Source: Phycisphaerae bacterium (GTDB lineage: Bacteria; Planctomycetota; Phycisphaerae; UBA1845). Taken from it: DNA of 64,000 nt. Under the pieces are notes generated by a model that was given only the letters and a program-made list of their open reading frames with translations, was not told the DNA's origin and did not search any database. The translations under genes and the position numbers were made by a program. The stretch lies in assembly GCA_029260235.1 (NCBI GenBank), contig JAJDDP010000102.1:1-64000 (forward strand), given 5' to 3'. Shown piece by piece: positions 1-64,000 of this stretch (position 1 is its first letter; the number at the start of each line of letters is the position of its first letter).

Positions 1-1846
1 AGGCATCACCGTCCGGCAATGCAGGAGAAAGGTCGACAGTGACAGTGCTGCCAACCTGAGCAACAGTTGCAACTCCGCCGTAGGCCCCACTGTTGACGCA
101 GGTAACAGAAGCGCTAGCAGCCGTCCCGGTGTCAAGATCAAATTCGACGCTAGTCACGCCGCTGCTGCGCGGCTCGATGCTGTTGGCTAGGATGTCTAAA
201 CAGAGAGTTGTCGCCCCATGCAGGTTGCAGCTGCGAGCAGCCGTCGCAGAACAGACGGCGACGTCAGCTACGGTGATCACCTGATTAACCGCTACGTCCT
301 GCAAGAGCGTTTCAGTGCCATTTGGCCATTCAACAGTGACGGAGTCTACGAGCGTGGCCGTGCCCAGGCCAAAATGAGCTTCGGCAGGTTCCTGCCCTAT
401 CATGCTTGTGCCTGCGGTAATCAGACGCATCTGATTTTCCCCACCGGCGCTGATGCGGATGACCGTGCCGATCGCAAAGTGGTTAGTGCCCGCCATTCTT
501 GGCTTGATCACCAAGAAGTTCCCAGGCGAAACATCCAAGTCCGCTTGGTTGGCCAAAAGTCGAATCTGGGGGCCAAAGCCAAGCGTGCTCTGGGTTATTT
601 GGAGCGTATCCAGATCGCCATCGCGGTCGTAGTCGAAGGAGATCAGGGAGAACCCCCAAAATGAATCGTCAAATCCGGCCGAGGAGGCGATGTCTGTGAA
701 CGTCACTGGGCTGTCGGCGTTGTTGTAGAACAGGAGGGACAAATCAAGGTTATAAGGATTGACGTGGAAACCATTAGTCACAGCCAGGTCGAGGCCCCCG
801 TTGTTATCTGCGTCCAGGAAGGTGGTGCCCCAGCCCCAGGAGCAATCATCGACACCGGCTGCTTCTGAGACCTCTGCAAATGCCGGAACACCCGCGGCTG
901 TGTCGTTGCGATAGAGGATGCCATGTTTGCTCTCGGCAGCGATATAGATGTTGGTAACATAGACATCGAAATCACCGTCGCCATCGAAGTCGCCCAAGGT
1001 CATACCCATGTCGTTCATGTTGTTATCAGCACCGGCGGCAACTGCGTTATCCACGAACGTGTTGTCACCTTGGTTGATCCAAAGCAGGTTCGGGCCAAAA
1101 TCGACCGCAGCGTATATGTCCATCCATCCGTCGCCGTCAAAGTCGTGGAATATCGGTTGCCACTGCTTGTGTTGAGCCTCGTACAAGCCGCTGGAAGAGG
1201 TGATGTCGGTGAAGGCCCCGACGCCGTCGTTGAGGAACATGTGGGTATTAGGACCCTTCCAGGAGACGACGTATAAATCCAGAAAGCCGTCGTTGTTGAT
1301 GTCGCCGGCCACCATGCTGCCCAAATGTTCAGATGGCGAATTCACCATCGGAACATCTAGCCCGGCTGCGGCGGTGACATCCTCAAAGGTGCCGCTGCCA
1401 ACACCGATCTGGCGATAGAGTTTGAGCGTGTTGTAATCTGCATCCGGTGGCGGCGGTGCGGGCCAATCGAAGCTGTCGCCACAGACGGCTAGGTCCAGGT
1501 CATGATCGCCGTCATAATCAAGCCAGAGAGCTGCGCGATGGGAGATCCCCGAATCCAAGCCAAGACTTGGGGCTACGTCGATGAAAACGCCGCCGCCGAG
1601 ATTCTTGTACAAACGATCAGGTTCACCTTCGCCACAGGGCTGGAAGAAATCTATGTCACCGTCGTTATCAAAGTCAGCCGCAGCCACGCCGCTGCCATGC
1701 CCGCTCGGCGCAACGAAGTTTCCGGTGATGCCGGCGCCAGCGGTCGCGTCCAGGAACTGAGCTTGTCCCAGTGCGGAGAAGTTGCCTAGAAAAGCAACTG
1801 CGCCCACGGCCATGCAGGCCGAGTATCGTCGGATCATCTCTGTCAT
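1..1846 (-). CDS. FG-GAP/VCBS repeat protein with ASPIC/UnbV domain (3' end outside window)
   Basis: Reading the minus strand from the ATG at 1846 gives an uninterrupted frame to the window edge, so the C-terminus is missing. The N-terminus has a basic start and a hydrophobic signal segment ending near an Ala-Gln-Ala site, so export is expected. The body has repeated DxDxDGxxD-type calcium loops (for example ADFDNDGDIDF, DYDGDHDLDL, DFDGDGWMDIY), each followed by a short beta motif, as in FG-GAP/VCBS propeller proteins. Around 390-620 a conserved segment (HFAIGTVIRI, then EWPNGTETLL) matches the ASPIC/UnbV domain that follows such repeats. A purine-rich GGGGGAC lies about 6 bases before the ATG. 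The function of these large extracellular proteins is generally unknown; binding or adhesion is inferred. Confidence 0.85.
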   Translation of the reverse strand, partial: MTEMIRRYSACMAVGAVAFLGNFSALGQAQFLDATAGAGITGNFVAPSGHGSGVAAADFDNDGDIDFFQPCGEGEPDRLYKNLGGGVFIDVAPSLGLDSGISHRAALWLDYDGDHDLDLAVCGDSFDWPAPPPPDADYNTLKLYRQIGVGSGTFEDVTAAAGLDVPMVNSPSEHLGSMVAGDINNDGFLDLYVVSWKGPNTHMFLNDGVGAFTDITSSSGLYEAQHKQWQPIFHDFDGDGWMDIYAAVDFGPNLLWINQGDNTFVDNAVAAGADNNMNDMGMTLGDFDGDGDFDVYVTNIYIAAESKHGILYRNDTAAGVPAFAEVSEAAGVDDCSWGWGTTFLDADNNGGLDLAVTNGFHVNPYNLDLSLLFYNNADSPVTFTDIASSAGFDDSFWGFSLISFDYDRDGDLDTLQITQSTLGFGPQIRLLANQADLDVSPGNFLVIKPRMAGTNHFAIGTVIRISAGGENQMRLITAGTSMIGQEPAEAHFGLGTATLVDSVTVEWPNGTETLLQDVAVNQVITVADVAVCSATAARSCNLHGATTLCLDILANSIEPRSSGVTSVEFDLDTGTAASASVTCVNSGAYGGVATVAQVGSTVTVDLSPALPDGDA

Positions 1847-1980
1847 CGATAAGTCCCCCATCCGAAAGTCTATCCCCGCAGAAAGACGTGCTACGAGGGT
1901 CGAGACCGCATTCCTCATGGTGCCAATGAACGCAACAAAAACCACAGTGCCCCAGAACGTCGATAAGTATCGGCAATGCT

Positions 1981-2184
1981 TTATTCGATCAACTTCGCCT
2001 GGAGTGCTGACTTGAGATTAGCACTGCCCGGTTCAACCGGAGGAATCTTGCCGTCGCCCCTCCAGTCTTGTTGACAACCCGTACAGTCATAGTAGTGCGC
2101 CCTGTCCGCATGAAGCAAGCCGCCATTTGCTGTTTTTCTTGCCTGTTGGAGCCGGACCCCTTCAAACAAGCCCTCTACGACCAC
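1981..2184 (-). CDS. possible small hypothetical protein
   Basis: A 67-residue reading frame with a GTG start occupies part of the roughly 400-base gap between the FG-GAP gene and the HAD gene. It contains a Cys-Thr-Gly-Cys pair and a polar, low-hydrophobicity sequence with no signal or membrane segment. I do not recognise a family and there is no strong ribosome binding site. It could be a short cysteine-containing protein or chance. No other gene is seen between 1847 and 2251. Confidence 0.25.
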   Translation of the reverse strand: MVVEGLFEGVRLQQARKTANGGLLHADRAHYYDCTGCQQDWRGDGKIPPVEPGSANLKSALQAKLIE

Positions 2185-2251
2185 TATTCTGGGACCAACA
2201 ATTCGTTGAAGAATGGCTGGGGCAACCGCTGGGCGTGACCAGCGGATCTCA

Positions 2252-2908
2252 TTACCCGGCCTTCAAGGTACGGATGTAATCGGCACCCAGTTCCGTGAGG
2301 TGATCTATCACTAGGTTAGCATAGGCTAGGCGTTTCGCTGGGTGAGATGTGGTAAGGCCTATCGCATACATGCCTGCGGCTAGCGCAGCCTGAACACCGC
2401 TGGGAGCGTCCTCTATGACGGCGCATTGCACTGGCGCGATACCCAGTCTATCGGCGGCGAGCAGAAAGACTTGCGGATCGGGCTTGCCTCGGCTGACATG
2501 CCCTGCATGCACGATGGCGCTAAAGCACTCGCCCAATCCCAATTCCAAGAGGGCTAAGTCTATGTTCTCTTGCGGAGCTGACGAGCCAATCGCCAGAGGG
2601 ATACCCGCGCGATGGCACTCATGCACCAAGGCTGTGGCGCCGTCGATCTCTTGAATATGTCCACGAACTGAATCGCGGTAGATAGATTCCTTTCGGTCAC
2701 TCAGTTGGTCGACTTGCGAGCTGGACAAGTGCTGACCAAACAGCAGCGGGATGATGTCGCTATTCTGTCGTCCGAAGGTGGCAGCGAACTGCTCTTCTGT
2801 AACGTCGCAGCCCAAATCCGCCGCAAGCCGACGCCAACTCTCGTGATGAGCCCCGCCCGAATCGATGAGTACGCCGTCCATATCGAAGATGATTGCACTG
2901 ACAGTCAT
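2252..2908 (-). CDS. HAD-superfamily phosphatase, beta-phosphoglucomutase-like
   Basis: The protein opens with the HAD motif I DMDGVLIDS (Asp9 nucleophile and Asp11 acid/base), has a four-helix cap typical of subfamily IA, motif II in GSSAPQ, a Lys in SRGKPDP and motif IV in IEDAPSGVQAA. This order matches the beta-phosphoglucomutase/phosphatase-like group, soluble cytoplasmic enzymes that act on sugar phosphates or similar small phosphates. The exact substrate cannot be read from sequence. I chose the ATG at 2908, which puts the motif at the usual distance from the N-terminus. An ATG at 2962 in the same frame would add 18 residues. The gene is divergent from the next one. Confidence 0.85.
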   Translation of the reverse strand: MTVSAIIFDMDGVLIDSGGAHHESWRRLAADLGCDVTEEQFAATFGRQNSDIIPLLFGQHLSSSQVDQLSDRKESIYRDSVRGHIQEIDGATALVHECHRAGIPLAIGSSAPQENIDLALLELGLGECFSAIVHAGHVSRGKPDPQVFLLAADRLGIAPVQCAVIEDAPSGVQAALAAGMYAIGLTTSHPAKRLAYANLVIDHLTELGADYIRTLKAG

Positions 2909-2975
2909 AAGGCTGTAGTACTTCCGTCTTGCAGGGCCGTCAAGAAACGCCGGCCAGTTCATAGGGAGACCTGTT

Positions 2976-3560
2976 ATTCAGGCATTCTTTTTCGAGCAAC
3001 CTCTCTATCTGATACCGGTGTTGGTGCTACTGCAGTTGGTACTCATCCACCGGTGGTCGAAGTATCGAACCGATGTCGCGCGGCGGATGGTGCTCGGCGG
3101 ATTTGTCATCTTTCCTCTCTTGTGTATCCTGCAGATATTCGTCGTCACGCAGCGAGAGCAGTTGATCCTCGCCTGCCGCCAAGTAGCTCGCGCGGTCCAA
3201 TCGCATGATCTGCCGGACTTGGCGAAAATCGTCTCTGCTGATTTCCAGAGCGGTTCGTCATCTTCAAGCGATTCGATTGATCGGGGCGACTTCCTCGACA
3301 TGGTGGACGCCCTCCTGGACACTTACCAGATTGAAGAGGTTCGCCTGACAGGGTTTGAAGTGGAGATCGCCGGTGACCGGGCGACGGTTCGCTACTCTTC
3401 AACCTGTCGGGTAGTCACGCGAGACTCGATGATTGCCCGCATTCCCAGTCGCTGGGAGCTGACCTTCGAAAGAGAATCACAGGGGTGGCGAATCGTCCAA
3501 CTTCGCCCTCTGCGCACGCAGTTCTTCCCCTACCAGAAGCTCTCCGATATACCCCGCTGA
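2976..3560 (+). CDS. membrane-anchored NTF2/SnoaL-like hypothetical protein
   Basis: Two hydrophobic segments at the N-terminus (around residues 3-25 and 35-55) are followed by a soluble alpha+beta domain of about 120 residues with an NTF2/SnoaL-like look (a helical start with DLAKIVSADF, then paired strands ending in GWRIVQLRPL). The frame is open upstream of the first conventional start (GTG at 3018), which would cut the first membrane helix and has no ribosome binding site. An AGGGAG lies about 7 bases before an ATT codon at 2976, giving a protein that starts IQAFFFEQPL. I therefore propose the AUU start, with moderate certainty. The function is unknown. Confidence 0.65.
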   Translation: MQAFFFEQPLYLIPVLVLLQLVLIHRWSKYRTDVARRMVLGGFVIFPLLCILQIFVVTQREQLILACRQVARAVQSHDLPDLAKIVSADFQSGSSSSSDSIDRGDFLDMVDALLDTYQIEEVRLTGFEVEIAGDRATVRYSSTCRVVTRDSMIARIPSRWELTFERESQGWRIVQLRPLRTQFFPYQKLSDIPR

Positions 3561-3645
3561 CGATTGTGGTATCCTCTCGGTCCAGAGTAGGCCCGCTGGG
3601 CGCAATGTCGCCGGAGTACTAGCCCTGATCACTCAGAGAGTTGTT

Positions 3646-5004
3646 GTGGATTTATTTGAAGGACAACGCCGCAGTCACCGCGAGAGCGTCATGCCGCTTG
3701 CGGTTCAAATGAGGCCTCGAACTCTGGATGAGTTCATCGGGCAGGATCATTTTGTCGGGCCTGGAAAACTACTGCGCCGGATGTTGCAGTCGGATCGATT
3801 GAGCAGCGCGGTATTCTATGGTCCGCCCGGATCCGGGAAGACTACGCTTGCCCACATTATCGCCGGAATGACCAAAGCCCACTTCATTCAAGTCAATGCA
3901 GCCGGGATCGGCGTGGCTGAGGTTCGCCGCATCCTTTCCGATGCCAAAGAGCGTCTCGAATTATCCGGCGACCGCACGGTCCTGTTCATTGACGAATTGC
4001 ATCGCTTCAACAGAGCTCAGCAGGACATCTTACTTGATGATGTGGAGAACGGCCTGATCATTCTTCTCGGGGCGACCACAGAGAATCCATTCTTCACCAT
4101 CAACGGTCCCCTCCTCTCGCGCAGCCAGTTGTTCGAATTTAGGCCGTTGGCGACGGAGCAAATTGAGTCGCTGATCCAGAGCGCTATCAGCAATTCTGAA
4201 CGCGGCCTGGGTTCTCAGCATGTGCGTATCACAGACCACGCCCTACACCATTTAGCCGTGACCAGTGATGGCGATTGCCGGCGGGCTTTGACCGCCCTAG
4301 AGGTGGCCGTATCGTCCCAGGCCAGAGGCGATCCAGGTAACCCCTTGATTGTGGACCTATCGGTGGCTGTAGATTCAATTCAGCGAAAGGCCATTCAATA
4401 CAACGGGGTCGGCGATGAGCACTACGACGCCGCCAGCGCTCTGATCAAGAGTATGCGGGGTAGCGATCCTGACGCAGCGATCTATTGGCTGGCCCGCATG
4501 CTTGAAGCCGGCGAGGATCCGCGGTTCGTAGCCCGGCGGGTGGTGATCGCTGCGGCTGAGGATGTCGGAAACGCCGATCCGCAAGCCCTGGTCGTTGCTC
4601 AGGCGGCGGCAGATGCGACGGCGTTCATTGGAATGCCCGAATGCCAGCTTCCATTGGCCCAGGCGGTGATTTATTTGAGCTGTGCCCCCAAATCCAATGC
4701 CTCTGCCGGCGCCATCTGGGCGGCCGCTAAAGACGTGCGGGAAGGCCGAACCGTGCCAGTGCCTCAATTCCTTCGCGACGCCCACTATGAGGGTGCCAAT
4801 CGCCTTGAACGCGGTAAAGGCTATCGCTATCCTCACGATTATGCCGAAGGAGAATTGGCGCACGACTACCTCGGGGTCGATAAGGTATACTACGAACCGA
4901 CCCAGCGAGGGGCAGAAGCAAGGATGAGTGACTATTTACAGAAGTTTCGCCTGCTGCGCAGTCAAGCGGGCGAAGCGGCTGAGGAAACTCCAACGGACCG
5001 GTAG
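3646..5004 (+). CDS. rarA: replication-associated recombination protein A (AAA+ ATPase)
   Basis: The 452-residue protein matches RarA/MgsA, an AAA+ clamp-loader-like ATPase that acts at stalled replication forks. It begins with the typical RPRTLDEFIGQDH box and has Walker A GPPGSGKTTLAH, Walker B FIDELHRFN, a sensor-1 region GATTENPFF and the family C-terminal oligomerisation domain ending in the conserved YPHDY region. The start is a GTG at 3646 with AGAGAG a few bases upstream. Its stop overlaps the GTG of the next gene by one base, so the two are probably translated from one message. Confidence 0.95.
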   Translation: MDLFEGQRRSHRESVMPLAVQMRPRTLDEFIGQDHFVGPGKLLRRMLQSDRLSSAVFYGPPGSGKTTLAHIIAGMTKAHFIQVNAAGIGVAEVRRILSDAKERLELSGDRTVLFIDELHRFNRAQQDILLDDVENGLIILLGATTENPFFTINGPLLSRSQLFEFRPLATEQIESLIQSAISNSERGLGSQHVRITDHALHHLAVTSDGDCRRALTALEVAVSSQARGDPGNPLIVDLSVAVDSIQRKAIQYNGVGDEHYDAASALIKSMRGSDPDAAIYWLARMLEAGEDPRFVARRVVIAAAEDVGNADPQALVVAQAAADATAFIGMPECQLPLAQAVIYLSCAPKSNASAGAIWAAAKDVREGRTVPVPQFLRDAHYEGANRLERGKGYRYPHDYAEGELAHDYLGVDKVYYEPTQRGAEARMSDYLQKFRLLRSQAGEAAEETPTDR

Positions 5005-5570
5005 TGAAGAAACATCTCCGACAAAACTTGCGCAAGGTTCTCAGTGAGATCCCTCCCGAGCAAGTGCACGACCACAGTGTCGAGGCGTGTCATCTCTTGG
5101 TTCAGCAACCCGAATACCAAGAAGCTGAGATCTTGATGGTCTTCTTGCCTATGCCCGGTGATATCGACACAACACCGCTCTGCCTCAAGGCTTGGCAGGA
5201 TCACAAGCGAGTCCTAGCCCCTCGGGTCAGCTGGGAGCAGCGGCGGATGATTCCGATTGAAATTCGTTCGCTCACGCATGACCTGACCATGACGGACTTG
5301 GGGTTCCGAGAGCCAACGGCTGGGGTACCGATTCCACCATCCTTGATCGACCTGGTTATCGTTCCGGGCTTGGGCTTTGATGCCTTTGGGAACCGTTTGG
5401 GACGGGGCAGAGGCTTCTATGACCGCTTCTTGGCCACGCCTGATTTTTCTGGCTGCGCCTGTGCGTTGGCATTTGAAGAACAGTTCGTCGATCAATTGCC
5501 GATCGGTCCACTGGACAAGCCGGTCAACATGGCAGTTACCCACGAGCAGGTGCGACGATTTCCGGGCTGA
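5004..5570 (+). CDS. fthC: 5-formyltetrahydrofolate cyclo-ligase
   Basis: This 188-residue protein converts 5-formyltetrahydrofolate to 5,10-methenyltetrahydrofolate using ATP, returning folate to the one-carbon pool. The family signature is clear near residues 115-145: VPGLGFDAFGNRLGRGRGFYDR, with the glycine/arginine-rich loop and conserved Tyr-Asp. The length is usual for the family. The start GTG overlaps the rarA stop by one base. The N-terminus has the expected basic helix that contacts the nucleotide. Confidence 0.93.
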   Translation: MKKHLRQNLRKVLSEIPPEQVHDHSVEACHLLVQQPEYQEAEILMVFLPMPGDIDTTPLCLKAWQDHKRVLAPRVSWEQRRMIPIEIRSLTHDLTMTDLGFREPTAGVPIPPSLIDLVIVPGLGFDAFGNRLGRGRGFYDRFLATPDFSGCACALAFEEQFVDQLPIGPLDKPVNMAVTHEQVRRFPG

Positions 5571-5614
5571 TTCATCTCTTGCAGTGATCCGCAAAGCCGA
5601 CTATCACGATTACC

Positions 5615-6127
5615 ATGCCCCCCAAGCACCACAAGGATCACATACACAGTCATGTCCGCTGTGCTGTCTTGACCATCAGCGACACACGCACGCCCGAAAC
5701 TGACGCGGGAGGCCAACTCATCTCTGCGCTCCTCGCTGAGGCAGGACACGTGGTAGTCTGGCAGGCCATCCTTCCCGACGAGGTGTTGCAGATCCGCTGC
5801 CAGCTTGGTGAAGCAATCACGACGCATGTAGCCCAAGCGGTGCTGCTGACGGGTGGGACTGGGCTGTCGCCGCGCGACAACACTTATGACGTCGTAGCGG
5901 AGCTGCTGGATAAGCGGCTCGATGGGTTTGGAGAGTTGTTCCGAATGCTCAGCTACGAACAAATAGGGGCAGCGGCCATGCTCTCGCGCGCCCTGGCTGG
6001 AGCGATCAACAAGACGGCGGTCTTCTCCATGCCGGGTTCACCCAAGGCAGTTGAATTGGCCATGAAGAGACTGATCCTGCCCGAACTGGGCCACATCGCT
6101 CATCTACTTGATCCGGCAGACGAGTGA
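5615..6127 (+). CDS. moaB: MoaB/MogA-family molybdenum cofactor biosynthesis protein
   Basis: The protein has the MoCF-biosynthesis fold signatures TISDTR near the start, LLTGGTGLSPRDNT in the middle (the molybdopterin-binding GGTG loop) and a SMPGSPKAVELA segment near the end. MoaB/MogA proteins adenylylate molybdopterin before metal insertion, although some MoaB proteins have lost the activity. It follows fthC by 44 bases on the same strand and converges on the threonine synthase gene. No other molybdopterin genes are in the window. Confidence 0.9.
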   Translation: MPPKHHKDHIHSHVRCAVLTISDTRTPETDAGGQLISALLAEAGHVVVWQAILPDEVLQIRCQLGEAITTHVAQAVLLTGGTGLSPRDNTYDVVAELLDKRLDGFGELFRMLSYEQIGAAAMLSRALAGAINKTAVFSMPGSPKAVELAMKRLILPELGHIAHLLDPADE

Positions 6128-6182
6128 CTCGATCAATGTATCCAGGTCTCATCTGGGAGTCCGCGGTGCCAGCGGGCGCCAA

Positions 6183-7397
6183 TCAAAGTGCTGCGTAGTC
6201 AATCGGCTTATCTGCAGGCAGGCACGGCAGATCGACTTGCGGGCCGCTCAGGTACTTCAAGGCCGACCCCGTATTGAAGATGACGATTCGCTCGTCAGGT
6301 TTGATCAATCCGTCTGCCAGCAACTTCTGGGCAGCCAGGACACAGGCGGCCGATTCCGGACAAAACGAGACGCCTACGAGCCGCCCTGCTAACTGGGCAG
6401 CGGCGGCAATCGCTGATTCGCTGACGGCCACGGCGCAGCCGTTCGAGTCCCGAATGGCATCTAGGATCATGAAATCACCCACGGCAGCCGGCACCCGAAT
6501 ACCCCATGCGGTCGAATCAGGATTCTGCCAAGGCTCGCAGAAGCGTTCCCTGTTCTTGAACGCCCGAACAATGGGAGCGCAGCCATCGCTCTGCACCGAA
6601 ATCATGCGTGGCATCTTGTCCGACCTGAGCCAGCCAAGTTCACGCAGTTCGTTAAACGCCTTCCACATGCCGATCAGTCCGGTTCCACCCCCGGTCGGAT
6701 AGAGGATCACATCCGGCAGTCGCCAATCGAATTGCTCGGCCAACTCAAGGCCCATAGTCTTCTTGCCTTCGATTCGATAGGGTTCCTTGAGGGTAGCTAC
6801 ATCGAACCAATCCATCGCATCGCATCCTTGGCGTACAATGCGTCCGCAATCGGTGATGAGGCCTTGGACAAGGTACACCTTCGCTCCATACGACTGACAC
6901 TCTGCCTGAATCGACGTGGGCGTGTCTTCGGGCATAAATACGAAGACTTCCATACCCGCGCGAGCGCCATAGGCAGACAGCGCGCCGCCGGCATTCCCCG
7001 CAGTAGGGGCAGCCAGACGATGCAGTCCAAATCGATGGGCCATGCTTACTGCCAGTGCCATCCCCCGGCTCTTGAACGAGCCAGTCGGCAGTTGAGATTC
7101 ATCCTTGATCCATAGGTCGCTGAGTCCGCAGTATGCGCCCAATCGTCGCGCCGGCAAGAGCGGAGTCATGCCTTCACCCAAGCTGATCTGATGGGCTGGG
7201 TCAGAGAGGGGAAGTAACTCACTGTAGCGCCATAGCGTGGGCGGTCTGGCAGAAAAATCCCGAGGCGAAACAGACTTGCCAATCGCGGCTAGATCGTAGC
7301 GCACCCAGATCGGGCGATCCGCGTGCATTGTCTGAATTGCGCCTGCTGGGAGTCTCGTGCTATCGATTGCACCTTCCAAGTGGCTTACATAGCTCAT
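6183..7397 (-). CDS. thrC: threonine synthase (PLP-dependent)
   Basis: A fold-type II PLP enzyme of about 404 residues. The PLP-lysine motif TGSFKSRG lies near residue 115. The phosphate/PLP ring loop PTAGNAGG and the glycine-rich PTGGGTGLIG loop follow, with a C-terminal NTGSALKYL segment typical of threonine synthases. It converts O-phosphohomoserine to threonine in the cytoplasm. The ATG at 7397 is preferred over a TTG six codons upstream. The neighbours are not amino-acid genes, so it appears to be a single transcription unit. Confidence 0.9.
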   Translation of the reverse strand: MSYVSHLEGAIDSTRLPAGAIQTMHADRPIWVRYDLAAIGKSVSPRDFSARPPTLWRYSELLPLSDPAHQISLGEGMTPLLPARRLGAYCGLSDLWIKDESQLPTGSFKSRGMALAVSMAHRFGLHRLAAPTAGNAGGALSAYGARAGMEVFVFMPEDTPTSIQAECQSYGAKVYLVQGLITDCGRIVRQGCDAMDWFDVATLKEPYRIEGKKTMGLELAEQFDWRLPDVILYPTGGGTGLIGMWKAFNELRELGWLRSDKMPRMISVQSDGCAPIVRAFKNRERFCEPWQNPDSTAWGIRVPAAVGDFMILDAIRDSNGCAVAVSESAIAAAAQLAGRLVGVSFCPESAACVLAAQKLLADGLIKPDERIVIFNTGSALKYLSGPQVDLPCLPADKPIDYAAL

Positions 7398-7485
7398 GGA
7401 TAACAAGTCTAGCACTTGGCAGGCAAAGCGTCATGGCTGCAAGATCAATTTGTTGGAGGCTGGGGAACTCGATGCACACGAGCCT

Positions 7486-8928
7486 TCAATCTGGCTCAAT
7501 CAAGTGGCTGTTTAGCGTAGTGATCGAGCCGGTAAGCTCATTGACGGCTACAAATTCTGTGACGTGCTTGATTTGCCTCTTCTCGAACCTCAGAGGCCCT
7601 TTCATTTCATCAAAGAAACGAACCTCTTTGTCGTCGATGGAAAGCACGCATTTTTGACAAATGCGGCCCAGCACTCGGATATACGGCTGCCGCTCGGGAG
7701 ACTCTTCAGAGGCATCGCGCTGTTGCTCTTTCTTCTTCGCTTTGACGATCTGCTCAAGCTCCTTCAGTCGATCCGTCAGGGCTTTGAGTTGCTCTTTCTG
7801 GGAGTCCTGAAGTTTGCTTCCAGGAGAGATTTTCTTGACGACTGCTCGTAGCGACTGGATCTGCTCTGCATGTGCAGCCAATTCACCCGCATGCTGTGCC
7901 GCCTTCCTAGCAGCGGCTGGGTGGGTCCCGACTCCGACGATGGTCGGCACGCAGGCATCGCTACCAATCGAAGCGATTTCCACACTATTTCGCGCGTAGA
8001 CTTCGCCTCCGATGATGGCCGCTCTTTCTGAGACCACGCTTTTGGACGCAAACATCCTGCTGTTGATCGCTTCTTTGGCGATTAGGATGTCTTGGCCGGC
8101 GACGATGTCAGCCTCATCACAAAACTTGGCCATCACGCTCCCACCTGCGCGAACTGAGCCCTTGTTGCGGCACAGAATGCCCCCCGACACCGTGACGTCG
8201 CCCCCCGCCTCAATTTTAGCAGCTTGCACGGCTTGCCCGACGGTCACCGATCCGTTGGTATTGACTTTGAACAAGTCCTGGATCGATCCTCGGATGACTA
8301 CGTCGATTGTCGAATTGATGTTTCCCGATTCGAAGTCAACGTCGCCTTTGACATCGAAGATTTCGGCAACACTTATCTTCCCGCGGGAGAACAGGGCGCG
8401 GCCCGTGACTTCCGCTACGACCGTTTGGCCGTCCTCTTCAATCCGCGCTCCGTTGCTAATCTTGACCTCGCTCCTCGAGGCGCTCACCTTGATCACATTT
8501 CCATGGATGTCCGTACCCGGCGTGCCTGGAACTGGGGCAACAATTTTTCCCAGAATCGCTCCTTGCTCCACCGTGCGGACAGCTTTGGCCTCTCGATAGT
8601 CGACCGCGGCCAATTCGTCCCCTTCCTCCTCGATGCCCTGGAGGGATTCATCCCAGTCGAATTTGCCAGGCTCGCTGGCGATGGGAGGTGTCCCCTCCGC
8701 GACTGGAAACTCTTCTTCCCAATCGTCAGGCTTGGCTACCATTTCGAGGAACTTGTCGATGCGCAGATTGACTAAATCATCAATCTGGATTTTTTGGCCG
8801 TCGAGTAGATCGAGGATCGTCTGACGGGTGATGGATTCAAGGGGGACGCCCTCGGAAGTCTGAAGCCAAGCCTTGAGGTTATCCTCGGCAATGAGAAGGG
8901 AAACACTTGCCTGGATCGATGAAACCAT
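7486..8928 (-). CDS. FapA-family (DUF342) polymer-like beta-helix protein
   Basis: About 480 residues with the DUF342/FapA layout. A variable N-terminal region is followed by a GKIVAPVPGTPGTDIHGN signature. A long right-handed beta-helix comes next (repeats such as VRAGGSVMAKFCDEADIVAGQDILI, shown here as the pattern not the full run), then a coiled-coil segment rich in Lys/Glu (around residues 360-410) and a small C-terminal domain. FapA proteins in other bacteria are linked to polar localisation and surface signalling. Here the gene follows cheX and cheY on the same strand, which supports a role in a signalling or motility module. The precise function is unknown. The ATG at 8928 is chosen over a GTG three codons earlier. 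Confidence 0.85.
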   Translation of the reverse strand: MVSSIQASVSLLIAEDNLKAWLQTSEGVPLESITRQTILDLLDGQKIQIDDLVNLRIDKFLEMVAKPDDWEEEFPVAEGTPPIASEPGKFDWDESLQGIEEEGDELAAVDYREAKAVRTVEQGAILGKIVAPVPGTPGTDIHGNVIKVSASRSEVKISNGARIEEDGQTVVAEVTGRALFSRGKISVAEIFDVKGDVDFESGNINSTIDVVIRGSIQDLFKVNTNGSVTVGQAVQAAKIEAGGDVTVSGGILCRNKGSVRAGGSVMAKFCDEADIVAGQDILIAKEAINSRMFASKSVVSERAAIIGGEVYARNSVEIASIGSDACVPTIVGVGTHPAAARKAAQHAGELAAHAEQIQSLRAVVKKISPGSKLQDSQKEQLKALTDRLKELEQIVKAKKKEQQRDASEESPERQPYIRVLGRICQKCVLSIDDKEVRFFDEMKGPLRFEKRQIKHVTEFVAVNELTGSITTLNSHLIEPD

Positions 8929-8981
8929 CGGTAGCACTCTAGATACGGCTTGAGGGCTTATTGGAAAGCCACGTTCAACAG

Positions 8982-9356
8982 CTAGGCCGGCACGCCAAGT
9001 TTGGACATGGTGGCGTTGATTTTCTCTGCAAGAGTTTCGGCTGTGAACGGTTTAACCACATAATTGTTGACGCCAGCCCGCAATGCTTCCATGACCCTAG
9101 TCTTCTCGGCTTCAGTGGTAACCATGATCATGGGCAACTTCTGGTCCGTTTCTCGTACTTTGCGGATCAAGGTGATGCCGTCCATGTTGGGCATGTTCCA
9201 ATCCACTAGGACCAAGTCGGGACGAACGTCCGCCAAGACTGCTAGGGCTTCCACGCCGTCAGCTGCCTCAAGAATGTCGGTGTGACCCATCGTTGCCAAA
9301 GTGCTCTTTTGGATGTTGCGGATCGTCCGCGAATCATCAACCAAAAGTATTTTCAT
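8982..9356 (-). CDS. cheY: CheY-like single-domain response regulator
   Basis: A stand-alone receiver domain of 124 residues. The acidic pocket Asp7-Asp8, the phosphoacceptor Asp52 in LVDWNMP, the switch Thr80 and the conserved Lys102 in VVKPF are all present, so it should be phosphorylatable. No output domain follows, as expected for a CheY that signals by protein contact. The ATG at 9356 lies 7 bases after GGAG, and the stop of cheX lies between them, so the two genes are tightly coupled. No histidine kinase is in the window. Confidence 0.95.
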   Translation of the reverse strand: MKILLVDDSRTIRNIQKSTLATMGHTDILEAADGVEALAVLADVRPDLVLVDWNMPNMDGITLIRKVRETDQKLPMIMVTTEAEKTRVMEALRAGVNNYVVKPFTAETLAEKINATMSKLGVPA

Positions 9357-9358
9357 CG

Positions 9359-9859
9359 TCAAACTCCTGCAACTGCAACCTCGGTTTCGGTGACTGGCGC
9401 CTTCTTGACCACCATTGCGATTTCAACATCAAATGAGCCAGCTGCCGAAGAGCACGGAATAACTAGCCTTGGCGAGGTCTTCAACTGGCTGACATGGTGC
9501 CCTTTTCCAACAATCACGCTAGGCAAAGAAATGCTCACATCGTGGCCGGTGAAATCTTTCTTAGCGTTGCCCGCCACCATGTTTGCCAATTCGCCGATCG
9601 CGTCCGAGAAATCGGCGTGATCCAGCGTCATTTCGATGCCGGCAAAAGTCGAGGCTAGTTTGCAAGCGACGTCACAAGAGAAACCCAGAACAACCGCACC
9701 AACTATGTCACCTGATAGTCCAATCACGCTGGACACATCGACAGCGCGATCATTGGTTGGCTTTAGCACGGGCTTGCCGACGGTCACCTCTGTTTGCACC
9801 ATCGTGGAGAACACATTCTTGATAGAAGCGATGAAAGGGTTGATGTAGCGAACATCCAT
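9359..9859 (-). CDS. cheX: CheX-like chemotaxis phosphatase
   Basis: The 166-residue product starts MDVRYINPFI at an ATG preceded by an excellent GGGGAGGATCCT site. A frame running further upstream (to 10087) has no such site and no family match. The fold is that of CheC/CheX/FliY proteins, with the catalytic-type helix DAIGELANMVAGNAK carrying the Glu and Asn residues that dephosphorylate CheY. CheX acts as a soluble dimer. Lying two bases before cheY, its likely substrate is that regulator. From 9860 to 10142 I see no convincing gene. Confidence 0.88.
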   Translation of the reverse strand: MDVRYINPFIASIKNVFSTMVQTEVTVGKPVLKPTNDRAVDVSSVIGLSGDIVGAVVLGFSCDVACKLASTFAGIEMTLDHADFSDAIGELANMVAGNAKKDFTGHDVSISLPSVIVGKGHHVSQLKTSPRLVIPCSSAAGSFDVEIAMVVKKAPVTETEVAVAGV

Positions 9860-10142
9860 AGGATCCTCCCCGGGAATAGGCGTTCTCTTATCAATTAGGC
9901 GCTCGGCTACGAGCCAGCCCGCAACCAAGGTTTTCATCGGATCGAGAGTGGGGAGGCTTAAGCAATTGGTGGGCTGTGCGTGGGAATGGCGCTGATACTC
10001 CATCAGCGGGGCAAGACCAGCGTCCAGAACCCAGCCAGAGGAGAGTACGATTTTCGGACGCAGCGCTGAGCAGCAACGAGCCGCCAAGCAATGCCCGCGT
10101 CCAGTGACGGAGGGCTATGATCGATCTACCCTCAGTGGGAGA

Positions 10143-10337
10143 TCATCCCTGGTTTTCACCGGGGGCCAAGAAGGTGAAGTTGCTGGGATTTCCCAACGTG
10201 TTAGCCAAGAAGGCCTTGCTACCGTCTATGATCGCCGATCGAGCACGGAGCATGCAGGTGGCTGGCAACAACCCACCGGCACAAACAACCGCGAGTGCCA
10301 GCCATTTGCGTTTGAGTGATCGAGCGTTGCGTTCCAT
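10143..10337 (-). CDS. small exported/membrane-associated protein
   Basis: A 64-residue product. It starts MERNARSLKRKW, followed by a hydrophobic stretch ALAVVCAGGLLPATC that looks like a signal peptide or an anchor with a Cys near its end, then a short polar tail. AGAGGG lies about 8 bases before the ATG at 10337. It precedes nothing on its own strand for some distance and follows the two lipoproteins upstream, with the same orientation, so it may be the last gene of that group. I do not recognise a family. Confidence 0.5.
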   Translation of the reverse strand: MERNARSLKRKWLALAVVCAGGLLPATCMLRARSAIIDGSKAFLANTLGNPSNFTFLAPGENQG

Positions 10338-10389
10338 AATCTGACCCTCTTCCATTCTTGCGTTAGCCAAGATCCACCAGGGCGCGATA

Positions 10390-11043
10390 CTAACCCTCGG
10401 GAGTCTGTTCTGAAAGGAAAATCCGGACGTTGTTGAACGTGTGAGGCCCTAGGAACTCCATTGGCTGCGTTGCCCAGGGCAGGAGGAATGATTGAATCTT
10501 GACGTTACCAACCGCGCTTTGGTCCGTAATCGCCCGGATAACGATGGTGTCTCCGCAACCGAAATTCCCTGCTCGGGAATCTAGAGGCGCCAAGTTGCTC
10601 GGCACCCCGAATCCTTGATCGGTCTGAGTGGCCGCAGGATCCAAGACAAAAATGCCTGCGTCGGTGGTTGGGCGATCAATATCTTCGCCAAGCCCGATTC
10701 TGGTCACGGGGCAATCAAAGAGCGCACCGGTCTCGTTGGCGGTCTCTACAGGAATGGTGAGAAGGCGGACCGTTTCCACCGACGTAGCAACAAAGGCGTC
10801 ACCCTCTTCGTCGGTGATCAACACCTGCTTCTCAGCAGTTACTACGAATTCGACTGCGCTTGGCGTTTCGTTGATCAGCCTCACAAAAACCAATCCACTA
10901 TCCACGCCGGGCGTCAGGGGGACGACATCTCCCTGCGTAAAGTTGCGAAACTCATCGTTGAAGAGTCTAGCGTTGGGATTGCACGCCGTGCTCAAGATCA
11001 AAGCGAACAGGAGCACTGTGGTAAGCCGAGCGTAAGAACGCAT
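10390..11043 (-). CDS. hypothetical lipoprotein
   Basis: A 217-residue protein with a short basic start, a hydrophobic segment and a lipobox LSTAC, so it is probably lipid-anchored. The mature part begins with NARLFNDEF, which resembles the FNSEF at the same place in the next upstream lipoprotein, suggesting the two are distant paralogues. The rest is mainly beta-rich, with three mature cysteines (in FDCPVT, NFGCGDT and the anchor). No enzyme motif is visible. It lies 54 bases downstream of the paralogue on the same strand and is probably co-transcribed. Confidence 0.75.
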   Translation of the reverse strand: MRSYARLTTVLLFALILSTACNPNARLFNDEFRNFTQGDVVPLTPGVDSGLVFVRLINETPSAVEFVVTAEKQVLITDEEGDAFVATSVETVRLLTIPVETANETGALFDCPVTRIGLGEDIDRPTTDAGIFVLDPAATQTDQGFGVPSNLAPLDSRAGNFGCGDTIVIRAITDQSAVGNVKIQSFLLPWATQPMEFLGPHTFNNVRIFLSEQTPEG

Positions 11044-11097
11044 GAAGTTGCTCTCCAGATGTGGGCAGCCGCCAATAGCGGAAACTTGATAGTTGCC

Positions 11098-12018
11098 CTA
11101 TCGCACTGTAACCAAAAACTCGTATCGTCCCGGGATGGTCGCCGCCGACCTCGTGTCCGTGTCAACAAAACCTGGAACCAGATCTTGCTCGGAAATGAAG
11201 GTGTCCTGCGGATCATCCTCCGGTGGAGTGAACGGGACCGAGACGCTGCCGCTGAGGACTATGCCCACCATAGACCCACATGTCAGATTTTGAGCAGGAG
11301 CAGGAGCCTCACGCACGCCAAAATTCCGCAGCAAGGTGACGTTCAAGTCACCATCCACCTCATCTGCCAGGACGGCGCGAAACTGTGGCGCGTCTGTGGT
11401 GACCAACGTCCGGGTCTGCTGGGCCAGATCGCCAACCTCAACGTTTATGGTGCGGATAAACACGGGCATGAACACCTGCGCATTGCCCACGATGTCCACG
11501 CGGGCCACGTTGCAGGAAGAGACGGTCCTGGTCAGCGTGTTTTCAGTGAGATTCGGATCAACCGGATCCGGGGCGATTCCCAAGTCGATTTCATCTTCGT
11601 CCCTTGGCTCGAACTCAAAAACGCCATCGCCCGAAACGAACTCGTATTCGACAACATTCCCGTTTTCAAAAGTGACTTGGACCCGCAATCGGCAGCGCGG
11701 TGAGAGGTCTGACAATTCGACCAGCGAATCGCCAACCCCACTAAGCCGACGCTCCTGGTTCAGCCGGGCCATGTAGTTCACCAGCTGCGGTGAGTACCTT
11801 AAGCGATTGACAAAAATCACCGGCACATGCCCGGTAGCGTTTTCAACCGTCGCCAGTGCACCGGTCCCGCTGGAGTCAAAAATCTCCACGAATTCAGAAT
11901 TGAAGACCGAGGTAGAACAGCCAAGGGCCGCCACGGAGCAGGCTGCCGCAAGCCCGCCGAGCATCAGCGATTGCCAGCTCTTGAGGGAGGCGGCGAGCGA
12001 GTTCTGCATTGCTAGCAT
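11098..12018 (-). CDS. hypothetical lipoprotein, paralogue of the downstream gene
   Basis: About 306 residues from the ATG at 12018 (an upstream in-frame start at 12075 would add a charged, non-signal stretch). The signal segment LGGLAAACSVAALGC ends in a lipobox. The mature start STSVFNSEF matches the neighbouring lipoprotein. The middle has strands around CRLRVQVTFENGNVVEYEF, an acidic stretch EFEPRDEDEID, and a later conserved Cys. No catalytic motif is seen. It is the first gene of a three-gene run with the two small envelope proteins after it. Confidence 0.75.
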   Translation of the reverse strand: MLAMQNSLAASLKSWQSLMLGGLAAACSVAALGCSTSVFNSEFVEIFDSSGTGALATVENATGHVPVIFVNRLRYSPQLVNYMARLNQERRLSGVGDSLVELSDLSPRCRLRVQVTFENGNVVEYEFVSGDGVFEFEPRDEDEIDLGIAPDPVDPNLTENTLTRTVSSCNVARVDIVGNAQVFMPVFIRTINVEVGDLAQQTRTLVTTDAPQFRAVLADEVDGDLNVTLLRNFGVREAPAPAQNLTCGSMVGIVLSGSVSVPFTPPEDDPQDTFISEQDLVPGFVDTDTRSAATIPGRYEFLVTVR

Positions 12019-12330
12019 GGGGCGTGATTTCCTTTCATCCAAGGTCTTGGGTGCTCCCACCTCGTTCCGTCGCACCTGATTGGACGGGGATGGAGCACAA
12101 ACCTACACACAGTAAGAATATCCCGCCTACAGGGTGACCGGTCAAGACCCAAAAACGCCCGCCTCCGCCTGACCCGCACTGGCCTGGTCGGCTGGCTTGG
12201 CACCGACCTCGCGCAGGAGCGCCGTTTCATGGTGCCGCAATTCCAGCCTTGACGGTGTCCGTCATCCCGGGATAACGTTTGCGTCACGTCGATTTTGAGG
12301 ATCGGACAAGGCTACCCTGGGGCGAAACAG

Positions 12331-12750
12331 ATGGGTCAGACAGTGCGCTTCGGCGTTTCCATGGACGCAGAGCTTTTGGCAGCTTTCGATTCTATCCTAG
12401 CCGAGAGCGGTTACGCCAACCGTTCCGAGGCTGTCCGGGATTTTGTTCGACAGGCTATCGTCCGCAGGAACTGGGACAAGAACTCCCCGGAATCTCTGGC
12501 GGTGCTATGCACGGTCCGCTCGGGACGCCCCGGCAAATCGCCCGGGAGTATTGCTGCATCCAAGGCTGATACGAAATCCCGGGCAGAGGCGACCCTTCAG
12601 CTAAATCTGAGCCAGCAGGATGATATAGAAATCCGCGTCCTTCGAGGCCCACCGCGGCAGCTCGAACAACTGGCCAACCACGCCATCGGCGCAAAGGGAA
12701 TTCGGCACGGGTGCCTGATCCCCATCGATAGCGGCTCTCGTCCTTCCTAA
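12331..12750 (+). CDS. NikR-like ribbon-helix-helix regulator lacking the nickel ligands
   Basis: The N-terminus has a ribbon-helix-helix DNA-binding domain (VRFGVSMDAELLAAFD, then SGYANRSEAVRDFVRQA) of the NikR type. A C-terminal ACT-like domain follows, with the family ends IEIRVLRGPPRQLEQLA and KGIRHGCLIP. Aligned without gaps to E. coli NikR, the high-affinity nickel ligands His76, His87, His89 and Cys95 correspond to Ala, Gln, Asn and Asp here. DNA binding and tetramerisation are therefore plausible but nickel sensing is not. The start is the ATG at 12331, after GGGGCGAAACAG. No nickel transporter or urease gene is nearby. Confidence 0.8.
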   Translation: MGQTVRFGVSMDAELLAAFDSILAESGYANRSEAVRDFVRQAIVRRNWDKNSPESLAVLCTVRSGRPGKSPGSIAASKADTKSRAEATLQLNLSQQDDIEIRVLRGPPRQLEQLANHAIGAKGIRHGCLIPIDSGSRPS

Positions 12751-12981
12751 CGCCGTTTCTCGCCGCAGATCCACTCTGTTGGCTTTTGGTTCGATCTGAC
12801 CCTCCTCCCCTAGAAACCTGTGAATTGCAGATTCTGAAATTGGCCAATTACTTGCGATTTTCTTTTCAGATCACCCAAGCCCAGGGCAATTGAGCATAGA
12901 AGGTCAGCCTGGGTGGGATGGCGAAGTGCTCCACAAGGAGCAGCCCAGCCTGATCGATTGGCCACAAGGACTGGAAGCGAG

Positions 12982-14640
12982 ATGATCATGTTTGGAATGA
13001 ACCGTATCACGCAACGAATTAGCGCCCGGGCAGCCGCCGTGGCAATGACCTCGGCACTGGCATGTATGCCCGCTTTGATCGGGTGCAACAGCGGCGGCGG
13101 CGGGGGAAGCCGAGGCGGCGGCGGTGGTCAAGCAGCAGAATCAACCAGCCGCTATGATGGCCTACCCGACAAGGCAGACAACCCCGCCCTTGGCGCCTTT
13201 GCGGTCAACACCCGCTGGCAAAAACAGGATTTGACCTACTTCATCGCCAATTCCAGTCTCTCAATCAGCGATAGCGAAGCTGCCCAAATAATCAGCGACG
13301 CATTCGCCGCCTGGGCTGCGGTCGTGCCCCTGAATTTCTCGGAGGTAAATAGTGCCGATGATGCAGACTTCGTCATCGGTTTTGGGAGCGCTGCTCACTG
13401 CGAATTGTATCAGGCTGCTGGAGTGCAGTGCCCGTCACAAGATGGACAAGGGGCCGGTTTCGACGGGGCAGGCAATATCCTAGCCCATTGCTACTTCCCC
13501 CCGGGGGCTGGCGGTAGTTCGGCTGGCGACTGTCATTACGATGATGACGAAACCTGGGCGTCAGACCTCTCCACCGACCCAAACAGCGTCCGTTTTCTCG
13601 AAACCACCATTCACGAACTCGGGCATGGCCTAGGTCTTGAACACAGCGATGATCCCAATGCGATCATGTTTCCCAGTTACGACCCGAGCATTGTAAAAGT
13701 CACTCTTAGCCCAGACGACATCGCCGGCGTCCAAAGTCTCTATGGCGCACGAGACGGATCTACCGAACCCGATCAGGCGCCAATACCCGAGCCGGTCGAT
13801 CCGAACGACGTACCGAACGACGGCGGCGGAGGGACACCAGGAGATGCTGACGGCGATGAACTGGCAGACGAAGTGGAGCTGTTCATCGTCGGCACCGACC
13901 CGAACAATCCTGACACCGATGGCGACGGGCTGATCGATTTGGAGGTCATCTTTGGCCTCAACCCGCTCAACCCGGACACCGACGGCGATGGGGTATCCGA
14001 TGGAGACGAATTGGCCAACGGTACCGATCCGCTGACTCCAGATTTCGGCGGCGGCGGAGCGGGCGAATTGGTCGGTTGTTACAGTGGATCTGATAGTGAG
14101 GGGTCAGCTCTGGAATTCCAGGTCTTCGAAGACGGATCGGTATCTGGCACGCTGTCAGTGTTGCAGTTTGGCTTCCCCACGCAGATTGGCCTATTCGGCG
14201 GTGCAGATGCAGCGGGTAACATCCTCTTACTCTCTTACGACTACTTCTTCAGCTTCTCGGGCTCTATCAGCAACGGAGCAGGCTCTGGCGGCGTGGAAAC
14301 GGCAGGCGGATTTGTCGGGCAGTGGCAAGCTGGGGCAGCAAACTGCCAAGGTGGAGACGGTGGCGTGAACACCAACGGGATTGACTCGAACGGCTTCAAC
14401 ACCGATGGATTCGACTCCAATGGCATTGACTCCAACGGGATCGACTCGAATGGCGTTGACTCGAATGGCGTCGACACTGACGGATTGGGGACAAATGGCT
14501 TCAAGGTCCGGGCCAAGTCACAAGACGGCGCAACCGGGCGGGCCAAGATGGATGTCTACCAACCGACTCGAGGCAACCGCAAGAAACTGAGCCACGGCTC
14601 CCTGCAAAAGGTCCAGTGGGAAGCGGGCCACCAGCACTAA
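12982..14640 (+). CDS. matrixin-type zinc metalloprotease lipoprotein with TSP3 repeats
   Basis: A lipobox PALIGC (Cys35) is followed by a Gly-rich linker and then a metzincin catalytic domain. The zinc site HELGHGLGLEH starts at His211 and the Met-turn is in NAIMFPSY. Next come a Pro-rich linker and about three thrombospondin type-3-like calcium repeats (GDADGDELADE, DTDGDGLID, DTDGDGVSD, residues about 288-350). A beta domain follows, then a run of NGxDS/NGxNT pentads (residues about 464-508) and a basic tail. It is probably an outer-membrane or surface-anchored protease. The start at 12982 places the signal peptide correctly. A terminator follows the stop. Confidence 0.88.
   Translation: MIMFGMNRITQRISARAAAVAMTSALACMPALIGCNSGGGGGSRGGGGGQAAESTSRYDGLPDKADNPALGAFAVNTRWQKQDLTYFIANSSLSISDSEAAQIISDAFAAWAAVVPLNFSEVNSADDADFVIGFGSAAHCELYQAAGVQCPSQDGQGAGFDGAGNILAHCYFPPGAGGSSAGDCHYDDDETWASDLSTDPNSVRFLETTIHELGHGLGLEHSDDPNAIMFPSYDPSIVKVTLSPDDIAGVQSLYGARDGSTEPDQAPIPEPVDPNDVPNDGGGGTPGDADGDELADEVELFIVGTDPNNPDTDGDGLIDLEVIFGLNPLNPDTDGDGVSDGDELANGTDPLTPDFGGGGAGELVGCYSGSDSEGSALEFQVFEDGSVSGTLSVLQFGFPTQIGLFGGADAAGNILLLSYDYFFSFSGSISNGAGSGGVETAGGFVGQWQAGAANCQGGDGGVNTNGIDSNGFNTDGFDSNGIDSNGIDSNGVDSNGVDTDGLGTNGFKVRAKSQDGATGRAKMDVYQPTRGNRKKLSHGSLQKVQWEAGHQH
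14371..14505 (+). repeat. 15-base coding repeat array (NGxDS pentads)
   Basis: Within the matrixin gene a 15-base unit encoding Asn-Gly-Ile/Phe/Val-Asp/Asn-Ser/Thr is repeated about nine times with small changes at the third and fifth residues. It is in frame throughout. The units are adjacent with no spacers, so this is an internal protein repeat and not a CRISPR array. Confidence 0.85.
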
Positions 14641-14676
14641 GACCAATTTGAACCAGTTCGGCTGCAAATTGCCAAG

Positions 14677-14705
14677 AGCCCCGGGATTCCGATCCTGGGG
14701 CTTTT
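14677..14705 (+). terminator. rho-independent terminator of the matrixin gene
   Basis: An 11-base stem (14677-14687 with 14692-14702, one mismatch) with a four-base loop is followed by a short T run. It lies 37 bases after the matrixin stop codon. Confidence 0.7.
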
Positions 14706-14804
14706 GGTCGTTCACAGGGTCTCAACGCAGCCTGAGTGCTGCTGGATCTACACGAGAGAGCGCGGACCGACGCGAGTGCAGGCCCCGTGTCACGAGCCGG
14801 GAAG

Positions 14805-15497
14805 CTACCGGGCCTCTAGCTCAGCCAAGAGTGCGGCTACGCTACTTCGGGCCGGATCGAGTTCTTGGGTTCGGATTAGATGGCGGATGGCCTGCTCGTT
14901 CTTGTCCTGACGGTAGTAGAATCGACCGATGGCCTCATGGGCGTCAGCGTTGCGCGGCTCCATAGCCAGGGCTTGGCGATAGCGCAGGTGGGCTGCGTCG
15001 ATGTCGCCTCGTTCTTCCATTTCACGCGCCAGGAAGAGCTGCTGCTCGGCCGATGGGCCTACAAAGGTCGATGCCCACTCCGCCACCAACACCGCCTCTT
15101 CGAACTGCCCCCGAAGTTCCAGGGCGACGTTCTTTCCAATCAAGGCAGCTTGGAAACCAGGGTGGGCATTGATAGCCCGTTGGTAGTATTCGACGGCCTG
15201 ATCAAGCTCGCGGTCGGCGGCGGGCCTATTTCGTTTCTCAAACTGCATCTTGGCGAAGTAGACACAGCAGTCGCCGAGATCGTGGAGGGTCACCCAGTCT
15301 TCTGGGACTAGCCCATGGGCCTTGCGAAACATGCCTCGGGCTTCCCGGTAGTTGCCAGCCACCATCGACCGTTGACCCTCAAGTCTAATCCGATGAAAAT
15401 CCTCTTGCGCGGAGCAACCACCCAAGAGGGCGATCCCCGCACATACGAGAACAAGCTGTCGAATTGTGAGACGCTGATACGATCGATTGTCATCCAT
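14805..15497 (-). CDS. TPR-repeat lipoprotein
   Basis: The signal peptide ends in LLGGCS, so it is a lipoprotein. The mature protein is built of about five TPR units (for example GNYREARGMFRKAHGLVPED, AVEYYQRAINAHPG, AHLRYRQALAMEPRNADAHEAIGRFYYRQ). Such proteins serve as scaffolds for envelope assemblies; no partner can be named. The ATG at 15497 follows GGGG by seven bases; other in-frame ATG/GTG codons lie within 20 bases upstream. It is divergent from the phosphoesterase-like gene. Confidence 0.8.
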   Translation of the reverse strand: MDDNRSYQRLTIRQLVLVCAGIALLGGCSAQEDFHRIRLEGQRSMVAGNYREARGMFRKAHGLVPEDWVTLHDLGDCCVYFAKMQFEKRNRPAADRELDQAVEYYQRAINAHPGFQAALIGKNVALELRGQFEEAVLVAEWASTFVGPSAEQQLFLAREMEERGDIDAAHLRYRQALAMEPRNADAHEAIGRFYYRQDKNEQAIRHLIRTQELDPARSSVAALLAELEAR

Positions 15498-15566
15498 GAC
15501 CATGCCCCATCGCAAAAGGGTGAATACCAGGCGGGCATCCCCAGCTGGGCATGCCCGAATCCACGA

Positions 15567-15944
15567 ATGAACAGGCTCCGCTACGTCATCCTACACCACA
15601 AGTTGAGCGACGGCGAGCATTGGGATTTGATGCTTGAGCAGGACGGCCTCCTGGCCACCTGGCAATTGCTGACCGCTCCCAAGAGCGGTCAGCGGATCTC
15701 GATCCCGGCCATCCGCATCGACAATCACCGCTTGGCATACCTAGATTACGAAGGACCGATCAGCGGCAATCGGGGCTGCGTCAGCCAGTATGACGCGGGC
15801 ACCTATGCCCCAATCAATGCCACGCCTAGCATGATCCTGTTTCAGCTAGATGGTAGCATCTTGCACGGAAATTATGCATTGGTCCGAACAAAAGATGCAC
15901 CAGCCGAACAATGGCAGTTCCAGGGGTTGAACCGGCCGCTATAA
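15567..15944 (+). CDS. stand-alone LigD-type 3'-phosphoesterase-like domain protein
   Basis: A 125-residue protein resembling the N-terminal phosphoesterase domain of the bacterial NHEJ ligase LigD. It has the segments RYVILHHKLSDGEHWDLMLE, LLATWQL, HRLAYLDYEGP and FQLDGSILHGNYALVR. Compared with Pseudomonas LigD, the catalytic His and Asp residues of the first block and the His/Tyr pair of the second appear kept, but the Arg of the HxDxR motif is Met. The enzyme heals 3' ends of DNA or RNA. No ligase or Ku gene is nearby. The start is the ATG at 15567; the same frame is open further upstream but lacks family similarity. Confidence 0.75.
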   Translation: MNRLRYVILHHKLSDGEHWDLMLEQDGLLATWQLLTAPKSGQRISIPAIRIDNHRLAYLDYEGPISGNRGCVSQYDAGTYAPINATPSMILFQLDGSILHGNYALVRTKDAPAEQWQFQGLNRPL

Positions 15945-16028
15945 TCCCCGTACATATTGATGAGACAAGCCGCAGCTTAGTTCGATCGCTCCGGCAATCG
16001 TTGCAACCTTGGCCAATGGTGACGCGTT

Positions 16029-18305
16029 TTGGCACGACGAATTGAATTGTACTCGCTTTACCTGTTGTTGGTGATCGTCGCCCTACGCCCCTTGATTCTA
16101 GAGACTCACCAAACCCAACTCACCAAAATCTCAGCAGCCCTCTCTCAGATCGCCGACCCCGATCCAGCTACGACCCTGATATTCAACGCAGTGATCCTTC
16201 TAGCCGCCCTAAGCTGGTTGGCTGCCCGGGCCTTGGGATCACCGGCGATCTACCGGAGGACAGGGCTGGAATGGGGATTGCTGCTGGTCTCAATCGGTGG
16301 GGCTATTTCATGCTTCTACGCTGGCAACAAGCGGGTAGCCATCAATGCCACGGTCGATTGGCTGTGCATGCCGCTTGCGACCATCGTTTTGGTGCAACTA
16401 TTGCAAACCAAACGCCGGATTATGCTTACGCTCTGCGTCATCTTGGCTTCGGCATCGGTGCAGGCCTTTGAGTGCTTCAACCAGGTGGTGGACACGTTTC
16501 CCGAAACCCGGCGACTCTATGAACGGACCAAAAAGGAGATGTGGTCGACGGCTGGGGTAGAATTCGATGCGCCCCAGGTAGAACTATTTGAGCGGCGCCT
16601 CATGGGAAACGAGGCCACGGGCTTTCTGGTCCACAGCAACGTCACTGGCATCTACCTCGTCGTAGCTGCCTTGATTGTGCTCGCGGCGGGATGGCAGCAG
16701 TGGGTGACGAGAGGCCAGCGAGGTCGAGCAGTGGCGATGTTCGGATTGGTTGCGGTCATGCTAGCTGCTGCGGTACTCACCAAGAGCCGCGGAGCGATGT
16801 TGGCTGGGGCGTTGGGTCTGGCGCTTTGGTTAGCCCGCAATCGTTTCGAGGGTTGGTTTGTTCGGCAAGGCCGGCGGGCGTTGATCTTAGGCTGGGGGGC
16901 GATCTTGTTGGCTACGGTAGCCGCAGTCGGCCACGGCCTCTATCACAAGGGGCTTCCCGGGGCGTCACTGCAATTTCGCTGGCAATACTGGACTGCCTCC
17001 GCCCGGATATTTCAAGATCATCCGCTGACGGGCGTCGGAGCTGAAAACTTCGGATCACGGTATCTGCGTTACAAGTCCATCGAGAGTCCAGAAGAAGTCA
17101 GCAACCCCCATAATCTCTTCGTTCAGGCCATGACCCAATGGGGATTCTTGGGTGGACTGGGCATCGTGGTCATGCTAGTGGGCGGCTCGATAGCGGCTAC
17201 GCGACCACACCGCAGGGACGACCTCAATGCCGATGATGATTGCAGCCTGCTCGGCTGGGGTTTGGGCATTGGGGGTAGCGCATTTCTTGTGCGCGTGTTC
17301 CTCCTCGGCTCAGAGCAAGCAGCCTACCTGTTCTATGTGACCACGCTGAGCTTAATCGTTTGGGCCGTCGCATACACGTTCTTGAATTGGCAGACGAGCA
17401 GGTTGGCAAAGCTGCCCAACGGCTTGCCTCGCTTGGCCGTCGGCGTGAATTGTGCCCTGTTCGCCTGGTTGATCCAAGAAACCATCAACTTCGCTACGTT
17501 TGTTCCAGGGGCCGGAATGACTTTCTTCGCCCTGCTGGCCATTCCCGTTGCCATTAGGACCAACGAAGCCTCGGCGCGAGAGAGGCCGAACATCGCCTCG
17601 CCCTTCCGGCGTTGGAGCGGCCCGGTGGTTGTTGCGGCTCTCTTTGTTCTGCACGTTGCCGGATTGGTGTCGCCGGTCATGCATGCCAACCAGAGCTTGG
17701 CCATCGCCCGTGCGGAATCGACCCGGGCTGTGCCGGGAAGCTTCCAGAATCAACCGGCCTACCGATCATTTCTAGCAGCTAGCGATGCAGATCCGCTCAA
17801 TTCATCCGCACCGTCAGAATGCGCAGCCTTCCTGGCTGCCTTCGCCGCGATATCCCCCCTACCCAAGGCATCCCTGGACCGTGCCGTCGAAATGATCGAC
17901 CGAGCCCTCAATCGGGATCCGTTCAATACTTCGCTGTATCGCCGCAAGATGAGCATCCATCGACGCGCGTTCGAGGTCACCAAGGAGCTTGGGCACCTCG
18001 ATGCAGCAGTTGCCGCCGCCCGTCGCGTGGTCGAACGCTACCCGCAAAGCCCCGCAGGCCAGGCTGATTTGGGCCGGGTGCTTTGGTCACGCGCCAGCCA
18101 ACTCAATGACCCAACCTCAATGGCTGATGCCGCTGACCACCTCCAGCAATCGTTAGACTTGGATAGTGCCCGACCCGAATGGGAAAAGCTCCGCCGCATG
18201 CCCAAGCGGCTGCGAGATTCCATCAGCGAACTAATTTCAATCATCGCCGCCGCAATGGAATCCGAGGGTCCCGACTCATCAACCACCATTGGGCTGCAAC
18301 AATGA
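16029..18305 (+). CDS. O-antigen ligase/polymerase-like membrane protein with C-terminal TPR region
   Basis: A 758-residue protein with about 12 hydrophobic segments over residues 10-550 and a large periplasmic loop. It carries the Wzy_C/WaaL-type signature (TKSRGAMLAGALGLALW, then the GVGAENFGSRYLRY loop followed by NPHNLFVQAMTQWGFLGG). The last 170 residues are soluble and helical with TPR-like units. Such proteins join or polymerise surface glycans using lipid-linked donors. The start is a TTG at 16029. The last 27 bases overlap the end of the convergent TPR protein gene. Confidence 0.85.
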   Translation: MARRIELYSLYLLLVIVALRPLILETHQTQLTKISAALSQIADPDPATTLIFNAVILLAALSWLAARALGSPAIYRRTGLEWGLLLVSIGGAISCFYAGNKRVAINATVDWLCMPLATIVLVQLLQTKRRIMLTLCVILASASVQAFECFNQVVDTFPETRRLYERTKKEMWSTAGVEFDAPQVELFERRLMGNEATGFLVHSNVTGIYLVVAALIVLAAGWQQWVTRGQRGRAVAMFGLVAVMLAAAVLTKSRGAMLAGALGLALWLARNRFEGWFVRQGRRALILGWGAILLATVAAVGHGLYHKGLPGASLQFRWQYWTASARIFQDHPLTGVGAENFGSRYLRYKSIESPEEVSNPHNLFVQAMTQWGFLGGLGIVVMLVGGSIAATRPHRRDDLNADDDCSLLGWGLGIGGSAFLVRVFLLGSEQAAYLFYVTTLSLIVWAVAYTFLNWQTSRLAKLPNGLPRLAVGVNCALFAWLIQETINFATFVPGAGMTFFALLAIPVAIRTNEASARERPNIASPFRRWSGPVVVAALFVLHVAGLVSPVMHANQSLAIARAESTRAVPGSFQNQPAYRSFLAASDADPLNSSAPSECAAFLAAFAAISPLPKASLDRAVEMIDRALNRDPFNTSLYRRKMSIHRRAFEVTKELGHLDAAVAAARRVVERYPQSPAGQADLGRVLWSRASQLNDPTSMADAADHLQQSLDLDSARPEWEKLRRMPKRLRDSISELISIIAAAMESEGPDSSTTIGLQQ

Positions 18306-21236
18306 ACGGGCACCGGAAGCGGGGTCGAGCTTGACCGCCTCAGCCGCACACCGCTGCGTATTCTCAATGTCGCCGAGCTTCTTGTAAGCAAAAGCTGCCC
18401 TGGCAAAATGGGCTGCCTCGGTCGGTTCCAGACGGCAGAGGATTTCATACTGTTCAGCCGCTGCGGCTGTTTCATCCATACGCATCAGAATTCCGGCCCG
18501 TTTTTCGTAGGTGCTGATTCTGTAGGGATCAATATTTAGCGACTCGGTGTACCAGAAGCGGGCTTCGCCGAGTCGACCGCTGGCTGCGTGAATATCAGCC
18601 AAGCTGGCGGGAACCTCAGCCGCCCGGTCGTCCAACCTGACCAACTCTGCAAGAAGCGGAAGTGCCTTCTCTCGCTCCCCGCGCTGCAGGTAGACTCCGC
18701 TAAGGCCCCGGTAGCTGTCCGGGTGCATCGGATTGGCTCGCCGGAATCGCTCCAGCCAGACCAGGGCATCCTCAAACCTATTTTGGCGCAGGGCGATTTC
18801 GCCCAGCAGTTGCGGCACGATCCAGCTATCCCGATCAACATCTGCCAGTTTCCTACAGGCGGGGATCAACTCATCCAGGATGGTTTGCCGCTCCGGCTTG
18901 GCGTGCGTGTCCGCCAGGATTGCCCCGAGTCCTTTGACCAGTACGCGTAGGGCATCGACTTGACCATCGTCGGTGGTCAAAGCCGTGCGGGCGGCGGCGA
19001 CTGCCCTCTCGATGTCACCATGGTCGAAGTGCGCCCGGGCGAACCGTCCCATGAGGCTCGCGCTGGTGGGGTCTGCTGCTAGGGCATGGGCGAGTTTCTT
19101 CGGTTCTTCCACCGGCGTCAGGTCGATAGGCCAACGCCGGGCCTCGGATCTTGCCCAGGCGCCAAAATCACGATCGAAATCGGACGTCTCGATTTTGAGC
19201 ACTTCCAAAAAGACCTCGGGCTGAGTTTTCTTCACGCGAAAAGCTTCCAGCATTTCTGGCAGCACATCGAAGCCATACTTCTGAACGATGTACTCGATCA
19301 TCCACTCGCTCTGGGCGTAAGCCAAAGCTCGATCCGTGGGCAGTTTGGGGCGAGAAAATCCCCAGTCGACTGTGTCCAAAGTAAATAGCCTGTCTCGGCG
19401 GATCGCACCTGCCAGCAATTCGCACCATGAGAAACTCCGCGGCGAGTCCTCGCCGTAGGTAGCCAACCCTTCGGTAAACCAGTGGGCGATGCGGTTCTCG
19501 GTCAATGCCAAGGTGACAGTGTGGATGAATTCGTGCCGAAGCACTCCTGCAATGTTGAACGGACCTCGAGTTTGCGGACTGCTGCGCGGAGAATCCAGGG
19601 CGATAACCCAGCCTGTGCAAACGCCTACCGTATCCAGCCACGGCTTGCCAGTGATCCGCACGCCAAAATCGCGGTGCGTCGCAAAAATCTCCAACGTGGT
19701 TTTCTGAGACAGCTCGGTGTCGTAGTCGATGCACACATCCTCGTACAATTCGTCCGCGAAGGAGGCTACCTGCTTGGCGGCTGCCCAGTCCACCTCGGGG
19801 TTGAAGCGGATGATGAAGTGTTCCGTCTCAATCTGAGCAAACTCGCTCATTTTCTCAAGCAGGTCGAGCGAGTTGAAGGTACGTTCATTGTACTCGTCGA
19901 GATTCCAAGCTGCTTCCAGGGCTTGGCGCGCTTTCTGTTCATCCCCCCACTGCATATACATGAGGCCCAACTCAGCCCGGGCGTTGGCATCGGTTGGTTC
20001 GTTTTCAATCGCCTGCTGAAAGGCCTGCGCTGATTCGGCATATTGTCGCAGCGTAGCCAATGCATTGCCCATCACCGCATAGATCACTGCACATCGCGGG
20101 TTGATGGTCAATGCTCGCTGTTCATACTTGGTCACCTGGGCCATGTCGTAGTTGCAACGGTGCGCCGCAGCCATCACAGCCAGCGCATCAATGTCATTGG
20201 GGTTGATGTCCAATGCGTCCTGGCATGCTTCTATGGCTCGATCGTACTTGCGTTCCAGGATTTTTGAGCGCGCGAGCAATGTATGGGCAGCAGTCAGCCG
20301 AGGATTGATAGCCAGGGCTAGGTCAACCTGTTTCTCGACCTGTTCAAATTGCCAGCCCTGTATAGCTAACAGACCCAAGCCGACGTGCGCCTCAGCTAGA
20401 TTCCGGTTGATGCGCAATGCGCCACGGTAGTCTTGAGTCGCCTCCTCCACATTGAACTTCTGGCGGAGCAAGTCAGCCGCTGCGATTCGTGCAGGCGAGC
20501 AATTGCGATCCACACGTTCGTAGGCAACTTGGAGCATTTCGTTGAGCACATGGGCTGTTCTGCCCTTCAAACTGCCGTGCTCAGTCAGCACCGAGTAGCG
20601 ATAGAATCCGACAGCTGCCGCGGTGATGTCCTCAGCATCAGTGGGCATGCGGCGAGCCAGCAACCTGTCGAAGAAGGCGTAGGCGGCGATGGCCTCATCG
20701 CGGCGCCCCACCACTTCAAGAAGCTGGCCCAATTTTGTTCGGGCTTGAAAGTTGTTGAGATCCAACTCCACGGCTTTAGCCAAGCTCTCGAGCGCCTGCC
20801 CGTGTTGGCCAACCCTGGTCAAACATTCAGCCCGCATGAGCTGCCACCGCGAAGATTCCAGGCCGGTCGATTTGATTTTGGACAAGCGGTCAAGGGCATC
20901 CTCATATCGGCCCACGGACAGATCACAACGGACCAAACCCATGACTGCCTCAAACGTGTTTTGCTCCTCAGCCGCCAACGCCCGAAATTGTGCCGCGGAC
21001 TGCTCGTACTCCCCCACCACCCAAAGTTCGTGGGCTGAGGTTAGGGTGGGCACTGGCTGACTTGCCGCCGGTTGAGTTGTTGCCGCTTGGGTCGCAGCCG
21101 GCTGGTACGAAGTCGGACCTACACCTTTGGCTTCTTCATCAGGGAATGCTGCACTGAGGCTTGACGCGCCGAACAAGAGGGTCACGAGCATGGCTGAAGC
21201 CAAATGCAACCTCTGTTGGAATGACCATCGAAGCAT
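18279..21236 (-). CDS. large exported TPR protein with an embedded peptidase-MA-like zinc protease domain
   Basis: About 985 residues. A signal peptide (LASAMLVTLLFGASSLSAA) and a Gln/Thr/Pro/Ala-rich linker are followed by many TPR units. In the middle lies a gluzincin-type domain with HEFIHTVTLAL (HExxH) and a downstream Glu in HWFTEGLATYGED, the pattern of the peptidase MA family. More TPR units follow to the end. It is probably periplasmic or surface-located. ATG 21236 follows GGCGGAATC. It converges on the O-antigen-ligase-like gene and overlaps it by 27 bases. Confidence 0.85.
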   Translation of the reverse strand: MLRWSFQQRLHLASAMLVTLLFGASSLSAAFPDEEAKGVGPTSYQPAATQAATTQPAASQPVPTLTSAHELWVVGEYEQSAAQFRALAAEEQNTFEAVMGLVRCDLSVGRYEDALDRLSKIKSTGLESSRWQLMRAECLTRVGQHGQALESLAKAVELDLNNFQARTKLGQLLEVVGRRDEAIAAYAFFDRLLARRMPTDAEDITAAAVGFYRYSVLTEHGSLKGRTAHVLNEMLQVAYERVDRNCSPARIAAADLLRQKFNVEEATQDYRGALRINRNLAEAHVGLGLLAIQGWQFEQVEKQVDLALAINPRLTAAHTLLARSKILERKYDRAIEACQDALDINPNDIDALAVMAAAHRCNYDMAQVTKYEQRALTINPRCAVIYAVMGNALATLRQYAESAQAFQQAIENEPTDANARAELGLMYMQWGDEQKARQALEAAWNLDEYNERTFNSLDLLEKMSEFAQIETEHFIIRFNPEVDWAAAKQVASFADELYEDVCIDYDTELSQKTTLEIFATHRDFGVRITGKPWLDTVGVCTGWVIALDSPRSSPQTRGPFNIAGVLRHEFIHTVTLALTENRIAHWFTEGLATYGEDSPRSFSWCELLAGAIRRDRLFTLDTVDWGFSRPKLPTDRALAYAQSEWMIEYIVQKYGFDVLPEMLEAFRVKKTQPEVFLEVLKIETSDFDRDFGAWARSEARRWPIDLTPVEEPKKLAHALAADPTSASLMGRFARAHFDHGDIERAVAAARTALTTDDGQVDALRVLVKGLGAILADTHAKPERQTILDELIPACRKLADVDRDSWIVPQLLGEIALRQNRFEDALVWLERFRRANPMHPDSYRGLSGVYLQRGEREKALPLLAELVRLDDRAAEVPASLADIHAASGRLGEARFWYTESLNIDPYRISTYEKRAGILMRMDETAAAAEQYEILCRLEPTEAAHFARAAFAYKKLGDIENTQRCAAEAVKLDPASGARSLLQPNGG

Positions 21237-21852
21237 GATTCCGCCCAGCATTGAAGACTCAACTACCCTGGTTTATCCAATCGCCAGCGAGCCAGCGATG
21301 CAGCCATCCCGCACCCTGGGATTCTAGATACTCAGTTATCGGCTATCAACCGACGCTGCATGCGGCGCAGACTATCGGCAAACTTTAGAATAAAAAATAC
21401 ATCCCATCACATGTCCACCGATAAGAGCAACCCTCTGCGGCTCCGTGGCCAGTTGGTGCAAACGACGCCGAAACTTCGGTCATCTTTGCCTTGCGAAAGA
21501 GGCCAAACGTATTGGATGTTTGCCGTGAACACGCGACCCGTGGGGTGTCGCGGCCTTGGGGGGCGATGAGAAGCGACGTCTCGACCGTTGGGGATTTGCA
21601 AGCGTCCAAACCATTTGCCGGCAACCTGATTGAATTGGCCTGACCACATCAGGGCCATTGGGAAAGCCAGCTCAGCGCAAGTCCACTCTGTGCATCGAGC
21701 GTCCATCAAGAGTCAACCGTGATCAACGATTCGTCATTGATCGCATGGGCTGAATCTGCGCCCCGACTCATGTATGGTCGTCCTTCGCGCTGACAGCTTC
21801 GGTCGAGAGCACGTCGCACTCATCCCAGATGTGATAATCAAAGGAGCAGTTC
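21237..21852. other. intergenic region without a recognisable gene
   Basis: This stretch separates two divergently transcribed exported-protease genes and should hold both promoters. Short overlapping frames of 70-100 codons occur on both strands between 21360 and 21710, but none has a ribosome binding site, a signal or a familiar motif. Confidence 0.5.
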
Positions 21853-23118
21853 ATGGCTAGCGCAAGGATTGTGCGTGCTTGGACGGGGACGGTGTGCGCG
21901 CTCGTCGGACTAGTCTCGATGGGTGGTTGCGGGAGTGCTCCTGACGGGGGCGGGACAGCCACGCTGACCTCATCGACCACGTCAGATAGCCTGGTAGCAA
22001 CCGCACCTGCCGGTGCGAACGGCTCGTTCGCCAAGGCACTTGCTTGGCCGATCGTTCCTGGAACGTCAACCTCAGTGAGCGGGCAACTGGTCAGCTCTGG
22101 CGAGGTGGACATCTATGACTTAGGGTCTGTCTACGCCGGTGATCGGCTTGAAGTCGAAGTGATTGGTGGTGGCGCCCTCGATGCGGCCGTGGCGGTGCTC
22201 GATGCCGACCAGAATGCCATCATTACCAACGACGACCGCAGCTACTATAGCGGGTTGGTCGACCCGTTGGCTGAGGCCATCATCAGCAATCCAACCGATC
22301 ATTGCTACATAGCAGTCTCGGTCAGCCCCAGCAAATCAGCTGGCGGCTCATACACGTTGCGGGTGCTGCTCAACGAGAATGAACTGATCGACCCATCCGA
22401 GGAACAACACTACTACCTCAATTTCGACGGAGCGCAAGATGTCCAAATCGGGTCAAGAGCCCCCGTTGACATCCCCGTATTCGATGCGGCAGATATCAGT
22501 TCGAGATTCGCCGGCAGCAGTGAGGAGATCATCGACTTAACGGTCGAGATGGTTCGGGAAGATTATGCTGGCCTGAACGTGATCTTCCATTCTTCGAGGG
22601 ACGGCCCGCCTCCGGATGGACCTTACTCGACCATCCACTTTGGCTCCTATGACCCGGGCCTGTTGGGCGTGGCAGAGAACGTGGATGAATACAACGACCG
22701 CGCCGAGCAGCCCGCCATTATTTTCGTGGACACCTTTGCAGCCTTCAACGTGCTGAATCCTTCTATGGTAGAAATTGCCCAGGCCCTGGCAAACGTGACC
22801 AGCCATGAGGCTGGGCACTTGCTCGGGCTTTACCATACGCGGGATGCACGCGGCGTCATGGACATCACCGCCAGCCTGCGGCAGATGTTGGCTGACCAGA
22901 CGTTCAATCGATCATTCCTCCATGAAGAGGTGTTCCCAGTCGGCTACCAGAATGGCCTCATGACCTTGGTCAATAATGTCGGCGGCGATGTGATCATTGC
23001 CAAGGCCGTGGCTGCCGAACGCCAACTGCAGCGCTCAAGCTGGTACGATGAGGAAACCAGCCCCCCTGCCCGGGCAAGCTTCACCTTCGGCAATTGCCCC
23101 CGGTGTGCTCATCATTGA
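21853..23118 (+). CDS. metzincin-like lipoprotein protease with PPC-type N-terminal domain
   Basis: The signal peptide ends in a lipobox SMGGC. A beta-sandwich resembling the pre-peptidase C-terminal (PPC) domain covers about residues 70-170 (SGEVDIYDLGSVYAGDRLEVEV through GGSYTLRVLL). The catalytic domain has HEAGHLLGLYHT, the HExxHxxGxxH zinc motif, near residue 318 and a candidate Met-turn in RGVMDIT. It is probably an outer-membrane-anchored zinc protease. GGAG lies 7 bases before the ATG. It is the second metzincin in the window but is not closely related to the first outside the zinc motif. Confidence 0.85.
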   Translation: MASARIVRAWTGTVCALVGLVSMGGCGSAPDGGGTATLTSSTTSDSLVATAPAGANGSFAKALAWPIVPGTSTSVSGQLVSSGEVDIYDLGSVYAGDRLEVEVIGGGALDAAVAVLDADQNAIITNDDRSYYSGLVDPLAEAIISNPTDHCYIAVSVSPSKSAGGSYTLRVLLNENELIDPSEEQHYYLNFDGAQDVQIGSRAPVDIPVFDAADISSRFAGSSEEIIDLTVEMVREDYAGLNVIFHSSRDGPPPDGPYSTIHFGSYDPGLLGVAENVDEYNDRAEQPAIIFVDTFAAFNVLNPSMVEIAQALANVTSHEAGHLLGLYHTRDARGVMDITASLRQMLADQTFNRSFLHEEVFPVGYQNGLMTLVNNVGGDVIIAKAVAAERQLQRSSWYDEETSPPARASFTFGNCPRCAHH

Positions 23119-23170
23119 AGGCAGGCCTAATTCGGAATCACTGATGTTCGCACTGCGTTGGCCGCACTGA

Positions 23171-23800
23171 TTATTTCGCCCAAAGACCACCGGTTCGCTC
23201 CAGCCAATCGGCAACCTCGTCCGCTACCCGGGCGATGTTGTTATCCGAGACATCCACTTCGCGCACCGGCAGCTTCGATTCCTTGATGATCGCACGGAAG
23301 GCTTCTTGCTCTTCGATGAATTCATCGAGGTCACGATACTGAGCCGGATTCCCGGATATTTTCAGACGCCGCTTGCGGGCGGCAGCGAACGATTGGGGTG
23401 TCCGCGTGCAGAGTACGACGTGAAAACCGAGCTTGAGCAACCGCTTCTCCAGCCAGCGAAAATCATAATCCCACCCGTTGGCCCGAATTTGGTGCAGCCG
23501 CGTCGAGATATGGAAACGATCCACAATCCATGAGTAGTACCGTTGCAGCTCGAACATGCGCACCCAGGTTTCGTAAGTCTCAAAGGCGAGATCTTCTTCG
23601 GAATAGGGATCAAAGTTGATCAACCCTCGTCCCCAGGGGAAATTGGTGAACCCACACCATTCAGCTGAAATGATGGGCGAGTGATAGCGATATTTTCGCG
23701 GCCCTACGATCTTAGGATGCTCGTTGAGAGCAAAGGCCAAGTCGGTCTTGAAGGTCAGCCGCGTACCCTCGAGAATTATTTTGGGACAGAGTTTCTTCAC
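23171..23800 (-). CDS. thymidylate-kinase-like P-loop protein with altered Walker A
   Basis: The order of segments follows nucleoside/nucleotide kinases: a glycine loop near the start, DRFHIST (compare the DRYxxS of dTMP kinases) in the middle, a lid-like RKRRLKISG region and a C-terminal helix after VSDNNIARVADEVADWL. The glycine loop reads EGTRLTFKTD, where the second invariant glycine of GxxxxGK[ST] is Phe. Whether it binds ATP is open. GTG 23800 lies nine bases after GAGG; another GTG is five codons upstream. It diverges from the next gene. Confidence 0.6.
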   Translation of the reverse strand: MKKLCPKIILEGTRLTFKTDLAFALNEHPKIVGPRKYRYHSPIISAEWCGFTNFPWGRGLINFDPYSEEDLAFETYETWVRMFELQRYYSWIVDRFHISTRLHQIRANGWDYDFRWLEKRLLKLGFHVVLCTRTPQSFAAARKRRLKISGNPAQYRDLDEFIEEQEAFRAIIKESKLPVREVDVSDNNIARVADEVADWLERTGGLWAK

Positions 23801-23952
23801 CGGAACGGGCCTCACTCGATGGAATGTCTCCCTACTTGATCACGCAGCCAAGTCTACCTCAGAGCTCTTCGCTGCGCCCAGGGGTCCATCAGTTGTATTG
23901 ATCCTACGGCGCGGACAATCTACCATCCGGCCATACCCAAAGGAGGCTGCCC

Positions 23953-24543
23953 GTGCGGATACCGGCGTTGGAAAACCCGGCTGACTATGTCGGTTCGTTT
24001 CTTTATGATTTTGGCGACCGCGTCTCGGCTGGCTATACCGCTGAAGAAATCCGTTTTCTCCAAGAAAGCGAAAGCTTCAAGACTGGGACGCCTTACCAGA
24101 TCTATCGGGTGGATGAATCGGGCCGCATGGAAATTCGGGGGGTCGCGCCGGACACCTTATTCACTCCCGATGGCTTAATCTTCTACTACCTAGAAGCTGG
24201 ACCAGCTCGATCTGATTTCTCGTATCTGACAAAAAGCGCCCAAGGGAAGCCGCTGACAATTCCAGTTGAGCTAAGCCTAGCCAGGATTGCACACTCTGAG
24301 CTTGCCGAGGCCTTGGTGCTGGCCTATCCGCATCATGCCACCCAAGCTGCATCAAGTTGGCTCTTGCAGGTCAAATTCTACGCTGGCAATGAATCGACGG
24401 CGGGCGGCTCAAACGCAATTTCGGATTTCTTCGAGGCTAGCCCCGACATCCACGAGCGACTTGCCTTGCCCGTCAGTAAGCGTTTCCTATCGCGCACAGC
24501 CAAAGAAGTGCTAGCAGCGGTGGCATTGTCAGTCCAGAGATAG
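23953..24543 (+). CDS. conserved-looking hypothetical protein
   Basis: A soluble 196-residue protein with a GTG start six bases after a perfect GGAGG. It begins RIPALENPADYVGSFLYDFGDRVSAGYTAEEI and has no signal peptide or membrane segment. The middle has alternating strands and turns and the C-terminus is helical. I do not recognise a family. It converges on the PocR/PP2C gene with only 24 bases between the stops, and is divergent from the kinase-like gene. Confidence 0.65.
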   Translation: MRIPALENPADYVGSFLYDFGDRVSAGYTAEEIRFLQESESFKTGTPYQIYRVDESGRMEIRGVAPDTLFTPDGLIFYYLEAGPARSDFSYLTKSAQGKPLTIPVELSLARIAHSELAEALVLAYPHHATQAASSWLLQVKFYAGNESTAGGSNAISDFFEASPDIHERLALPVSKRFLSRTAKEVLAAVALSVQR

Positions 24544-24567
24544 CCCAATCGACGAACGACAACCGAC

Positions 24568-26355
24568 TCATCCGCCAACCCTGGCAGCCACGATGGTCAA
24601 GTCATCGGCCTGAGGGGACAAACCTGCAAATCGGCGTACGTCCCAGAGAATCTGGTTGGCCAACGTATCCACCTTTTCGCCCTTGTACTTGGCGAGGGCT
24701 TGGCGCAACCGCTTGCGGCCAAACTGCTCGCCCTGAAAATTTGTCGCTTCGGTGACACCATCTGTCACAAACACGAGGACGTCGCCTGGCTCAAGGTCGA
24801 TGACTTCCCGCTCATAGGTCTCGTTGGGAGAAACGCCGATGATCAACCCACCAGTCTCGAGCCTGGTGAATTCATCTCTGCGAAGCAGCAGTGGCGGTTC
24901 GTGGCCCGCATTGCAGTAGGTGAATTGGCCGCCGTCGGGGCTGAAGATTCCGTAGAACAACGTGGCGAATTCGTGGATCAGCGTGTCGCGGCAGAGATGA
25001 TGGTTGACGTGAGCCATTACCTCGTTGATCTCCAAAATGCTGCGGGCATGTCCCCGCAAGGCAGATCGCACCGAGGCCATCATCAATGCGGCGGGCACGC
25101 CTTTGCCAACAACATCCGCAACGCAAAGCCCCAGATTGCCCCAAGGCAAGGGCAGGTAGTCATAGAAATCGCCGCCTACTTCCAGCATGGGTGCATATAC
25201 ACCCGCCAGCTCGATATTCTTGTGAACCGGGGCTTTCTCGGGAATCATGCGGCGTTGAATCTCACCGGCATATTGCAATTGCCGACGGTGTTTCCGCGAT
25301 TCAGAACGCTGCGAATTTAGCCGCGCAGTGACCACGGCTGCTCCCGCCTGAGAACCAATGGCTTGGAGCAGCGACTCTTCAAACAAACTAAAGCGATGAG
25401 GCTCGCCCGTATAGACCCGAATGACACCGACCCGTTCGCCTCGGAAGGTCATGGCCACGCAAAGACCGCTGACAATCCCCTCGCACTTGGATTCTTCTGG
25501 ATACCGAATCCTCGGGTCCGTGCGGGCATCGGCGATGTAGACGATTTGGCCATCCAATGCCGCATCGTCAATCGGGTTCTGCCCTCGAAGTACGATCCCC
25601 TTGTTTATGTACGCCTTGGACAGATTGTGCCCAGCCAGCATGATCAGTTCGCCGGTCTCGTTGTTGAGCAGGCGAATGGCACAGGCTTTGACCCGCATGA
25701 CTTCTGCCACGATCCGGGCAGTGGTCTCCAGAATTTCGGTGAGGTCGTCGCTACCTGCCAGAATGCCGGCGATGTCATACACTGCCGTCAATTCCCCGAT
25801 GCGCTCCCGCTGGGCGAGGTCCTGGCGGCACAAGAGCGCGATCGTCTCAGCCAGCATTGCCGCACAACGAATGGTCGTTTCACGCTGCTCGACCGTCCAA
25901 GGAGGGAGATCATCGATCAGGCTCTTGAGTTCCTTTTCATCCAAACCATGCTGATCGACCAATCCCCTCGCTTGTTTGTTGGTAAGCGTTCGAGTAGGCC
26001 GGTCGCCAACAACGATGGAGCCGATCTGCCGATCATCAATTTCAATCGGGACGGTTATCAGATCGACGCCGGCATGGCAGGTTGCTGAAGTCGCGGCAAC
26101 TCCCTTTGGCTGCTTAGTCGCTGCGGCCGCCTGCAACTCAATGCTGTGGATGCAATCGCGACTGCCGGTCGTAGTTTGGCTCAAGAGGCGGCACAATGGA
26201 CTGGTGCAGCTGGGCTGGGTGATCAAGACGCCATCCGCATCGCAGATGCTCATCGAAACCTGCCCCATAGCTGCGAAGCCATCCTGCAATCGTTGGAGGA
26301 TGGCTAAATCCACCGAGTTGGCGAGGCGAAGACTGGCTGATGCTTCCTGGCTCAT
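24568..26355 (-). CDS. PocR-GAF-PP2C (RsbU-type) signalling phosphatase
   Basis: Three domains over 595 residues. A PocR sensory domain (about 10-165) has clustered cysteines in SPLCRLL, SRDCIHS and TCHAGVDLI. A GAF domain (about 205-345) follows. A SpoIIE/RsbU PP2C phosphatase (about 375-590) has the metal-site segments LEVGGDFYDY, VADVVGKGVPAALMMA, FVTDGVTEA and PQADDLTIVA. Such proteins dephosphorylate an anti-sigma-antagonist or similar partner in response to a ligand. No partner switch genes lie nearby. It is soluble, with no membrane helices. Confidence 0.92.
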   Translation of the reverse strand: MSQEASASLRLANSVDLAILQRLQDGFAAMGQVSMSICDADGVLITQPSCTSPLCRLLSQTTTGSRDCIHSIELQAAAATKQPKGVAATSATCHAGVDLITVPIEIDDRQIGSIVVGDRPTRTLTNKQARGLVDQHGLDEKELKSLIDDLPPWTVEQRETTIRCAAMLAETIALLCRQDLAQRERIGELTAVYDIAGILAGSDDLTEILETTARIVAEVMRVKACAIRLLNNETGELIMLAGHNLSKAYINKGIVLRGQNPIDDAALDGQIVYIADARTDPRIRYPEESKCEGIVSGLCVAMTFRGERVGVIRVYTGEPHRFSLFEESLLQAIGSQAGAAVVTARLNSQRSESRKHRRQLQYAGEIQRRMIPEKAPVHKNIELAGVYAPMLEVGGDFYDYLPLPWGNLGLCVADVVGKGVPAALMMASVRSALRGHARSILEINEVMAHVNHHLCRDTLIHEFATLFYGIFSPDGGQFTYCNAGHEPPLLLRRDEFTRLETGGLIIGVSPNETYEREVIDLEPGDVLVFVTDGVTEATNFQGEQFGRKRLRQALAKYKGEKVDTLANQILWDVRRFAGLSPQADDLTIVAARVGG

Positions 26356-27135
26356 GTCGTCGAATCAATCCCTGCCCGTCCAATCATGAGGATTTCCCAC
26401 TCAGTGCCCGGCGAGCAAAAGCACCTTCACCCCAACCAGTGCAAAATTCAAGGGCCCGCGGGCGGAAATCAGATTTCCTGCGGGCAGGCGGAGCCAACCG
26501 GTGACGAGAAACAGCTGAGGCCAGGAAGGCACGAAGACGCCATGAATAGTGAACTGCCCCGTGAGAACAAACTCAGGCCGCCAGCCATACGCAGTGAATA
26601 CGTGGCGCGTAGCTGGGAAAAAGCTCGGGGTGATCATGCGCGCCCTGTTCGGCATGGGCAAACCGAGAACGCTACAGACGGGGGGCGGGGGTGCTTTTGC
26701 GCAGATTTGGACTGGAATCGCGACCGTACTTGGCTTATTGCGCCCGTTTGTCGACCAACTGGCGCATCGAACTCGTTTGGTCAGATTTGCGGCTTAGAAA
26801 ATCGGCGAGTGCCATGGCTGCATCATTCTGCATCATGATCTCGCCACAAGGCAAAAAACGGATTCTTCAACGGGCTGCTAAACACCTCGAAGATGCGCGG
26901 CTTTTGGGGAGCAGTGGCGTTGTTCCTCGCAGGTGAACCTAGCCGCACCGGAGCTTCGGACACCTACTACATCCTCTTCAACTGATGCGGAGGGCAGTGC
27001 TACCAGAACCATGACTGCCGACATGGAATCAGTGGTCAATGGCATCAAAGAAAACCTGGCAGATTCAAGTCAACAACACTATTCTGATGGACAGTGTACG
27101 CAGCGGTTTGGCTTCAAGGAAAGGACATCATCCTT
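26356..27135. other. 780-base region without a recognisable gene
   Basis: Frames of up to 86 codons exist on both strands (for example 26401-26661 minus and 26691-26936 plus), but none has a good start site or a familiar motif. The 26401-26661 frame ends in a hydrophobic stretch but has no family match that I can see. The region may contain regulatory sequence or decayed genes. Confidence 0.4.
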
Positions 27136-28134
27136 ATGGAATATAGACGCCTCGGAAAATCGGGTTTGAGCCTGTCAGCCCTCTCTCTCGGCTCTTGGGT
27201 CACGTTCGGCGATCAAGCCGGAGAAGATGTCGCCCATGCATCCATGACAACGGCGTTTGAAGCCGGTGTTAATTTCTTTGACTGTGCCGAGGCATACGCC
27301 CAAGGCAAAGCAGAGACGATGCTGGGTAACGTCGTCCACAAGGCCGGTTGGAAACGCTCGGACCTGGTGATTTCGACAAAAATCTTCTGGGGAGGCCCGG
27401 GACCAAACGATGTAGGCCTATCGCGAAAGCACATTATCGAGGGCACGGATGCGTCGCTGCTCCGATTGCAGATGGGCTATGTAGATCTACTCTTCTGCCA
27501 TCGTCCAGACCTCCATGTGCCCATCGAAGAAACAGTGCGGGCGATGAGCCGCGTCGTCAACCAAGGCAAAGCACTCTATTGGGGCACCAGCGAATGGAGC
27601 GCCGAGCAGATTCGCCAAGCCTACGAGATTGCCCGCCAAGAACACCTGGTTCCGCCGACCATGGAGCAACCCGAGTACAACATGTTTCATCGAGAGCGAG
27701 TGGAGAAGGAGTACACCCGACTCTACGAAGAAATCGGAATGGGCACCACGATCTGGAGCCCCCTAGCCAGCGGAATGCTGACCGGCAAGTACAATGACGG
27801 CGTGCCCAAAGGCAGCCGCCTAGCGCTACAGGATTATGAATGGCTGAGGGAACGAGTCTTGGGCGAGGAGGGTCAGCGCAAGATCGATAAGGTCAGGCGA
27901 CTAGCTCCCATCGCCAAGGAACTCGATTGCACGCTAGCCCAACTCGCCCTGGCATGGTGCTTGAAGAACCCAAACGTAAGCACGGTAATCACCGGTGCAT
28001 CCAAGCCTGAACAGGTAGGCGAAAACATGAAGGCGCTGGGTGTGGTGAGCAAATTGGTGCCCGAGATCATGGAGCAGATTGAGGCTGTGCTGGAGAATAA
28101 GCCCAGTCCGGAGCCTGACTGGCGCAATCTGTGA
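27136..28134 (+). CDS. aldo/keto reductase, potassium-channel beta-subunit-like
   Basis: A 332-residue TIM-barrel oxidoreductase beginning MEYRRLGKSGLSLSALSLGS. The catalytic tetrad is visible as Asp and Tyr in DCAEAYAQG, Lys in STKIFW and His in LFCHRPD. The C-terminal NADPH-binding segment AWCLKNPNVSTVITGASKPEQV is typical. The sequence is closest in feel to the Kv-beta/YghZ group, cytoplasmic NADPH-dependent carbonyl reductases; the substrate is unknown. The ATG at 27136 is favoured over an upstream start that would add 14 residues. Confidence 0.92.
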   Translation: MEYRRLGKSGLSLSALSLGSWVTFGDQAGEDVAHASMTTAFEAGVNFFDCAEAYAQGKAETMLGNVVHKAGWKRSDLVISTKIFWGGPGPNDVGLSRKHIIEGTDASLLRLQMGYVDLLFCHRPDLHVPIEETVRAMSRVVNQGKALYWGTSEWSAEQIRQAYEIARQEHLVPPTMEQPEYNMFHRERVEKEYTRLYEEIGMGTTIWSPLASGMLTGKYNDGVPKGSRLALQDYEWLRERVLGEEGQRKIDKVRRLAPIAKELDCTLAQLALAWCLKNPNVSTVITGASKPEQVGENMKALGVVSKLVPEIMEQIEAVLENKPSPEPDWRNL

Positions 28135-28176
28135 TTGAGGCATGCCTCGCTAGTACCGCAAGATGGAGACGCACCA

Positions 28177-28926
28177 ATGGTAATCGAATTTCGATGCTCG
28201 ACCTGCCAGAGTACACTCCATGCCCCCGGCGAGTATGCAGGTGGGTCAGCTAGGTGCGAACATTGCAGCGCACAAGTGCGCGTCCCCGATCCGGGCACTA
28301 CGGAAACGCAGCCCAAGGAATCGGCAGAAGACCACACCATCGAAGTAGCGTGTCCTAGCTGCAAGAAGCTTTTTGGTGTTGAGCTGGGAGAGTTGGCCAT
28401 GGACAAGAACCTGCTCGTCGCATGCGATCATTGCGGTGCTCAAAAAAAACTTGGATCGTTCCAGAATGAGATGGCACGGCAACTGAGGCTTGCTGAGGAC
28501 AGAGAAGGAAGAGCAGCGGTCGAAAGGGCCAAGCGTCAGAGTGAGTCGCAAAGAGAGCGGCAGCGAGCGCACGATCACGAGCAGATGCAATCAAGCATGG
28601 AACGGCTACGAGAAGAGCAGAACCAGTGCCTTGATCCGCACGGGCGCACGCAAGTGCCTCCCAACCGGATAGCCCCACAATATTCAGCAATTCGCACAAT
28701 CGCCACAGTCTACCGAGTCTTGGGAATCCTCACGATTGGATCCGGCCTTTTGATGATGTTGATGTCATTGGATAACGGCTCTGCCGCTAGGGCCGTAATC
28801 CGCTTCTTTCCCGGCCTAATCACGGCGATCTCGGGAGTTCTCTTAATTGGATTCGGGGAAATTCTTGCCGCCTTTCGAGATATAGCCATCAATAGTTTCC
28901 TGGCGGCGCACAAGGCGTCATCCTGA
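28177..28926 (+). CDS. zinc-ribbon membrane protein
   Basis: A 249-residue protein with two zinc-ribbon knuckles at the N-terminus (FRCSTCQSTLHAPGE...ARCEHCSAQVRVP) and a second pair (VACPSCKKLFGV...VACDHCGAQKK). A charged, helical coiled-coil-like stretch rich in Arg/Glu/Gln follows, then two membrane helices near the C-terminus (about 185-235). Proteins of this layout are frequent in planctomycetes and have no known function. GGAG lies eight bases before the ATG at 28177. The next gene starts within 10 bases of the stop. Confidence 0.75.
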   Translation: MVIEFRCSTCQSTLHAPGEYAGGSARCEHCSAQVRVPDPGTTETQPKESAEDHTIEVACPSCKKLFGVELGELAMDKNLLVACDHCGAQKKLGSFQNEMARQLRLAEDREGRAAVERAKRQSESQRERQRAHDHEQMQSSMERLREEQNQCLDPHGRTQVPPNRIAPQYSAIRTIATVYRVLGILTIGSGLLMMLMSLDNGSAARAVIRFFPGLITAISGVLLIGFGEILAAFRDIAINSFLAAHKASS

Positions 28927-28935
28927 GGAGTGCCC

Positions 28936-29724
28936 GTGGCCAAATCCGCTTTTGAAGAACTGGATTACAGCATGACGCCGCTTGGGGAGTTGATCCTTCG
29001 GCGGCGTGAGGTGTTGTCGCTTGGTGGGCTTGAGATATTTGAGGTCAAACTTGATGGGCAGTTCCTCATGTCCAGCCTGGTCAACGATGCGGAGATCGCT
29101 CTTGCTAAGCTTGCGTTACCTCTAGTGGCAGTGGCCGATTGCGATGTACTGGTTGGCGGGCTGGGGTTGGGCTATACCGCTGCGGCGGCGCTTGATTCTC
29201 CCAGCGTTTGCTCGGTAACGGTGCTGGAATATCTACCCAGTGTCATCGATTGGCATCGACGCGGATTGGTTCCGTTAGCAGAGCAGCTTACCGGCGATCC
29301 CAGATGTAGCCTCATCCAGGGCGACTTCTTCGCCACTATCGCTGAACCAAGACGAGTGCTGTCCAGGGAGAGGTCCGGGCATGATCTTGGGGCAAACCCG
29401 CTCGGCTCGGGCCGGTTCCATGCCATCTTGCTGGACATCGATCATTCGCCCGAATGCCTGCTCCAACCGAGCCATTCCCAATTCTATACAACCGACGGAC
29501 TGCGACCGTTGACAGACCGCCTACATCCTGGCGGCGTTTTCGCCGTGTGGTCGGCTGACCCGCCCCAAGACGCTTTTGTCGAGAACCTTAGAGCCGTCTT
29601 CCCAATCGTGGATATTCACGAGTCGACATTCCACAACCCGCTCCTGAACGAGGAGGATATAAACTACATCTTCGTCGCCCAGCTCTCACCTCCTGAGAGT
29701 TCTTTCGACCGCCGGCCAAACTGA
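28936..29724 (+). CDS. spermidine-synthase-like methyltransferase-fold protein
   Basis: About 262 residues with the Rossmann fold of polyamine aminopropyltransferases. The glycine loop is VGGLGLGYTAAAALD, followed by an acidic strand VTVLEYLPSVIDW, the LIQGDFF segment and the acidic HAILLDIDHSP motif. A C-terminal strand pair ends at INYIFVAQL. It lacks a clear N-terminal beta domain of true spermidine synthases, so its donor and acceptor are uncertain. GAGGAG lies five bases before the GTG at 28936. It is probably co-transcribed with the preceding zinc-ribbon gene. Confidence 0.75.
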   Translation: MAKSAFEELDYSMTPLGELILRRREVLSLGGLEIFEVKLDGQFLMSSLVNDAEIALAKLALPLVAVADCDVLVGGLGLGYTAAAALDSPSVCSVTVLEYLPSVIDWHRRGLVPLAEQLTGDPRCSLIQGDFFATIAEPRRVLSRERSGHDLGANPLGSGRFHAILLDIDHSPECLLQPSHSQFYTTDGLRPLTDRLHPGGVFAVWSADPPQDAFVENLRAVFPIVDIHESTFHNPLLNEEDINYIFVAQLSPPESSFDRRPN

Positions 29725-29966
29725 ACCGCTAATGGACGCCAATGAACGCGAATTGGGCAAGGGCATTGGCGCTCATTCGCGTGCATTGGCGGATGAAACG
29801 GGCCTCTGTATCGACTCTTTGCGTACTGTCACTCAAGGGGTGGTCATACACCTGTCAACCGGTCAGCGCAGCGAGCATCCTCGACCGGCTAGGCATCTGA
29901 CGGTACATTCAAGTCACGGCGCGGCACGGGCGACGGCTGGCCAAGATTCTTGATAGGAGCTCCTGA

Positions 29967-30908
29967 ATGCAGGGCGATTCGATGAAGAGAATGATGTGTC
30001 TCGTGATGGTTGGCTGCGTGCTGGTGGCGATGCGACCTGCTCAGGGAGGCCCTCCCAAGAAAGGCCAAGCCGACATCTACGACACCACCGCCGATGGCGA
30101 GAAGCAGATCGCCGATGCCCTGATCAAAGCCAAGCGGGGCAACAAACGCGTACTGCTGCAATTCGGAGCCAACTGGTGCGTCTGGTGCCATCGGTTGCAC
30201 GATTTGTTCGAGAACGATAGTGAGGTCGCCAAGGCGCTCTTGTACCATTACGAGCTCGTTCTGATGGACGTTGATACGGTCGACGGCAAAGAACACAATG
30301 CCGGGGTGAACAAGCGGTTCGGCAACCCAACACAGCTCGGCCTGCCCGTGCTAGTCGTGCTCGATGCGGACGGAAAGCAGCTGGTCACCCAGGAGACCGG
30401 CGCCCTTGAGGAGGGCGACCACCACGATCCCGCCAAGGTCTTGGCCTTCCTTCAAAAATGGAAGCCCAAGCCACGCTCAGCCGACGATGTGCTGGCCTCG
30501 GCACTCGAACAGGCGAAGAAAGAATCCAAGAACGCGTTTGTGCATTTTAGCGCCCCGTGGTGTAGCTGGTGTCGTCGATTGGATGAATACCTTAACTGTA
30601 GCGAGATCGCCGAGGTACTCAACCAGGCCTTTGTTCCAGTCAAGATTGACGTAGACAGGATGAAAGGCGGCAAAGCTCTCGAGGCGAAGATCAGAGGCAG
30701 CCAATCGGGCGGCATTCCCTTCTTCGTTATCCTAAAGCCGGACGGAACCAAGGTAGCTGATTCTAAGGGCACCAAGGGCAACGTCGGTTTCCCGGTAGAG
30801 CCCTACGAAATCGCCCACTTCATGAAGGTCGTCGAACAAACTGCACCGAAGTTGACCGCCGAGCAGCGCGCCGTGCTCGAAAAAGGCTTGCAGCCTCAGA
30901 AGAAGTAA
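29967..30908 (+). CDS. exported tandem thioredoxin-like protein
   Basis: A signal peptide (KRMMCLVMVGCVLVAMRPAQG) is followed by two thioredoxin folds. The first carries CVWC (in GANWCVWCHRL) and the second CSWC (in SAPWCSWCRRL), each with the cis-Pro region (GLPVLVVLD, GIPFFVILKPDG). Both active sites are intact, so it could act as a periplasmic disulfide reductase or relay. AGGAG lies seven bases before the ATG at 29967. Confidence 0.9.
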   Translation: MQGDSMKRMMCLVMVGCVLVAMRPAQGGPPKKGQADIYDTTADGEKQIADALIKAKRGNKRVLLQFGANWCVWCHRLHDLFENDSEVAKALLYHYELVLMDVDTVDGKEHNAGVNKRFGNPTQLGLPVLVVLDADGKQLVTQETGALEEGDHHDPAKVLAFLQKWKPKPRSADDVLASALEQAKKESKNAFVHFSAPWCSWCRRLDEYLNCSEIAEVLNQAFVPVKIDVDRMKGGKALEAKIRGSQSGGIPFFVILKPDGTKVADSKGTKGNVGFPVEPYEIAHFMKVVEQTAPKLTAEQRAVLEKGLQPQKK

Positions 30909-30986
30909 TCATCGCCCCCCTGCGGCATCGCGAGTCGGCAAGACCAATGATCGCGTGACGGCTTGAAGGATCAAGATCCAAGCGCC

Positions 30987-31493
30987 CTACTTGGCCCGCG
31001 TTACCCGTTCGCAGAGGGCCTTGAGACTTCGTATCTGGCCGGCGTGGTAGATGTCGTGCATGGCTACCCCGTAGACGTGGGGGGCTATCTCTCCGTTGCT
31101 CGACTTGGCTTCTTGAAGCTGCGACATGTCAGCCGCAACCAGTGTCTCTCGAAGCGCTCGGTGTTGCTCATCGAGGACAGCCAGATACCCGCGCCACTCT
31201 TTGTCGGTCAGCTTGCTCGGCACGTCAAACCAGTTGCTGCCCTTCTGCGGAAACGAACCGCGCTTCGCGCCGGTGATCCTGCGGTTGACGGCGTACTTCC
31301 AGTAGGCACAGTGCAGAACAAGCTCACCCATGTTCCGCCGCCCACACCGAGGCCGCCATACCGCTTGCTTTGCAGATACACGCCGAAGCGGACCACGCAA
31401 GTTAGGCCCATGCCAAGCCTTGCCGTCATAAGCGTCGTCGATCATCCGCAACAGCAACGCCCGGGTACTGTCGGCTTTCTGATTCTTGCTCAT
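30987..31493 (-). CDS. DinB-family protein
   Basis: A 168-residue four-helix-bundle protein of the DinB/YfiT superfamily. The metal-binding type histidines are seen in NMGELVLHCAYWKYA and in the C-terminal MHDIYHAGQIRSLK. Members are metal-dependent thiol transferases or have unknown roles. GGAG lies six bases before the ATG at 31493; the frame continues upstream without family similarity. It converges on the thioredoxin gene. Confidence 0.85.
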   Translation of the reverse strand: MSKNQKADSTRALLLRMIDDAYDGKAWHGPNLRGPLRRVSAKQAVWRPRCGRRNMGELVLHCAYWKYAVNRRITGAKRGSFPQKGSNWFDVPSKLTDKEWRGYLAVLDEQHRALRETLVAADMSQLQEAKSSNGEIAPHVYGVAMHDIYHAGQIRSLKALCERVTRAK

Positions 31494-31969
31494 CGAGTTC
31501 TCCATACCAAGGCGATGGCCGCGTAAGGTGAATCCGGACTTGGTTCCCCGCAGCCCCGCGTTCTTAGCATCATACGAGCCGCTGGCTAGCCTCGCACGGC
31601 GCAGTAACACAGCTGACCAACATCTTCGAACCGCAGCAAGCGGGCACGGGATGCTGGGGAGCAATCAGTACCTGATTTTTGGGACTAGATTGGCTCGGGG
31701 CGAACAAACTTGAAAATGGGTTGCGTCCACCGTGTTTGAATTGGACAGTTGGGGTGCAAGACCTCCTCCTCTACCTCTCTTGGGAATGGCCGCCGCCAGC
31801 GATCGACGCAGGCAGCGGCCCTTTCCTTTTCATGGGTTCTGTTTTCCGCGTCACAGCCTACTGCCCTGAGAATCACCTACACCAATGTGGCTTGCCAGGG
31901 TTGGTCCGAGTAGACTCCACTGTCGTCCGCATCGTTATCGGCAGTGCGTCCACCGAGAGGATCTTGATC
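31494..31969. other. intergenic region between divergent dinB-like and dprA genes
   Basis: About 475 bases that should contain both promoters. The dprA frame stays open through much of it, but the translated sequence there has no family match and the frame only resembles DprA after 31970. No other gene is apparent. Confidence 0.4.
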
Positions 31970-33103
31970 GTGCAGGTTATTTCTGAGACAGCGGCCAAGT
32001 ACTTGCGATTTCACCTGGCTGACCATGTCGGGCCGATCACTCTTGGCAAGCTGTTGGAGCGGTTCGGTGGTATCGACGCCCTGCTCTCGGCTTCGCCCAG
32101 TGAAATCTCGGGTATCGAGGGCATTGGGCGAGCCCGTCTCGACGCTATTCTCCGCGCCGGCGAGAACGGCCAAGCCGATCTCGAAATTCAGCGAGCACAA
32201 GACCACGGCGTTCGCATCATCTGCCTCGAAGACGCTGAGTACCCTCCACAGCTGAGACATATCAATGACCCTCCCAGCTGTCTCTACGTCCGCGGAACGC
32301 TTGAGCGAGCGGATGCCCTCGGCGTAGCTGTGGTTGGGTCGCGGCGCTGCACACTCTATGGTAGCGAACAGGCCCGGCGGTTCTCAACTTCCTTAGCAGC
32401 CGCAGGCTTCACCGTCATGTCAGGCTTGGCCCGCGGTATCGATGGTCACGCCCACGAGGCAGCACTAGAAGTCGGGGGACGCACCATCGCCGTCCTGGGC
32501 AACGGGCTTGGTAGCATTTATCCGCCTGAGCATGCCGGCTTGGCTGACCGAGTGGCTGCATCAGGGGCAGTCGTCAGTGAATTGCCCATGGAGACTTCAT
32601 CCAACGCAATAAATTTTCCAAAACGCAACCGCATCATCGCGGGATTAAGCCTGGGCGTGCTGGTAGTCGAAGCTAGCCGGCGAAGCGGAGCGCTCATTTC
32701 GGCGCGGATGGCATCGGAGTACAACCGCGAAGTATTCGCTGTCCCCGGTCGCCTCGATGTGGACACTGCCGTGGGCAGCAACAGTCTGATCCAGGCGGGC
32801 CAAGCCAAACTGGTCACACGGCTGGAAGACATCCTCGATGAGCTGGGCGAAGTCGGGCAACTGATGCAACCTGATCCAAAGTCATCAATTGACTATGCCC
32901 CGGAGGGAACCAGCCCAGTCCCCAGCATGACCCGCGAAGAGCGCTCGATCTACGAAGCCATCGGCGAGCAACACGCCGACATCGATAGCATGAGCACCCA
33001 GAGCGGCCTGAACGTCGGCCAAGTCAGTGCTATCCTCACCGGGTTGCAACTCAAAGGGGTAGTTCGGCGCCTCCCAGGAAATCTCTACGCTCATCAGCGA
33101 TGA
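31970..33103 (+). CDS. dprA: DNA-processing protein DprA/Smf
   Basis: About 377 residues. An N-terminal SAM/HhH-like part contains GIEGIGRARLDAIL. The extended Rossmann DprA domain follows, with VVGSRRCTLYG, VMSGLARGIDGHAHEAAL, AVLGNGLGSIYPPEH, FPKRNRIIAGLS and EASRRSGALISARMA. A C-terminal winged helix ends the protein (IYEAIGEQHADIDSMSTQSGLNVGQVSAIL). DprA binds single-stranded DNA and loads RecA during natural transformation. The GTG at 31970 follows GAGAGG by nine bases. Its presence suggests competence potential but no other com gene is in view. Confidence 0.95.
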   Translation: MQVISETAAKYLRFHLADHVGPITLGKLLERFGGIDALLSASPSEISGIEGIGRARLDAILRAGENGQADLEIQRAQDHGVRIICLEDAEYPPQLRHINDPPSCLYVRGTLERADALGVAVVGSRRCTLYGSEQARRFSTSLAAAGFTVMSGLARGIDGHAHEAALEVGGRTIAVLGNGLGSIYPPEHAGLADRVAASGAVVSELPMETSSNAINFPKRNRIIAGLSLGVLVVEASRRSGALISARMASEYNREVFAVPGRLDVDTAVGSNSLIQAGQAKLVTRLEDILDELGEVGQLMQPDPKSSIDYAPEGTSPVPSMTREERSIYEAIGEQHADIDSMSTQSGLNVGQVSAILTGLQLKGVVRRLPGNLYAHQR

Positions 33104-33116
33104 TCATTGAGGCGGG

Positions 33117-34778
33117 TCAACCCCGGACGAAGATTCTGGCGGCCGGTTGCTTTCCAAGGAGTTCGTCGCTCTGCCAAACCTGGCGCCATTGCTGACCCCC
33201 TTGCATCACTTCAAGCGTTAGCCCAAAGCGTGGATGGGCGCTATGATTGGCATCCCACATGAACACCGTGCCCTTCTCCCGCCCCCCAAGGATGTCTGGA
33301 GATTCTGGCGGAATGATGTTGTGCGAACGGCCAAGAAAATAGCATCCCCAGATATTGGTGGTGATGGTCGGAGCCTCGCTGTATTCTGAACTCTTCAACC
33401 ACAGAGAAGCGGACTCCATCGCCCGCCCATCGACAGAAATCGCATGGGGCCTGATCAAGAAGGCCAACGGGAGCACGGTGATGCCTGCTGCGGTCAAGGC
33501 CAATAGCGTCGATGCGATTCGCGTCCTGCGCCCACCGATCATGGCCAAAGCGCAGCCGATGACCATCGACGCGACAATCCACACAATCAATCGGACCTTC
33601 TGCAAGAGGAAAACCCAGGCTTCATCGCTCAGATTGTCTTCCATCAACAACCCGACAAGCATCAAAGCGGTCGCAGCCGCAAGTCCCAGCAAGGCGCGAC
33701 GCCGATGTTCATGACCTGGGCTGACGGATTGGAGCCACTGGACCGCGCAGATCGCAGCCAGGGGCGAAACCGCCACGAGGAAACGCGGATAACCACCCGA
33801 TGCGTAAGCACCCGCGGCAAAGATGGCGCTGTGGGTAAACAGATAGGTTGCGAAGGTAACCGGTGTAATCCAACCGCCGCGCCCTCTCCATACCACGAGC
33901 GAAGCCAGGGCGCTGACCGCGACTGCCGGACCGAACGTAGCCATAGACTTGACCAGCATGGTGAGCGCCGTACCGCTTCCGTAGAACCCGGGATGCTTGC
34001 CCGAAAGAATGAACCCAACGGTCCAACGCCCCATCAAACCCATGCCGATGAGGTTCTGGGCCAATGGCGCCCAGAGTAGCAATGCGATGGCCCACTTGCC
34101 CCGTCGGGCAGGCCAGAGTGCTACCGCCCAAATCGGGGCAAACACCAGTGTCTCGTAGCGGGTTACAAAACAGAGCGACACCACGATCGCAGACCAGAGC
34201 GACTGCCCACGCACCATGAACCAAATGGCTAGTATCAGGTAGAAGGCCACCACCGTTTCGGTCAGCGTGGTGTAAGAAGCCAACAAGAAGACCGGCTGCG
34301 TGAAGCAGAGCAGCGGAATCCAGCTTGCCCTCTTGAGGGCTAGTCGACGGGCGACCGCAAACGCCAGCCACACCGACAAGGCTGAGATGAGAACAAATTC
34401 GATACGGCAGGCCATCCAACCGAAGCGGGCGAAGGGAAACAGCAACATCGTCAGCCCAGGCCTGCCCCATTCATCAACCAGATAGACCGGATCATTCCAT
34501 GCCCAAAGCGCGTACAGATAATGCGTCAGGGCATCGTCTTGGTACCCGCCCTCAGAAAGCAGGGCTAATACCAGCGAAACCGATGCGCCCAGCAGCGTGC
34601 AGATCAGGGCAAAGCGCACGGGCTTCCCTTCTCCAATCGGCGGAAGTGAGCCTGCTGAGTTGGAGTCTAAGTCGGACAGAGTTATGGACGTCTCCCCTCG
34701 TCGATCATTGCAACACCTGGTCCGCTGCCAATGCAGGTCGAGAGCATACACGGACTGCGGGTTTCGGGGCAGTGGCAT
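33117..34778 (-). CDS. polytopic glycosyltransferase-like membrane protein (GT39/PMT-like)
   Basis: About 12 hydrophobic segments. The first periplasmic loop has an acidic pair in GGYQDDALTHYLYA, as in mannosyl- and arabinosyl-type GT-C enzymes, and the C-terminal 120 residues are a soluble domain. GT-C enzymes use lipid-linked sugars on the outer face of the membrane. The start is uncertain: the ATG at 34778 has no ribosome site, while GAGGGGAG lies six bases before a non-standard ATA codon about 31 codons downstream. The gene converges on dprA and diverges from the radical SAM gene. Confidence 0.7.
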   Translation of the reverse strand: MPLPRNPQSVYALDLHWQRTRCCNDRRGETSITLSDLDSNSAGSLPPIGEGKPVRFALICTLLGASVSLVLALLSEGGYQDDALTHYLYALWAWNDPVYLVDEWGRPGLTMLLFPFARFGWMACRIEFVLISALSVWLAFAVARRLALKRASWIPLLCFTQPVFLLASYTTLTETVVAFYLILAIWFMVRGQSLWSAIVVSLCFVTRYETLVFAPIWAVALWPARRGKWAIALLLWAPLAQNLIGMGLMGRWTVGFILSGKHPGFYGSGTALTMLVKSMATFGPAVAVSALASLVVWRGRGGWITPVTFATYLFTHSAIFAAGAYASGGYPRFLVAVSPLAAICAVQWLQSVSPGHEHRRRALLGLAAATALMLVGLLMEDNLSDEAWVFLLQKVRLIVWIVASMVIGCALAMIGGRRTRIASTLLALTAAGITVLPLAFLIRPHAISVDGRAMESASLWLKSSEYSEAPTITTNIWGCYFLGRSHNIIPPESPDILGGREKGTVFMWDANHSAHPRFGLTLEVMQGGQQWRQVWQSDELLGKQPAARIFVRG

Positions 34779-34866
34779 TATCGTCGGCGGGGAACTATGC
34801 TCAGCACAGAAGAATCATCGAGCCACAACCGTTGGCCGTTCTGCGGCTGAGTCTTGGATTCTGGAC

Positions 34867-35556
34867 ATGCGACGCTACGCACGAATCACGCAAAAACTTC
34901 CCCGGGAGATAGTACTACTCCGAGGCCTACCCTGCATCTGGAGCAAATGTACGTTTTGCGACTACATCGATGACAACACGGACGACCTCGGCGAGATCCA
35001 GCGCGTCGCCGACGAAGAATTGGCCAAGGTGACCGGCGAGTTTGGCCGGCTCGAAGTGATCAACTCAGGCAGCATTCAAGAGCTACCCGAAGAGGTCCGC
35101 ATCCAAATCAAAGAGCTGTTGGCCGCCAAGAGCATCGAGGAGTTCATCTGCGAATCATACTGGGCCTACCGCAAAGAGTTCGACGCAGCCCGCAGCTACT
35201 TCGGCGTTCCCACGCGCATCAAACTCGGCGTAGAAACCTTCGACGACCACCTGCGAAATGATGTGCTCAACAAAGCGATGCCCTTCGACGGCCCTGAAGA
35301 CGTCGCCCGGTTTACTGACACCATCTGCCTCATGGTGGGACTGAAGGGCCAAACGCGCGAAATAATCAAACAAGACATGGACATCCTGCTCAACCACTTC
35401 AAGTACGGATGCGTGAATCTATTCACGGAGAACTCCAAGAGTGCCGGGCTGATGGACGAGGAGATCAAACAGTGGTTCACCGACCACTACGGGTTTCTAG
35501 AGGATCTAGAGAACATAGAAGTCCTGTGGAACAACACGGACTTCGGCGTCGGTTAG
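34867..35556 (+). CDS. radical SAM protein of unassigned function
   Basis: A 229-residue protein starting MRRYARITQKLPREIVLLRG. The cluster motif is Cys23-x4-Cys28-x2-Cys31 (CIWSKCTFCDY), which has one extra residue compared with the usual Cx3Cx2C. Downstream blocks include EVINSGSIQELP, IKLGVETFDDHLRNDVLNKA, CLMVGLKGQTREI and a C-terminal LWNNTDFGVG. From memory a similar short protein is common in clostridia. The upstream frame lacks similarity, so I start at 34867. Substrate unknown. Confidence 0.8.
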   Translation: MRRYARITQKLPREIVLLRGLPCIWSKCTFCDYIDDNTDDLGEIQRVADEELAKVTGEFGRLEVINSGSIQELPEEVRIQIKELLAAKSIEEFICESYWAYRKEFDAARSYFGVPTRIKLGVETFDDHLRNDVLNKAMPFDGPEDVARFTDTICLMVGLKGQTREIIKQDMDILLNHFKYGCVNLFTENSKSAGLMDEEIKQWFTDHYGFLEDLENIEVLWNNTDFGVG

Positions 35557-35625
35557 TGGAGCATCGAATGCAACCTTCAGGATTGACGGAGATCCTGCGC
35601 GTCACTTTTGTCGGGCGAGACTAAG

Positions 35626-37101
35626 CTAACTCGTCCGCCAAGTGCCAACCACACTTAGCCCCGGATTCTGCATCAGGTCGATGGTTCCGCCGACGATGGC
35701 CTGTCCTTGGTCATCTACGGGCATGACGATTGGCCTGAGGTGTTCAGTGGGATTGGGGCGCACCACGCGGGCCTTTAGCTGATTGTTGAGTTCCACCAAA
35801 CTGCCAATCGGAAAGGCTGACATGGTGTCGAGAAATGCCCGCACAGCCACCGGATCGAGCCGCTTCTTCCGCGTTGCGCTGATGATCGCGGCTATCGCAT
35901 GGTGCGAATCGAATGCGGGTCGGTGAGGGCGATCACTGGTCATGGCTGCATAGATGTCAGCCACAGCCACAATCTTGGCGAAGGGATGAATGGCCTTGCC
36001 AGACCTGCCCCGCGGATAACCGCTTCCATCCTCGCGCTCGTGGGCCTGGTAACCAATAAACTTGGCCGATGTTGGCAATCGCCTGATCCATTCCAAGTGA
36101 TCCAGCGTATAGATGGGGTGGCGCTTGACTTCTTTGAATTCCTCTGCTGTGAGGAGACGTTCGGCGGAACGGATTTCCGGCGGCACGCGCAGCATACCGA
36201 TGTCGTGCAGAAAGCCCCCAATGCCAACCTGAAGCACTTCTTCGGGCGTGCAGCCCAATTGAGCAGCCATGGTCATGGCGATCATGGCTACGTTGACTCC
36301 ATGGTCGAAGAGATAGTCATCCTTGGATTGCTGCATCGCTACGATGGTCAGTAGCAAGTCGCAGTCTTTGTCGATCATGTCGGAGAATCGAGCGATCTGC
36401 CTCCGAACTTCGTCGCCTGAGACCCTCTTCCCTCCACATAGATCGTCACAAAGCTCGCCGAGCAGATTGCTGGCATCGGCGTGGCCTTCGAGGCCTCGCT
36501 TAGCCTCCCTCCACATTGCATTGAGCGGCATGGTCTTGCGTTTGGGGTTGGCGGTCGGTTTGACCGAACCCAGCCGATTGAGTTCAGCCGTGAGGAGATT
36601 GTCCAAGTTCCATGCAGCTTTGGATCCGCCTCGAACCTCGGTCGGCGGCAGGTGGGCAGGCCTCAACTTGACAGTCTGAATATCTCGGCGCGACAGCAAA
36701 TCCAAGAAACGAGGCGTGACCTCACTCCCTGCGGATAAGAGCAATACGCCGGTTAAGTCGTACAAATTCTCCAACAATTGCGAGCCGGGTTTTAGTGACG
36801 CAACCTGCACGACGGTCTTGTCTCGGGATGGCATCGATGCTGGCTCGCGTCTGCTGCCCCGACGTGGAGCCCTGGACTCCGCCGGCTGTGATTCTGCAAC
36901 TGGGTCCACCATCGCCTTGGGCCATTCTTGTCCACCATAGATACCGGACCCCAGCCATCGTCCCAGCAAAGCCATGTGGGCTTCAGACAACATCACACCC
37001 GAACCAAACAACACGCCACCAGCCGAGTCGCACAAGTCTCCAGGTAGGCGCAAACCAACCTGGATTACATTCTCTCGCAATCTCTTGAGCGTCTTAGTCA
37101 T
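35626..37101 (-). CDS. HD-GYP domain protein
   Basis: About 490 residues with a Pro/Arg-rich linker in the N-terminal half and an HD-GYP domain at the C-terminus. The metal-ligand pattern is DHGVNVAM, FLHDIGM, HPIYTLDHL, AHEREDGSGYP and VAVADIYAAM. The usual HHExxDGxGYP has Ala in place of the first His. HD-GYP enzymes hydrolyse cyclic di-GMP; this substitution may alter metal number or activity. The ATG at 37101 is one of two in-frame starts; the other, at 37140, adds 13 residues. No receiver domain is seen. Confidence 0.85.
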   Translation of the reverse strand: MTKTLKRLRENVIQVGLRLPGDLCDSAGGVLFGSGVMLSEAHMALLGRWLGSGIYGGQEWPKAMVDPVAESQPAESRAPRRGSRREPASMPSRDKTVVQVASLKPGSQLLENLYDLTGVLLLSAGSEVTPRFLDLLSRRDIQTVKLRPAHLPPTEVRGGSKAAWNLDNLLTAELNRLGSVKPTANPKRKTMPLNAMWREAKRGLEGHADASNLLGELCDDLCGGKRVSGDEVRRQIARFSDMIDKDCDLLLTIVAMQQSKDDYLFDHGVNVAMIAMTMAAQLGCTPEEVLQVGIGGFLHDIGMLRVPPEIRSAERLLTAEEFKEVKRHPIYTLDHLEWIRRLPTSAKFIGYQAHEREDGSGYPRGRSGKAIHPFAKIVAVADIYAAMTSDRPHRPAFDSHHAIAAIISATRKKRLDPVAVRAFLDTMSAFPIGSLVELNNQLKARVVRPNPTEHLRPIVMPVDDQGQAIVGGTIDLMQNPGLSVVGTWRTS

Positions 37102-37290
37102 CGTTTGGGGCACTCTGTCATCTAGAGCCGCTTGCGCCATCGGTACCGGCGCGCAACCTCTCCCTCAGGACCATGAATCGACTGTTCCAACGATACGATT
37201 GAATTGCACGACCGTGCTGGAAGCTGGGGCAAAAGACCAAAAACTTATTGGACCCAATAATGCTGGTCCCGCAAGGGAATGAGCGGCAGG

Positions 37291-37596
37291 TTATTCGGCG
37301 GACTTGTCTTGACGCAGATATCGCGGGGCGACGGCCACGTAGGGCTTGCCGAGCTTCCGCTTGATGAGGATCAACTCACCCATATCGTTGCCCTCGATCA
37401 GATGGCCAACCCATTGCAGCAGATATGACGCGGTGATCAGCCCAATCGGCCTCCACCACAATCCCCATTGTCCTTGAAGCAACTGCAGGCCACCTAGAAT
37501 CAGACCTGCTGCCAGCAGCGGAATCCCCACCGCGTGCAACACGCGGCTGGCTGGATGCTGATGTCGCTCACACCAGTTTTGAAGCCAATTGGGCAT
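37291..37596 (-). CDS. Mpo1-like (DUF962) membrane protein
   Basis: A 101-residue protein with the DUF962/Mpo1 pattern: WCERHQHPASRVLHAVGIPL near the start, two or more hydrophobic helices, and VGHLIEGN followed by KLGKP near the end. Eukaryotic Mpo1 is an iron-dependent dioxygenase acting on 2-hydroxy fatty acids; the His residues are kept here. The ATG at 37596 lies 26 bases after uppP and the gene is probably the last of the rimO-pgsA-uppP operon. Confidence 0.75.
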   Translation of the reverse strand: MPNWLQNWCERHQHPASRVLHAVGIPLLAAGLILGGLQLLQGQWGLWWRPIGLITASYLLQWVGHLIEGNDMGELILIKRKLGKPYVAVAPRYLRQDKSAE

Positions 37597-37622
37597 CTGA
37601 GATCTAGTACCACATCGGTTGT

Positions 37623-38462
37623 TCAGGACGAACGCAACGTGACCAGTACCACCAAGCCCGCCAACCAACAGTAGTAGCAGAAGTGGTGAAGTTTCGCCCG
37701 CCTGACCGCAGACACCAGCACACGCAGCGCAACATAGCCACTGCAAAGGGAAACAATCGTGCCAACCACGATCGGTCCAACCTGCAAAGTGCTGAATTGT
37801 TCGGGCGACATGTCCAGCACATCCTTGGCTTTGATCAGCGATGCGCCGCAGATGGCCGGCGCAAAAATGAAAAAACTAAACTCCCCGGCCCAGCGTCGTC
37901 GCAGCCCTAGCATCAAGGCGACAGAAATCGTCGAACCGCTACGAGAGATGCCCGGCAGAATGGCCACTGCCTGGGCTAGGCCCACCAGAACCGCCCTGCC
38001 CACCCCGAACTGCTTCCACCCGCGATTGGGCTTGGGCACCTTGCCGCTGATGAACAGCAGCGTCCCGGTCGTCATCAGGGCAATGCCGATGCCCAAAGGG
38101 TTCCCAAAGGCAGCCTCAACCTTATCTTGAAAGGCCAAGCCAACAACACCGACTGGGATGGTGGCTAAGATACCCTTGCCAAGCAATGACCAGGCATGGC
38201 GTCGCCCCGAATAATCCGACGAGGTTTCCTTGAACAATCGTCGGAGGAACAAGCGGGAAGAACCAAAGAACACCAGCGCTACTGCGACCAAGGTGCCGAC
38301 GTGGGTGGAAACGTTGAAGACCAGCATGGACTGCGAATCTGATTCCAAATCCATGAATTGTTGCACGACGGCTAAGTGCCCGCTGCTCGAAATGGGGAGA
38401 AACTCTGCGATCCCCTGAACAAGGCCCAGAATGATCGCCTGAAGATAGGTCAATTCATTCAT
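37623..38462 (-). CDS. uppP: undecaprenyl-diphosphatase
   Basis: A 279-residue polytopic enzyme recycling undecaprenyl pyrophosphate for cell-wall and glycan synthesis. The active-site blocks EFLPISSSGHL near the start and PGISRSGSTI in the middle are both intact. About eight membrane helices. The ATG is one base after the pgsA stop, so translation is probably coupled. Confidence 0.95.
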   Translation of the reverse strand: MNELTYLQAIILGLVQGIAEFLPISSSGHLAVVQQFMDLESDSQSMLVFNVSTHVGTLVAVALVFFGSSRLFLRRLFKETSSDYSGRRHAWSLLGKGILATIPVGVVGLAFQDKVEAAFGNPLGIGIALMTTGTLLFISGKVPKPNRGWKQFGVGRAVLVGLAQAVAILPGISRSGSTISVALMLGLRRRWAGEFSFFIFAPAICGASLIKAKDVLDMSPEQFSTLQVGPIVVGTIVSLCSGYVALRVLVSAVRRAKLHHFCYYCWLAGLVVLVTLRSS

Positions 38463-38463
38463 G

Positions 38464-39072
38464 TCAGCCGGCTTCAGCCAGGATGTCTTTGGAGCGGATC
38501 AAATACTGAACGACTGAGAGCAGGGTAACGCCGATGGTCAGCCAGACCATGGCGTGCATGATAACCCAAGCGGCAGAATCGGGACTGCCCGGATCAGCGT
38601 GGGCGACGACGCAGATGACAACGGCGGCGGTCACGCTCTGAACGATCATCTTGATCTTGCCGGAGAACACAGCGGCATAGGCTCGACCCCGCCCTTCTGA
38701 GTAACCGCGCAAGCCGGTAACCAACAACTCACGCCCCAGAATGAGCACCACCATCCAAGCCTGCACGCCCGTCACATTTACGCCCTCGGCATCAACGAAC
38801 ACCGAGGAAGAGAAAAAGGTGTACACGCCACAGATCAAGATCTTATCAACCAATGGATCGAGGACCCGACCAAAGGCAGTCACTTGGTTGTTCTTTCGGG
38901 CAAGGTGTCCATCGAGCGCATCAGAAGCGGCCGCTACAATAAAGAGCGCCAGGCTCACATCCAATAGCGTCGTGCTTGGAGATTTCTGGTCGTGCAGGGA
39001 GAGCAACACAAAGAACACGATGGCCAGGAAGAGTCGCCCGATGGTAATCTTGTTCGGAAGATTGATCCGCAT
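38464..39072 (-). CDS. pgsA: CDP-diacylglycerol-glycerol-3-phosphate 3-phosphatidyltransferase
   Basis: The CDP-alcohol phosphatidyltransferase motif DG-x2-AR-x8-G-x3-D-x3-D is complete in DGHLARKNNQVTAFGRVLDPLVDK. With about six membrane helices and the N-terminal LPNKITIGRL typical of PgsA, it makes phosphatidylglycerophosphate in the inner membrane. The start ATG lies two bases after the rimO stop. Confidence 0.93.
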   Translation of the reverse strand: MRINLPNKITIGRLFLAIVFFVLLSLHDQKSPSTTLLDVSLALFIVAAASDALDGHLARKNNQVTAFGRVLDPLVDKILICGVYTFFSSSVFVDAEGVNVTGVQAWMVVLILGRELLVTGLRGYSEGRGRAYAAVFSGKIKMIVQSVTAAVVICVVAHADPGSPDSAAWVIMHAMVWLTIGVTLLSVVQYLIRSKDILAEAG

Positions 39073-39074
39073 GG

Positions 39075-40481
39075 TCAGGAAATCACCGGGAGATTGATAC
39101 TCACGGGCTTGGCCACCAAATCGTAACCTTCGCGCGAAGTACAGCGTACTTTGACGAATCGGCCAATGTTGGCCACGTCTGCATCGGCTGGAATGCGATC
39201 AGTGGATCCTGCGTCAATCCAAGTCAAGCTATCGACTTGTGGAGCCTGCCCGGCGTGTCGAGAAGGGATCAAACCGTCTTCAGCCGAGCCTTCGATGAGC
39301 ACTGAGAACTCCTGGCCTATCCTCCGGTCAGCCAACTTGAAAGCGACCTCTTGCTGGGCAAGCATCAGTTCGTTCACCCGCTCTTCCTTGACTTCTTCTG
39401 AGAGCTGATCCTTCATCCGCCCCGCGGGCGTGTCTGGCTCTTGGGAATAGGCGAAGACGCCCAGCGCGTCAAACTCAAATGTCTTGACGAATGCAAGCAG
39501 CTCCTCGAATTCCTTCTCGGTTTCACCTGGGAAGCCCGCAATCATGGTGGTCCGCAGAGCTACGCCAGGAATGCGCCGGCGAATTTTTTGGAGCAACGCC
39601 TCTGTGGCCTGGCGATTCACCCTGCGATACATTCGCTTGAGAACACCGTCGCTGATGTGCTGGAGCGGCATGTCGATGTACTTGACCACGCGATCGCACT
39701 CAGCCACCGCATCGATGATTTCGTCGGTCATCACCGATGGGTAGACGTACATCAGCCTCAACCAGCCAAGTCCGTCCACCTCGGAGTTTAGGCGGCGCAA
39801 GATGTGGGCCAATCTCTGCCCGCCGTCGATGTCCAGTCCGTAACTGGTTGTGTCTTGGCCGATGAGGCTTATCTCGACCACACCGTCGCCAACCAACTCG
39901 CGGGCCTCAGCCACAATTCCGTCGGCGGATTTGCTGTGCATGGGACCGCGAATCGAGGGGATGGTGCAGAAAGTGCATTTCTGGTCACAGCCCTCGCTGA
40001 TTCGTAGATAGGCGTAGTGCTGAGGTGTGATCCGCAACCGGGCTGTGTCGTCATCCTGTCGCGGATAATACTCGCCCAAGAACTGATCAACCTTTGCCGC
40101 CCGCTTCTTGCGGCCCTTGCTCGCTCCAGCCAGGACCGCGTTGACTACATCGTCGCGATTATTGACCCCAACGAGTGCGTCGATACCCGGGGCTATGCCC
40201 AACAACGATTCGCCATCCCGCTGGACGAGACAGCCAGTCACCACGATGCGCTTGAGGCGCCCGTCCTTCTTCCTCTCAGCTACTTGATTGATGATCTCGA
40301 CGGCTTCGTCGCGCGAAGCTGCCAGAAAACCACAGGTATTGATCACGACCACTTCGGCATCGGCTTCGTCGGCGGTGATGTGGTAGCCAGCCTCGACCAG
40401 TTGGCCCAGCATTTTTTCGGAATCCACCAGATTTTTGGCGCATCCCAATGAAACAAATGACACTCGCTTCGGTTGACTCAT
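39075..40481 (-). CDS. rimO: ribosomal protein S12 methylthiotransferase
   Basis: A radical SAM methylthiotransferase with three parts. The UPF0004 domain has SLGCAKNLVDSEKM, NTCGFL and GCLVQR with three cluster cysteines. The radical SAM domain has EGCDQKCTFCTIPSIRG. A C-terminal TRAM domain completes it. RimO adds a methylthio group to an Asp of ribosomal protein S12. The ATG at 40481 follows GGAG by five bases. It heads the rimO-pgsA-uppP-mpo1 operon, and its start faces away from the deiodinase-like gene. Confidence 0.95.
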   Translation of the reverse strand: MSQPKRVSFVSLGCAKNLVDSEKMLGQLVEAGYHITADEADAEVVVINTCGFLAASRDEAVEIINQVAERKKDGRLKRIVVTGCLVQRDGESLLGIAPGIDALVGVNNRDDVVNAVLAGASKGRKKRAAKVDQFLGEYYPRQDDDTARLRITPQHYAYLRISEGCDQKCTFCTIPSIRGPMHSKSADGIVAEARELVGDGVVEISLIGQDTTSYGLDIDGGQRLAHILRRLNSEVDGLGWLRLMYVYPSVMTDEIIDAVAECDRVVKYIDMPLQHISDGVLKRMYRRVNRQATEALLQKIRRRIPGVALRTTMIAGFPGETEKEFEELLAFVKTFEFDALGVFAYSQEPDTPAGRMKDQLSEEVKEERVNELMLAQQEVAFKLADRRIGQEFSVLIEGSAEDGLIPSRHAGQAPQVDSLTWIDAGSTDRIPADADVANIGRFVKVRCTSREGYDLVAKPVSINLPVIS

Positions 40482-40770
40482 GCCTACTCCGGCCAAAAAC
40501 CTAACCTACTGAAATAGCAGACCTTAACTCACGATTCCGGTGGCCTCCCCAACGGCAGTCCACAGGCGTCCAGTGCCGCCTGGCCACCCCGAGCATTGTA
40601 CAAGGCAGGATTTTTCGCACCACCCTGTGCCGATCATGAAAATCAGGAGAATAAGACCTAGGCCTGATCGTTTTGCAAGCAGGCGAGCTGCGTGTAAAAC
40701 GACCTCGCGTTTTCAGGTCCAGGCCTGTGCGACTCTCCCGGATTACCAGCATCTGCAAGAAGGAGAACTC
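40482..40770. promoter_or_regulatory. divergent intergenic region between rimO and the deiodinase-like gene
   Basis: About 290 bases with no gene; it should hold both promoters. An AAGGAG lies about five bases before the ATG at 40771. Confidence 0.4.
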
Positions 40771-41514
40771 ATGCCAATCTACCGGATCCTACAGTTCAGT
40801 TGTATCGTTTTGCTGGTGACCGGCACGCTTGCCCAAGCAGGCCCTGGGCAACGCGGCGGAAGCGGCGACCGGAGTAGAGAAGGGAAAAGGCGTCAGCGTG
40901 ATGACAACGCCCTGAAGATTGGGGATGCGGCTCCGGCGCTCAGGCTCAAGACCTTGGACGGGCAGAAAAAGGTTTCAGTGTTAGCGGCGGAGGCTAGGAA
41001 GCCAGTCATCCTGTTCTTCGGCAGCTACACATGACCGCCCTTCTTGCGCCAGGTTGGCGCCTTAGAGAGCACCTATCAGAATTACAAGGACATCGCGGAT
41101 TTCTACATTGTCTACATCCACGAAGCCCACGCCGCCGACGGCAAGCGTCCCACAGACTTCGCCAAGGAAAAAGGGATCACCGAACCAGCCACCTTCGATC
41201 AGCGCTGCACGGTCGCCACCCGGCTGATCGAGGAAAAGAAGCTGACCATTCCCTGCCTGATCGATGGGATGGATAACGCCGTGGCGGATGCTTACCACGC
41301 CCATCCCGATCGCGTTTTCTTGATCCGCACCGACGGCAAGCTCGGCATGGCTGGGAACCGTGGCCCCCGCGGATTCAAACCCGCTTTGGACAAGGTGGCC
41401 GACTGGCTGGCTGAGTACAAGAAGACGGGAACTGAACCGCCTCTGGCCTTCGGCATCCTGGAGAAACCATCCAAGAAGAGGTCCAATCGACGGTCATCCT
41501 CAGCCGAACGCTGA
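40771..41514 (+). CDS. deiodinase-like secreted selenoprotein (in-frame UGA = selenocysteine)
   Basis: The frame from the ATG at 40771 (GGAG just upstream) meets TGA at 41032-41034 and continues without shift to 41514. The codon lies in FFGSYT-U-PPF, the active-site motif of iodothyronine deiodinases, where U is selenocysteine. The conserved family blocks follow in order: DFYIVYIHEAHAADG, then IPCLIDGMDNAVADAY, PDRVFLI, and NRGPRGFKP. Read through, the protein is 247 residues with Sec88. A signal peptide (RILQFSCIVLLVTGTLAQA) and basic linker precede the thioredoxin-like fold, so it should be exported. Vertebrate deiodinases remove iodine from thyroid hormones; bacterial relatives have no settled substrate. 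A hairpin follows the UGA. A broken gene is the alternative, but the intact downstream family blocks argue against it. Confidence 0.9.
41046..41060 (+). promoter_or_regulatory. candidate bacterial SECIS hairpin for the deiodinase-like gene
   Basis: A perfect 6-base stem (41046-41051 with 41055-41060) with a GGT loop, or five pairs with an AGGTT loop, begins 11 bases after the UGA. The first loop guanine is about 17 bases from the UGA, within the usual 16-37 range for bacterial SECIS elements. It lies inside the coding frame, as expected in bacteria. Confidence 0.65.
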
Positions 41515-41654
41515 CTGCGCAACCAGATCGTTCGGTTCTCTGTTGTGGCGATTTGGAGATTTTGTTGATGGACTCGGAGTTGCCCGTTTGTTCCCCTCCA
41601 CGAGCGAACCCAGGAATTGCTTGTCAGCGCCCTCGGCGGAAAGTAGCAACTCCC

Positions 41655-42221
41655 CTACTCTTCGACATAGGCGTCAAGCCTGACACCTAGCGCGTCTGCG
41701 ATTCGATTGACGTAGGCGAAGTAGGCAATCACCAACACCGCGTCGAGGATGGCCCGGTCCAGGAGACCGACTTCACGGAGCGGGTTCAGATCAGCCTCGG
41801 TCATTTGATCAGGCGTGCGGGTTAGCTTGGCTGCGTAGTCGAGCAATGCCCGTTCGCGCGGTTCAAGCGGAGCAGCCGCGTAGTCGTTCGCGAGCTGGGT
41901 CACGAACTCTGGCTGACGAGTGCGTTTGGTTAGTCGGGCCAGACCGGCCGAGTGATGCTTCAGTCAGTAATGACAGCCGTTGATGGCTGAAACTACGACT
42001 GCGATCATCTCTCGCTCAGGGCGAGTCAGCCCGCTCCGGCCGAGCATGGTTGTCCGGTACATCTGAACGTGATCGCGTAATGATTCAGGATGCAGGCTGT
42101 GGATCTTGAGGATGTTGTCCACCACGCCCCCCGCCGGGTCGGTGTTGGCTGCGTACAGCTCAGCCAGCGCGCCCTCAGCTTCATCCTCAGGGATAGTCTC
42201 GATCCAGGCGTCTCGGTTCAT
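41655..42221 (-). CDS. AhpD-like peroxidase-related selenoprotein with CxxU motif
   Basis: The frame from the ATG at 42221 meets TGA at 41966-41964 and continues in the same frame to 41655, giving 188 residues with Sec86. The joined sequence reads INGCHY-U-LKHH, in which the second cysteine of the CxxC...H motif of carboxymuconolactone-decarboxylase/AhpD-type proteins is Sec (Cys83, Sec86). The two halves match the start (AELYA, ILKIHSLHPESLRDH, LTRPEREMIAVVVSA) and the end (PRERALLDYAAKLTRTPDQMTEAD, VNRIADALGV) of peroxidase-related AhpD-like proteins of this length. It should be a cytoplasmic thiol/selenol peroxidase or reductase. It starts 21 bases after the iodotyrosine-deiodinase-like gene, so the two probably share a message. 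Confidence 0.88.
41934..41951 (-). promoter_or_regulatory. candidate bacterial SECIS hairpin for the AhpD-like gene
   Basis: On the minus strand a 6-base stem with one bulged C and a GGTCT loop starts 12 bases after the UGA; the loop begins 18 bases from it. The GGTCT loop resembles the AGGUCU apical loop of the E. coli formate dehydrogenase SECIS, which also has a bulged base in its stem. Structure was judged by eye only. Confidence 0.65.
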
Positions 42222-42242
42222 CGGCGTTTTAATCCCTCGGCA

Positions 42243-42920
42243 TCAAGACTTGTTCCATTGCAGCGCGTCCTTCAAGGGCTTCTTGACCAGGTCCGGCACG
42301 GTGCAATCTTCTGCTGGGTAACCCACCGGAATTAGCAGGTAGGGTTTTTCGTTGACTGGGCGCCCCAGGATCGTCTGAAGAAACGTCATCGGACTTGGCG
42401 TGTGGGTCAACGTGGCTAAGCCTACCTGGTGACAGGCGTTGAGAAACATGCCAGCCGCAATGCCGGTTGATTCGGACGGGTAGTAATTGACCTGCTTTGC
42501 CCCATCGTGAGTCTCCCAATCGATGCGAAAAATGACCACCAGCCAAGGCACGATTTCCAGATAGGGTTTCTCTGGGCCAGTACCGATCGGCTCCAAGGCG
42601 TCCAGCCACGCTTGGGGCATGCGGTGACCGTAGCTCAATCTTTCCTCTTCCTCTGCCGCGAGCCTAACTTCGCGCTTCAGCGTCTCGTCGTCCACAGCGA
42701 CGAAGCGCCAAGGTTTCCGATTCGCCCCGCTGGGGGCTGTGTGTGCCACCGCCAAGAGCGTCTCGATCAGTTGCCTGGAAACCGGCTTCGGCGAGAAATA
42801 GCGGCAACTTCGCCGCTGGGACATGTCGCTCAACAGATCGTCCGCCCGTTTCTGCATCCATTCCGGGTCGGGCAAAGTCGGGCGATACGGAATCATTTTG
42901 GCAGGCACGGCAACACTCAT
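42243..42920 (-). CDS. iodotyrosine-deiodinase-like flavin reductase
   Basis: A 225-residue nitroreductase-fold protein. FMN-binding parts are RRSCRYFS, HTAPSGANRKPW and LGRPVNEKPYLLIPVGYPAEDCTVPDL. The active-site lid EEEERLSYGHRM...GPEKPYL keeps Glu93, Tyr97 and Lys118 at the same spacing (4 and 21 residues) as human IYD Glu157, Tyr161 and Lys182, which hold the amino acid part of iodotyrosine. General nitroreductases lack this triad. It is therefore expected to reduce halotyrosines with FMN in the cytoplasm, releasing halide. The ATG at 42920 is uncertain; a second ATG lies eight codons downstream. It is the first gene of a probable two-gene operon with the AhpD-like selenoprotein. Confidence 0.88.
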   Translation of the reverse strand: MSVAVPAKMIPYRPTLPDPEWMQKRADDLLSDMSQRRSCRYFSPKPVSRQLIETLLAVAHTAPSGANRKPWRFVAVDDETLKREVRLAAEEEERLSYGHRMPQAWLDALEPIGTGPEKPYLEIVPWLVVIFRIDWETHDGAKQVNYYPSESTGIAAGMFLNACHQVGLATLTHTPSPMTFLQTILGRPVNEKPYLLIPVGYPAEDCTVPDLVKKPLKDALQWNKS

Positions 42921-43062
42921 TCCCGGTCATGAGGAGAAGAACTGCCCGGCGGCACCCTGGCCGACCGGGCTATTTGAGGGTAACTCTACTTGTTCTTGCT
43001 AGATCCGCAACAAGGCGGAAACCATCGGATCGATGCGTGTTTCATCAGCAGGCGGCGATTGG

Positions 43063-43281
43063 CTAGTCGTCGATTCGTTCGGGCTTGAATGGCTCGGCGT
43101 CACTCAGATCCACGATCTCCGCCTTGCCCGTTACGGTGTCAACAAGATAGACGGTGCCCTCATGCGAAACCGCTTGTTTGGAGGGGGTGAATTCATTGTC
43201 GTGTACCGAGGCGGCAATGCAGCCGGAAAACGGCACGACGGCAACCAACGTCAAGACGAACCACAACGCTCGCTTCATCAT
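43063..43281 (-). CDS. small lipoprotein
   Basis: A 72-residue product with a signal peptide and lipobox PFSGC, then a short charged domain (GTVYLVDTVTGKAEIVDLSD). AGGAG lies five bases before the ATG. It lies about 140 bases upstream of the iodotyrosine-deiodinase-like gene on the same strand and might belong to the same unit. No family recognised. Confidence 0.7.
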   Translation of the reverse strand: MMKRALWFVLTLVAVVPFSGCIAASVHDNEFTPSKQAVSHEGTVYLVDTVTGKAEIVDLSDAEPFKPERIDD

Positions 43282-43494
43282 TGTTTCTCCTAATGGATTG
43301 GGGGTTGAGAAATCATGTCCGACTCGCCGAATGCCTACGAAGCATCCTCACCACGGATGGACAATCTGAACGAACATCGGTTAGACCGTTCGGGTTGAAT
43401 TGCAGGGCGAGGCACCTCAGGACCCGGATGTAAGATACTGTCGAGCGTGAGGAAACCGAAGCGTTGGGAACATCGTCAACTTCGAGCCAGCGGG

Positions 43495-44223
43495 CTATTG
43501 TGAATCTCCTCCAGCGGAATGATCAGCCCTGCGTTGATCCTGATCGGCTTGAAGATGCCCATCCCAACCCAGCAACTCTCGCGGATTGTGGTATGGACTG
43601 TCCTCGAAGCGGCGAACGAATCTGCTATCGCCGAGCAAGACGACGCCGATGGTCCGGAGCAAGATGCCGATGTCCATCCAAAATCCGCAATAGGCGATGT
43701 AGTGAACATCGTAGCGAATTCGCTCGTTCCAGTTAATGGCGGTCGAACCACTCACCTGCGCTAGGCCAGTCAGCCCGGGGCGAATGGCCAACCGCTGCAG
43801 CTTGAACGCCGTGTATTTGGCCACGTGCTCGGGAAGGTCAGGCCTCGGACCGACCAGAGACATCTCGCCCTTGAGCACGTTGAAAATCTGGGGAAGTTCA
43901 TCGATCTTCACCCTTCGCAAGAACTGGCCCACAGCTGTGATATCTGGATGATCGAGAGGCACAAGCTCGACCGCGTCACTCTTGCGGCCATGATGCATAG
44001 TGCGAAACTTGAACGGTCCAAACTCTGCGCCGCCCCGCCCAACGCGGGCGTGTTTGAAGAAGAGAGGCCCTGGGCTGGTTATCTTGATGGCCAAGGCAGC
44101 CGCAAGAAGAATCGGAGAACAGATGACGATCAGCAGCAAGGAGGCGAAAAGATCAAAAACGCGCTTCGCTCCTGCCGCCCATACCGTTGGGGACATCTTC
44201 GGTTGGCCGACCTCAATTTCCAT
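43495..44223 (-). CDS. bacterial sugar transferase (undecaprenyl-phosphate glycosyl-1-phosphate transferase)
   Basis: A 242-residue initiating glycosyltransferase of the WbaP/PglC type. One membrane helix (about 22-45) follows RVFDLFASLL. The catalytic core has FKFRTMHHG, RRVKIDELPQIFNVLKGEMSLVGPRPDLP and RPGLTGLAQVSG. It starts surface-polysaccharide units on undecaprenyl phosphate. The last 30 residues (RELLGWDGHLQADQDQRRA) are a variable tail. The start ATG follows the stop of the DUF423 gene with no gap. Confidence 0.92.
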   Translation of the reverse strand: MEIEVGQPKMSPTVWAAGAKRVFDLFASLLLIVICSPILLAAALAIKITSPGPLFFKHARVGRGGAEFGPFKFRTMHHGRKSDAVELVPLDHPDITAVGQFLRRVKIDELPQIFNVLKGEMSLVGPRPDLPEHVAKYTAFKLQRLAIRPGLTGLAQVSGSTAINWNERIRYDVHYIAYCGFWMDIGILLRTIGVVLLGDSRFVRRFEDSPYHNPRELLGWDGHLQADQDQRRADHSAGGDSQ

Positions 44224-44616
44224 TTACTGCCCACTATTAGATTGAGCCGGCATCCGAATGGCTGCGGCGATCAAACAAGCCCAGCCAGCCAACAAAGCCA
44301 ATCCGCCGATTGGAGTGATCATCCCCCACGAGCGGTTTCCACTCAAGACCAAGATGTACAGGCTGCCGGAAAACACGACGATGCCAACAAGAAACGAGAT
44401 CCCCGCCCACCGCAGTTGGGGAGATGGGAATCTTGCTGCAAGACAAGCCACGGCTAGTAGTGCCAACGCGTGGTACATCTGATAACGGGCACCGGTTTCA
44501 AAGATAGCCATGTCCTGGGGGCTTAGAGTTTCCTTCAGTCCATGAGCCCCAAACGCGCCGGCTGCGACCGAGACGAATCCGTTCACCGCGGCGATGATCA
44601 GCCACTTGCGCACCAC
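44224..44616 (-). CDS. DUF423 membrane protein
   Basis: A 130-residue four-helix membrane protein with the DUF423 pattern: GAFGAHGLK near the start, FETGARYQMYHALALLA, and GSLYILVLSGNRSWGMITPIGGLALLAGW. Function unknown in bacteria. The GTG at 44616 lies seven bases after GGAGG. The stop abuts the ATG of the sugar transferase. Confidence 0.88.
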   Translation of the reverse strand: MVRKWLIIAAVNGFVSVAAGAFGAHGLKETLSPQDMAIFETGARYQMYHALALLAVACLAARFPSPQLRWAGISFLVGIVVFSGSLYILVLSGNRSWGMITPIGGLALLAGWACLIAAAIRMPAQSNSGQ

Positions 44617-44646
44617 CGATGATCCTCCATGAGGTTGAGAGGGCTT

Positions 44647-45576
44647 CTAGGAATCGCCCCGGGTCCACGCATTGAGCCGCCGATCGAACGGAATGGCGCT
44701 AATGGCGTAACCCACTGCCCGGTTCAACCAAGCACGTCTAGGTCCATCAGCCAAGTTAAGCAAGGCGCTTAGCATGGTCGCCCCATCGGTGCCGATTTGA
44801 CCGGCGCGGTGTGCGATGAACTGCTCCTGATGGTCGCGCAGAACAAGGGCTAGGTTAAGCGTCTGCTTGTCGTGGTCGATCCACACCATCTTCGGATCAT
44901 TCATGGCTGCCTCTGCAACATCGGCCAGTTGGTGCTCCAACGACTGCCCCTGAAATGCCTGGCGGTATATCGGCGAAGAACCCATCGCAGCATCGCAAAA
45001 GCAAAATTCGATGCGCGCGTCGCATGCAATGCGTGCATTATCTTCGCTCTCAAGCCTTGCAGCTTGGCGAAGGTCGCCCAGTTTGCGGATCTGCCGGTCA
45101 ACCCGAATGCTGTAATCGTGATCTAGCTGCGGACCGCCAACGTCATGCATGGTCTCGGGCACGCCGGCAACCAAGACGGCTTTGAGCACGCCTGCGTTGT
45201 AGGTATTGACGTAATAGGCGGTGCGGTCTAGGTGATTCGCAAAGAGAGCCGGCGCCGACTGCGGGCCAACCGAAGCCACTAAGTCCAAGAATCGATCCAG
45301 CGGCGCAGCATGGTCCGCAAGATGTTCGTAGTCGATCAGCCCATCCTTGACATTCTCCAGCAGCACCGTCGTCCAATCTCGGTAGTCGAAGGTTTCGGAA
45401 ATGGGGGGCAGCGGCGACTGTCGGTCGAACAGATCGGTCTTGGGCACGCACCCCCAACCCAACCCCACAAGAACCCACACTGCCAAAATTGCTTGGCGTA
45501 AAGTCACGCCCTTCTGTCGGGGTCCGCTACGATTCCACATATCAGTCAACCTATTAACAGTCGTCTTGCACTTCAT
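44647..45576 (-). CDS. DUF547 lipoprotein
   Basis: A 309-residue protein with a signal segment ending in LGWGC. The DUF547 domain covers residues 65-290 (DGLIDYEHLADH, DRTAYYVNTYNAGVLKAVLV, KLGDLRQA, ARIACDARIEFCFCDAA). The role of DUF547 is unknown. The ATG at 45576 overlaps the stop of the DUF1015 gene as ATGA, so translation is coupled and this start is supported. Confidence 0.85.
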   Translation of the reverse strand: MKCKTTVNRLTDMWNRSGPRQKGVTLRQAILAVWVLVGLGWGCVPKTDLFDRQSPLPPISETFDYRDWTTVLLENVKDGLIDYEHLADHAAPLDRFLDLVASVGPQSAPALFANHLDRTAYYVNTYNAGVLKAVLVAGVPETMHDVGGPQLDHDYSIRVDRQIRKLGDLRQAARLESEDNARIACDARIEFCFCDAAMGSSPIYRQAFQGQSLEHQLADVAEAAMNDPKMVWIDHDKQTLNLALVLRDHQEQFIAHRAGQIGTDGATMLSALLNLADGPRRAWLNRAVGYAISAIPFDRRLNAWTRGDS

Positions 45577-46808
45577 GAGAGAGGATTGATCGCAAAGCCC
45601 GTTGCCAATTTCGGATAGAAGTAGGTGCTCTTTTGAGGCATCAATTCGCCGGCTTCACTAACGTCTCGAAGCTGGGCCATCTGGGTGGCGTTGACCAGCA
45701 AGGCGACGCCATTCTCCGACTTAGCCGTTGACCGCGCTGCATCGGCACTCTTGACGTAGCGCACCGTCACATCCAAACCCTTGGACAATTCATCGAGCAA
45801 ATAGCGGTGCACGTAGGCTGCGTCGAGCGAATGCCACGCCGAACTCTTGCTTGGCTCTAGCGTTTTCAAATGCTCTCGATTGATGAACCTCAGGGGTCTC
45901 TCTGACCCTTGAGCTCCGTCGTGGAGCACCAAGTCAGCTGCCCCGGCATCACAAACCTCGCAACCCGCTGACCAAGCCTCGGCCAAGCGATCAGTGCTTG
46001 CACCGGCACCGACGAGCACCCGGTTGTACGGCAGAATCAAGCTGCCCGGATCGTCCATACTGCCAAGAACCATCATCACGAAATTGACTGGATCATTGGC
46101 CTCGAGTCTCCCCTTGTCTTTGGCAATCTGGTCACGATAGTTCAAGGCTGTCCCGTAGCGGTGGTGTCCGTCGGCGATGAACAGCCTTTTGTCGGACATG
46201 ATCTTGACCACATCCTCGACGGTTGCGGCGTCGGTCACAATCCAGAGACGATTCTCCACTCCGTCCACGTTGGCTGCGGCGTCGGGCGCTCTTGTGCCCG
46301 CGCCTGCGAATGCCTTGCCTATCGCATCTCCAGGATCGGTATATATGCCAAAGACCGGCGACAAATTGGCTTTGCATGCCTTGGTCAGGGCGAGTCGATC
46401 CTCCTTGGGGCCGCCGAAGGTCTCCTCGTGCGGCAATATGACACCGTCACTGAATGCCTGCAGCCGAACCTTGCAGATGAACTTCCTCCGCGTGTACTTC
46501 TGGCCTCCATGCTCGAATATCTGGTGATAGAGGTAAAAGGCCGGCGATTCCTCGCGAACCAAGATCTGGTCATCCAGCCAGGTGCTCAACATCTTGGCGG
46601 ATTGTTCATAAACCTCGGCAGGCCCCAGAGATTTGGGCGGAATGTGTGGCAGATCGATGGCTACGATGTTGTGGTCGGATCGAGCTAGCAGTCGATCTTT
46701 GTCAGCCTGATTCAACACGTCATAGGGAGGAGCGATCACGTCGGCAACGTCACCGCCAAGACGGTCAAAATTGTAGCGGATCGCTTCAAAGGGACCAACA
46801 TCAGCCAT
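45573..46808 (-). CDS. DUF1015 protein (SerK-like)
   Basis: A 411-residue soluble protein with the DUF1015 pattern: FEAIRYNFDRLGGDVADVIAPPYDVL at the start, ILPHEETFGGPKEDRLAL, and the signature FIADGHHRYGTALNYRD. Archaeal relatives include an ADP-dependent serine kinase; bacterial members are not characterised. The ATG at 46808 is supported by GGAGG seven bases upstream. An in-frame extension to 47030 has no site or similarity. Confidence 0.88.
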   Translation of the reverse strand: MADVGPFEAIRYNFDRLGGDVADVIAPPYDVLNQADKDRLLARSDHNIVAIDLPHIPPKSLGPAEVYEQSAKMLSTWLDDQILVREESPAFYLYHQIFEHGGQKYTRRKFICKVRLQAFSDGVILPHEETFGGPKEDRLALTKACKANLSPVFGIYTDPGDAIGKAFAGAGTRAPDAAANVDGVENRLWIVTDAATVEDVVKIMSDKRLFIADGHHRYGTALNYRDQIAKDKGRLEANDPVNFVMMVLGSMDDPGSLILPYNRVLVGAGASTDRLAEAWSAGCEVCDAGAADLVLHDGAQGSERPLRFINREHLKTLEPSKSSAWHSLDAAYVHRYLLDELSKGLDVTVRYVKSADAARSTAKSENGVALLVNATQMAQLRDVSEAGELMPQKSTYFYPKLATGFAINPLS

Positions 46809-47050
46809 CAGGTGACCTCCAGGAGTTAGGCTGCCGACTCTACCGTCAAACCCGGTAGGGTATCTATCTCCTGCAAACCCGGCAAGTAGCCACTTGATGT
46901 CTTCGTCAGCACGACGCCGCAACCAAATCGGGGAATGCCCGAAACCATCCATTCTAACCAGAATCCAGCCTAGCGGATCGTTGTCGGTAGGCAGATTCGC
47001 CCGGTATTGAATGCAGCTTATGGGCGACACTTTCGATCTTGCCCGCAGCC

Positions 47051-47413
47051 TCAGCCGAAGCGCTTCTCGTATTGGGGCTGATAGAGCTGGACGGTGAAGT
47101 CGCCGGGCACTTTGAAGTGGGTTACTAGGCCAAAGCCCTCGTCGGAAATGCCCTGCGTGAACTCGACACCCTTAAATTTCAGCTCGGCGACCGTTTTCTC
47201 GATGTCGTCGCAGTAGAACGAGATGCTATGCGTGCCGGACTGGTTTCCATCTTCTGGTTCGGCGGGGTGACAGCCCATGTCTGCTTCTTGCACGTCGAAG
47301 AGGAGCCAGCCATGGCCGATGTCGGTCGCGCGGAAGCCCAGCTTATCCCGCAGGAAGGCCCGCAGCTCTTCGGGCTTGGATGTGTAGAACATGGAGTGGA
47401 CACCGCGGATCAT
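47051..47413 (-). CDS. glyoxalase/VOC superfamily protein
   Basis: A 120-residue VOC-fold protein with paired beta-alpha-beta-beta-beta modules (HSMFYTSKPEELRAFLRDKLGF and SISFYCDDIEKTVAEL) and a C-terminal FTVQLYQPQY strand. Candidate metal residues are a His in the first strand and Glu/Gln in others. The reaction is not predictable. GGAGG lies eight bases before the ATG. Confidence 0.85.
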   Translation of the reverse strand: MIRGVHSMFYTSKPEELRAFLRDKLGFRATDIGHGWLLFDVQEADMGCHPAEPEDGNQSGTHSISFYCDDIEKTVAELKFKGVEFTQGISDEGFGLVTHFKVPGDFTVQLYQPQYEKRFG

Positions 47414-47979
47414 CTCATTTCCTCCTGGAGCGCTGCCTGGGCCTCAGACTTATTGGGTCAATGATTGTCCGCAGTCTGATAGAATTCGATGGCTGCGCCA
47501 AGCAGTGACCGTGAGCAGGGCAGAGCGCACCGCGCCCTCCACAGTCATCCGCAGGCTGGAACAAGGCCAGGGTTAGTTGGATGCTTGGCCGGCATCAACC
47601 TTAACGAGCAGCAACAGGCTGGACTTCAGCGCCGTCGCAACAATGCTGCGGCAGCCTTAGGAGCTTGTGAACAAAGACCGAATAGCAGCCAGCGCACAAC
47701 TGCTCTCGCATACACAGCCGGTAACCGTGCGTGCCTTCAATAGATTCCACCTAAACTGTTTGTATTTGTCGGAGACGGGTGGAAAAGCACCTCGATTAAG
47801 GACTCGTCACTACACCCCAGGCCTGTCCCGGGCGCGAAGGTGAGGGCCCGAACAGAACCACGCCCCTAGATGGTGCATAGGCCTCCAAGAGGCTTTTCTC
47901 CACGCCGCAAGTGATTCTCCGTGATGCCATTGGCCACGATTCATCCACCCGGCAAACCGTGGCTTGGAGGGCAGCTCCC
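47414..47979. other. region without a recognisable gene
   Basis: About 570 bases upstream of the VOC gene. Short frames exist on both strands but none has a good start site or a familiar motif. Confidence 0.4.
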
Positions 47980-48324
47980 ATGTACACTTCCGGCATGTTC
48001 ATTCGGCAGCTGCGGAAAAGAAAGCAACTGGCGGTCTTGATGGCTATCCCATCAGTCGTTGGCTGCCCGGTCATCCCTCCAGCCTCACAGTGGGGGCCAA
48101 CCGACGTTGGCTGTCTGGACCATTGGAGCCTGCTTCATTTTGGAAGCGGCCTCTTGCTCGGTGGAGCCCTCGGCGAGGACGGCTTGGTTCCGACGGTGGC
48201 CAGCTTAGTCGGCTGGGAAGCTGTGGAGCCATCGTTCTGGCCCGGCGAAACTGCCCTCAACCAACAGTGCGACATCGCAGTCGGCAGCCTCGGTTGGTTC
48301 ACGTCGCATGCTGCCAGACAGTAG
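47980..48324 (+). CDS. small membrane protein, VanZ-like
   Basis: A 114-residue frame. The N-terminus has a basic stretch and a hydrophobic segment (LAVLMAIPSVVGCPVIPP). A block CLDHWSLLHFGSGLLLGG follows, and then WEAVEPSFWPGETALNQQCDIAVGSLGW. The His/Phe-rich start and the Trp-Glu...Asp...Gly pattern recall VanZ-like and related membrane proteins. GGAGGG lies eight bases before the ATG at 47980. It is a short member if real. It converges on pyrB. Confidence 0.6.
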   Translation: MYTSGMFIRQLRKRKQLAVLMAIPSVVGCPVIPPASQWGPTDVGCLDHWSLLHFGSGLLLGGALGEDGLVPTVASLVGWEAVEPSFWPGETALNQQCDIAVGSLGWFTSHAARQ

Positions 48325-48330
48325 TTCTAC

Positions 48331-48363
48331 GCGGCTGATCACCTGCGCAGCACGATCAGCCGC
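48331..48363. terminator. strong hairpin between convergent genes
   Basis: A perfect 10-base stem (48331-48340 with 48354-48363) with a 13-base loop lies between the stop codons of the VanZ-like gene and pyrB. There is no T run on either side, so it may act as a barrier or a non-canonical terminator for both. Confidence 0.5.
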
Positions 48364-48376
48364 AAGGGCGCGGCGA

Positions 48377-49468
48377 TCAGTGCGCGTAGTAGCTGTGGTA
48401 GTGGTCGATGATTCTCGCGTCGATGTTGAAGGTGGTGGCAATCAGGGCGGCTCGCATCCACATGCCGTTGCGAACTTGATCCCAGTATTTCGCCCTGGAG
48501 TCGTTGTCCAGCCGCTTATCGATTTCCTGGCGGCGGGGCAGCGGGTGCATGATCACCAGATCTTTCTTGAACTTCTCGCGCATGTCGTAGGTTAGGCAAT
48601 ACTTGCCGTAGTCGATGGCCTTTGACTCGCCCTGCGAATCCCACTCGTCTTGCAAGCGGGTCATGTAGACCGCATCGCAATCTCCGATGACCGTGCGGAC
48701 ATCGTCGTGCAGCTCAAAGTTGACATCGTTTCGTTGGATATATTCGACGATGTCGTCGCCAATTTGGAGGTCCGGATGAGAGACAAAGAACATCTTGACC
48801 CCCGGATAGTGGCAGAGAAGGTAAGCTAGGGACCGCACCGTTCGACCCCGTTTCAGATCGCCGACGAAGGCGATGGTCTTGCCGTCGAACGGGTTTGGGC
48901 TGTAGTCGGGTTTTGGCCGACTCTCGCCCGGATGAGTCAAGCACCTGTGAAGCGTGTATATGTCCAGCAAAGCCTGCGTGGGGTGTTGATCCTTTCCAGA
49001 ACCGCCGTTGATGATGGGGATAGCCCGCCGCATCGCGTTCTGCATGTGGGCCATCCGCTCGGCAAAGCCCTCTTCGGGGTGGCGCATGATGATCAGGTCA
49101 AAATATTGGCTTAGCACGCGGACGGTGTCGTCCTCGGTTTCACCCTTGACCTCCGACGAGGTGGAAGCATTGCGCACCTCGTTGTAGGGCATGCCCAACA
49201 CCTGGCAGGCTGCTGTGAAGGAGAGGAAGGTCCGCGTCGATGGCTGAATGAAGTAGAGCATCGCCCGCTTGTGGCCCAACAACGTGTTTAGAAATTGAGC
49301 CCCCGAGCGCACTTCGGCCACCGCCCGGATCATCTCTGCCAAGCGACACAGATCCTGAATCAATTCGCGGTCAAATTGCTGGGCGAGGATGACGTGAAAC
49401 AAACGATCATCGCGTGAAAGAAGGGCAGTCCGGTGGGCGGTCGATAACTGCGAGAGATCTTCTGCCAT
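48377..49468 (-). CDS. pyrB: aspartate carbamoyltransferase catalytic chain
   Basis: Carbamoyl-phosphate site STRTFLSF, the lysine loop ASTSSEVKGE, the HPTQALLD block, GDLKRGRTVRSLAYLL and the aspartate-site HPLPR are all present, so it should catalyse the first committed step of pyrimidine synthesis. At 363 residues it is longer than the usual roughly 310; the extra length is at the N-terminus (about 45 residues) and in an insertion near residues 185-200. No pyrI regulatory gene is adjacent. Confidence 0.92.
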   Translation of the reverse strand: MAEDLSQLSTAHRTALLSRDDRLFHVILAQQFDRELIQDLCRLAEMIRAVAEVRSGAQFLNTLLGHKRAMLYFIQPSTRTFLSFTAACQVLGMPYNEVRNASTSSEVKGETEDDTVRVLSQYFDLIIMRHPEEGFAERMAHMQNAMRRAIPIINGGSGKDQHPTQALLDIYTLHRCLTHPGESRPKPDYSPNPFDGKTIAFVGDLKRGRTVRSLAYLLCHYPGVKMFFVSHPDLQIGDDIVEYIQRNDVNFELHDDVRTVIGDCDAVYMTRLQDEWDSQGESKAIDYGKYCLTYDMREKFKKDLVIMHPLPRRQEIDKRLDNDSRAKYWDQVRNGMWMRAALIATTFNIDARIIDHYHSYYAH

Positions 49469-49739
49469 CAGTTCCTCGAAGGGGTTTGAGGTGTGGGATT
49501 TCGAGAGATGTACTCGGAGCCGACCGCGTTGTCAACGTGGGGGGCACAGAGAGTGATCAGCGGGCAGCACAATCCGATCGAATAGCCCCGGGCTTGCCGG
49601 AAGAACCGGGGATTCAGACAAACAGTCGACCCCATCGACCGATCAACGCCTCACCCATAAGCCAAGCTGGCATGCGATTGCCGCACGCGACTCGCGGTTT
49701 TGAGGCGTCCTTTGTCTGATTCCTCCGCGCTGGTCCGAC

Positions 49740-50231
49740 CTATGACTGCTTGGCACTATCCTCGACTGCAGGCGCGATCAATCGACTAAATATCATGAAA
49801 TGCGTCATCAGGAGCACCGGCACCCAGAACGTCGGGATGAACCAGGCAGCCCCGAGGTGCGGGACCGCGTGCGACTGTCGTAGTGCATTGAGAAGATCCA
49901 CCGTGCCAACCACGTTGAAAACCCAAACCAGCACCCTTGCTCCACCCCAGTGATTCCGCAGGGCGACGAGCACAGCCAACGCGAGCACGCCGGCAGCTAG
50001 GTCGCCGTAGGCGGCAGCGGATGCGAAGGAGCTGGGCAGCGATTGCGAGACGATCCCCGGAACCAAGAACACCATGCCGACGTGGCGCGTCGCGTGCGGC
50101 AGGGTGAGCCAAAATAGCGCCTGAGATTCCGTCGCGTCCCTCAACCACGGCGACAGAAACCACTTTGCGAGCAGTCCTGCGAGGACCAGGCTCAAGAAAA
50201 ACTGGAGGCCGAAAATTGCGTGCATGTCCAT
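49740..50231 (-). CDS. four-helix membrane protein under MarR control
   Basis: A 163-residue protein with four or five hydrophobic segments starting MDMHAIFGLQFFLSLVLAGLLAKWFL. No family recognised. GGAG lies before the ATG and a 14-base palindrome identical to that in front of marR lies 22 bases upstream, so this gene is the probable target of the MarR regulator. It lies 63 bases after the marR stop on the same strand. Confidence 0.7.
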   Translation of the reverse strand: MDMHAIFGLQFFLSLVLAGLLAKWFLSPWLRDATESQALFWLTLPHATRHVGMVFLVPGIVSQSLPSSFASAAAYGDLAAGVLALAVLVALRNHWGGARVLVWVFNVVGTVDLLNALRQSHAVPHLGAAWFIPTFWVPVLLMTHFMIFSRLIAPAVEDSAKQS

Positions 50232-50253
50232 GGTAGGATCTCCGGTGGCTGAA

Positions 50254-50267
50254 GTTGTATATACAAC
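50254..50267 (-). promoter_or_regulatory. palindromic operator, copy 1
   Basis: Perfect palindrome GTTGTATATACAAC, extended to 16 bases by a flanking A and T (50253-50268). It lies 22 bases upstream of the membrane gene ATG. Confidence 0.7.
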
Positions 50268-50294
50268 TCTGCATTCAAGAAAAAGGCATCCCCG

Positions 50295-50741
50295 TCAAAG
50301 CTGAGTCCAGACTGCGTTGGCTGCTTGATGAATAGCTCCAGCCCCTCGCTGACCGAGCAATGCCTCGGTTCGTGCCTGGGCCTTCTTCCAGGCCGGTAGT
50401 GATTTTCGAATCAATTTGCGGCCCGCAGTGCCGATTTCCAACAGCTGCTTTCGGCCTGACTGACCTCCTGACACCTTGATCCAACCGTGGATCTTCATGC
50501 GATCAACATTGCGGCTTAGAGTCGATTTTTCCATATTCAGTCTGCGGGCGACGTCGCCCGGTGAAATTGGCCCGCGCTTGGCCACTACGATCAAGACATT
50601 GAGCTGGCTCACCTTCATCCCAAGAGGCCTCAGGGCGTTGTCGAAGATGTTGGTCACCGTCCTGTTCAACAAGCGGATTCGCACAGCTATGCATTCGCTT
50701 GCGATCAGGTCGACGGTTTTCATTAGCGTATCGTTCTTCAT
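50295..50741 (-). CDS. MarR-family transcriptional regulator
   Basis: A 148-residue winged helix-turn-helix protein with long dimerisation helices at both ends. The DNA-binding part is seen in SQLNVLIVVAKRGPISPGDVARRLNMEKSTLSRNVDRMKIHGWIKV. The ATG at 50741 is preferred over a frame extension to 50822 that has no such character. The 14-base palindrome lies just upstream, suggesting autoregulation. A small ligand or oxidant could be the signal; it cannot be told from sequence. Confidence 0.9.
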   Translation of the reverse strand: MKNDTLMKTVDLIASECIAVRIRLLNRTVTNIFDNALRPLGMKVSQLNVLIVVAKRGPISPGDVARRLNMEKSTLSRNVDRMKIHGWIKVSGGQSGRKQLLEIGTAGRKLIRKSLPAWKKAQARTEALLGQRGAGAIHQAANAVWTQL

Positions 50742-50755
50742 CGGACCAACTCTAA

Positions 50756-50769
50756 GTTGTATATACAAC
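50756..50769 (-). promoter_or_regulatory. palindromic operator, copy 2
   Basis: The same 14-base palindrome GTTGTATATACAAC lies 14 bases before the marR start codon. Confidence 0.7.
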
Positions 50770-51013
50770 ATTAGCAACAGCTTGTCAAGCGGAATTGGGA
50801 AATTACTAGTGTTTGGCGGCATTCACGAACAGAGCCAGCAACCGAGCAGGAAAATCCGCGCAGACAGCGCAGAATGCCGCCGCGACAAACATCATCGGAC
50901 CATGGAGGAGACCCGACGTGCCCATCGCGGCGGAACCCTTGGCCGAGACTGCGATGGTTGCCTCGGCTTGAGGGGGAAGCGGACCTCACTTGCGGAGGGG
51001 GTGGATTATTCGG

Positions 51014-51616
51014 TCATATGGGCTCTCCCAGGGCCGCCCCAAGGCGAACTACGGCTTGGCGGCGGTAGACGCGGGCGGTGGTGGGTTGGATTCCTAGAAT
51101 TGCTGCAACTTTTCTGTATGGCATCTGCGAAAGATCCCGCAGCACAATCACCTCTCTGAGGTGCCGGGGCAAGCCCCCTACTGCTCTCGAGAATCGGCCT
51201 TTAGCTTGTGGACTTTGGGGTTCATTCTCGAATTTATGCGCAGGGTCAATCTGTCGAGTGTCATCACGGCGAGCGCGTTGATCGGTGACCACCGCGTCCC
51301 AGTGAGCGGATCGGCACTCTCGCCGGCGAATCAACTCGATGGCTAAGTTGGTAGCAGCCCGGTAGGCGTATGCCCGAACACTACGGAGGTTGATCGTGCC
51401 GCCGATCTTGGCTAGGCGAAAGAGACATTCTTGATAGACGTCGTCGGCGTCATCGGTATTGCCGAGCTTCTGGCGCAGCATGGCCCGCAATGTGGAACCA
51501 AACTGGCTGTCCAGGTCGGCCAGCCACTTCAAGGAGGATACCGGCGGCTGAGGTTCATGCTCGGTCAGCGGCGCAGGCTTTACGGGCAGATTCCAACTGT
51601 CCCGAGGGGCGATCAT
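51014..51616 (-). CDS. ECF-type sigma factor
   Basis: A 200-residue protein with a region-2-like helix set (FGSTLRAMLRQKLGNTDDADDVYQECLFRLAKI, AYAYRAATNLAIELIRRRE) and a region-4 helix-turn-helix (LPRHLREVIVLRDLSQMPYRKVAAILGIQPTTARVYRRQAVVRL). It is divergent from a second ECF gene 207 bases away, and the gap should hold both promoters. No anti-sigma gene follows it. Confidence 0.88.
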   Translation of the reverse strand: MIAPRDSWNLPVKPAPLTEHEPQPPVSSLKWLADLDSQFGSTLRAMLRQKLGNTDDADDVYQECLFRLAKIGGTINLRSVRAYAYRAATNLAIELIRRRECRSAHWDAVVTDQRARRDDTRQIDPAHKFENEPQSPQAKGRFSRAVGGLPRHLREVIVLRDLSQMPYRKVAAILGIQPTTARVYRRQAVVRLGAALGEPI

Positions 51617-51823
51617 GATCCAGAACCTTTCGTTGAGCGAGGCGCACCGAGATTGGTGCCAGCCTACCTCGCCTTGACCCCGCGAGAGGGAGTCTTACAG
51701 AAAATCCAGGAAACTCTAACTGACAGGCGGGCGAAAATGAGTCACAATTATGGTATAACCTCTATCCTCAGTGGTACTTACCCTTCGAGCTGTTCTGGCT
51801 AGGGATTGGAGAAGAGCAGACTG

Positions 51824-52459
51824 ATGGAATCCTCAGCCGATCCTACAAATCCGACGCAAACACGTCTCTTGAGTGAGGTGAGGGACAGCGCCAACGCCCG
51901 AGCATGGGCGGATTTCCACCGCATCTACGCCCCTATGGTGGGCGGATTCTTGCAGCGGATGGGGCTATCCGACGCCGATGTGGATGATGCGACCCAAGAG
52001 ATCCTCATGGTGGCCCATACCGCCCTGCGAGATGGTTCTTACGACCGATCAAAGGGAAAATTCCGAGGTTGGCTGTACGGCGTCGCCCGCAACAAAGCCA
52101 AGGAAGCCCACCGACACCGGCGTCGCCCAAGCCGGGCACGGTGGGCGGCTGCTGAAGGCGAAATCGACCTCTTGAGCGGCCTTGAAGATAAATCCGGCGA
52201 GGCTGAACAACAGATGTGGGAGCAGGAGTGGCGATGTTCGCTGTTGGCAGAAGCCATGCGACAAGTCGAGCATACGCTGGGTCAGAATGTATACCCAGCC
52301 TTCATGCTCTACGCCGTCCAACGAATGCCGGTCGATGAAGTTGCCAAGGAATTACGGATCAGCGTCTCAAGCGTCTATGTGTACAAACAGCGCGCCTTGG
52401 AGGCCATTCGGAATTGGGTCGCCCAGTTCGAGGCAGAAGTGGAGATGCCCAAGCATTGA
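51824..52459 (+). CDS. ECF-type sigma factor paired with the downstream kinase
   Basis: A 211-residue sigma factor. Region 2 reads WADFHRIYAPMVGGFLQRMGLSDADVDDATQEILMVAHTAL with a core-binding helix FRGWLYGVARNKAKEAHRH, and region 4 reads YAVQRMPVDEVAKELRISVSSVYVYKQRALEAI. The stop TGA overlaps the TTG of the kinase gene, so the pair is translationally coupled. Such ECF-kinase pairs are typical of planctomycetes. Confidence 0.9.
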   Translation: MESSADPTNPTQTRLLSEVRDSANARAWADFHRIYAPMVGGFLQRMGLSDADVDDATQEILMVAHTALRDGSYDRSKGKFRGWLYGVARNKAKEAHRHRRRPSRARWAAAEGEIDLLSGLEDKSGEAEQQMWEQEWRCSLLAEAMRQVEHTLGQNVYPAFMLYAVQRMPVDEVAKELRISVSSVYVYKQRALEAIRNWVAQFEAEVEMPKH

Positions 52460-54093
52460 TCGCGGACTGTCCAAGTTTAGAAGCGTTGGAAAGTTTCCAC
52501 CGTGGAGAAACCCCAGCCTCTGAGGCGGATCAAGTTCGCGCTCACCTTGATTCCTGCGCAAAGTGTCGTGATCGCACACTGGGGATTCAAGAGGACATTT
52601 CTCTGCTCGATGACATCAGGCTGGCCGTTCAGCGAAATCGTAGCCAGATCAAATCGCCGACCTTGGGCGGGAGATTGGATCGCGGCACCCGAGTGGGATC
52701 GTATGAAATCGAAGAACTCCTGGGCGCAGGCGGCATGTCCAGGGTCTACAGAGCCAAGCACATCGACACCGACCAACTCGTCGCCCTCAAGCTTCTAAGG
52801 GAAGAGCATCTCGCCTCAGCCGAAGGCCGTGCCCGGTTCGACCGCGAAGCCAAAACCATGACCACCTTGAAGCATCCCTACATTCTCACGGTGCATGACT
52901 GCATTCAGGATCATGGACGCATCGCCCTGGTGATGGAATTGTTGCCAGGTCGAAGCCTCCGTGAATGGATCGCCTCGCAACGTGAAGAAAAGCGCACACC
53001 GGACCCGGTGCGTATCGTAGAGGTAACCATTCAAGCAGCAAAGGGAATCGGCCTAGCCCACCGAGCAGGCCTCGTGCATCGCGACATCAAGCCATCGAAC
53101 CTTCTGCTGGACGAAGAAGACAACGTAAAGGTCTCGGATTTTGGCGTAGTGCAAGCCCTCGAATCGACCACGTGGGTCACTGGCACAGGTCGGCAGATTG
53201 GCACACCAGCCTATATGAGTCCAGAGCAGTGCAAGGGCGAGCGGGCGAATCCTGCCAGCGATGTCTATTCACTGGGCGTAACCTTGTTCGAGTTAGCCAC
53301 CGGCCGATTGCCTTTTGAGGTTGACGGGGGAAGTCCGCTGGCTCAGATGTTGCGGCACATTTCTGATACGCCGCCCGATCCAGTCCGCTTCAACCATAAG
53401 CTGTCAGATCGGTTGGCCTCAATCATCTTGCGATGCCTTGAGAAAGATCCACAACATCGTTTTGACAACGGACAACTCCTAGCCGATGAACTAGAAGCGC
53501 TGGCCCGCGATCACGCCGAACAGGCAGAGCCGGCAGAAGCACGCAAGACGGGATGGACCATCAATCTACAATCCGTCCGCCAACAGATTGAGAATCTTCC
53601 CCAGCGATCAATCGTAGCCTGGGCATGTCGACTCGCACGACGGGTGGAATCCCTGAATTCCGACAGTCGGGTGAGGCGAGCGCTGGAATTGGCAGAAGCA
53701 TCAGTCGGTTGCAGCGGCGGAGATGACCAACCGACCAGCACGCGCATCTTGGCCCATATGCAAGGGCTTCGGGCGGCGTCATTGGCTGCGGCTGAGGCAG
53801 ACGGGGATGCGAGCGAAGCCTCAGTAGCCTCCGCCCGGGCGGCGGCAGCAGCTAGTTCGGCAGCAGCGGCGCGATGCACGGCAGATGCCGCAGCCGACGC
53901 CGTCTTCGCCCTGCAGAATGCCTTCACCGCTTGCCGAAGAGGCAAACTACCGGTGACCACATTCTGGCGAGAGACCCAAAAAGACTACCGCCGCCTGAAC
54001 GAAGCCAGGCTAGGAGCCCCGGGCACCATCGGACACCCCCTGCCCGAAGGTTTCTGGGAAGCATCCGGGCCTCACGCAACCGCTGGTGACTAG
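52456..54093 (+). CDS. soluble Ser/Thr protein kinase with N-terminal zinc-finger (anti-sigma-like) domain
   Basis: The N-terminus has the zf-HC2/ZAS pattern with Cys5, His30, Cys34 and Cys37, as in anti-sigma factors. A complete Hanks-type kinase domain covers about 75-340 (glycine loop GAGGMSRVYRA, Lys in VALKLL, HRDIKPSN, DFG, SPEQ). The C-terminal 190 residues are Ala-rich and helical. No membrane segment is present. The TTG at 52456 overlaps the sigma stop; an upstream TTG in the same frame lies inside the sigma gene. The kinase could hold the sigma factor and release it by phosphorylation; this is inference. Confidence 0.88.
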   Translation: MIADCPSLEALESFHRGETPASEADQVRAHLDSCAKCRDRTLGIQEDISLLDDIRLAVQRNRSQIKSPTLGGRLDRGTRVGSYEIEELLGAGGMSRVYRAKHIDTDQLVALKLLREEHLASAEGRARFDREAKTMTTLKHPYILTVHDCIQDHGRIALVMELLPGRSLREWIASQREEKRTPDPVRIVEVTIQAAKGIGLAHRAGLVHRDIKPSNLLLDEEDNVKVSDFGVVQALESTTWVTGTGRQIGTPAYMSPEQCKGERANPASDVYSLGVTLFELATGRLPFEVDGGSPLAQMLRHISDTPPDPVRFNHKLSDRLASIILRCLEKDPQHRFDNGQLLADELEALARDHAEQAEPAEARKTGWTINLQSVRQQIENLPQRSIVAWACRLARRVESLNSDSRVRRALELAEASVGCSGGDDQPTSTRILAHMQGLRAASLAAAEADGDASEASVASARAAAAASSAAAARCTADAAADAVFALQNAFTACRRGKLPVTTFWRETQKDYRRLNEARLGAPGTIGHPLPEGFWEASGPHATAGD

Positions 54094-54126
54094 CGACTGC
54101 AAGAACTTCGCCTACGAGACCTTCGG

Positions 54127-55320
54127 TCACTCCGGCTGTCGGCGGTGAAAGATGACCGTCCCACCTATCACCAAGAGCAAGGTCATGGCTAGCAGCCCCC
54201 ACTCAGACAACGTCGGAATGGGTGCCGGGCCTCCAACGGCCCCGGACGGATCGAGAAGGAACAGCCCGCCGGAGCGATCAGTGACGATCACCGTGCCGCT
54301 GGGGAAGAAGGGGTACACGTTCCAAGCGCCATTAAACCCAGCGTTGTCGTCTGTCGGGTAGGTGTCGAAGGAACCGACTTCAACAGGATTGAGCGGGTCC
54401 GATGCATCAAAAATGCGAAGCCCGCTGCTATAGTTGGCTTCGAAGATGAAGCCGTTGTGGACGTAGAGGTTGTGATCCGTCGAGGCGAGGCTGGTTGCGA
54501 AATCGCTGACGAAGACAGGAGCGCTCAGGTCGCTGACGTCGATAATCGTCGTGCGTGGGATCGAGTCGAGTTCGTCATTGACGTACAGGTATTGCCGGTC
54601 TGCCGAGAGCCAGCCCTGATGCGTATACGCCGCATTGGGATAGCCCACTTGGCCGACGAGGAACATGTTCGACTTGTCGGTGACATCTATGATTTCCACG
54701 CGGCCATTTGAACCGGCGAAGACAAACGCGAACTGGCGGCCGGCATAGAATCCTGTGGTGTAAGTCGCCACCTGGGCGTCGTGCGTTTGGCCGGACCAGG
54801 CTCCTACAAGCGTGGGATCGGACGGGTCGCTGAGATCGTACGCACGCATAGAGCCGCCGCCTCCCAAATAGAGGAAACCGCTGACCTCATCCACGGCTAG
54901 GTTGTGCGCGCCATCAACGAATGAACGGACGAAAGCGACTACGCCGTTGTCAATGCCCGAAACGTCGTACACATGCGTCGGTCCCGAGTCCGAGGTGCTG
55001 TACACGAAGTTTTGGTACACCTTCATATCGCGGCCCTGGTTGACCTGCGACATGAGGGCGACGATGACCGGGTTGGGTGGGTCAGTGATTTCAACGAAGC
55101 CCGTGCCAACGGACAGCCCGACGATCGCGTACTCACGGCCCGAGGGAGAGACGTAGCCCCACGAATCCTCCGCGAAGCTGGAATTCATGTCCGCCACGGT
55201 TATTTGGCGATGTAACGCGACGTTACTAGCCGGGAATCCTGCGACCGCCGAAGCAGCTATGCACAGACTCAGGCCCAAACCACCAGCGAGAAATCCAAAC
55301 TCGTTCTTTCGTTTCGACAT
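54127..55320 (-). CDS. LVIVD-repeat, IPTL-signal secreted protein
   Basis: A signal peptide is followed by about six LVIVD/choice-of-anchor-type beta-propeller repeats (THVYDVSGID, MRAYDLSDPSDPTLVGAW, VEIIDVTDKSNMFLVGQV, LRIFDASDPLNPVEVGSFD). The C-terminus is IPTLSEWGLLAMTLLLVIGG plus a basic tail, an IPTL-type sorting signal for exported proteins. Surface location likely; function unknown. ATG 55320 gives the expected signal peptide; the frame extends further without it. Confidence 0.85.
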   Translation of the reverse strand: MSKRKNEFGFLAGGLGLSLCIAASAVAGFPASNVALHRQITVADMNSSFAEDSWGYVSPSGREYAIVGLSVGTGFVEITDPPNPVIVALMSQVNQGRDMKVYQNFVYSTSDSGPTHVYDVSGIDNGVVAFVRSFVDGAHNLAVDEVSGFLYLGGGGSMRAYDLSDPSDPTLVGAWSGQTHDAQVATYTTGFYAGRQFAFVFAGSNGRVEIIDVTDKSNMFLVGQVGYPNAAYTHQGWLSADRQYLYVNDELDSIPRTTIIDVSDLSAPVFVSDFATSLASTDHNLYVHNGFIFEANYSSGLRIFDASDPLNPVEVGSFDTYPTDDNAGFNGAWNVYPFFPSGTVIVTDRSGGLFLLDPSGAVGGPAPIPTLSEWGLLAMTLLLVIGGTVIFHRRQPE

Positions 55321-55596
55321 CCCTAATGGCTCTCCACATTTGAAGTGATCCCGGTACCCTTCCCCTCCAGCATAACCGGAACATCTATTGAAATACCAGT
55401 GGAGATTCGCCAGAGTGCCCACGGTCTCAATTGAGTTTGCCAGCAGAGTCCTGAGATCAATCAACCCAGCCTCTCAAGCGCTCTTGCAACGCAACGCAAA
55501 GAATGGTGGCATGCAGGTTTGCCGAACATCCGCTATTGTTGCGGTTGTAATGACGCCGTTTGAGTCTTGCCCGGGCAATTGTGTGGGGACTATTTG

Positions 55597-56151
55597 GTGC
55601 AGACGATTACTTGTCCAACGTGCCGGGAGAAGATCGAAGACGTTCTTTCGCCGGACGTTCTTTGCCCGGCGTGCGGGAACAGCCTGCGGGGCGCGACGGG
55701 CTGGTCGGTGAGTGACCGCGACTTCAGGGTGATCGCCCGCATTCATCGTCAACTGGCCCAACTGATCCTGGCTGGGATCTTCGCTCAAGTTCTAGCCGCC
55801 ACCGCTCCTTCGGTCTCCATCGCCATCGTCGCGTCGATTTGTGCTCTTGCGGTGAATGTTGCGGGCTTCGCTCAAGTCGTTCGGCTATCGGCCGCGTTGG
55901 GGGATCCAATTACAACACGGGTCGTGTGGATCATCCTAATGCTCGCCCCCTGCATAAGCCTCTTCGTCCTAATGTCAGCCAATCGAAGGGCTAAGACCGC
56001 GCTGATGAAAGCTGGGTTAACCGTCGGCGTAATGGGGATTGGCGATGCTGAAGTAGCCACCCTGCCAGGATATTGCCGAAACTGCGCCTGCAACATGACC
56101 CGCAATACCAGCGGTCAGTGTCCTGAGTGCGGCTATTGTGCGGCAGAATAA
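55597..56151 (+). CDS. zinc-ribbon membrane protein
   Basis: A 184-residue protein with an N-terminal double zinc ribbon (ITCPTCREKIEDVLSPDVLCPACGNSL), two or three membrane helices (about 55-130) and a second Cys-rich ribbon at the C-terminus (YCRNCACNMTRNTSGQCPECGY). GGGGAC lies seven bases before the GTG at 55597. Function unknown. It converges on the ketosynthase gene. Confidence 0.75.
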   Translation: MQTITCPTCREKIEDVLSPDVLCPACGNSLRGATGWSVSDRDFRVIARIHRQLAQLILAGIFAQVLAATAPSVSIAIVASICALAVNVAGFAQVVRLSAALGDPITTRVVWIILMLAPCISLFVLMSANRRAKTALMKAGLTVGVMGIGDAEVATLPGYCRNCACNMTRNTSGQCPECGYCAAE

Positions 56152-56185
56152 TGCCGAGTTGGCGCTCGACCCTGGCAGACCAATC

Positions 56186-57457
56186 TCAATCCCGGGTGAA
56201 GATCGAGGCGGCATCGTGGCCGGTGAAGCCTGTTGATAGTTTCATGGCTGTTCGTAGGGGGCGGTCGGTGTGCTGGGTGATCAGGGGTAGCTTTAGGCGC
56301 TCGGCTGTGCCTTCTGAGTGTAGGGTTGCGGTAACGGCTTGGTGTTTTAGGCAGAGCATCATGCAGACCAGTTCGATCAAACCGCTTGCCGCCAGCATGT
56401 GGCCCACATTAGGCTTGAAGACCGTCGCTACGGCATGAGTTGCCTCGTCTTCCAGTGCCTTTTGAAGGCACTGAGCTTCATAGCCATCCGAGAGCGGTGT
56501 CGATGCTCCATGAGGCACAATCAGGTCAAGCTCAGCTGGGGTGATCCGCGTACTGCATAGCGCCTGGCTGATCGCGTCGGCTAGGCGGCCCGCTTTGGCA
56601 TCGGGAATACTCTGCTTCCATGCCTGATGATTGAACGTCCCACCGCGGTAGGTGGCATAGGTCGCTGCTCCACGCTTGGCGGCATGCTCAGCCGATTCCA
56701 GCACCAGGGCAGCTGCCCCCTCGCCAACGTAGAAACCACCCGACGCGCTGTCGAAAGGCTTCATCGCTTCAGGCTCGTTGGCATACATTTCCAGCCGGCG
56801 AAACCACTCCAGTCGCACGGCAGTGTCGAAGGCCTCGCCGCCTGCTACGACCATCACATCGGCCTGACCCGCCCTGATGTGCTGAGCGGCTAACTCGAGG
56901 GCAAAGGCGCCCGATGAGCAAGCGTTGTGAACACTGGTGGAAAAGCCGTGCAGACCCAAAGCTTTGCCGAGTAGGTGGACGTAGATAAAGGGCTGAGCTT
57001 TGTAGAAACTTGGCGCCAGTGCCTCATAGCAATGAGGCTTTGCACCTGGCGGCGGTGCCATCTGCATCATGCCAAAGAGCCGGTGTACCAACTGTTCGAC
57101 GCCCGGAGCTTCAAACACCTGAATGACGCCGATCTTGTTGGCAGCTCGGTCGTACTCCACTCCGGCATCAGCCAAGGCTAATTCGGCTGCCAGTAGGCTG
57201 TAGGCTAAGTCGCGGTGCCCGGTTGCCTCCTGCTGTTCGAGGAATTCCAGGTGCGGGCCAAGGCCTGGCACTTGATCTGCCTCAGGCATGGTGGCGATGG
57301 CGAGGTTTTCAGAGACGCCAATGTCGGTCGCCAATGACCGAAAACCTGCGTTGCAGCGGCCTGCTACCAAGGATTCCCACAGCGCCTCCCCGCCCGTACC
57401 GATGGAAGTAACCGGCCCGAGACCCGTGATCACGACTTGTCGATCTTGCTCGCCCAT
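56186..57457 (-). CDS. beta-ketoacyl synthase, second KS of the cluster
   Basis: A 423-residue thiolase-fold enzyme. The active-site Cys is in VHNACSSGAFAL, the first His in PHGASTPLSDG (ST in place of the usual GT) and the Lys/His in FKPNVGHMLAASG. All three catalytic residues are kept, so it is not a chain-length-factor-type inactive partner, but the changed loop suggests another substrate. It lies 68 bases after the first KS on the same strand. Confidence 0.88.
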   Translation of the reverse strand: MGEQDRQVVITGLGPVTSIGTGGEALWESLVAGRCNAGFRSLATDIGVSENLAIATMPEADQVPGLGPHLEFLEQQEATGHRDLAYSLLAAELALADAGVEYDRAANKIGVIQVFEAPGVEQLVHRLFGMMQMAPPPGAKPHCYEALAPSFYKAQPFIYVHLLGKALGLHGFSTSVHNACSSGAFALELAAQHIRAGQADVMVVAGGEAFDTAVRLEWFRRLEMYANEPEAMKPFDSASGGFYVGEGAAALVLESAEHAAKRGAATYATYRGGTFNHQAWKQSIPDAKAGRLADAISQALCSTRITPAELDLIVPHGASTPLSDGYEAQCLQKALEDEATHAVATVFKPNVGHMLAASGLIELVCMMLCLKHQAVTATLHSEGTAERLKLPLITQHTDRPLRTAMKLSTGFTGHDAASIFTRD

Positions 57458-57525
57458 AGGGCACTATCCTACCCTAGCCTGCCGGCGAGCGCAACTAGAC
57501 AGCCGCCGCCAGCAGATCATCGTGG

Positions 57526-58719
57526 TCACGCCGCAGCCAGAATGATACTACTATTGTATCCGCCGAACCCGGCTGAATTGTTGAGCACATAGCTGACTTT
57601 TTGAGCGCGGGGAGCACCTCTAAGAGCGTCGAGGCTGCACGGTTCGAGCACATCTTGAAGGTGCCAAGTCGGAATCAGAATCTGTTTTTCAAGGCTCAAG
57701 ACACAGCAGGCCGCCTCCATGGCTGAGGCGGCACCCATGGTGTGGCCGGTCAGCGCTTTGATCGAGCTGAACGAGACGCCCCTGGGGAAGCAGTGCTCCA
57801 AAACCTTAACCTCGATAGCGTCATTGTGGGGTGTCCCTGTCCCGTGGGCACAGACATAATCGATGACGTCAGGCGATACGCCCGCTTCACGAATCGCTTG
57901 CTCGGCCGCCCGCGTCAGGCCGTCGCCGTTGGGTTCGGGCCTGGTGGGGTGGTAGTTTTCGCAGGTCATCCCCCCGCCAATCACGCTGGCCCTGATTTTG
58001 GCTCCGCGTGCCCGGGCTGAGGATTCTCGCTCCAAGATGAAGAATGTCGCCCCTTCACCCACCCAGAGGCCGTCCCGCTGCTGATCGAATGGTCTGCATA
58101 ACCCCGCCGCCATCACCCGAAGCCGCATGAATCCGATAAAGGCCAATCGGCTAAAACCATCCGCCCCGCCGGCGATGGCAACATCGCATTGGCCAGCCAA
58201 CAACGCCCGCCGAGCAGCGATGACAGCCATGTTGCCGGCGGCACAAGCGCCGTACAAGTCCATGGCCAATCCACCGGCGCCGAGGGTGGTCTGAATGTTG
58301 CGGGCGATCGAACCCGGCTTGCCCGAGGCAATCCGCCGGGCATGTTCTTCGGTCAGCCAGTTTTCATCGACGTCATCGAGGCGTTCCTCGATGAACTCGG
58401 TCTCACCCATGGTGGTCCCGACGGAGATGTCGGTTCGGCAACTCTGTAAGTCACTCCCGGTCAAACCGGCATTGGCCAGCGCTTGGCGAGCGGCCAATAT
58501 CGACAACGCCGAAGCCCTACCGATGGGACGGCTTACACCTTCTATGTCGATGGGTTCGTTGATTTGGCAGGCTATTTTTCGGGAGAGATTGGCTGTGTCT
58601 AGGCAGGTGACGGGTGATGCGCCTGCCCTACCTTGGTAGAGGGCGTCCCAGAAGGCTTCTTCGTTGCAACCAACTGGGGATACAACACCGAGGCCCGTAA
58701 TGACAACGTCGTCCGGCAT
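57526..58719 (-). CDS. beta-ketoacyl-ACP synthase (FabF-like), first KS of the cluster
   Basis: A 397-residue ketosynthase with the complete triad: Cys in LYGACAAGNMA, His in AHGTGTPHND and Lys-x-Leu-x-GHTMGAA with the second His. It condenses malonyl-ACP with an acyl chain. With the ACP, DUF1702 gene and second KS it forms a small type II synthase-like set. No ketoreductase, dehydratase or thioesterase is in view. Confidence 0.9.
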   Translation of the reverse strand: MPDDVVITGLGVVSPVGCNEEAFWDALYQGRAGASPVTCLDTANLSRKIACQINEPIDIEGVSRPIGRASALSILAARQALANAGLTGSDLQSCRTDISVGTTMGETEFIEERLDDVDENWLTEEHARRIASGKPGSIARNIQTTLGAGGLAMDLYGACAAGNMAVIAARRALLAGQCDVAIAGGADGFSRLAFIGFMRLRVMAAGLCRPFDQQRDGLWVGEGATFFILERESSARARGAKIRASVIGGGMTCENYHPTRPEPNGDGLTRAAEQAIREAGVSPDVIDYVCAHGTGTPHNDAIEVKVLEHCFPRGVSFSSIKALTGHTMGAASAMEAACCVLSLEKQILIPTWHLQDVLEPCSLDALRGAPRAQKVSYVLNNSAGFGGYNSSIILAAA

Positions 58720-58861
58720 GTTCGGTCTGCGCTCATCTCAACAAGTTCGCGATTTGCAATCCGCATTGATCTTACCGCCCCACCGTCGAATGGCCAAGCC
58801 CGGCGATCACTACTGCATTTGGGTCGTCGGCCTTCCAAAGGTTCAGGTATCCAGAAGGCGC

Positions 58862-59110
58862 CTAAGCAGCAGCTACTCGCTTGCTCATCATTTCCAGAAT
58901 GTCGTTCAGGCAACCGACGCGCTTGATCACATCTTCTGGCAAATCCTGTTGAATGATGGATTCGATGGTGGCGATCAGATGAACTGAATCAAGCGAATCC
59001 AGACCCACGTCCGCCAGTGGCTTGGTTAGATCGATCTGATCGACATCAACCATGATGGCTTCAGATACCCATTCAAGGATTTCTGCTCTAGCTGCTTCAA
59101 GATCTACCAT
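58862..59110 (-). CDS. acyl carrier protein
   Basis: An 82-residue acidic four-helix protein with the phosphopantetheine attachment Ser39 in DVGLDSLDSVHL. The ATG lies after GGAGG and overlaps the stop of the DUF1702 gene by seven bases. It is probably dedicated to this cluster. Confidence 0.92.
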   Translation of the reverse strand: MVDLEAARAEILEWVSEAIMVDVDQIDLTKPLADVGLDSLDSVHLIATIESIIQQDLPEDVIKRVGCLNDILEMMSKRVAAA

Positions 59111-60192
59111 TTCCGGCCTCCTCTATCTTCTCTGCCTTCAGCCGGTCGGGCTTGCGCATCCTGCCGCACGCCGGCCATGGGGTATTCAATGTTCTCGGCC
59201 AGCCATTGGCTTACGTTGGCCCGCCACTGACAGTAGCCATCCTCAGTTTGCTGGGACCGAATTTGAAGTTCCACGCGGTCGCACTCGCGGATGCTAGCCA
59301 GGATTGCTTCTTGGACCGGCTGATCCAATCCCGCAATGTCGGTCTCAAACTCGGCGAGACTGGCAATCATCCTCGCCTTGACCGCGAAGCACATGCCCAG
59401 ATGGAACGACTCTCGCCATTCATCCGGTAGCGAAGCGCCCAACTCGCGGGCTACCTCAATCCGATCGGGATTGACAAACACTGAGGCCAATCCCAGTCCA
59501 GCTGCTGCATCCGCAGCGTGTTCGTTCAGGGATCGCACTCGCTGGATCATCAGATCCCTGCGGTCCATGAACAAGAAATAAAAAGCCCGGCCTAAGCCTT
59601 GATAGGCCGCCCGTCGGGCGTTTCCATCGAACCGGTCCAGCCTCTTGAGGCTGTTCGAGTCTGATAGGTATTCAAAAAACGCAACCTTGAATCCGTACCC
59701 GTCATAGCAGAGGAATCGGTACAATGGATCCAAGCCAGACCACATCCGGGCGACCTTCTCTGGCGAATGCTTCCGCATTCCCGACCAGAAGCCCAGCCCC
59801 ACATAGTACAAATACCGCATGCCGGGCGTGGTCCGAACTAGGCTGTTTTCAAAATCCGAGGCCCGAAATCGCATCAGCCGCCGCAGGGGAAAGCCCATGG
59901 CTGCCCCTTCATGGGCGAACGGCTGATACCTTACAGGTATAGAATCGCAAAAACGCCGCCAAGCTAACGCGGAAGGGCGAGAAATCATCGAATTAAATCC
60001 GCCCGCGAAACTTTTTGTGACCATTTCGACCCGCTGGCGGCTTTCCGGCTCTGTAACCTGAAACCCCAGCCGTTCGATCGTCATGCTGCTACGACGCACC
60101 CGAAACGGATAAAAGACGACCCGCCACCAGCCGGTCACCAGAGCAACCGCCACAAGGCCAACAGTCAGACTGGCCACCAAAACCACTTGCAT
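59104..60192 (-). CDS. DUF1702 family protein
   Basis: A 362-residue protein with one N-terminal membrane helix (LVASLTVGLVAVALVTGWWRVVF) and the DUF1702 pattern: ERLGFQVTEPESRQRVEMV, FAHEGAAMGFPL, YLYYVGLGFWSGM, LDPLYRFLCYDGYGFKVAFFEYL, YQGLGRAFYFLFMDRRD and LGLASVF. DUF1702 proteins occur next to polyketide clusters (for example of enediynes) and have no established activity. It heads the operon with ACP and the two KS genes. Confidence 0.82.
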   Translation of the reverse strand: MQVVLVASLTVGLVAVALVTGWWRVVFYPFRVRRSSMTIERLGFQVTEPESRQRVEMVTKSFAGGFNSMISRPSALAWRRFCDSIPVRYQPFAHEGAAMGFPLRRLMRFRASDFENSLVRTTPGMRYLYYVGLGFWSGMRKHSPEKVARMWSGLDPLYRFLCYDGYGFKVAFFEYLSDSNSLKRLDRFDGNARRAAYQGLGRAFYFLFMDRRDLMIQRVRSLNEHAADAAAGLGLASVFVNPDRIEVARELGASLPDEWRESFHLGMCFAVKARMIASLAEFETDIAGLDQPVQEAILASIRECDRVELQIRSQQTEDGYCQWRANVSQWLAENIEYPMAGVRQDAQARPAEGREDRGGRKW

Positions 60193-60521
60193 CTGCCTAA
60201 ATCACCCCGATGCCCAACAGTCGATTCTGCCTACTCCTTGAATCGAAGGAAGTGGTTGACTACCAACGGTCTAATTGGCGAATCTTCGACGAAGTCGCCC
60301 ACAAGCGGCCTCGCCCATTATACATCCGCCGCTCGCTCAATCCAAAAGAAAGCCAGAATCCGACCCATAGACGGCCTAGCCCCATAATTGGGCACAGCAA
60401 GCGACTTGCCAAGGGCCAACCAAGCCCCAAAAAGGCCAGGGATAAGCCATCCCTGGCCTTGAGGCACTGATTCAAGCTTCACTGCAGGGCGGGAACCGCA
60501 ACGACCAGTCCCTCCGGATGC
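60193..60521. other. intergenic region between the DUF1702 gene and an IPTL-signal gene
   Basis: No gene is seen. It contains the terminator of the upstream IPTL-signal gene (60429-60460) and should contain the promoter of the DUF1702 operon. Confidence 0.5.
60429..60460 (-). terminator. rho-independent terminator of the IPTL-signal gene
   Basis: On the minus strand a perfect 12-base stem with a five-base loop is followed by a run of T. It lies 62 bases after the stop codon of the gene at 60522-61331. Confidence 0.85.
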
Positions 60522-61331
60522 TTAGGCGACTGATGTCACCTGGCGACGTCGAATCACCCAAACACCAGCGGCCAAGAGCACTGCTGTGAGACCGATAACT
60601 CCCCACTCAGAGAGCGTCGGAATGGGATCTGGCCCTGGGAGGCCCATCGTCAAGGTAGCCTGGGTTGAACCAGCCATGCCACTCAGAACGCTGCCGGGCG
60701 CGCCGACGAAATCGATCTGATAGGTGATGTCGAAGAAGCTATCAACAACGAAAGCGGTTCCCGGAGCACCTTCCCGTGTCAACGTCGTATGACCGGGGCT
60801 GGGCAAGCCGAATGCGCTACCGGCTGTGATAGTCAGCGAATCGAAATCAGGATCACCAAAGATTGCCCCCTGGAGACTGACCATCTCTGTGTCGAAGTCC
60901 TGGACTGGGTCGCCCGCAGTACGAGGACCTGAGTGTACTTCGCACTGCGCAGGCACGCTGATGAGGCGACTAAACCCGGCCAGATCGCCGGTACCTGTTA
61001 TGGTGAACTGTAGCGTTGAATCGAAGGTCTCGATTTCGCCGCCTAAATTCCCGCCCGGCGTATTGCAGAACTCCTGCGGCAGTGGTGGGCCTCCGCCCTG
61101 TTCGTGGCAGATGAAGTCCAAGTGGATGGGGGCCAATTCAATGGTGGTATTGGGTGGCAGACCATCGATGATCATGTGGACTTCGTCCGGGCTGAGGTAG
61201 TCACATCCAGCCGGCGGTAAGGTGACTGTGCCAGTTCCCGGATCGGCGACAACACAAGGATCCTGGGCGGCTGCCCACGCCGGCAACATGAGGACAACCA
61301 GTGCGGCCACTGCACTTCGTTTGAGAATCAT
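60522..61331 (-). CDS. IPTL-signal secreted protein, copy 1
   Basis: A 269-residue protein with a signal peptide ending in AWAAAQDPC, a beta-rich central domain and a C-terminal IPTLSEWGVIGLTAVLLAAGVWV plus a basic tail (IPTL-type sorting signal). It is nearly the same as the protein encoded at 61481-62287. The central domain has no known family that I recognise. GGGGAG lies seven bases before the ATG at 61331. Confidence 0.85.
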   Translation of the reverse strand: MILKRSAVAALVVLMLPAWAAAQDPCVVADPGTGTVTLPPAGCDYLSPDEVHMIIDGLPPNTTIELAPIHLDFICHEQGGGPPLPQEFCNTPGGNLGGEIETFDSTLQFTITGTGDLAGFSRLISVPAQCEVHSGPRTAGDPVQDFDTEMVSLQGAIFGDPDFDSLTITAGSAFGLPSPGHTTLTREGAPGTAFVVDSFFDITYQIDFVGAPGSVLSGMAGSTQATLTMGLPGPDPIPTLSEWGVIGLTAVLLAAGVWVIRRRQVTSVA

Positions 61332-61480
61332 AAACTACTCCCCTTTTATGCTATGGTGTTGGTGTGCACTTCTTTCAATCCGTCAACGCAACGATGGACA
61401 TCTTTCGCCCTGCCGTAGCGCAAGGCTAGCTTCCAACTTCATTGTATGGGTCGAGGCAATACGCCCGCCATCCGGTTGGT

Positions 61481-62287
61481 TCATGCAGTCGCGGTCACCA
61501 CTTGCCGACGTCGGATTACCCAAACGCCAGCGCCCAACAACACTGCTGTGAGACCGATAACTCCCCACTCAGAGAGCGTCGGAATGGGATCTGGCCCAGG
61601 CAGGCCCATCGTCAACGTAGCCTGGGTTGAACCAGCCATGCCGCTCAGAATGCTGCCGGGCGCGCCGACGAAATCGATCTGATAGGTGATGTCGAAGAAG
61701 CTATCAACAACGAAAGCAGTTCCCGGGCCACCTTCCCGTGTCAACGTGGTATGACCGGGGCTGGGTAAGCCGAATGCGCTACCGGCTGTGATAGTCAGCG
61801 AATCGAAATCAGGATCACCAAAGATTGCCCCCTGGAGACTGACCATCTCTGTGTCGAAGTCCTGAACTGGGTCGCCCGCATTACGAGGGCCTGAGTGGAC
61901 TTCGCACTGTGCCTGAACGTTGATAACGCGGTTGAATCCAGCCAGATCGCCCGTGCCAGTGAGGGTGAACTGCAGCGTCGAATCAAAGGTCTCGATTTCT
62001 CCGCCAAGCGAACCACCGTTCGTATTGCAGTCCTCTTGCGGCGCAGGTGCACCTTGTGCCCGGCAGATGAATTCCGTGTGGATGGGGGCCAATTCAATGG
62101 TGGTGTTGGGTGGCAGACCATCGATGATCATGTGGACTTCGTCCGGGCTGAGGTAGTCACATCCAGCCGGCGGTAAGGTGACCGTGCCAGTTCCCGGGTC
62201 GGCGACCACGCAAGGATCTTGCGCAGCAACCCATGTGGGCAAGATCAAAGTGGCCAGAGCAATTGTTGCAGTTCGTTGGAAAATCAT
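61481..62287 (-). CDS. IPTL-signal secreted protein, copy 2
   Basis: A tandem paralogue of the previous gene in the same orientation. Long stretches are identical over the second half (VSLQGAIFGDPDFDSLTITA onward). The two differ mainly in the signal peptide and around CRAQGAPAPQEDC versus CHEQGGGPPLPQEFC. The ATG at 62287 lies after AAAGGGGAAC; a frame extension to 62326 is possible. It is divergent from the transporter gene. Confidence 0.85.
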   Translation of the reverse strand: MIFQRTATIALATLILPTWVAAQDPCVVADPGTGTVTLPPAGCDYLSPDEVHMIIDGLPPNTTIELAPIHTEFICRAQGAPAPQEDCNTNGGSLGGEIETFDSTLQFTLTGTGDLAGFNRVINVQAQCEVHSGPRNAGDPVQDFDTEMVSLQGAIFGDPDFDSLTITAGSAFGLPSPGHTTLTREGGPGTAFVVDSFFDITYQIDFVGAPGSILSGMAGSTQATLTMGLPGPDPIPTLSEWGVIGLTAVLLGAGVWVIRRRQVVTATA

Positions 62288-62569
62288 GGATCTGTTCCCC
62301 TTTCGATTCGTACTGTTTGGGTTCATTTATTCTCTATCCGGCTTCGGATCGTAGATTCTGCACGCCGAGCCAGACCTGAAGGAGCACTTTAGCAAAAACA
62401 ACAGCCCGGCACCGTCAATCGGCGTCGCACGGACGGGGCTGAATATGAGGGTAGACGTGCCCGTCGGATCAAGACTTGAGGCTGGTCCGGCAGACGCACT
62501 GCCCAACCAAGCTACTGGTATCCAGGGTATCGATCCGGCACAACCGCAGCCCGCGTGACTCCACTGTAC

Positions 62570-62588
62570 AGATTTGTCTGACAAATCT
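62570..62588. promoter_or_regulatory. 19-base perfect inverted repeat
   Basis: AGATTTGTC-T-GACAAATCT, nine-base arms around one central base, lies 127 bases upstream of the transporter ATG and about 280 bases upstream of the divergent IPTL-signal gene. It may be an operator. No further motif is seen in the 62288-62714 gap. Confidence 0.45.
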
Positions 62589-62714
62589 CAACCCAAAACT
62601 GCCGACTATTCCGCTCCGAGCTTGCAGTTCAACTAGCAGTTTAGGGCCGGCACACCAGGTCGGCAAGCAAGCACCTATAACAAAGCGAATCGCAGACCTG
62701 GGTTGTCTCACGAC

Positions 62715-64000
62715 ATGCCCTCCACTACGATTCCTCCGACACGGTTGGCCATACACAGCTGTTGGGAGAGTTCCACCCCGGTGGGTTTTCTATACCGTCA
62801 TTCGATCAACCATCCCTGGGGCGTGATGCTGGTTGCAACGCTACTCGTCCTAGCTGTTGCGCCGGGCGTAGCACAGCTCACGCTGAGGACTGATGGACAC
62901 GCCCTGATCCCCACCGAGGCGGCAGAGATTCGGCTAGATGCCTCGATTCGCCAGGAATTCGGCACAAACGACGTTCTGGTCGTCCTCATCCGCACCAAAC
63001 ACATCGATGGGCTGTTCAATCCTCAAACGGTTGAACTGGTCCAAAATCTAAGCCGCAAGATCGCCAACAAGCTGGATCTTGGCCCGGCCAACATCTCTAG
63101 CTTGGAAACAGAGCACACAGACCGGGTTCGCACCGGCTCATTAAAGTTCCGCGGGTTTCTGGAACCGCTGCCCCAATCCCTAGAAGAACTTGAACGGCTG
63201 CGCGGTGACCTGGCAGCCATACAACTGTTCAACGGAACGCTAGTTTCGGCGGACGGCCAAGGCACGTCGATCCTGGTGGGTGTTCCCGAAGGCATTGATC
63301 GAGTTGCTTTCTTCTCGTCAATTCGGGACATCATCTCAGAGACGGACGTCGGCGCTGACTCCGTGCGGCTCATTGGCGCTCCTGTAGCCGAGGCTTTGCT
63401 GGGTACACACATCCTTGAGGATCTGGGCGTGCCAGCCGGGCTGCTGGGCTACCAGACGATGACTCCTCCTGGCGAGGACCGCTGGACGCTGCCCGTTTCA
63501 ACCTACGAGTTCAAACTTTTCATCGCCAGGAATTTTGGCTTGGTCCCCGTAGCCATCGCGGTGATGGTGATGGTGTTTCTGATTGCTTTTCGATCACTGC
63601 CTGCCGCGATGTTACCCCTGGCTGAGGTCGGGGCTTGCTTGGCGTTCGTGTTCGGCCTCATGGGTTGGGTGGGCGTGCCCATCTATCTGACTGTGGCTGT
63701 GCTGCCGATCATCCTGACCGCCATTGGGGTCGCTGACGAGATTCACATTTTCAGCCGGTATGCTGAGGAGCTTCGAACAGGGCGGTGGGACGACCACCGC
63801 CAAGCGGTGCTCACCTCCATGGAGGAGATGTGGAAGCCGGTGGTCAAGACATCGGTGACTACGTCTGTCGGGTTTTGCTCGTTTCTGCTCTCGCCCATTG
63901 AAGCTGTCCGCATGTTTGGATTGTTCGCGGTTGTGGGCATTCTCTTCTGCATGTTCTGGTCGCTGACAGTAATACCAGCCTTGCTGGCAGTGTGCCCGCC
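62715..64000 (+). CDS. MMPL/RND-type transporter (3' end outside window)
   Basis: The frame from the ATG at 62715 is open to the window edge. A first membrane helix (about residues 37-55) is followed by a large extracytoplasmic domain of about 210 residues and then a block of helices with the RND/MMPL pattern (FGLVPVAIAVMVMVFLIAF, then VAVLPIILTAIGVADEIHIFSRY, then PVVKTSVTTSVGFCSFLL). These proteins export lipids or hydrophobic products. Next to the ACP-KS-DUF1702 operon it could export the product, which is inference. No strong ribosome site precedes the ATG. Confidence 0.85.
   Translation, partial: MPSTTIPPTRLAIHSCWESSTPVGFLYRHSINHPWGVMLVATLLVLAVAPGVAQLTLRTDGHALIPTEAAEIRLDASIRQEFGTNDVLVVLIRTKHIDGLFNPQTVELVQNLSRKIANKLDLGPANISSLETEHTDRVRTGSLKFRGFLEPLPQSLEELERLRGDLAAIQLFNGTLVSADGQGTSILVGVPEGIDRVAFFSSIRDIISETDVGADSVRLIGAPVAEALLGTHILEDLGVPAGLLGYQTMTPPGEDRWTLPVSTYEFKLFIARNFGLVPVAIAVMVMVFLIAFRSLPAAMLPLAEVGACLAFVFGLMGWVGVPIYLTVAVLPIILTAIGVADEIHIFSRYAEELRTGRWDDHRQAVLTSMEEMWKPVVKTSVTTSVGFCSFLLSPIEAVRMFGLFAVVGILFCMFWSLTVIPALLAVCP

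Follow-up and report, generated by a model that had tools for sequence, protein, structure and literature searches.

Three neighbouring genes in the window (the whole stretch of DNA analysed, 64,000 nucleotides) lie within 2.2 kb of one another and encode a homologue of iodotyrosine deiodinase (IYD), an AhpD-like protein and a deiodinase-like protein of the PF00837 family (Table 1). The AhpD-like gene starts 21 bp past the stop codon of the IYD gene, downstream on the same strand, a gap that suggests that the two are probably co-transcribed. A simple scan gave no promoter-like site near the genes, and neither an Rfam match nor a tRNA was found in the window.

Table 1. Features of the IYD locus and its surroundings in the window
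Feature	Position	Strand	Remarks
Deiodinase-like (PF00837, T4_deiodinase) selenoprotein gene	40771..41514	+	FGSYTUPPF; convergent to the AhpD-like gene
UGA and candidate SECIS of the deiodinase-like gene	41032..41061	+	Stem GCGCC/GGCGC, AGGUU loop
AhpD-like peroxidase-related selenoprotein gene (TIGR01926)	41655..42221	-	NGCHYU, TGA codon 86 as Sec
UGA and candidate bacterial SECIS of the AhpD-like gene	41930..41966	-	GGUCU apical loop; folding signal weak
IYD homologue	42243..42920	-	225 aa, ATG start; FMN motifs, lid residues E93/Y97/K118, T114, T174
Active-site lid segment of IYD	42525..42680	-	About residues 81-132; from position and lid-only search
Lys118 codon of IYD gene	42567-42569	-	Computed from the ORF start at 42920
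Tyr97 codon of IYD gene	42630-42632	-	Computed from the ORF start at 42920
Glu93 codon of IYD gene	42642-42644	-	Computed from the ORF start at 42920

The IYD homologue is a member of the nitroreductase family PF00881 by family search and carries the FMN-binding motifs RRSCR and PSGA..PW (RRSxR and SGA..PW in the nitroreductase fold), which the earlier note had already described as kept and which are seen in the alignment. The same note had claimed that Glu93, Tyr97 and Lys118 share the spacing of human Glu157, Tyr161 and Lys182, and had named their misalignment in a full alignment as a refutation. The triad proved to be in exact register, in sequence as in structure: the three residues occupy the columns of E91, Y95 and K116 of the Haliscomenobacter hydrossis enzyme (HhIYD, 5KO7) in the alignment with relatives, with no gap between them; mouse IYD (3GB5) has its triad in the same gap-free columns; and structural alignment to human IYD (4TTC) sets residue 7 of the model against human residue 71, an offset of 64 that equates 93, 97 and 118 with human 157, 161 and 182. 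When the protein is shuffled, the bare spacing E-x3-Y-x20-K turns up 46 times in 2000 (about 2%), and one of the 493 non-IYD ORFs of at least 200 aa in the neighbourhoods has it too, so that taken alone it is weak evidence. It is the full-length match, rather than the spacing, that makes the observation certain: 5KO7 is the top match in a sequence search of the PDB (E 6e-63), followed by the mouse and human enzymes (E 6e-44 to 1e-42) and by 6PZ0, also called IYD (E 3e-19), with the best other nitroreductase at E 1.8e-12. A search with a 60-residue stretch of the lid alone returned, below E 1, IYDs exclusively. Among the NCBIfam equivalogs tried as other identities, BluB (TIGR02476) gave 46.3 bits, below its cut-off of 150, and FbiB and others were likewise far under their cut-offs.

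Structural modelling of the protein agrees with the sequence searches. An AlphaFold2 model built from 47 sequences has a mean pLDDT of 91.4, with values of about 80-85 in the lid. The first 25 rows of a Foldseek search with this model are all IYD chains, and the best of them are substrate-bound enzymes (TM 0.90-0.93 by model length); the PDB includes HhIYD both with iodotyrosine and with 2-iodophenol. In VIA-align, the model superposes on the ligand-bound structures 5KO8 and 4TTC with a Z score of 27.0 and an rmsd of 1.3-1.4 Å over 217-218 residues, and the first non-IYD structure has a Z score of 18.2, with no other non-IYD higher.

The tree, which comprises 28 rows including 24 of the 47 alignment rows (every second one, the window included), groups the window IYD with Planctomycetota rows (support 100/99). 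The bacterial rows also take in HhIYD and mouse IYD, the latter on a long branch. Two nitroreductase paralogues from the same genome, those of its PF00881 proteins that could be aligned, lie outside IYD (100/100) on long branches; they share 20-23% identity with IYD, and the triad is not in register in either. Compared with the known enzymes, the window protein is 47-50% identical to HhIYD (5KO7, 5KO8, 5KRD) and has the same triad and the same fold with a closed lid, although the host of HhIYD belongs to the Bacteroidota and the two lids differ at positions such as A104 and A108, which face E102 and D106 of HhIYD. Identity to mammalian IYD/DEHAL1 (4TTC, 3GFD) is 37-40%, and the E157/Y161/K182 and Thr239 positions are kept. 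Mammalian IYD, which in the thyroid recovers iodide from iodotyrosine, has an N-terminal membrane anchor, whereas the window ORF is without such an anchor and without the thyroid context. The assignment of the protein to IYD is supported by sequence and predicted fold, and deiodinase activity is likely, given that HhIYD and the mammalian enzymes are homologues. The reading as a soluble bacterial iodotyrosine deiodinase is given a probability of roughly 0.87.

Bacterial IYDs are already known and their structures solved, and the window gene is one more case, well supported, of a family common in its phylum (65 of 199 genomes with a match at E <=1e-20). The same threshold retains 65 of 114 genomes of the order. 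Among 60 relatives, 53 match at E <=0.001, the weak tail consisting of other nitroreductases, and 42 stretches in 41 genomes lie at E < 1e-50. A scan of GTDB genomes confirmed 567 relatives, and the best 80 of these, together with 14 loci from the relatives, form a set of 94 in which some records occur twice. Because the GTDB loci overlap those of the relatives (some GTDB contigs agree with contigs of the relatives in length and place) and the order search overlaps the 60 relatives, these counts are not independent. No viral relative was confirmed.

The triad, with T114 and T174, is kept in all 94 loci of this set, a count that for the 80 GTDB loci (the best of 567) is partly circular, since the search used two patterns and one, KP[FY]L..., includes Lys118; it is kept in 40 of 41 loci of a second set, window included, where the count is not circular. 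Such near-invariance makes the triad a rule of the family and no peculiarity of the window gene. The surprise that the earlier note implied at finding it in a bacterial protein is therefore misplaced, all the more as a passage of PMC13078365 already speaks of IYD 'from mammals to bacteria'; within the superfamily, Iyd is also named a specialised subgroup in a passage of PMC6017928. One IYD-clade relative (L159, G041:C1:135172-135747; 52% identity) has D-Y-K in place of the triad and both conserved Thr replaced by Ala, which makes it a natural lid variant.

Characterised IYDs are homodimers with FMN bound at the interface, in which the triad grips the zwitterion of the halotyrosine, ammonium and carboxylate together, and the lid closes over the flavin; in the human enzyme Thr239 contacts FMN N5 and favours one-electron steps. 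By analogy with these enzymes, the window protein would form a homodimer binding FMN at the dimer interface. Glu93, Tyr97 and Lys118 would hold the ammonium and carboxylate groups of a 3-halotyrosine, folding the lid over the flavin, and Thr174, at the position of human Thr239, may contact FMN N5 and favour one-electron steps. Two electrons would then reduce the carbon-halogen bond, yielding iodide (or bromide or chloride) and tyrosine. The most likely role of the enzyme in the cell would be the salvage or detoxification of halotyrosines.

Under the standard code the AhpD-like gene appears as two ORFs; with TGA codon 86 read through, it gives a single protein of 188 aa (INGCHYU) that scores 157.1 bits with TIGR01926, above the cut-off of 81.8. 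As in AhpD-like CxxU selenoproteins, the TGA stands at the second Cys position of the CxxC motif (CHYU). The family, listed among prokaryotic selenoproteins in a passage of PMC13188914, has matches in 38 of the 60 relatives at E <=0.001, and each row at E < 1e-30 carries a single in-frame TGA, to which one row adds a TAG. The 67-nt fold of the candidate SECIS is no better than shuffles; its loop GU recurs in 9 of 20 homologues against 4.0 expected on shuffling.

The deiodinase-like gene has AAGGAG before its ATG and encodes a protein with a hydrophobic, signal-like N terminus. Read through the TGA, the frame contains FGSYTUPPF and EAHAADG and scores 96.2 bits with PF00837 (gathering cut-off 27), and the nearest solved chains are type II (E 3e-20) and type III (E 1e-19) iodothyronine deiodinases, with which its UPPF and EAH..DG motifs align. 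The His of the PQHR motif of the type III enzyme, however, faces a Pro in the window protein, and for this reason an animal-like binding of iodothyronine is doubtful. All 27 PF00837 homologues aligned (window included; 31 loci given) have an in-frame TGA, followed by a small-loop hairpin at a near-constant place; the loop GU is present in 22 of the 27 against 6.9 expected on shuffling. The SECIS hairpin of this gene is clear, more so than that of the AhpD-like gene. Deiodinase-like selenoproteins of bacteria are described in a passage of PMC1088965, which argues against iodothyronine deiodination by them, and both this family and the AhpD-like one are known prokaryotic selenoproteins (passages in PMC13188914, PMC1088965, PMC2398784 and PMC9312934). 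A second PF00837 copy is present elsewhere in the genome (G000:C83:33845-34312).

Could the window protein be a general FMN nitroreductase or flavin reductase that has the triad by coincidence? Its membership of PF00881 would allow this, as would the ease with which the bare spacing appears in shuffled sequences, but sequence, lid-only search, predicted fold and tree all point to IYD, so that the preference of the earlier note for IYD over a general nitroreductase holds as to family and the coincidence is highly improbable. An alternative that deserves more weight, though it too is unlikely, is that the protein is of the IYD clade but works in the cell on a different compound, zwitterionic or phenolic, and turns over halotyrosine as a side activity. 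It would fit the wide spread of IYD without a conserved halogen-related neighbour. Indeed, ORF clustering around the 94 and 41 loci gave no family-wide partner of IYD, the top clusters consisting of the IYD frame and of shadow ORFs antisense to it, and no recurrent neighbour of halogen metabolism was recognised in these neighbourhoods. Moreover, the neighbours in the small clade resemble housekeeping genes (glycine-cleavage proteins and ATP synthase subunits, named by eye from their sequences). Against this stands the conservation of Thr174 and of the very residues with which known IYDs bind the zwitterion of an amino acid.

A broader proposal joins iodotyrosine deiodination to the neighbouring genes, the three products forming one organohalogen module of an exported selenoenzyme, a cytoplasmic flavoenzyme and a partner that reduces peroxides or thiols. 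The deiodinase-like selenoenzyme would handle iodinated or oxidised-iodine compounds outside the cytoplasm, IYD would dehalogenate the resulting halotyrosines inside, and the AhpD-like protein would supply reducing power or remove peroxide. The close packing of the three genes and the 21 bp between two of them speak in its favour, as does the co-occurrence of IYD and PF00837: PF00837 is found in 37 of 65 IYD genomes of the phylum and in 34 of 134 others (odds ratio 3.9, Fisher p 1.9e-5), and in 30 of 65 IYD genomes of the order against 7 of 49 others (p 5e-4), but these tests ignore shared descent, genome size and completeness. Among the 60 relatives, co-occurrence has a p of 0.0017 for IYD and PF00837, 0.0015 for IYD and the AhpD-like gene, and 0.0002 for PF00837 and the AhpD-like gene. 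The first of these associations falls to p 0.03 in the window's own family and 0.59 in other families, and is therefore partly a matter of descent. The deiodinase-like gene, furthermore, lies on the opposite strand, and the cluster as a whole is seen solely in the window: among 135 overlapping IYD loci searched, only the window's own has an AhpD-like neighbour, and no IYD locus but this one has a PF00837 neighbour. IYD and PF00837 occur together in 66 genomes; they share a contig in 4 of these and lie within 40 kb of each other only in the window, although many assemblies are fragmented and some linkage is hidden. Given a cluster seen nowhere else, a weak association within families and tests that ignore descent, a common pathway is left as an improbable reading, and the sequence of steps outlined for it is just as doubtful. 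Were it true, bacterial deiodinase-like proteins would gain an iodine-linked role after all. An IYD gene beside a deiodinase-like selenoprotein gene, in a phylum whose genomes combine the two families more often than independence predicts, offers a concrete and testable start on the question of why bacteria keep IYD.

The genome is Sec-decoding and contains genes of the selenocysteine machinery. A selC gene was detected at 64.9 bits, over its cut-off, with a model that also responds weakly to other tRNAs; selB scores 363.7 bits and is adjoined by selA (566.9 bits). The selD gene (371.2 bits; G000:C87:17813-18736, minus strand) has an in-frame TGA and hence probably encodes a selenoprotein itself. 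In four relatives (G010:C54, G009:C80, G011:C80 and G001:C165) the PF00837 gene and selB are about 1 kb apart or less, on opposite strands.
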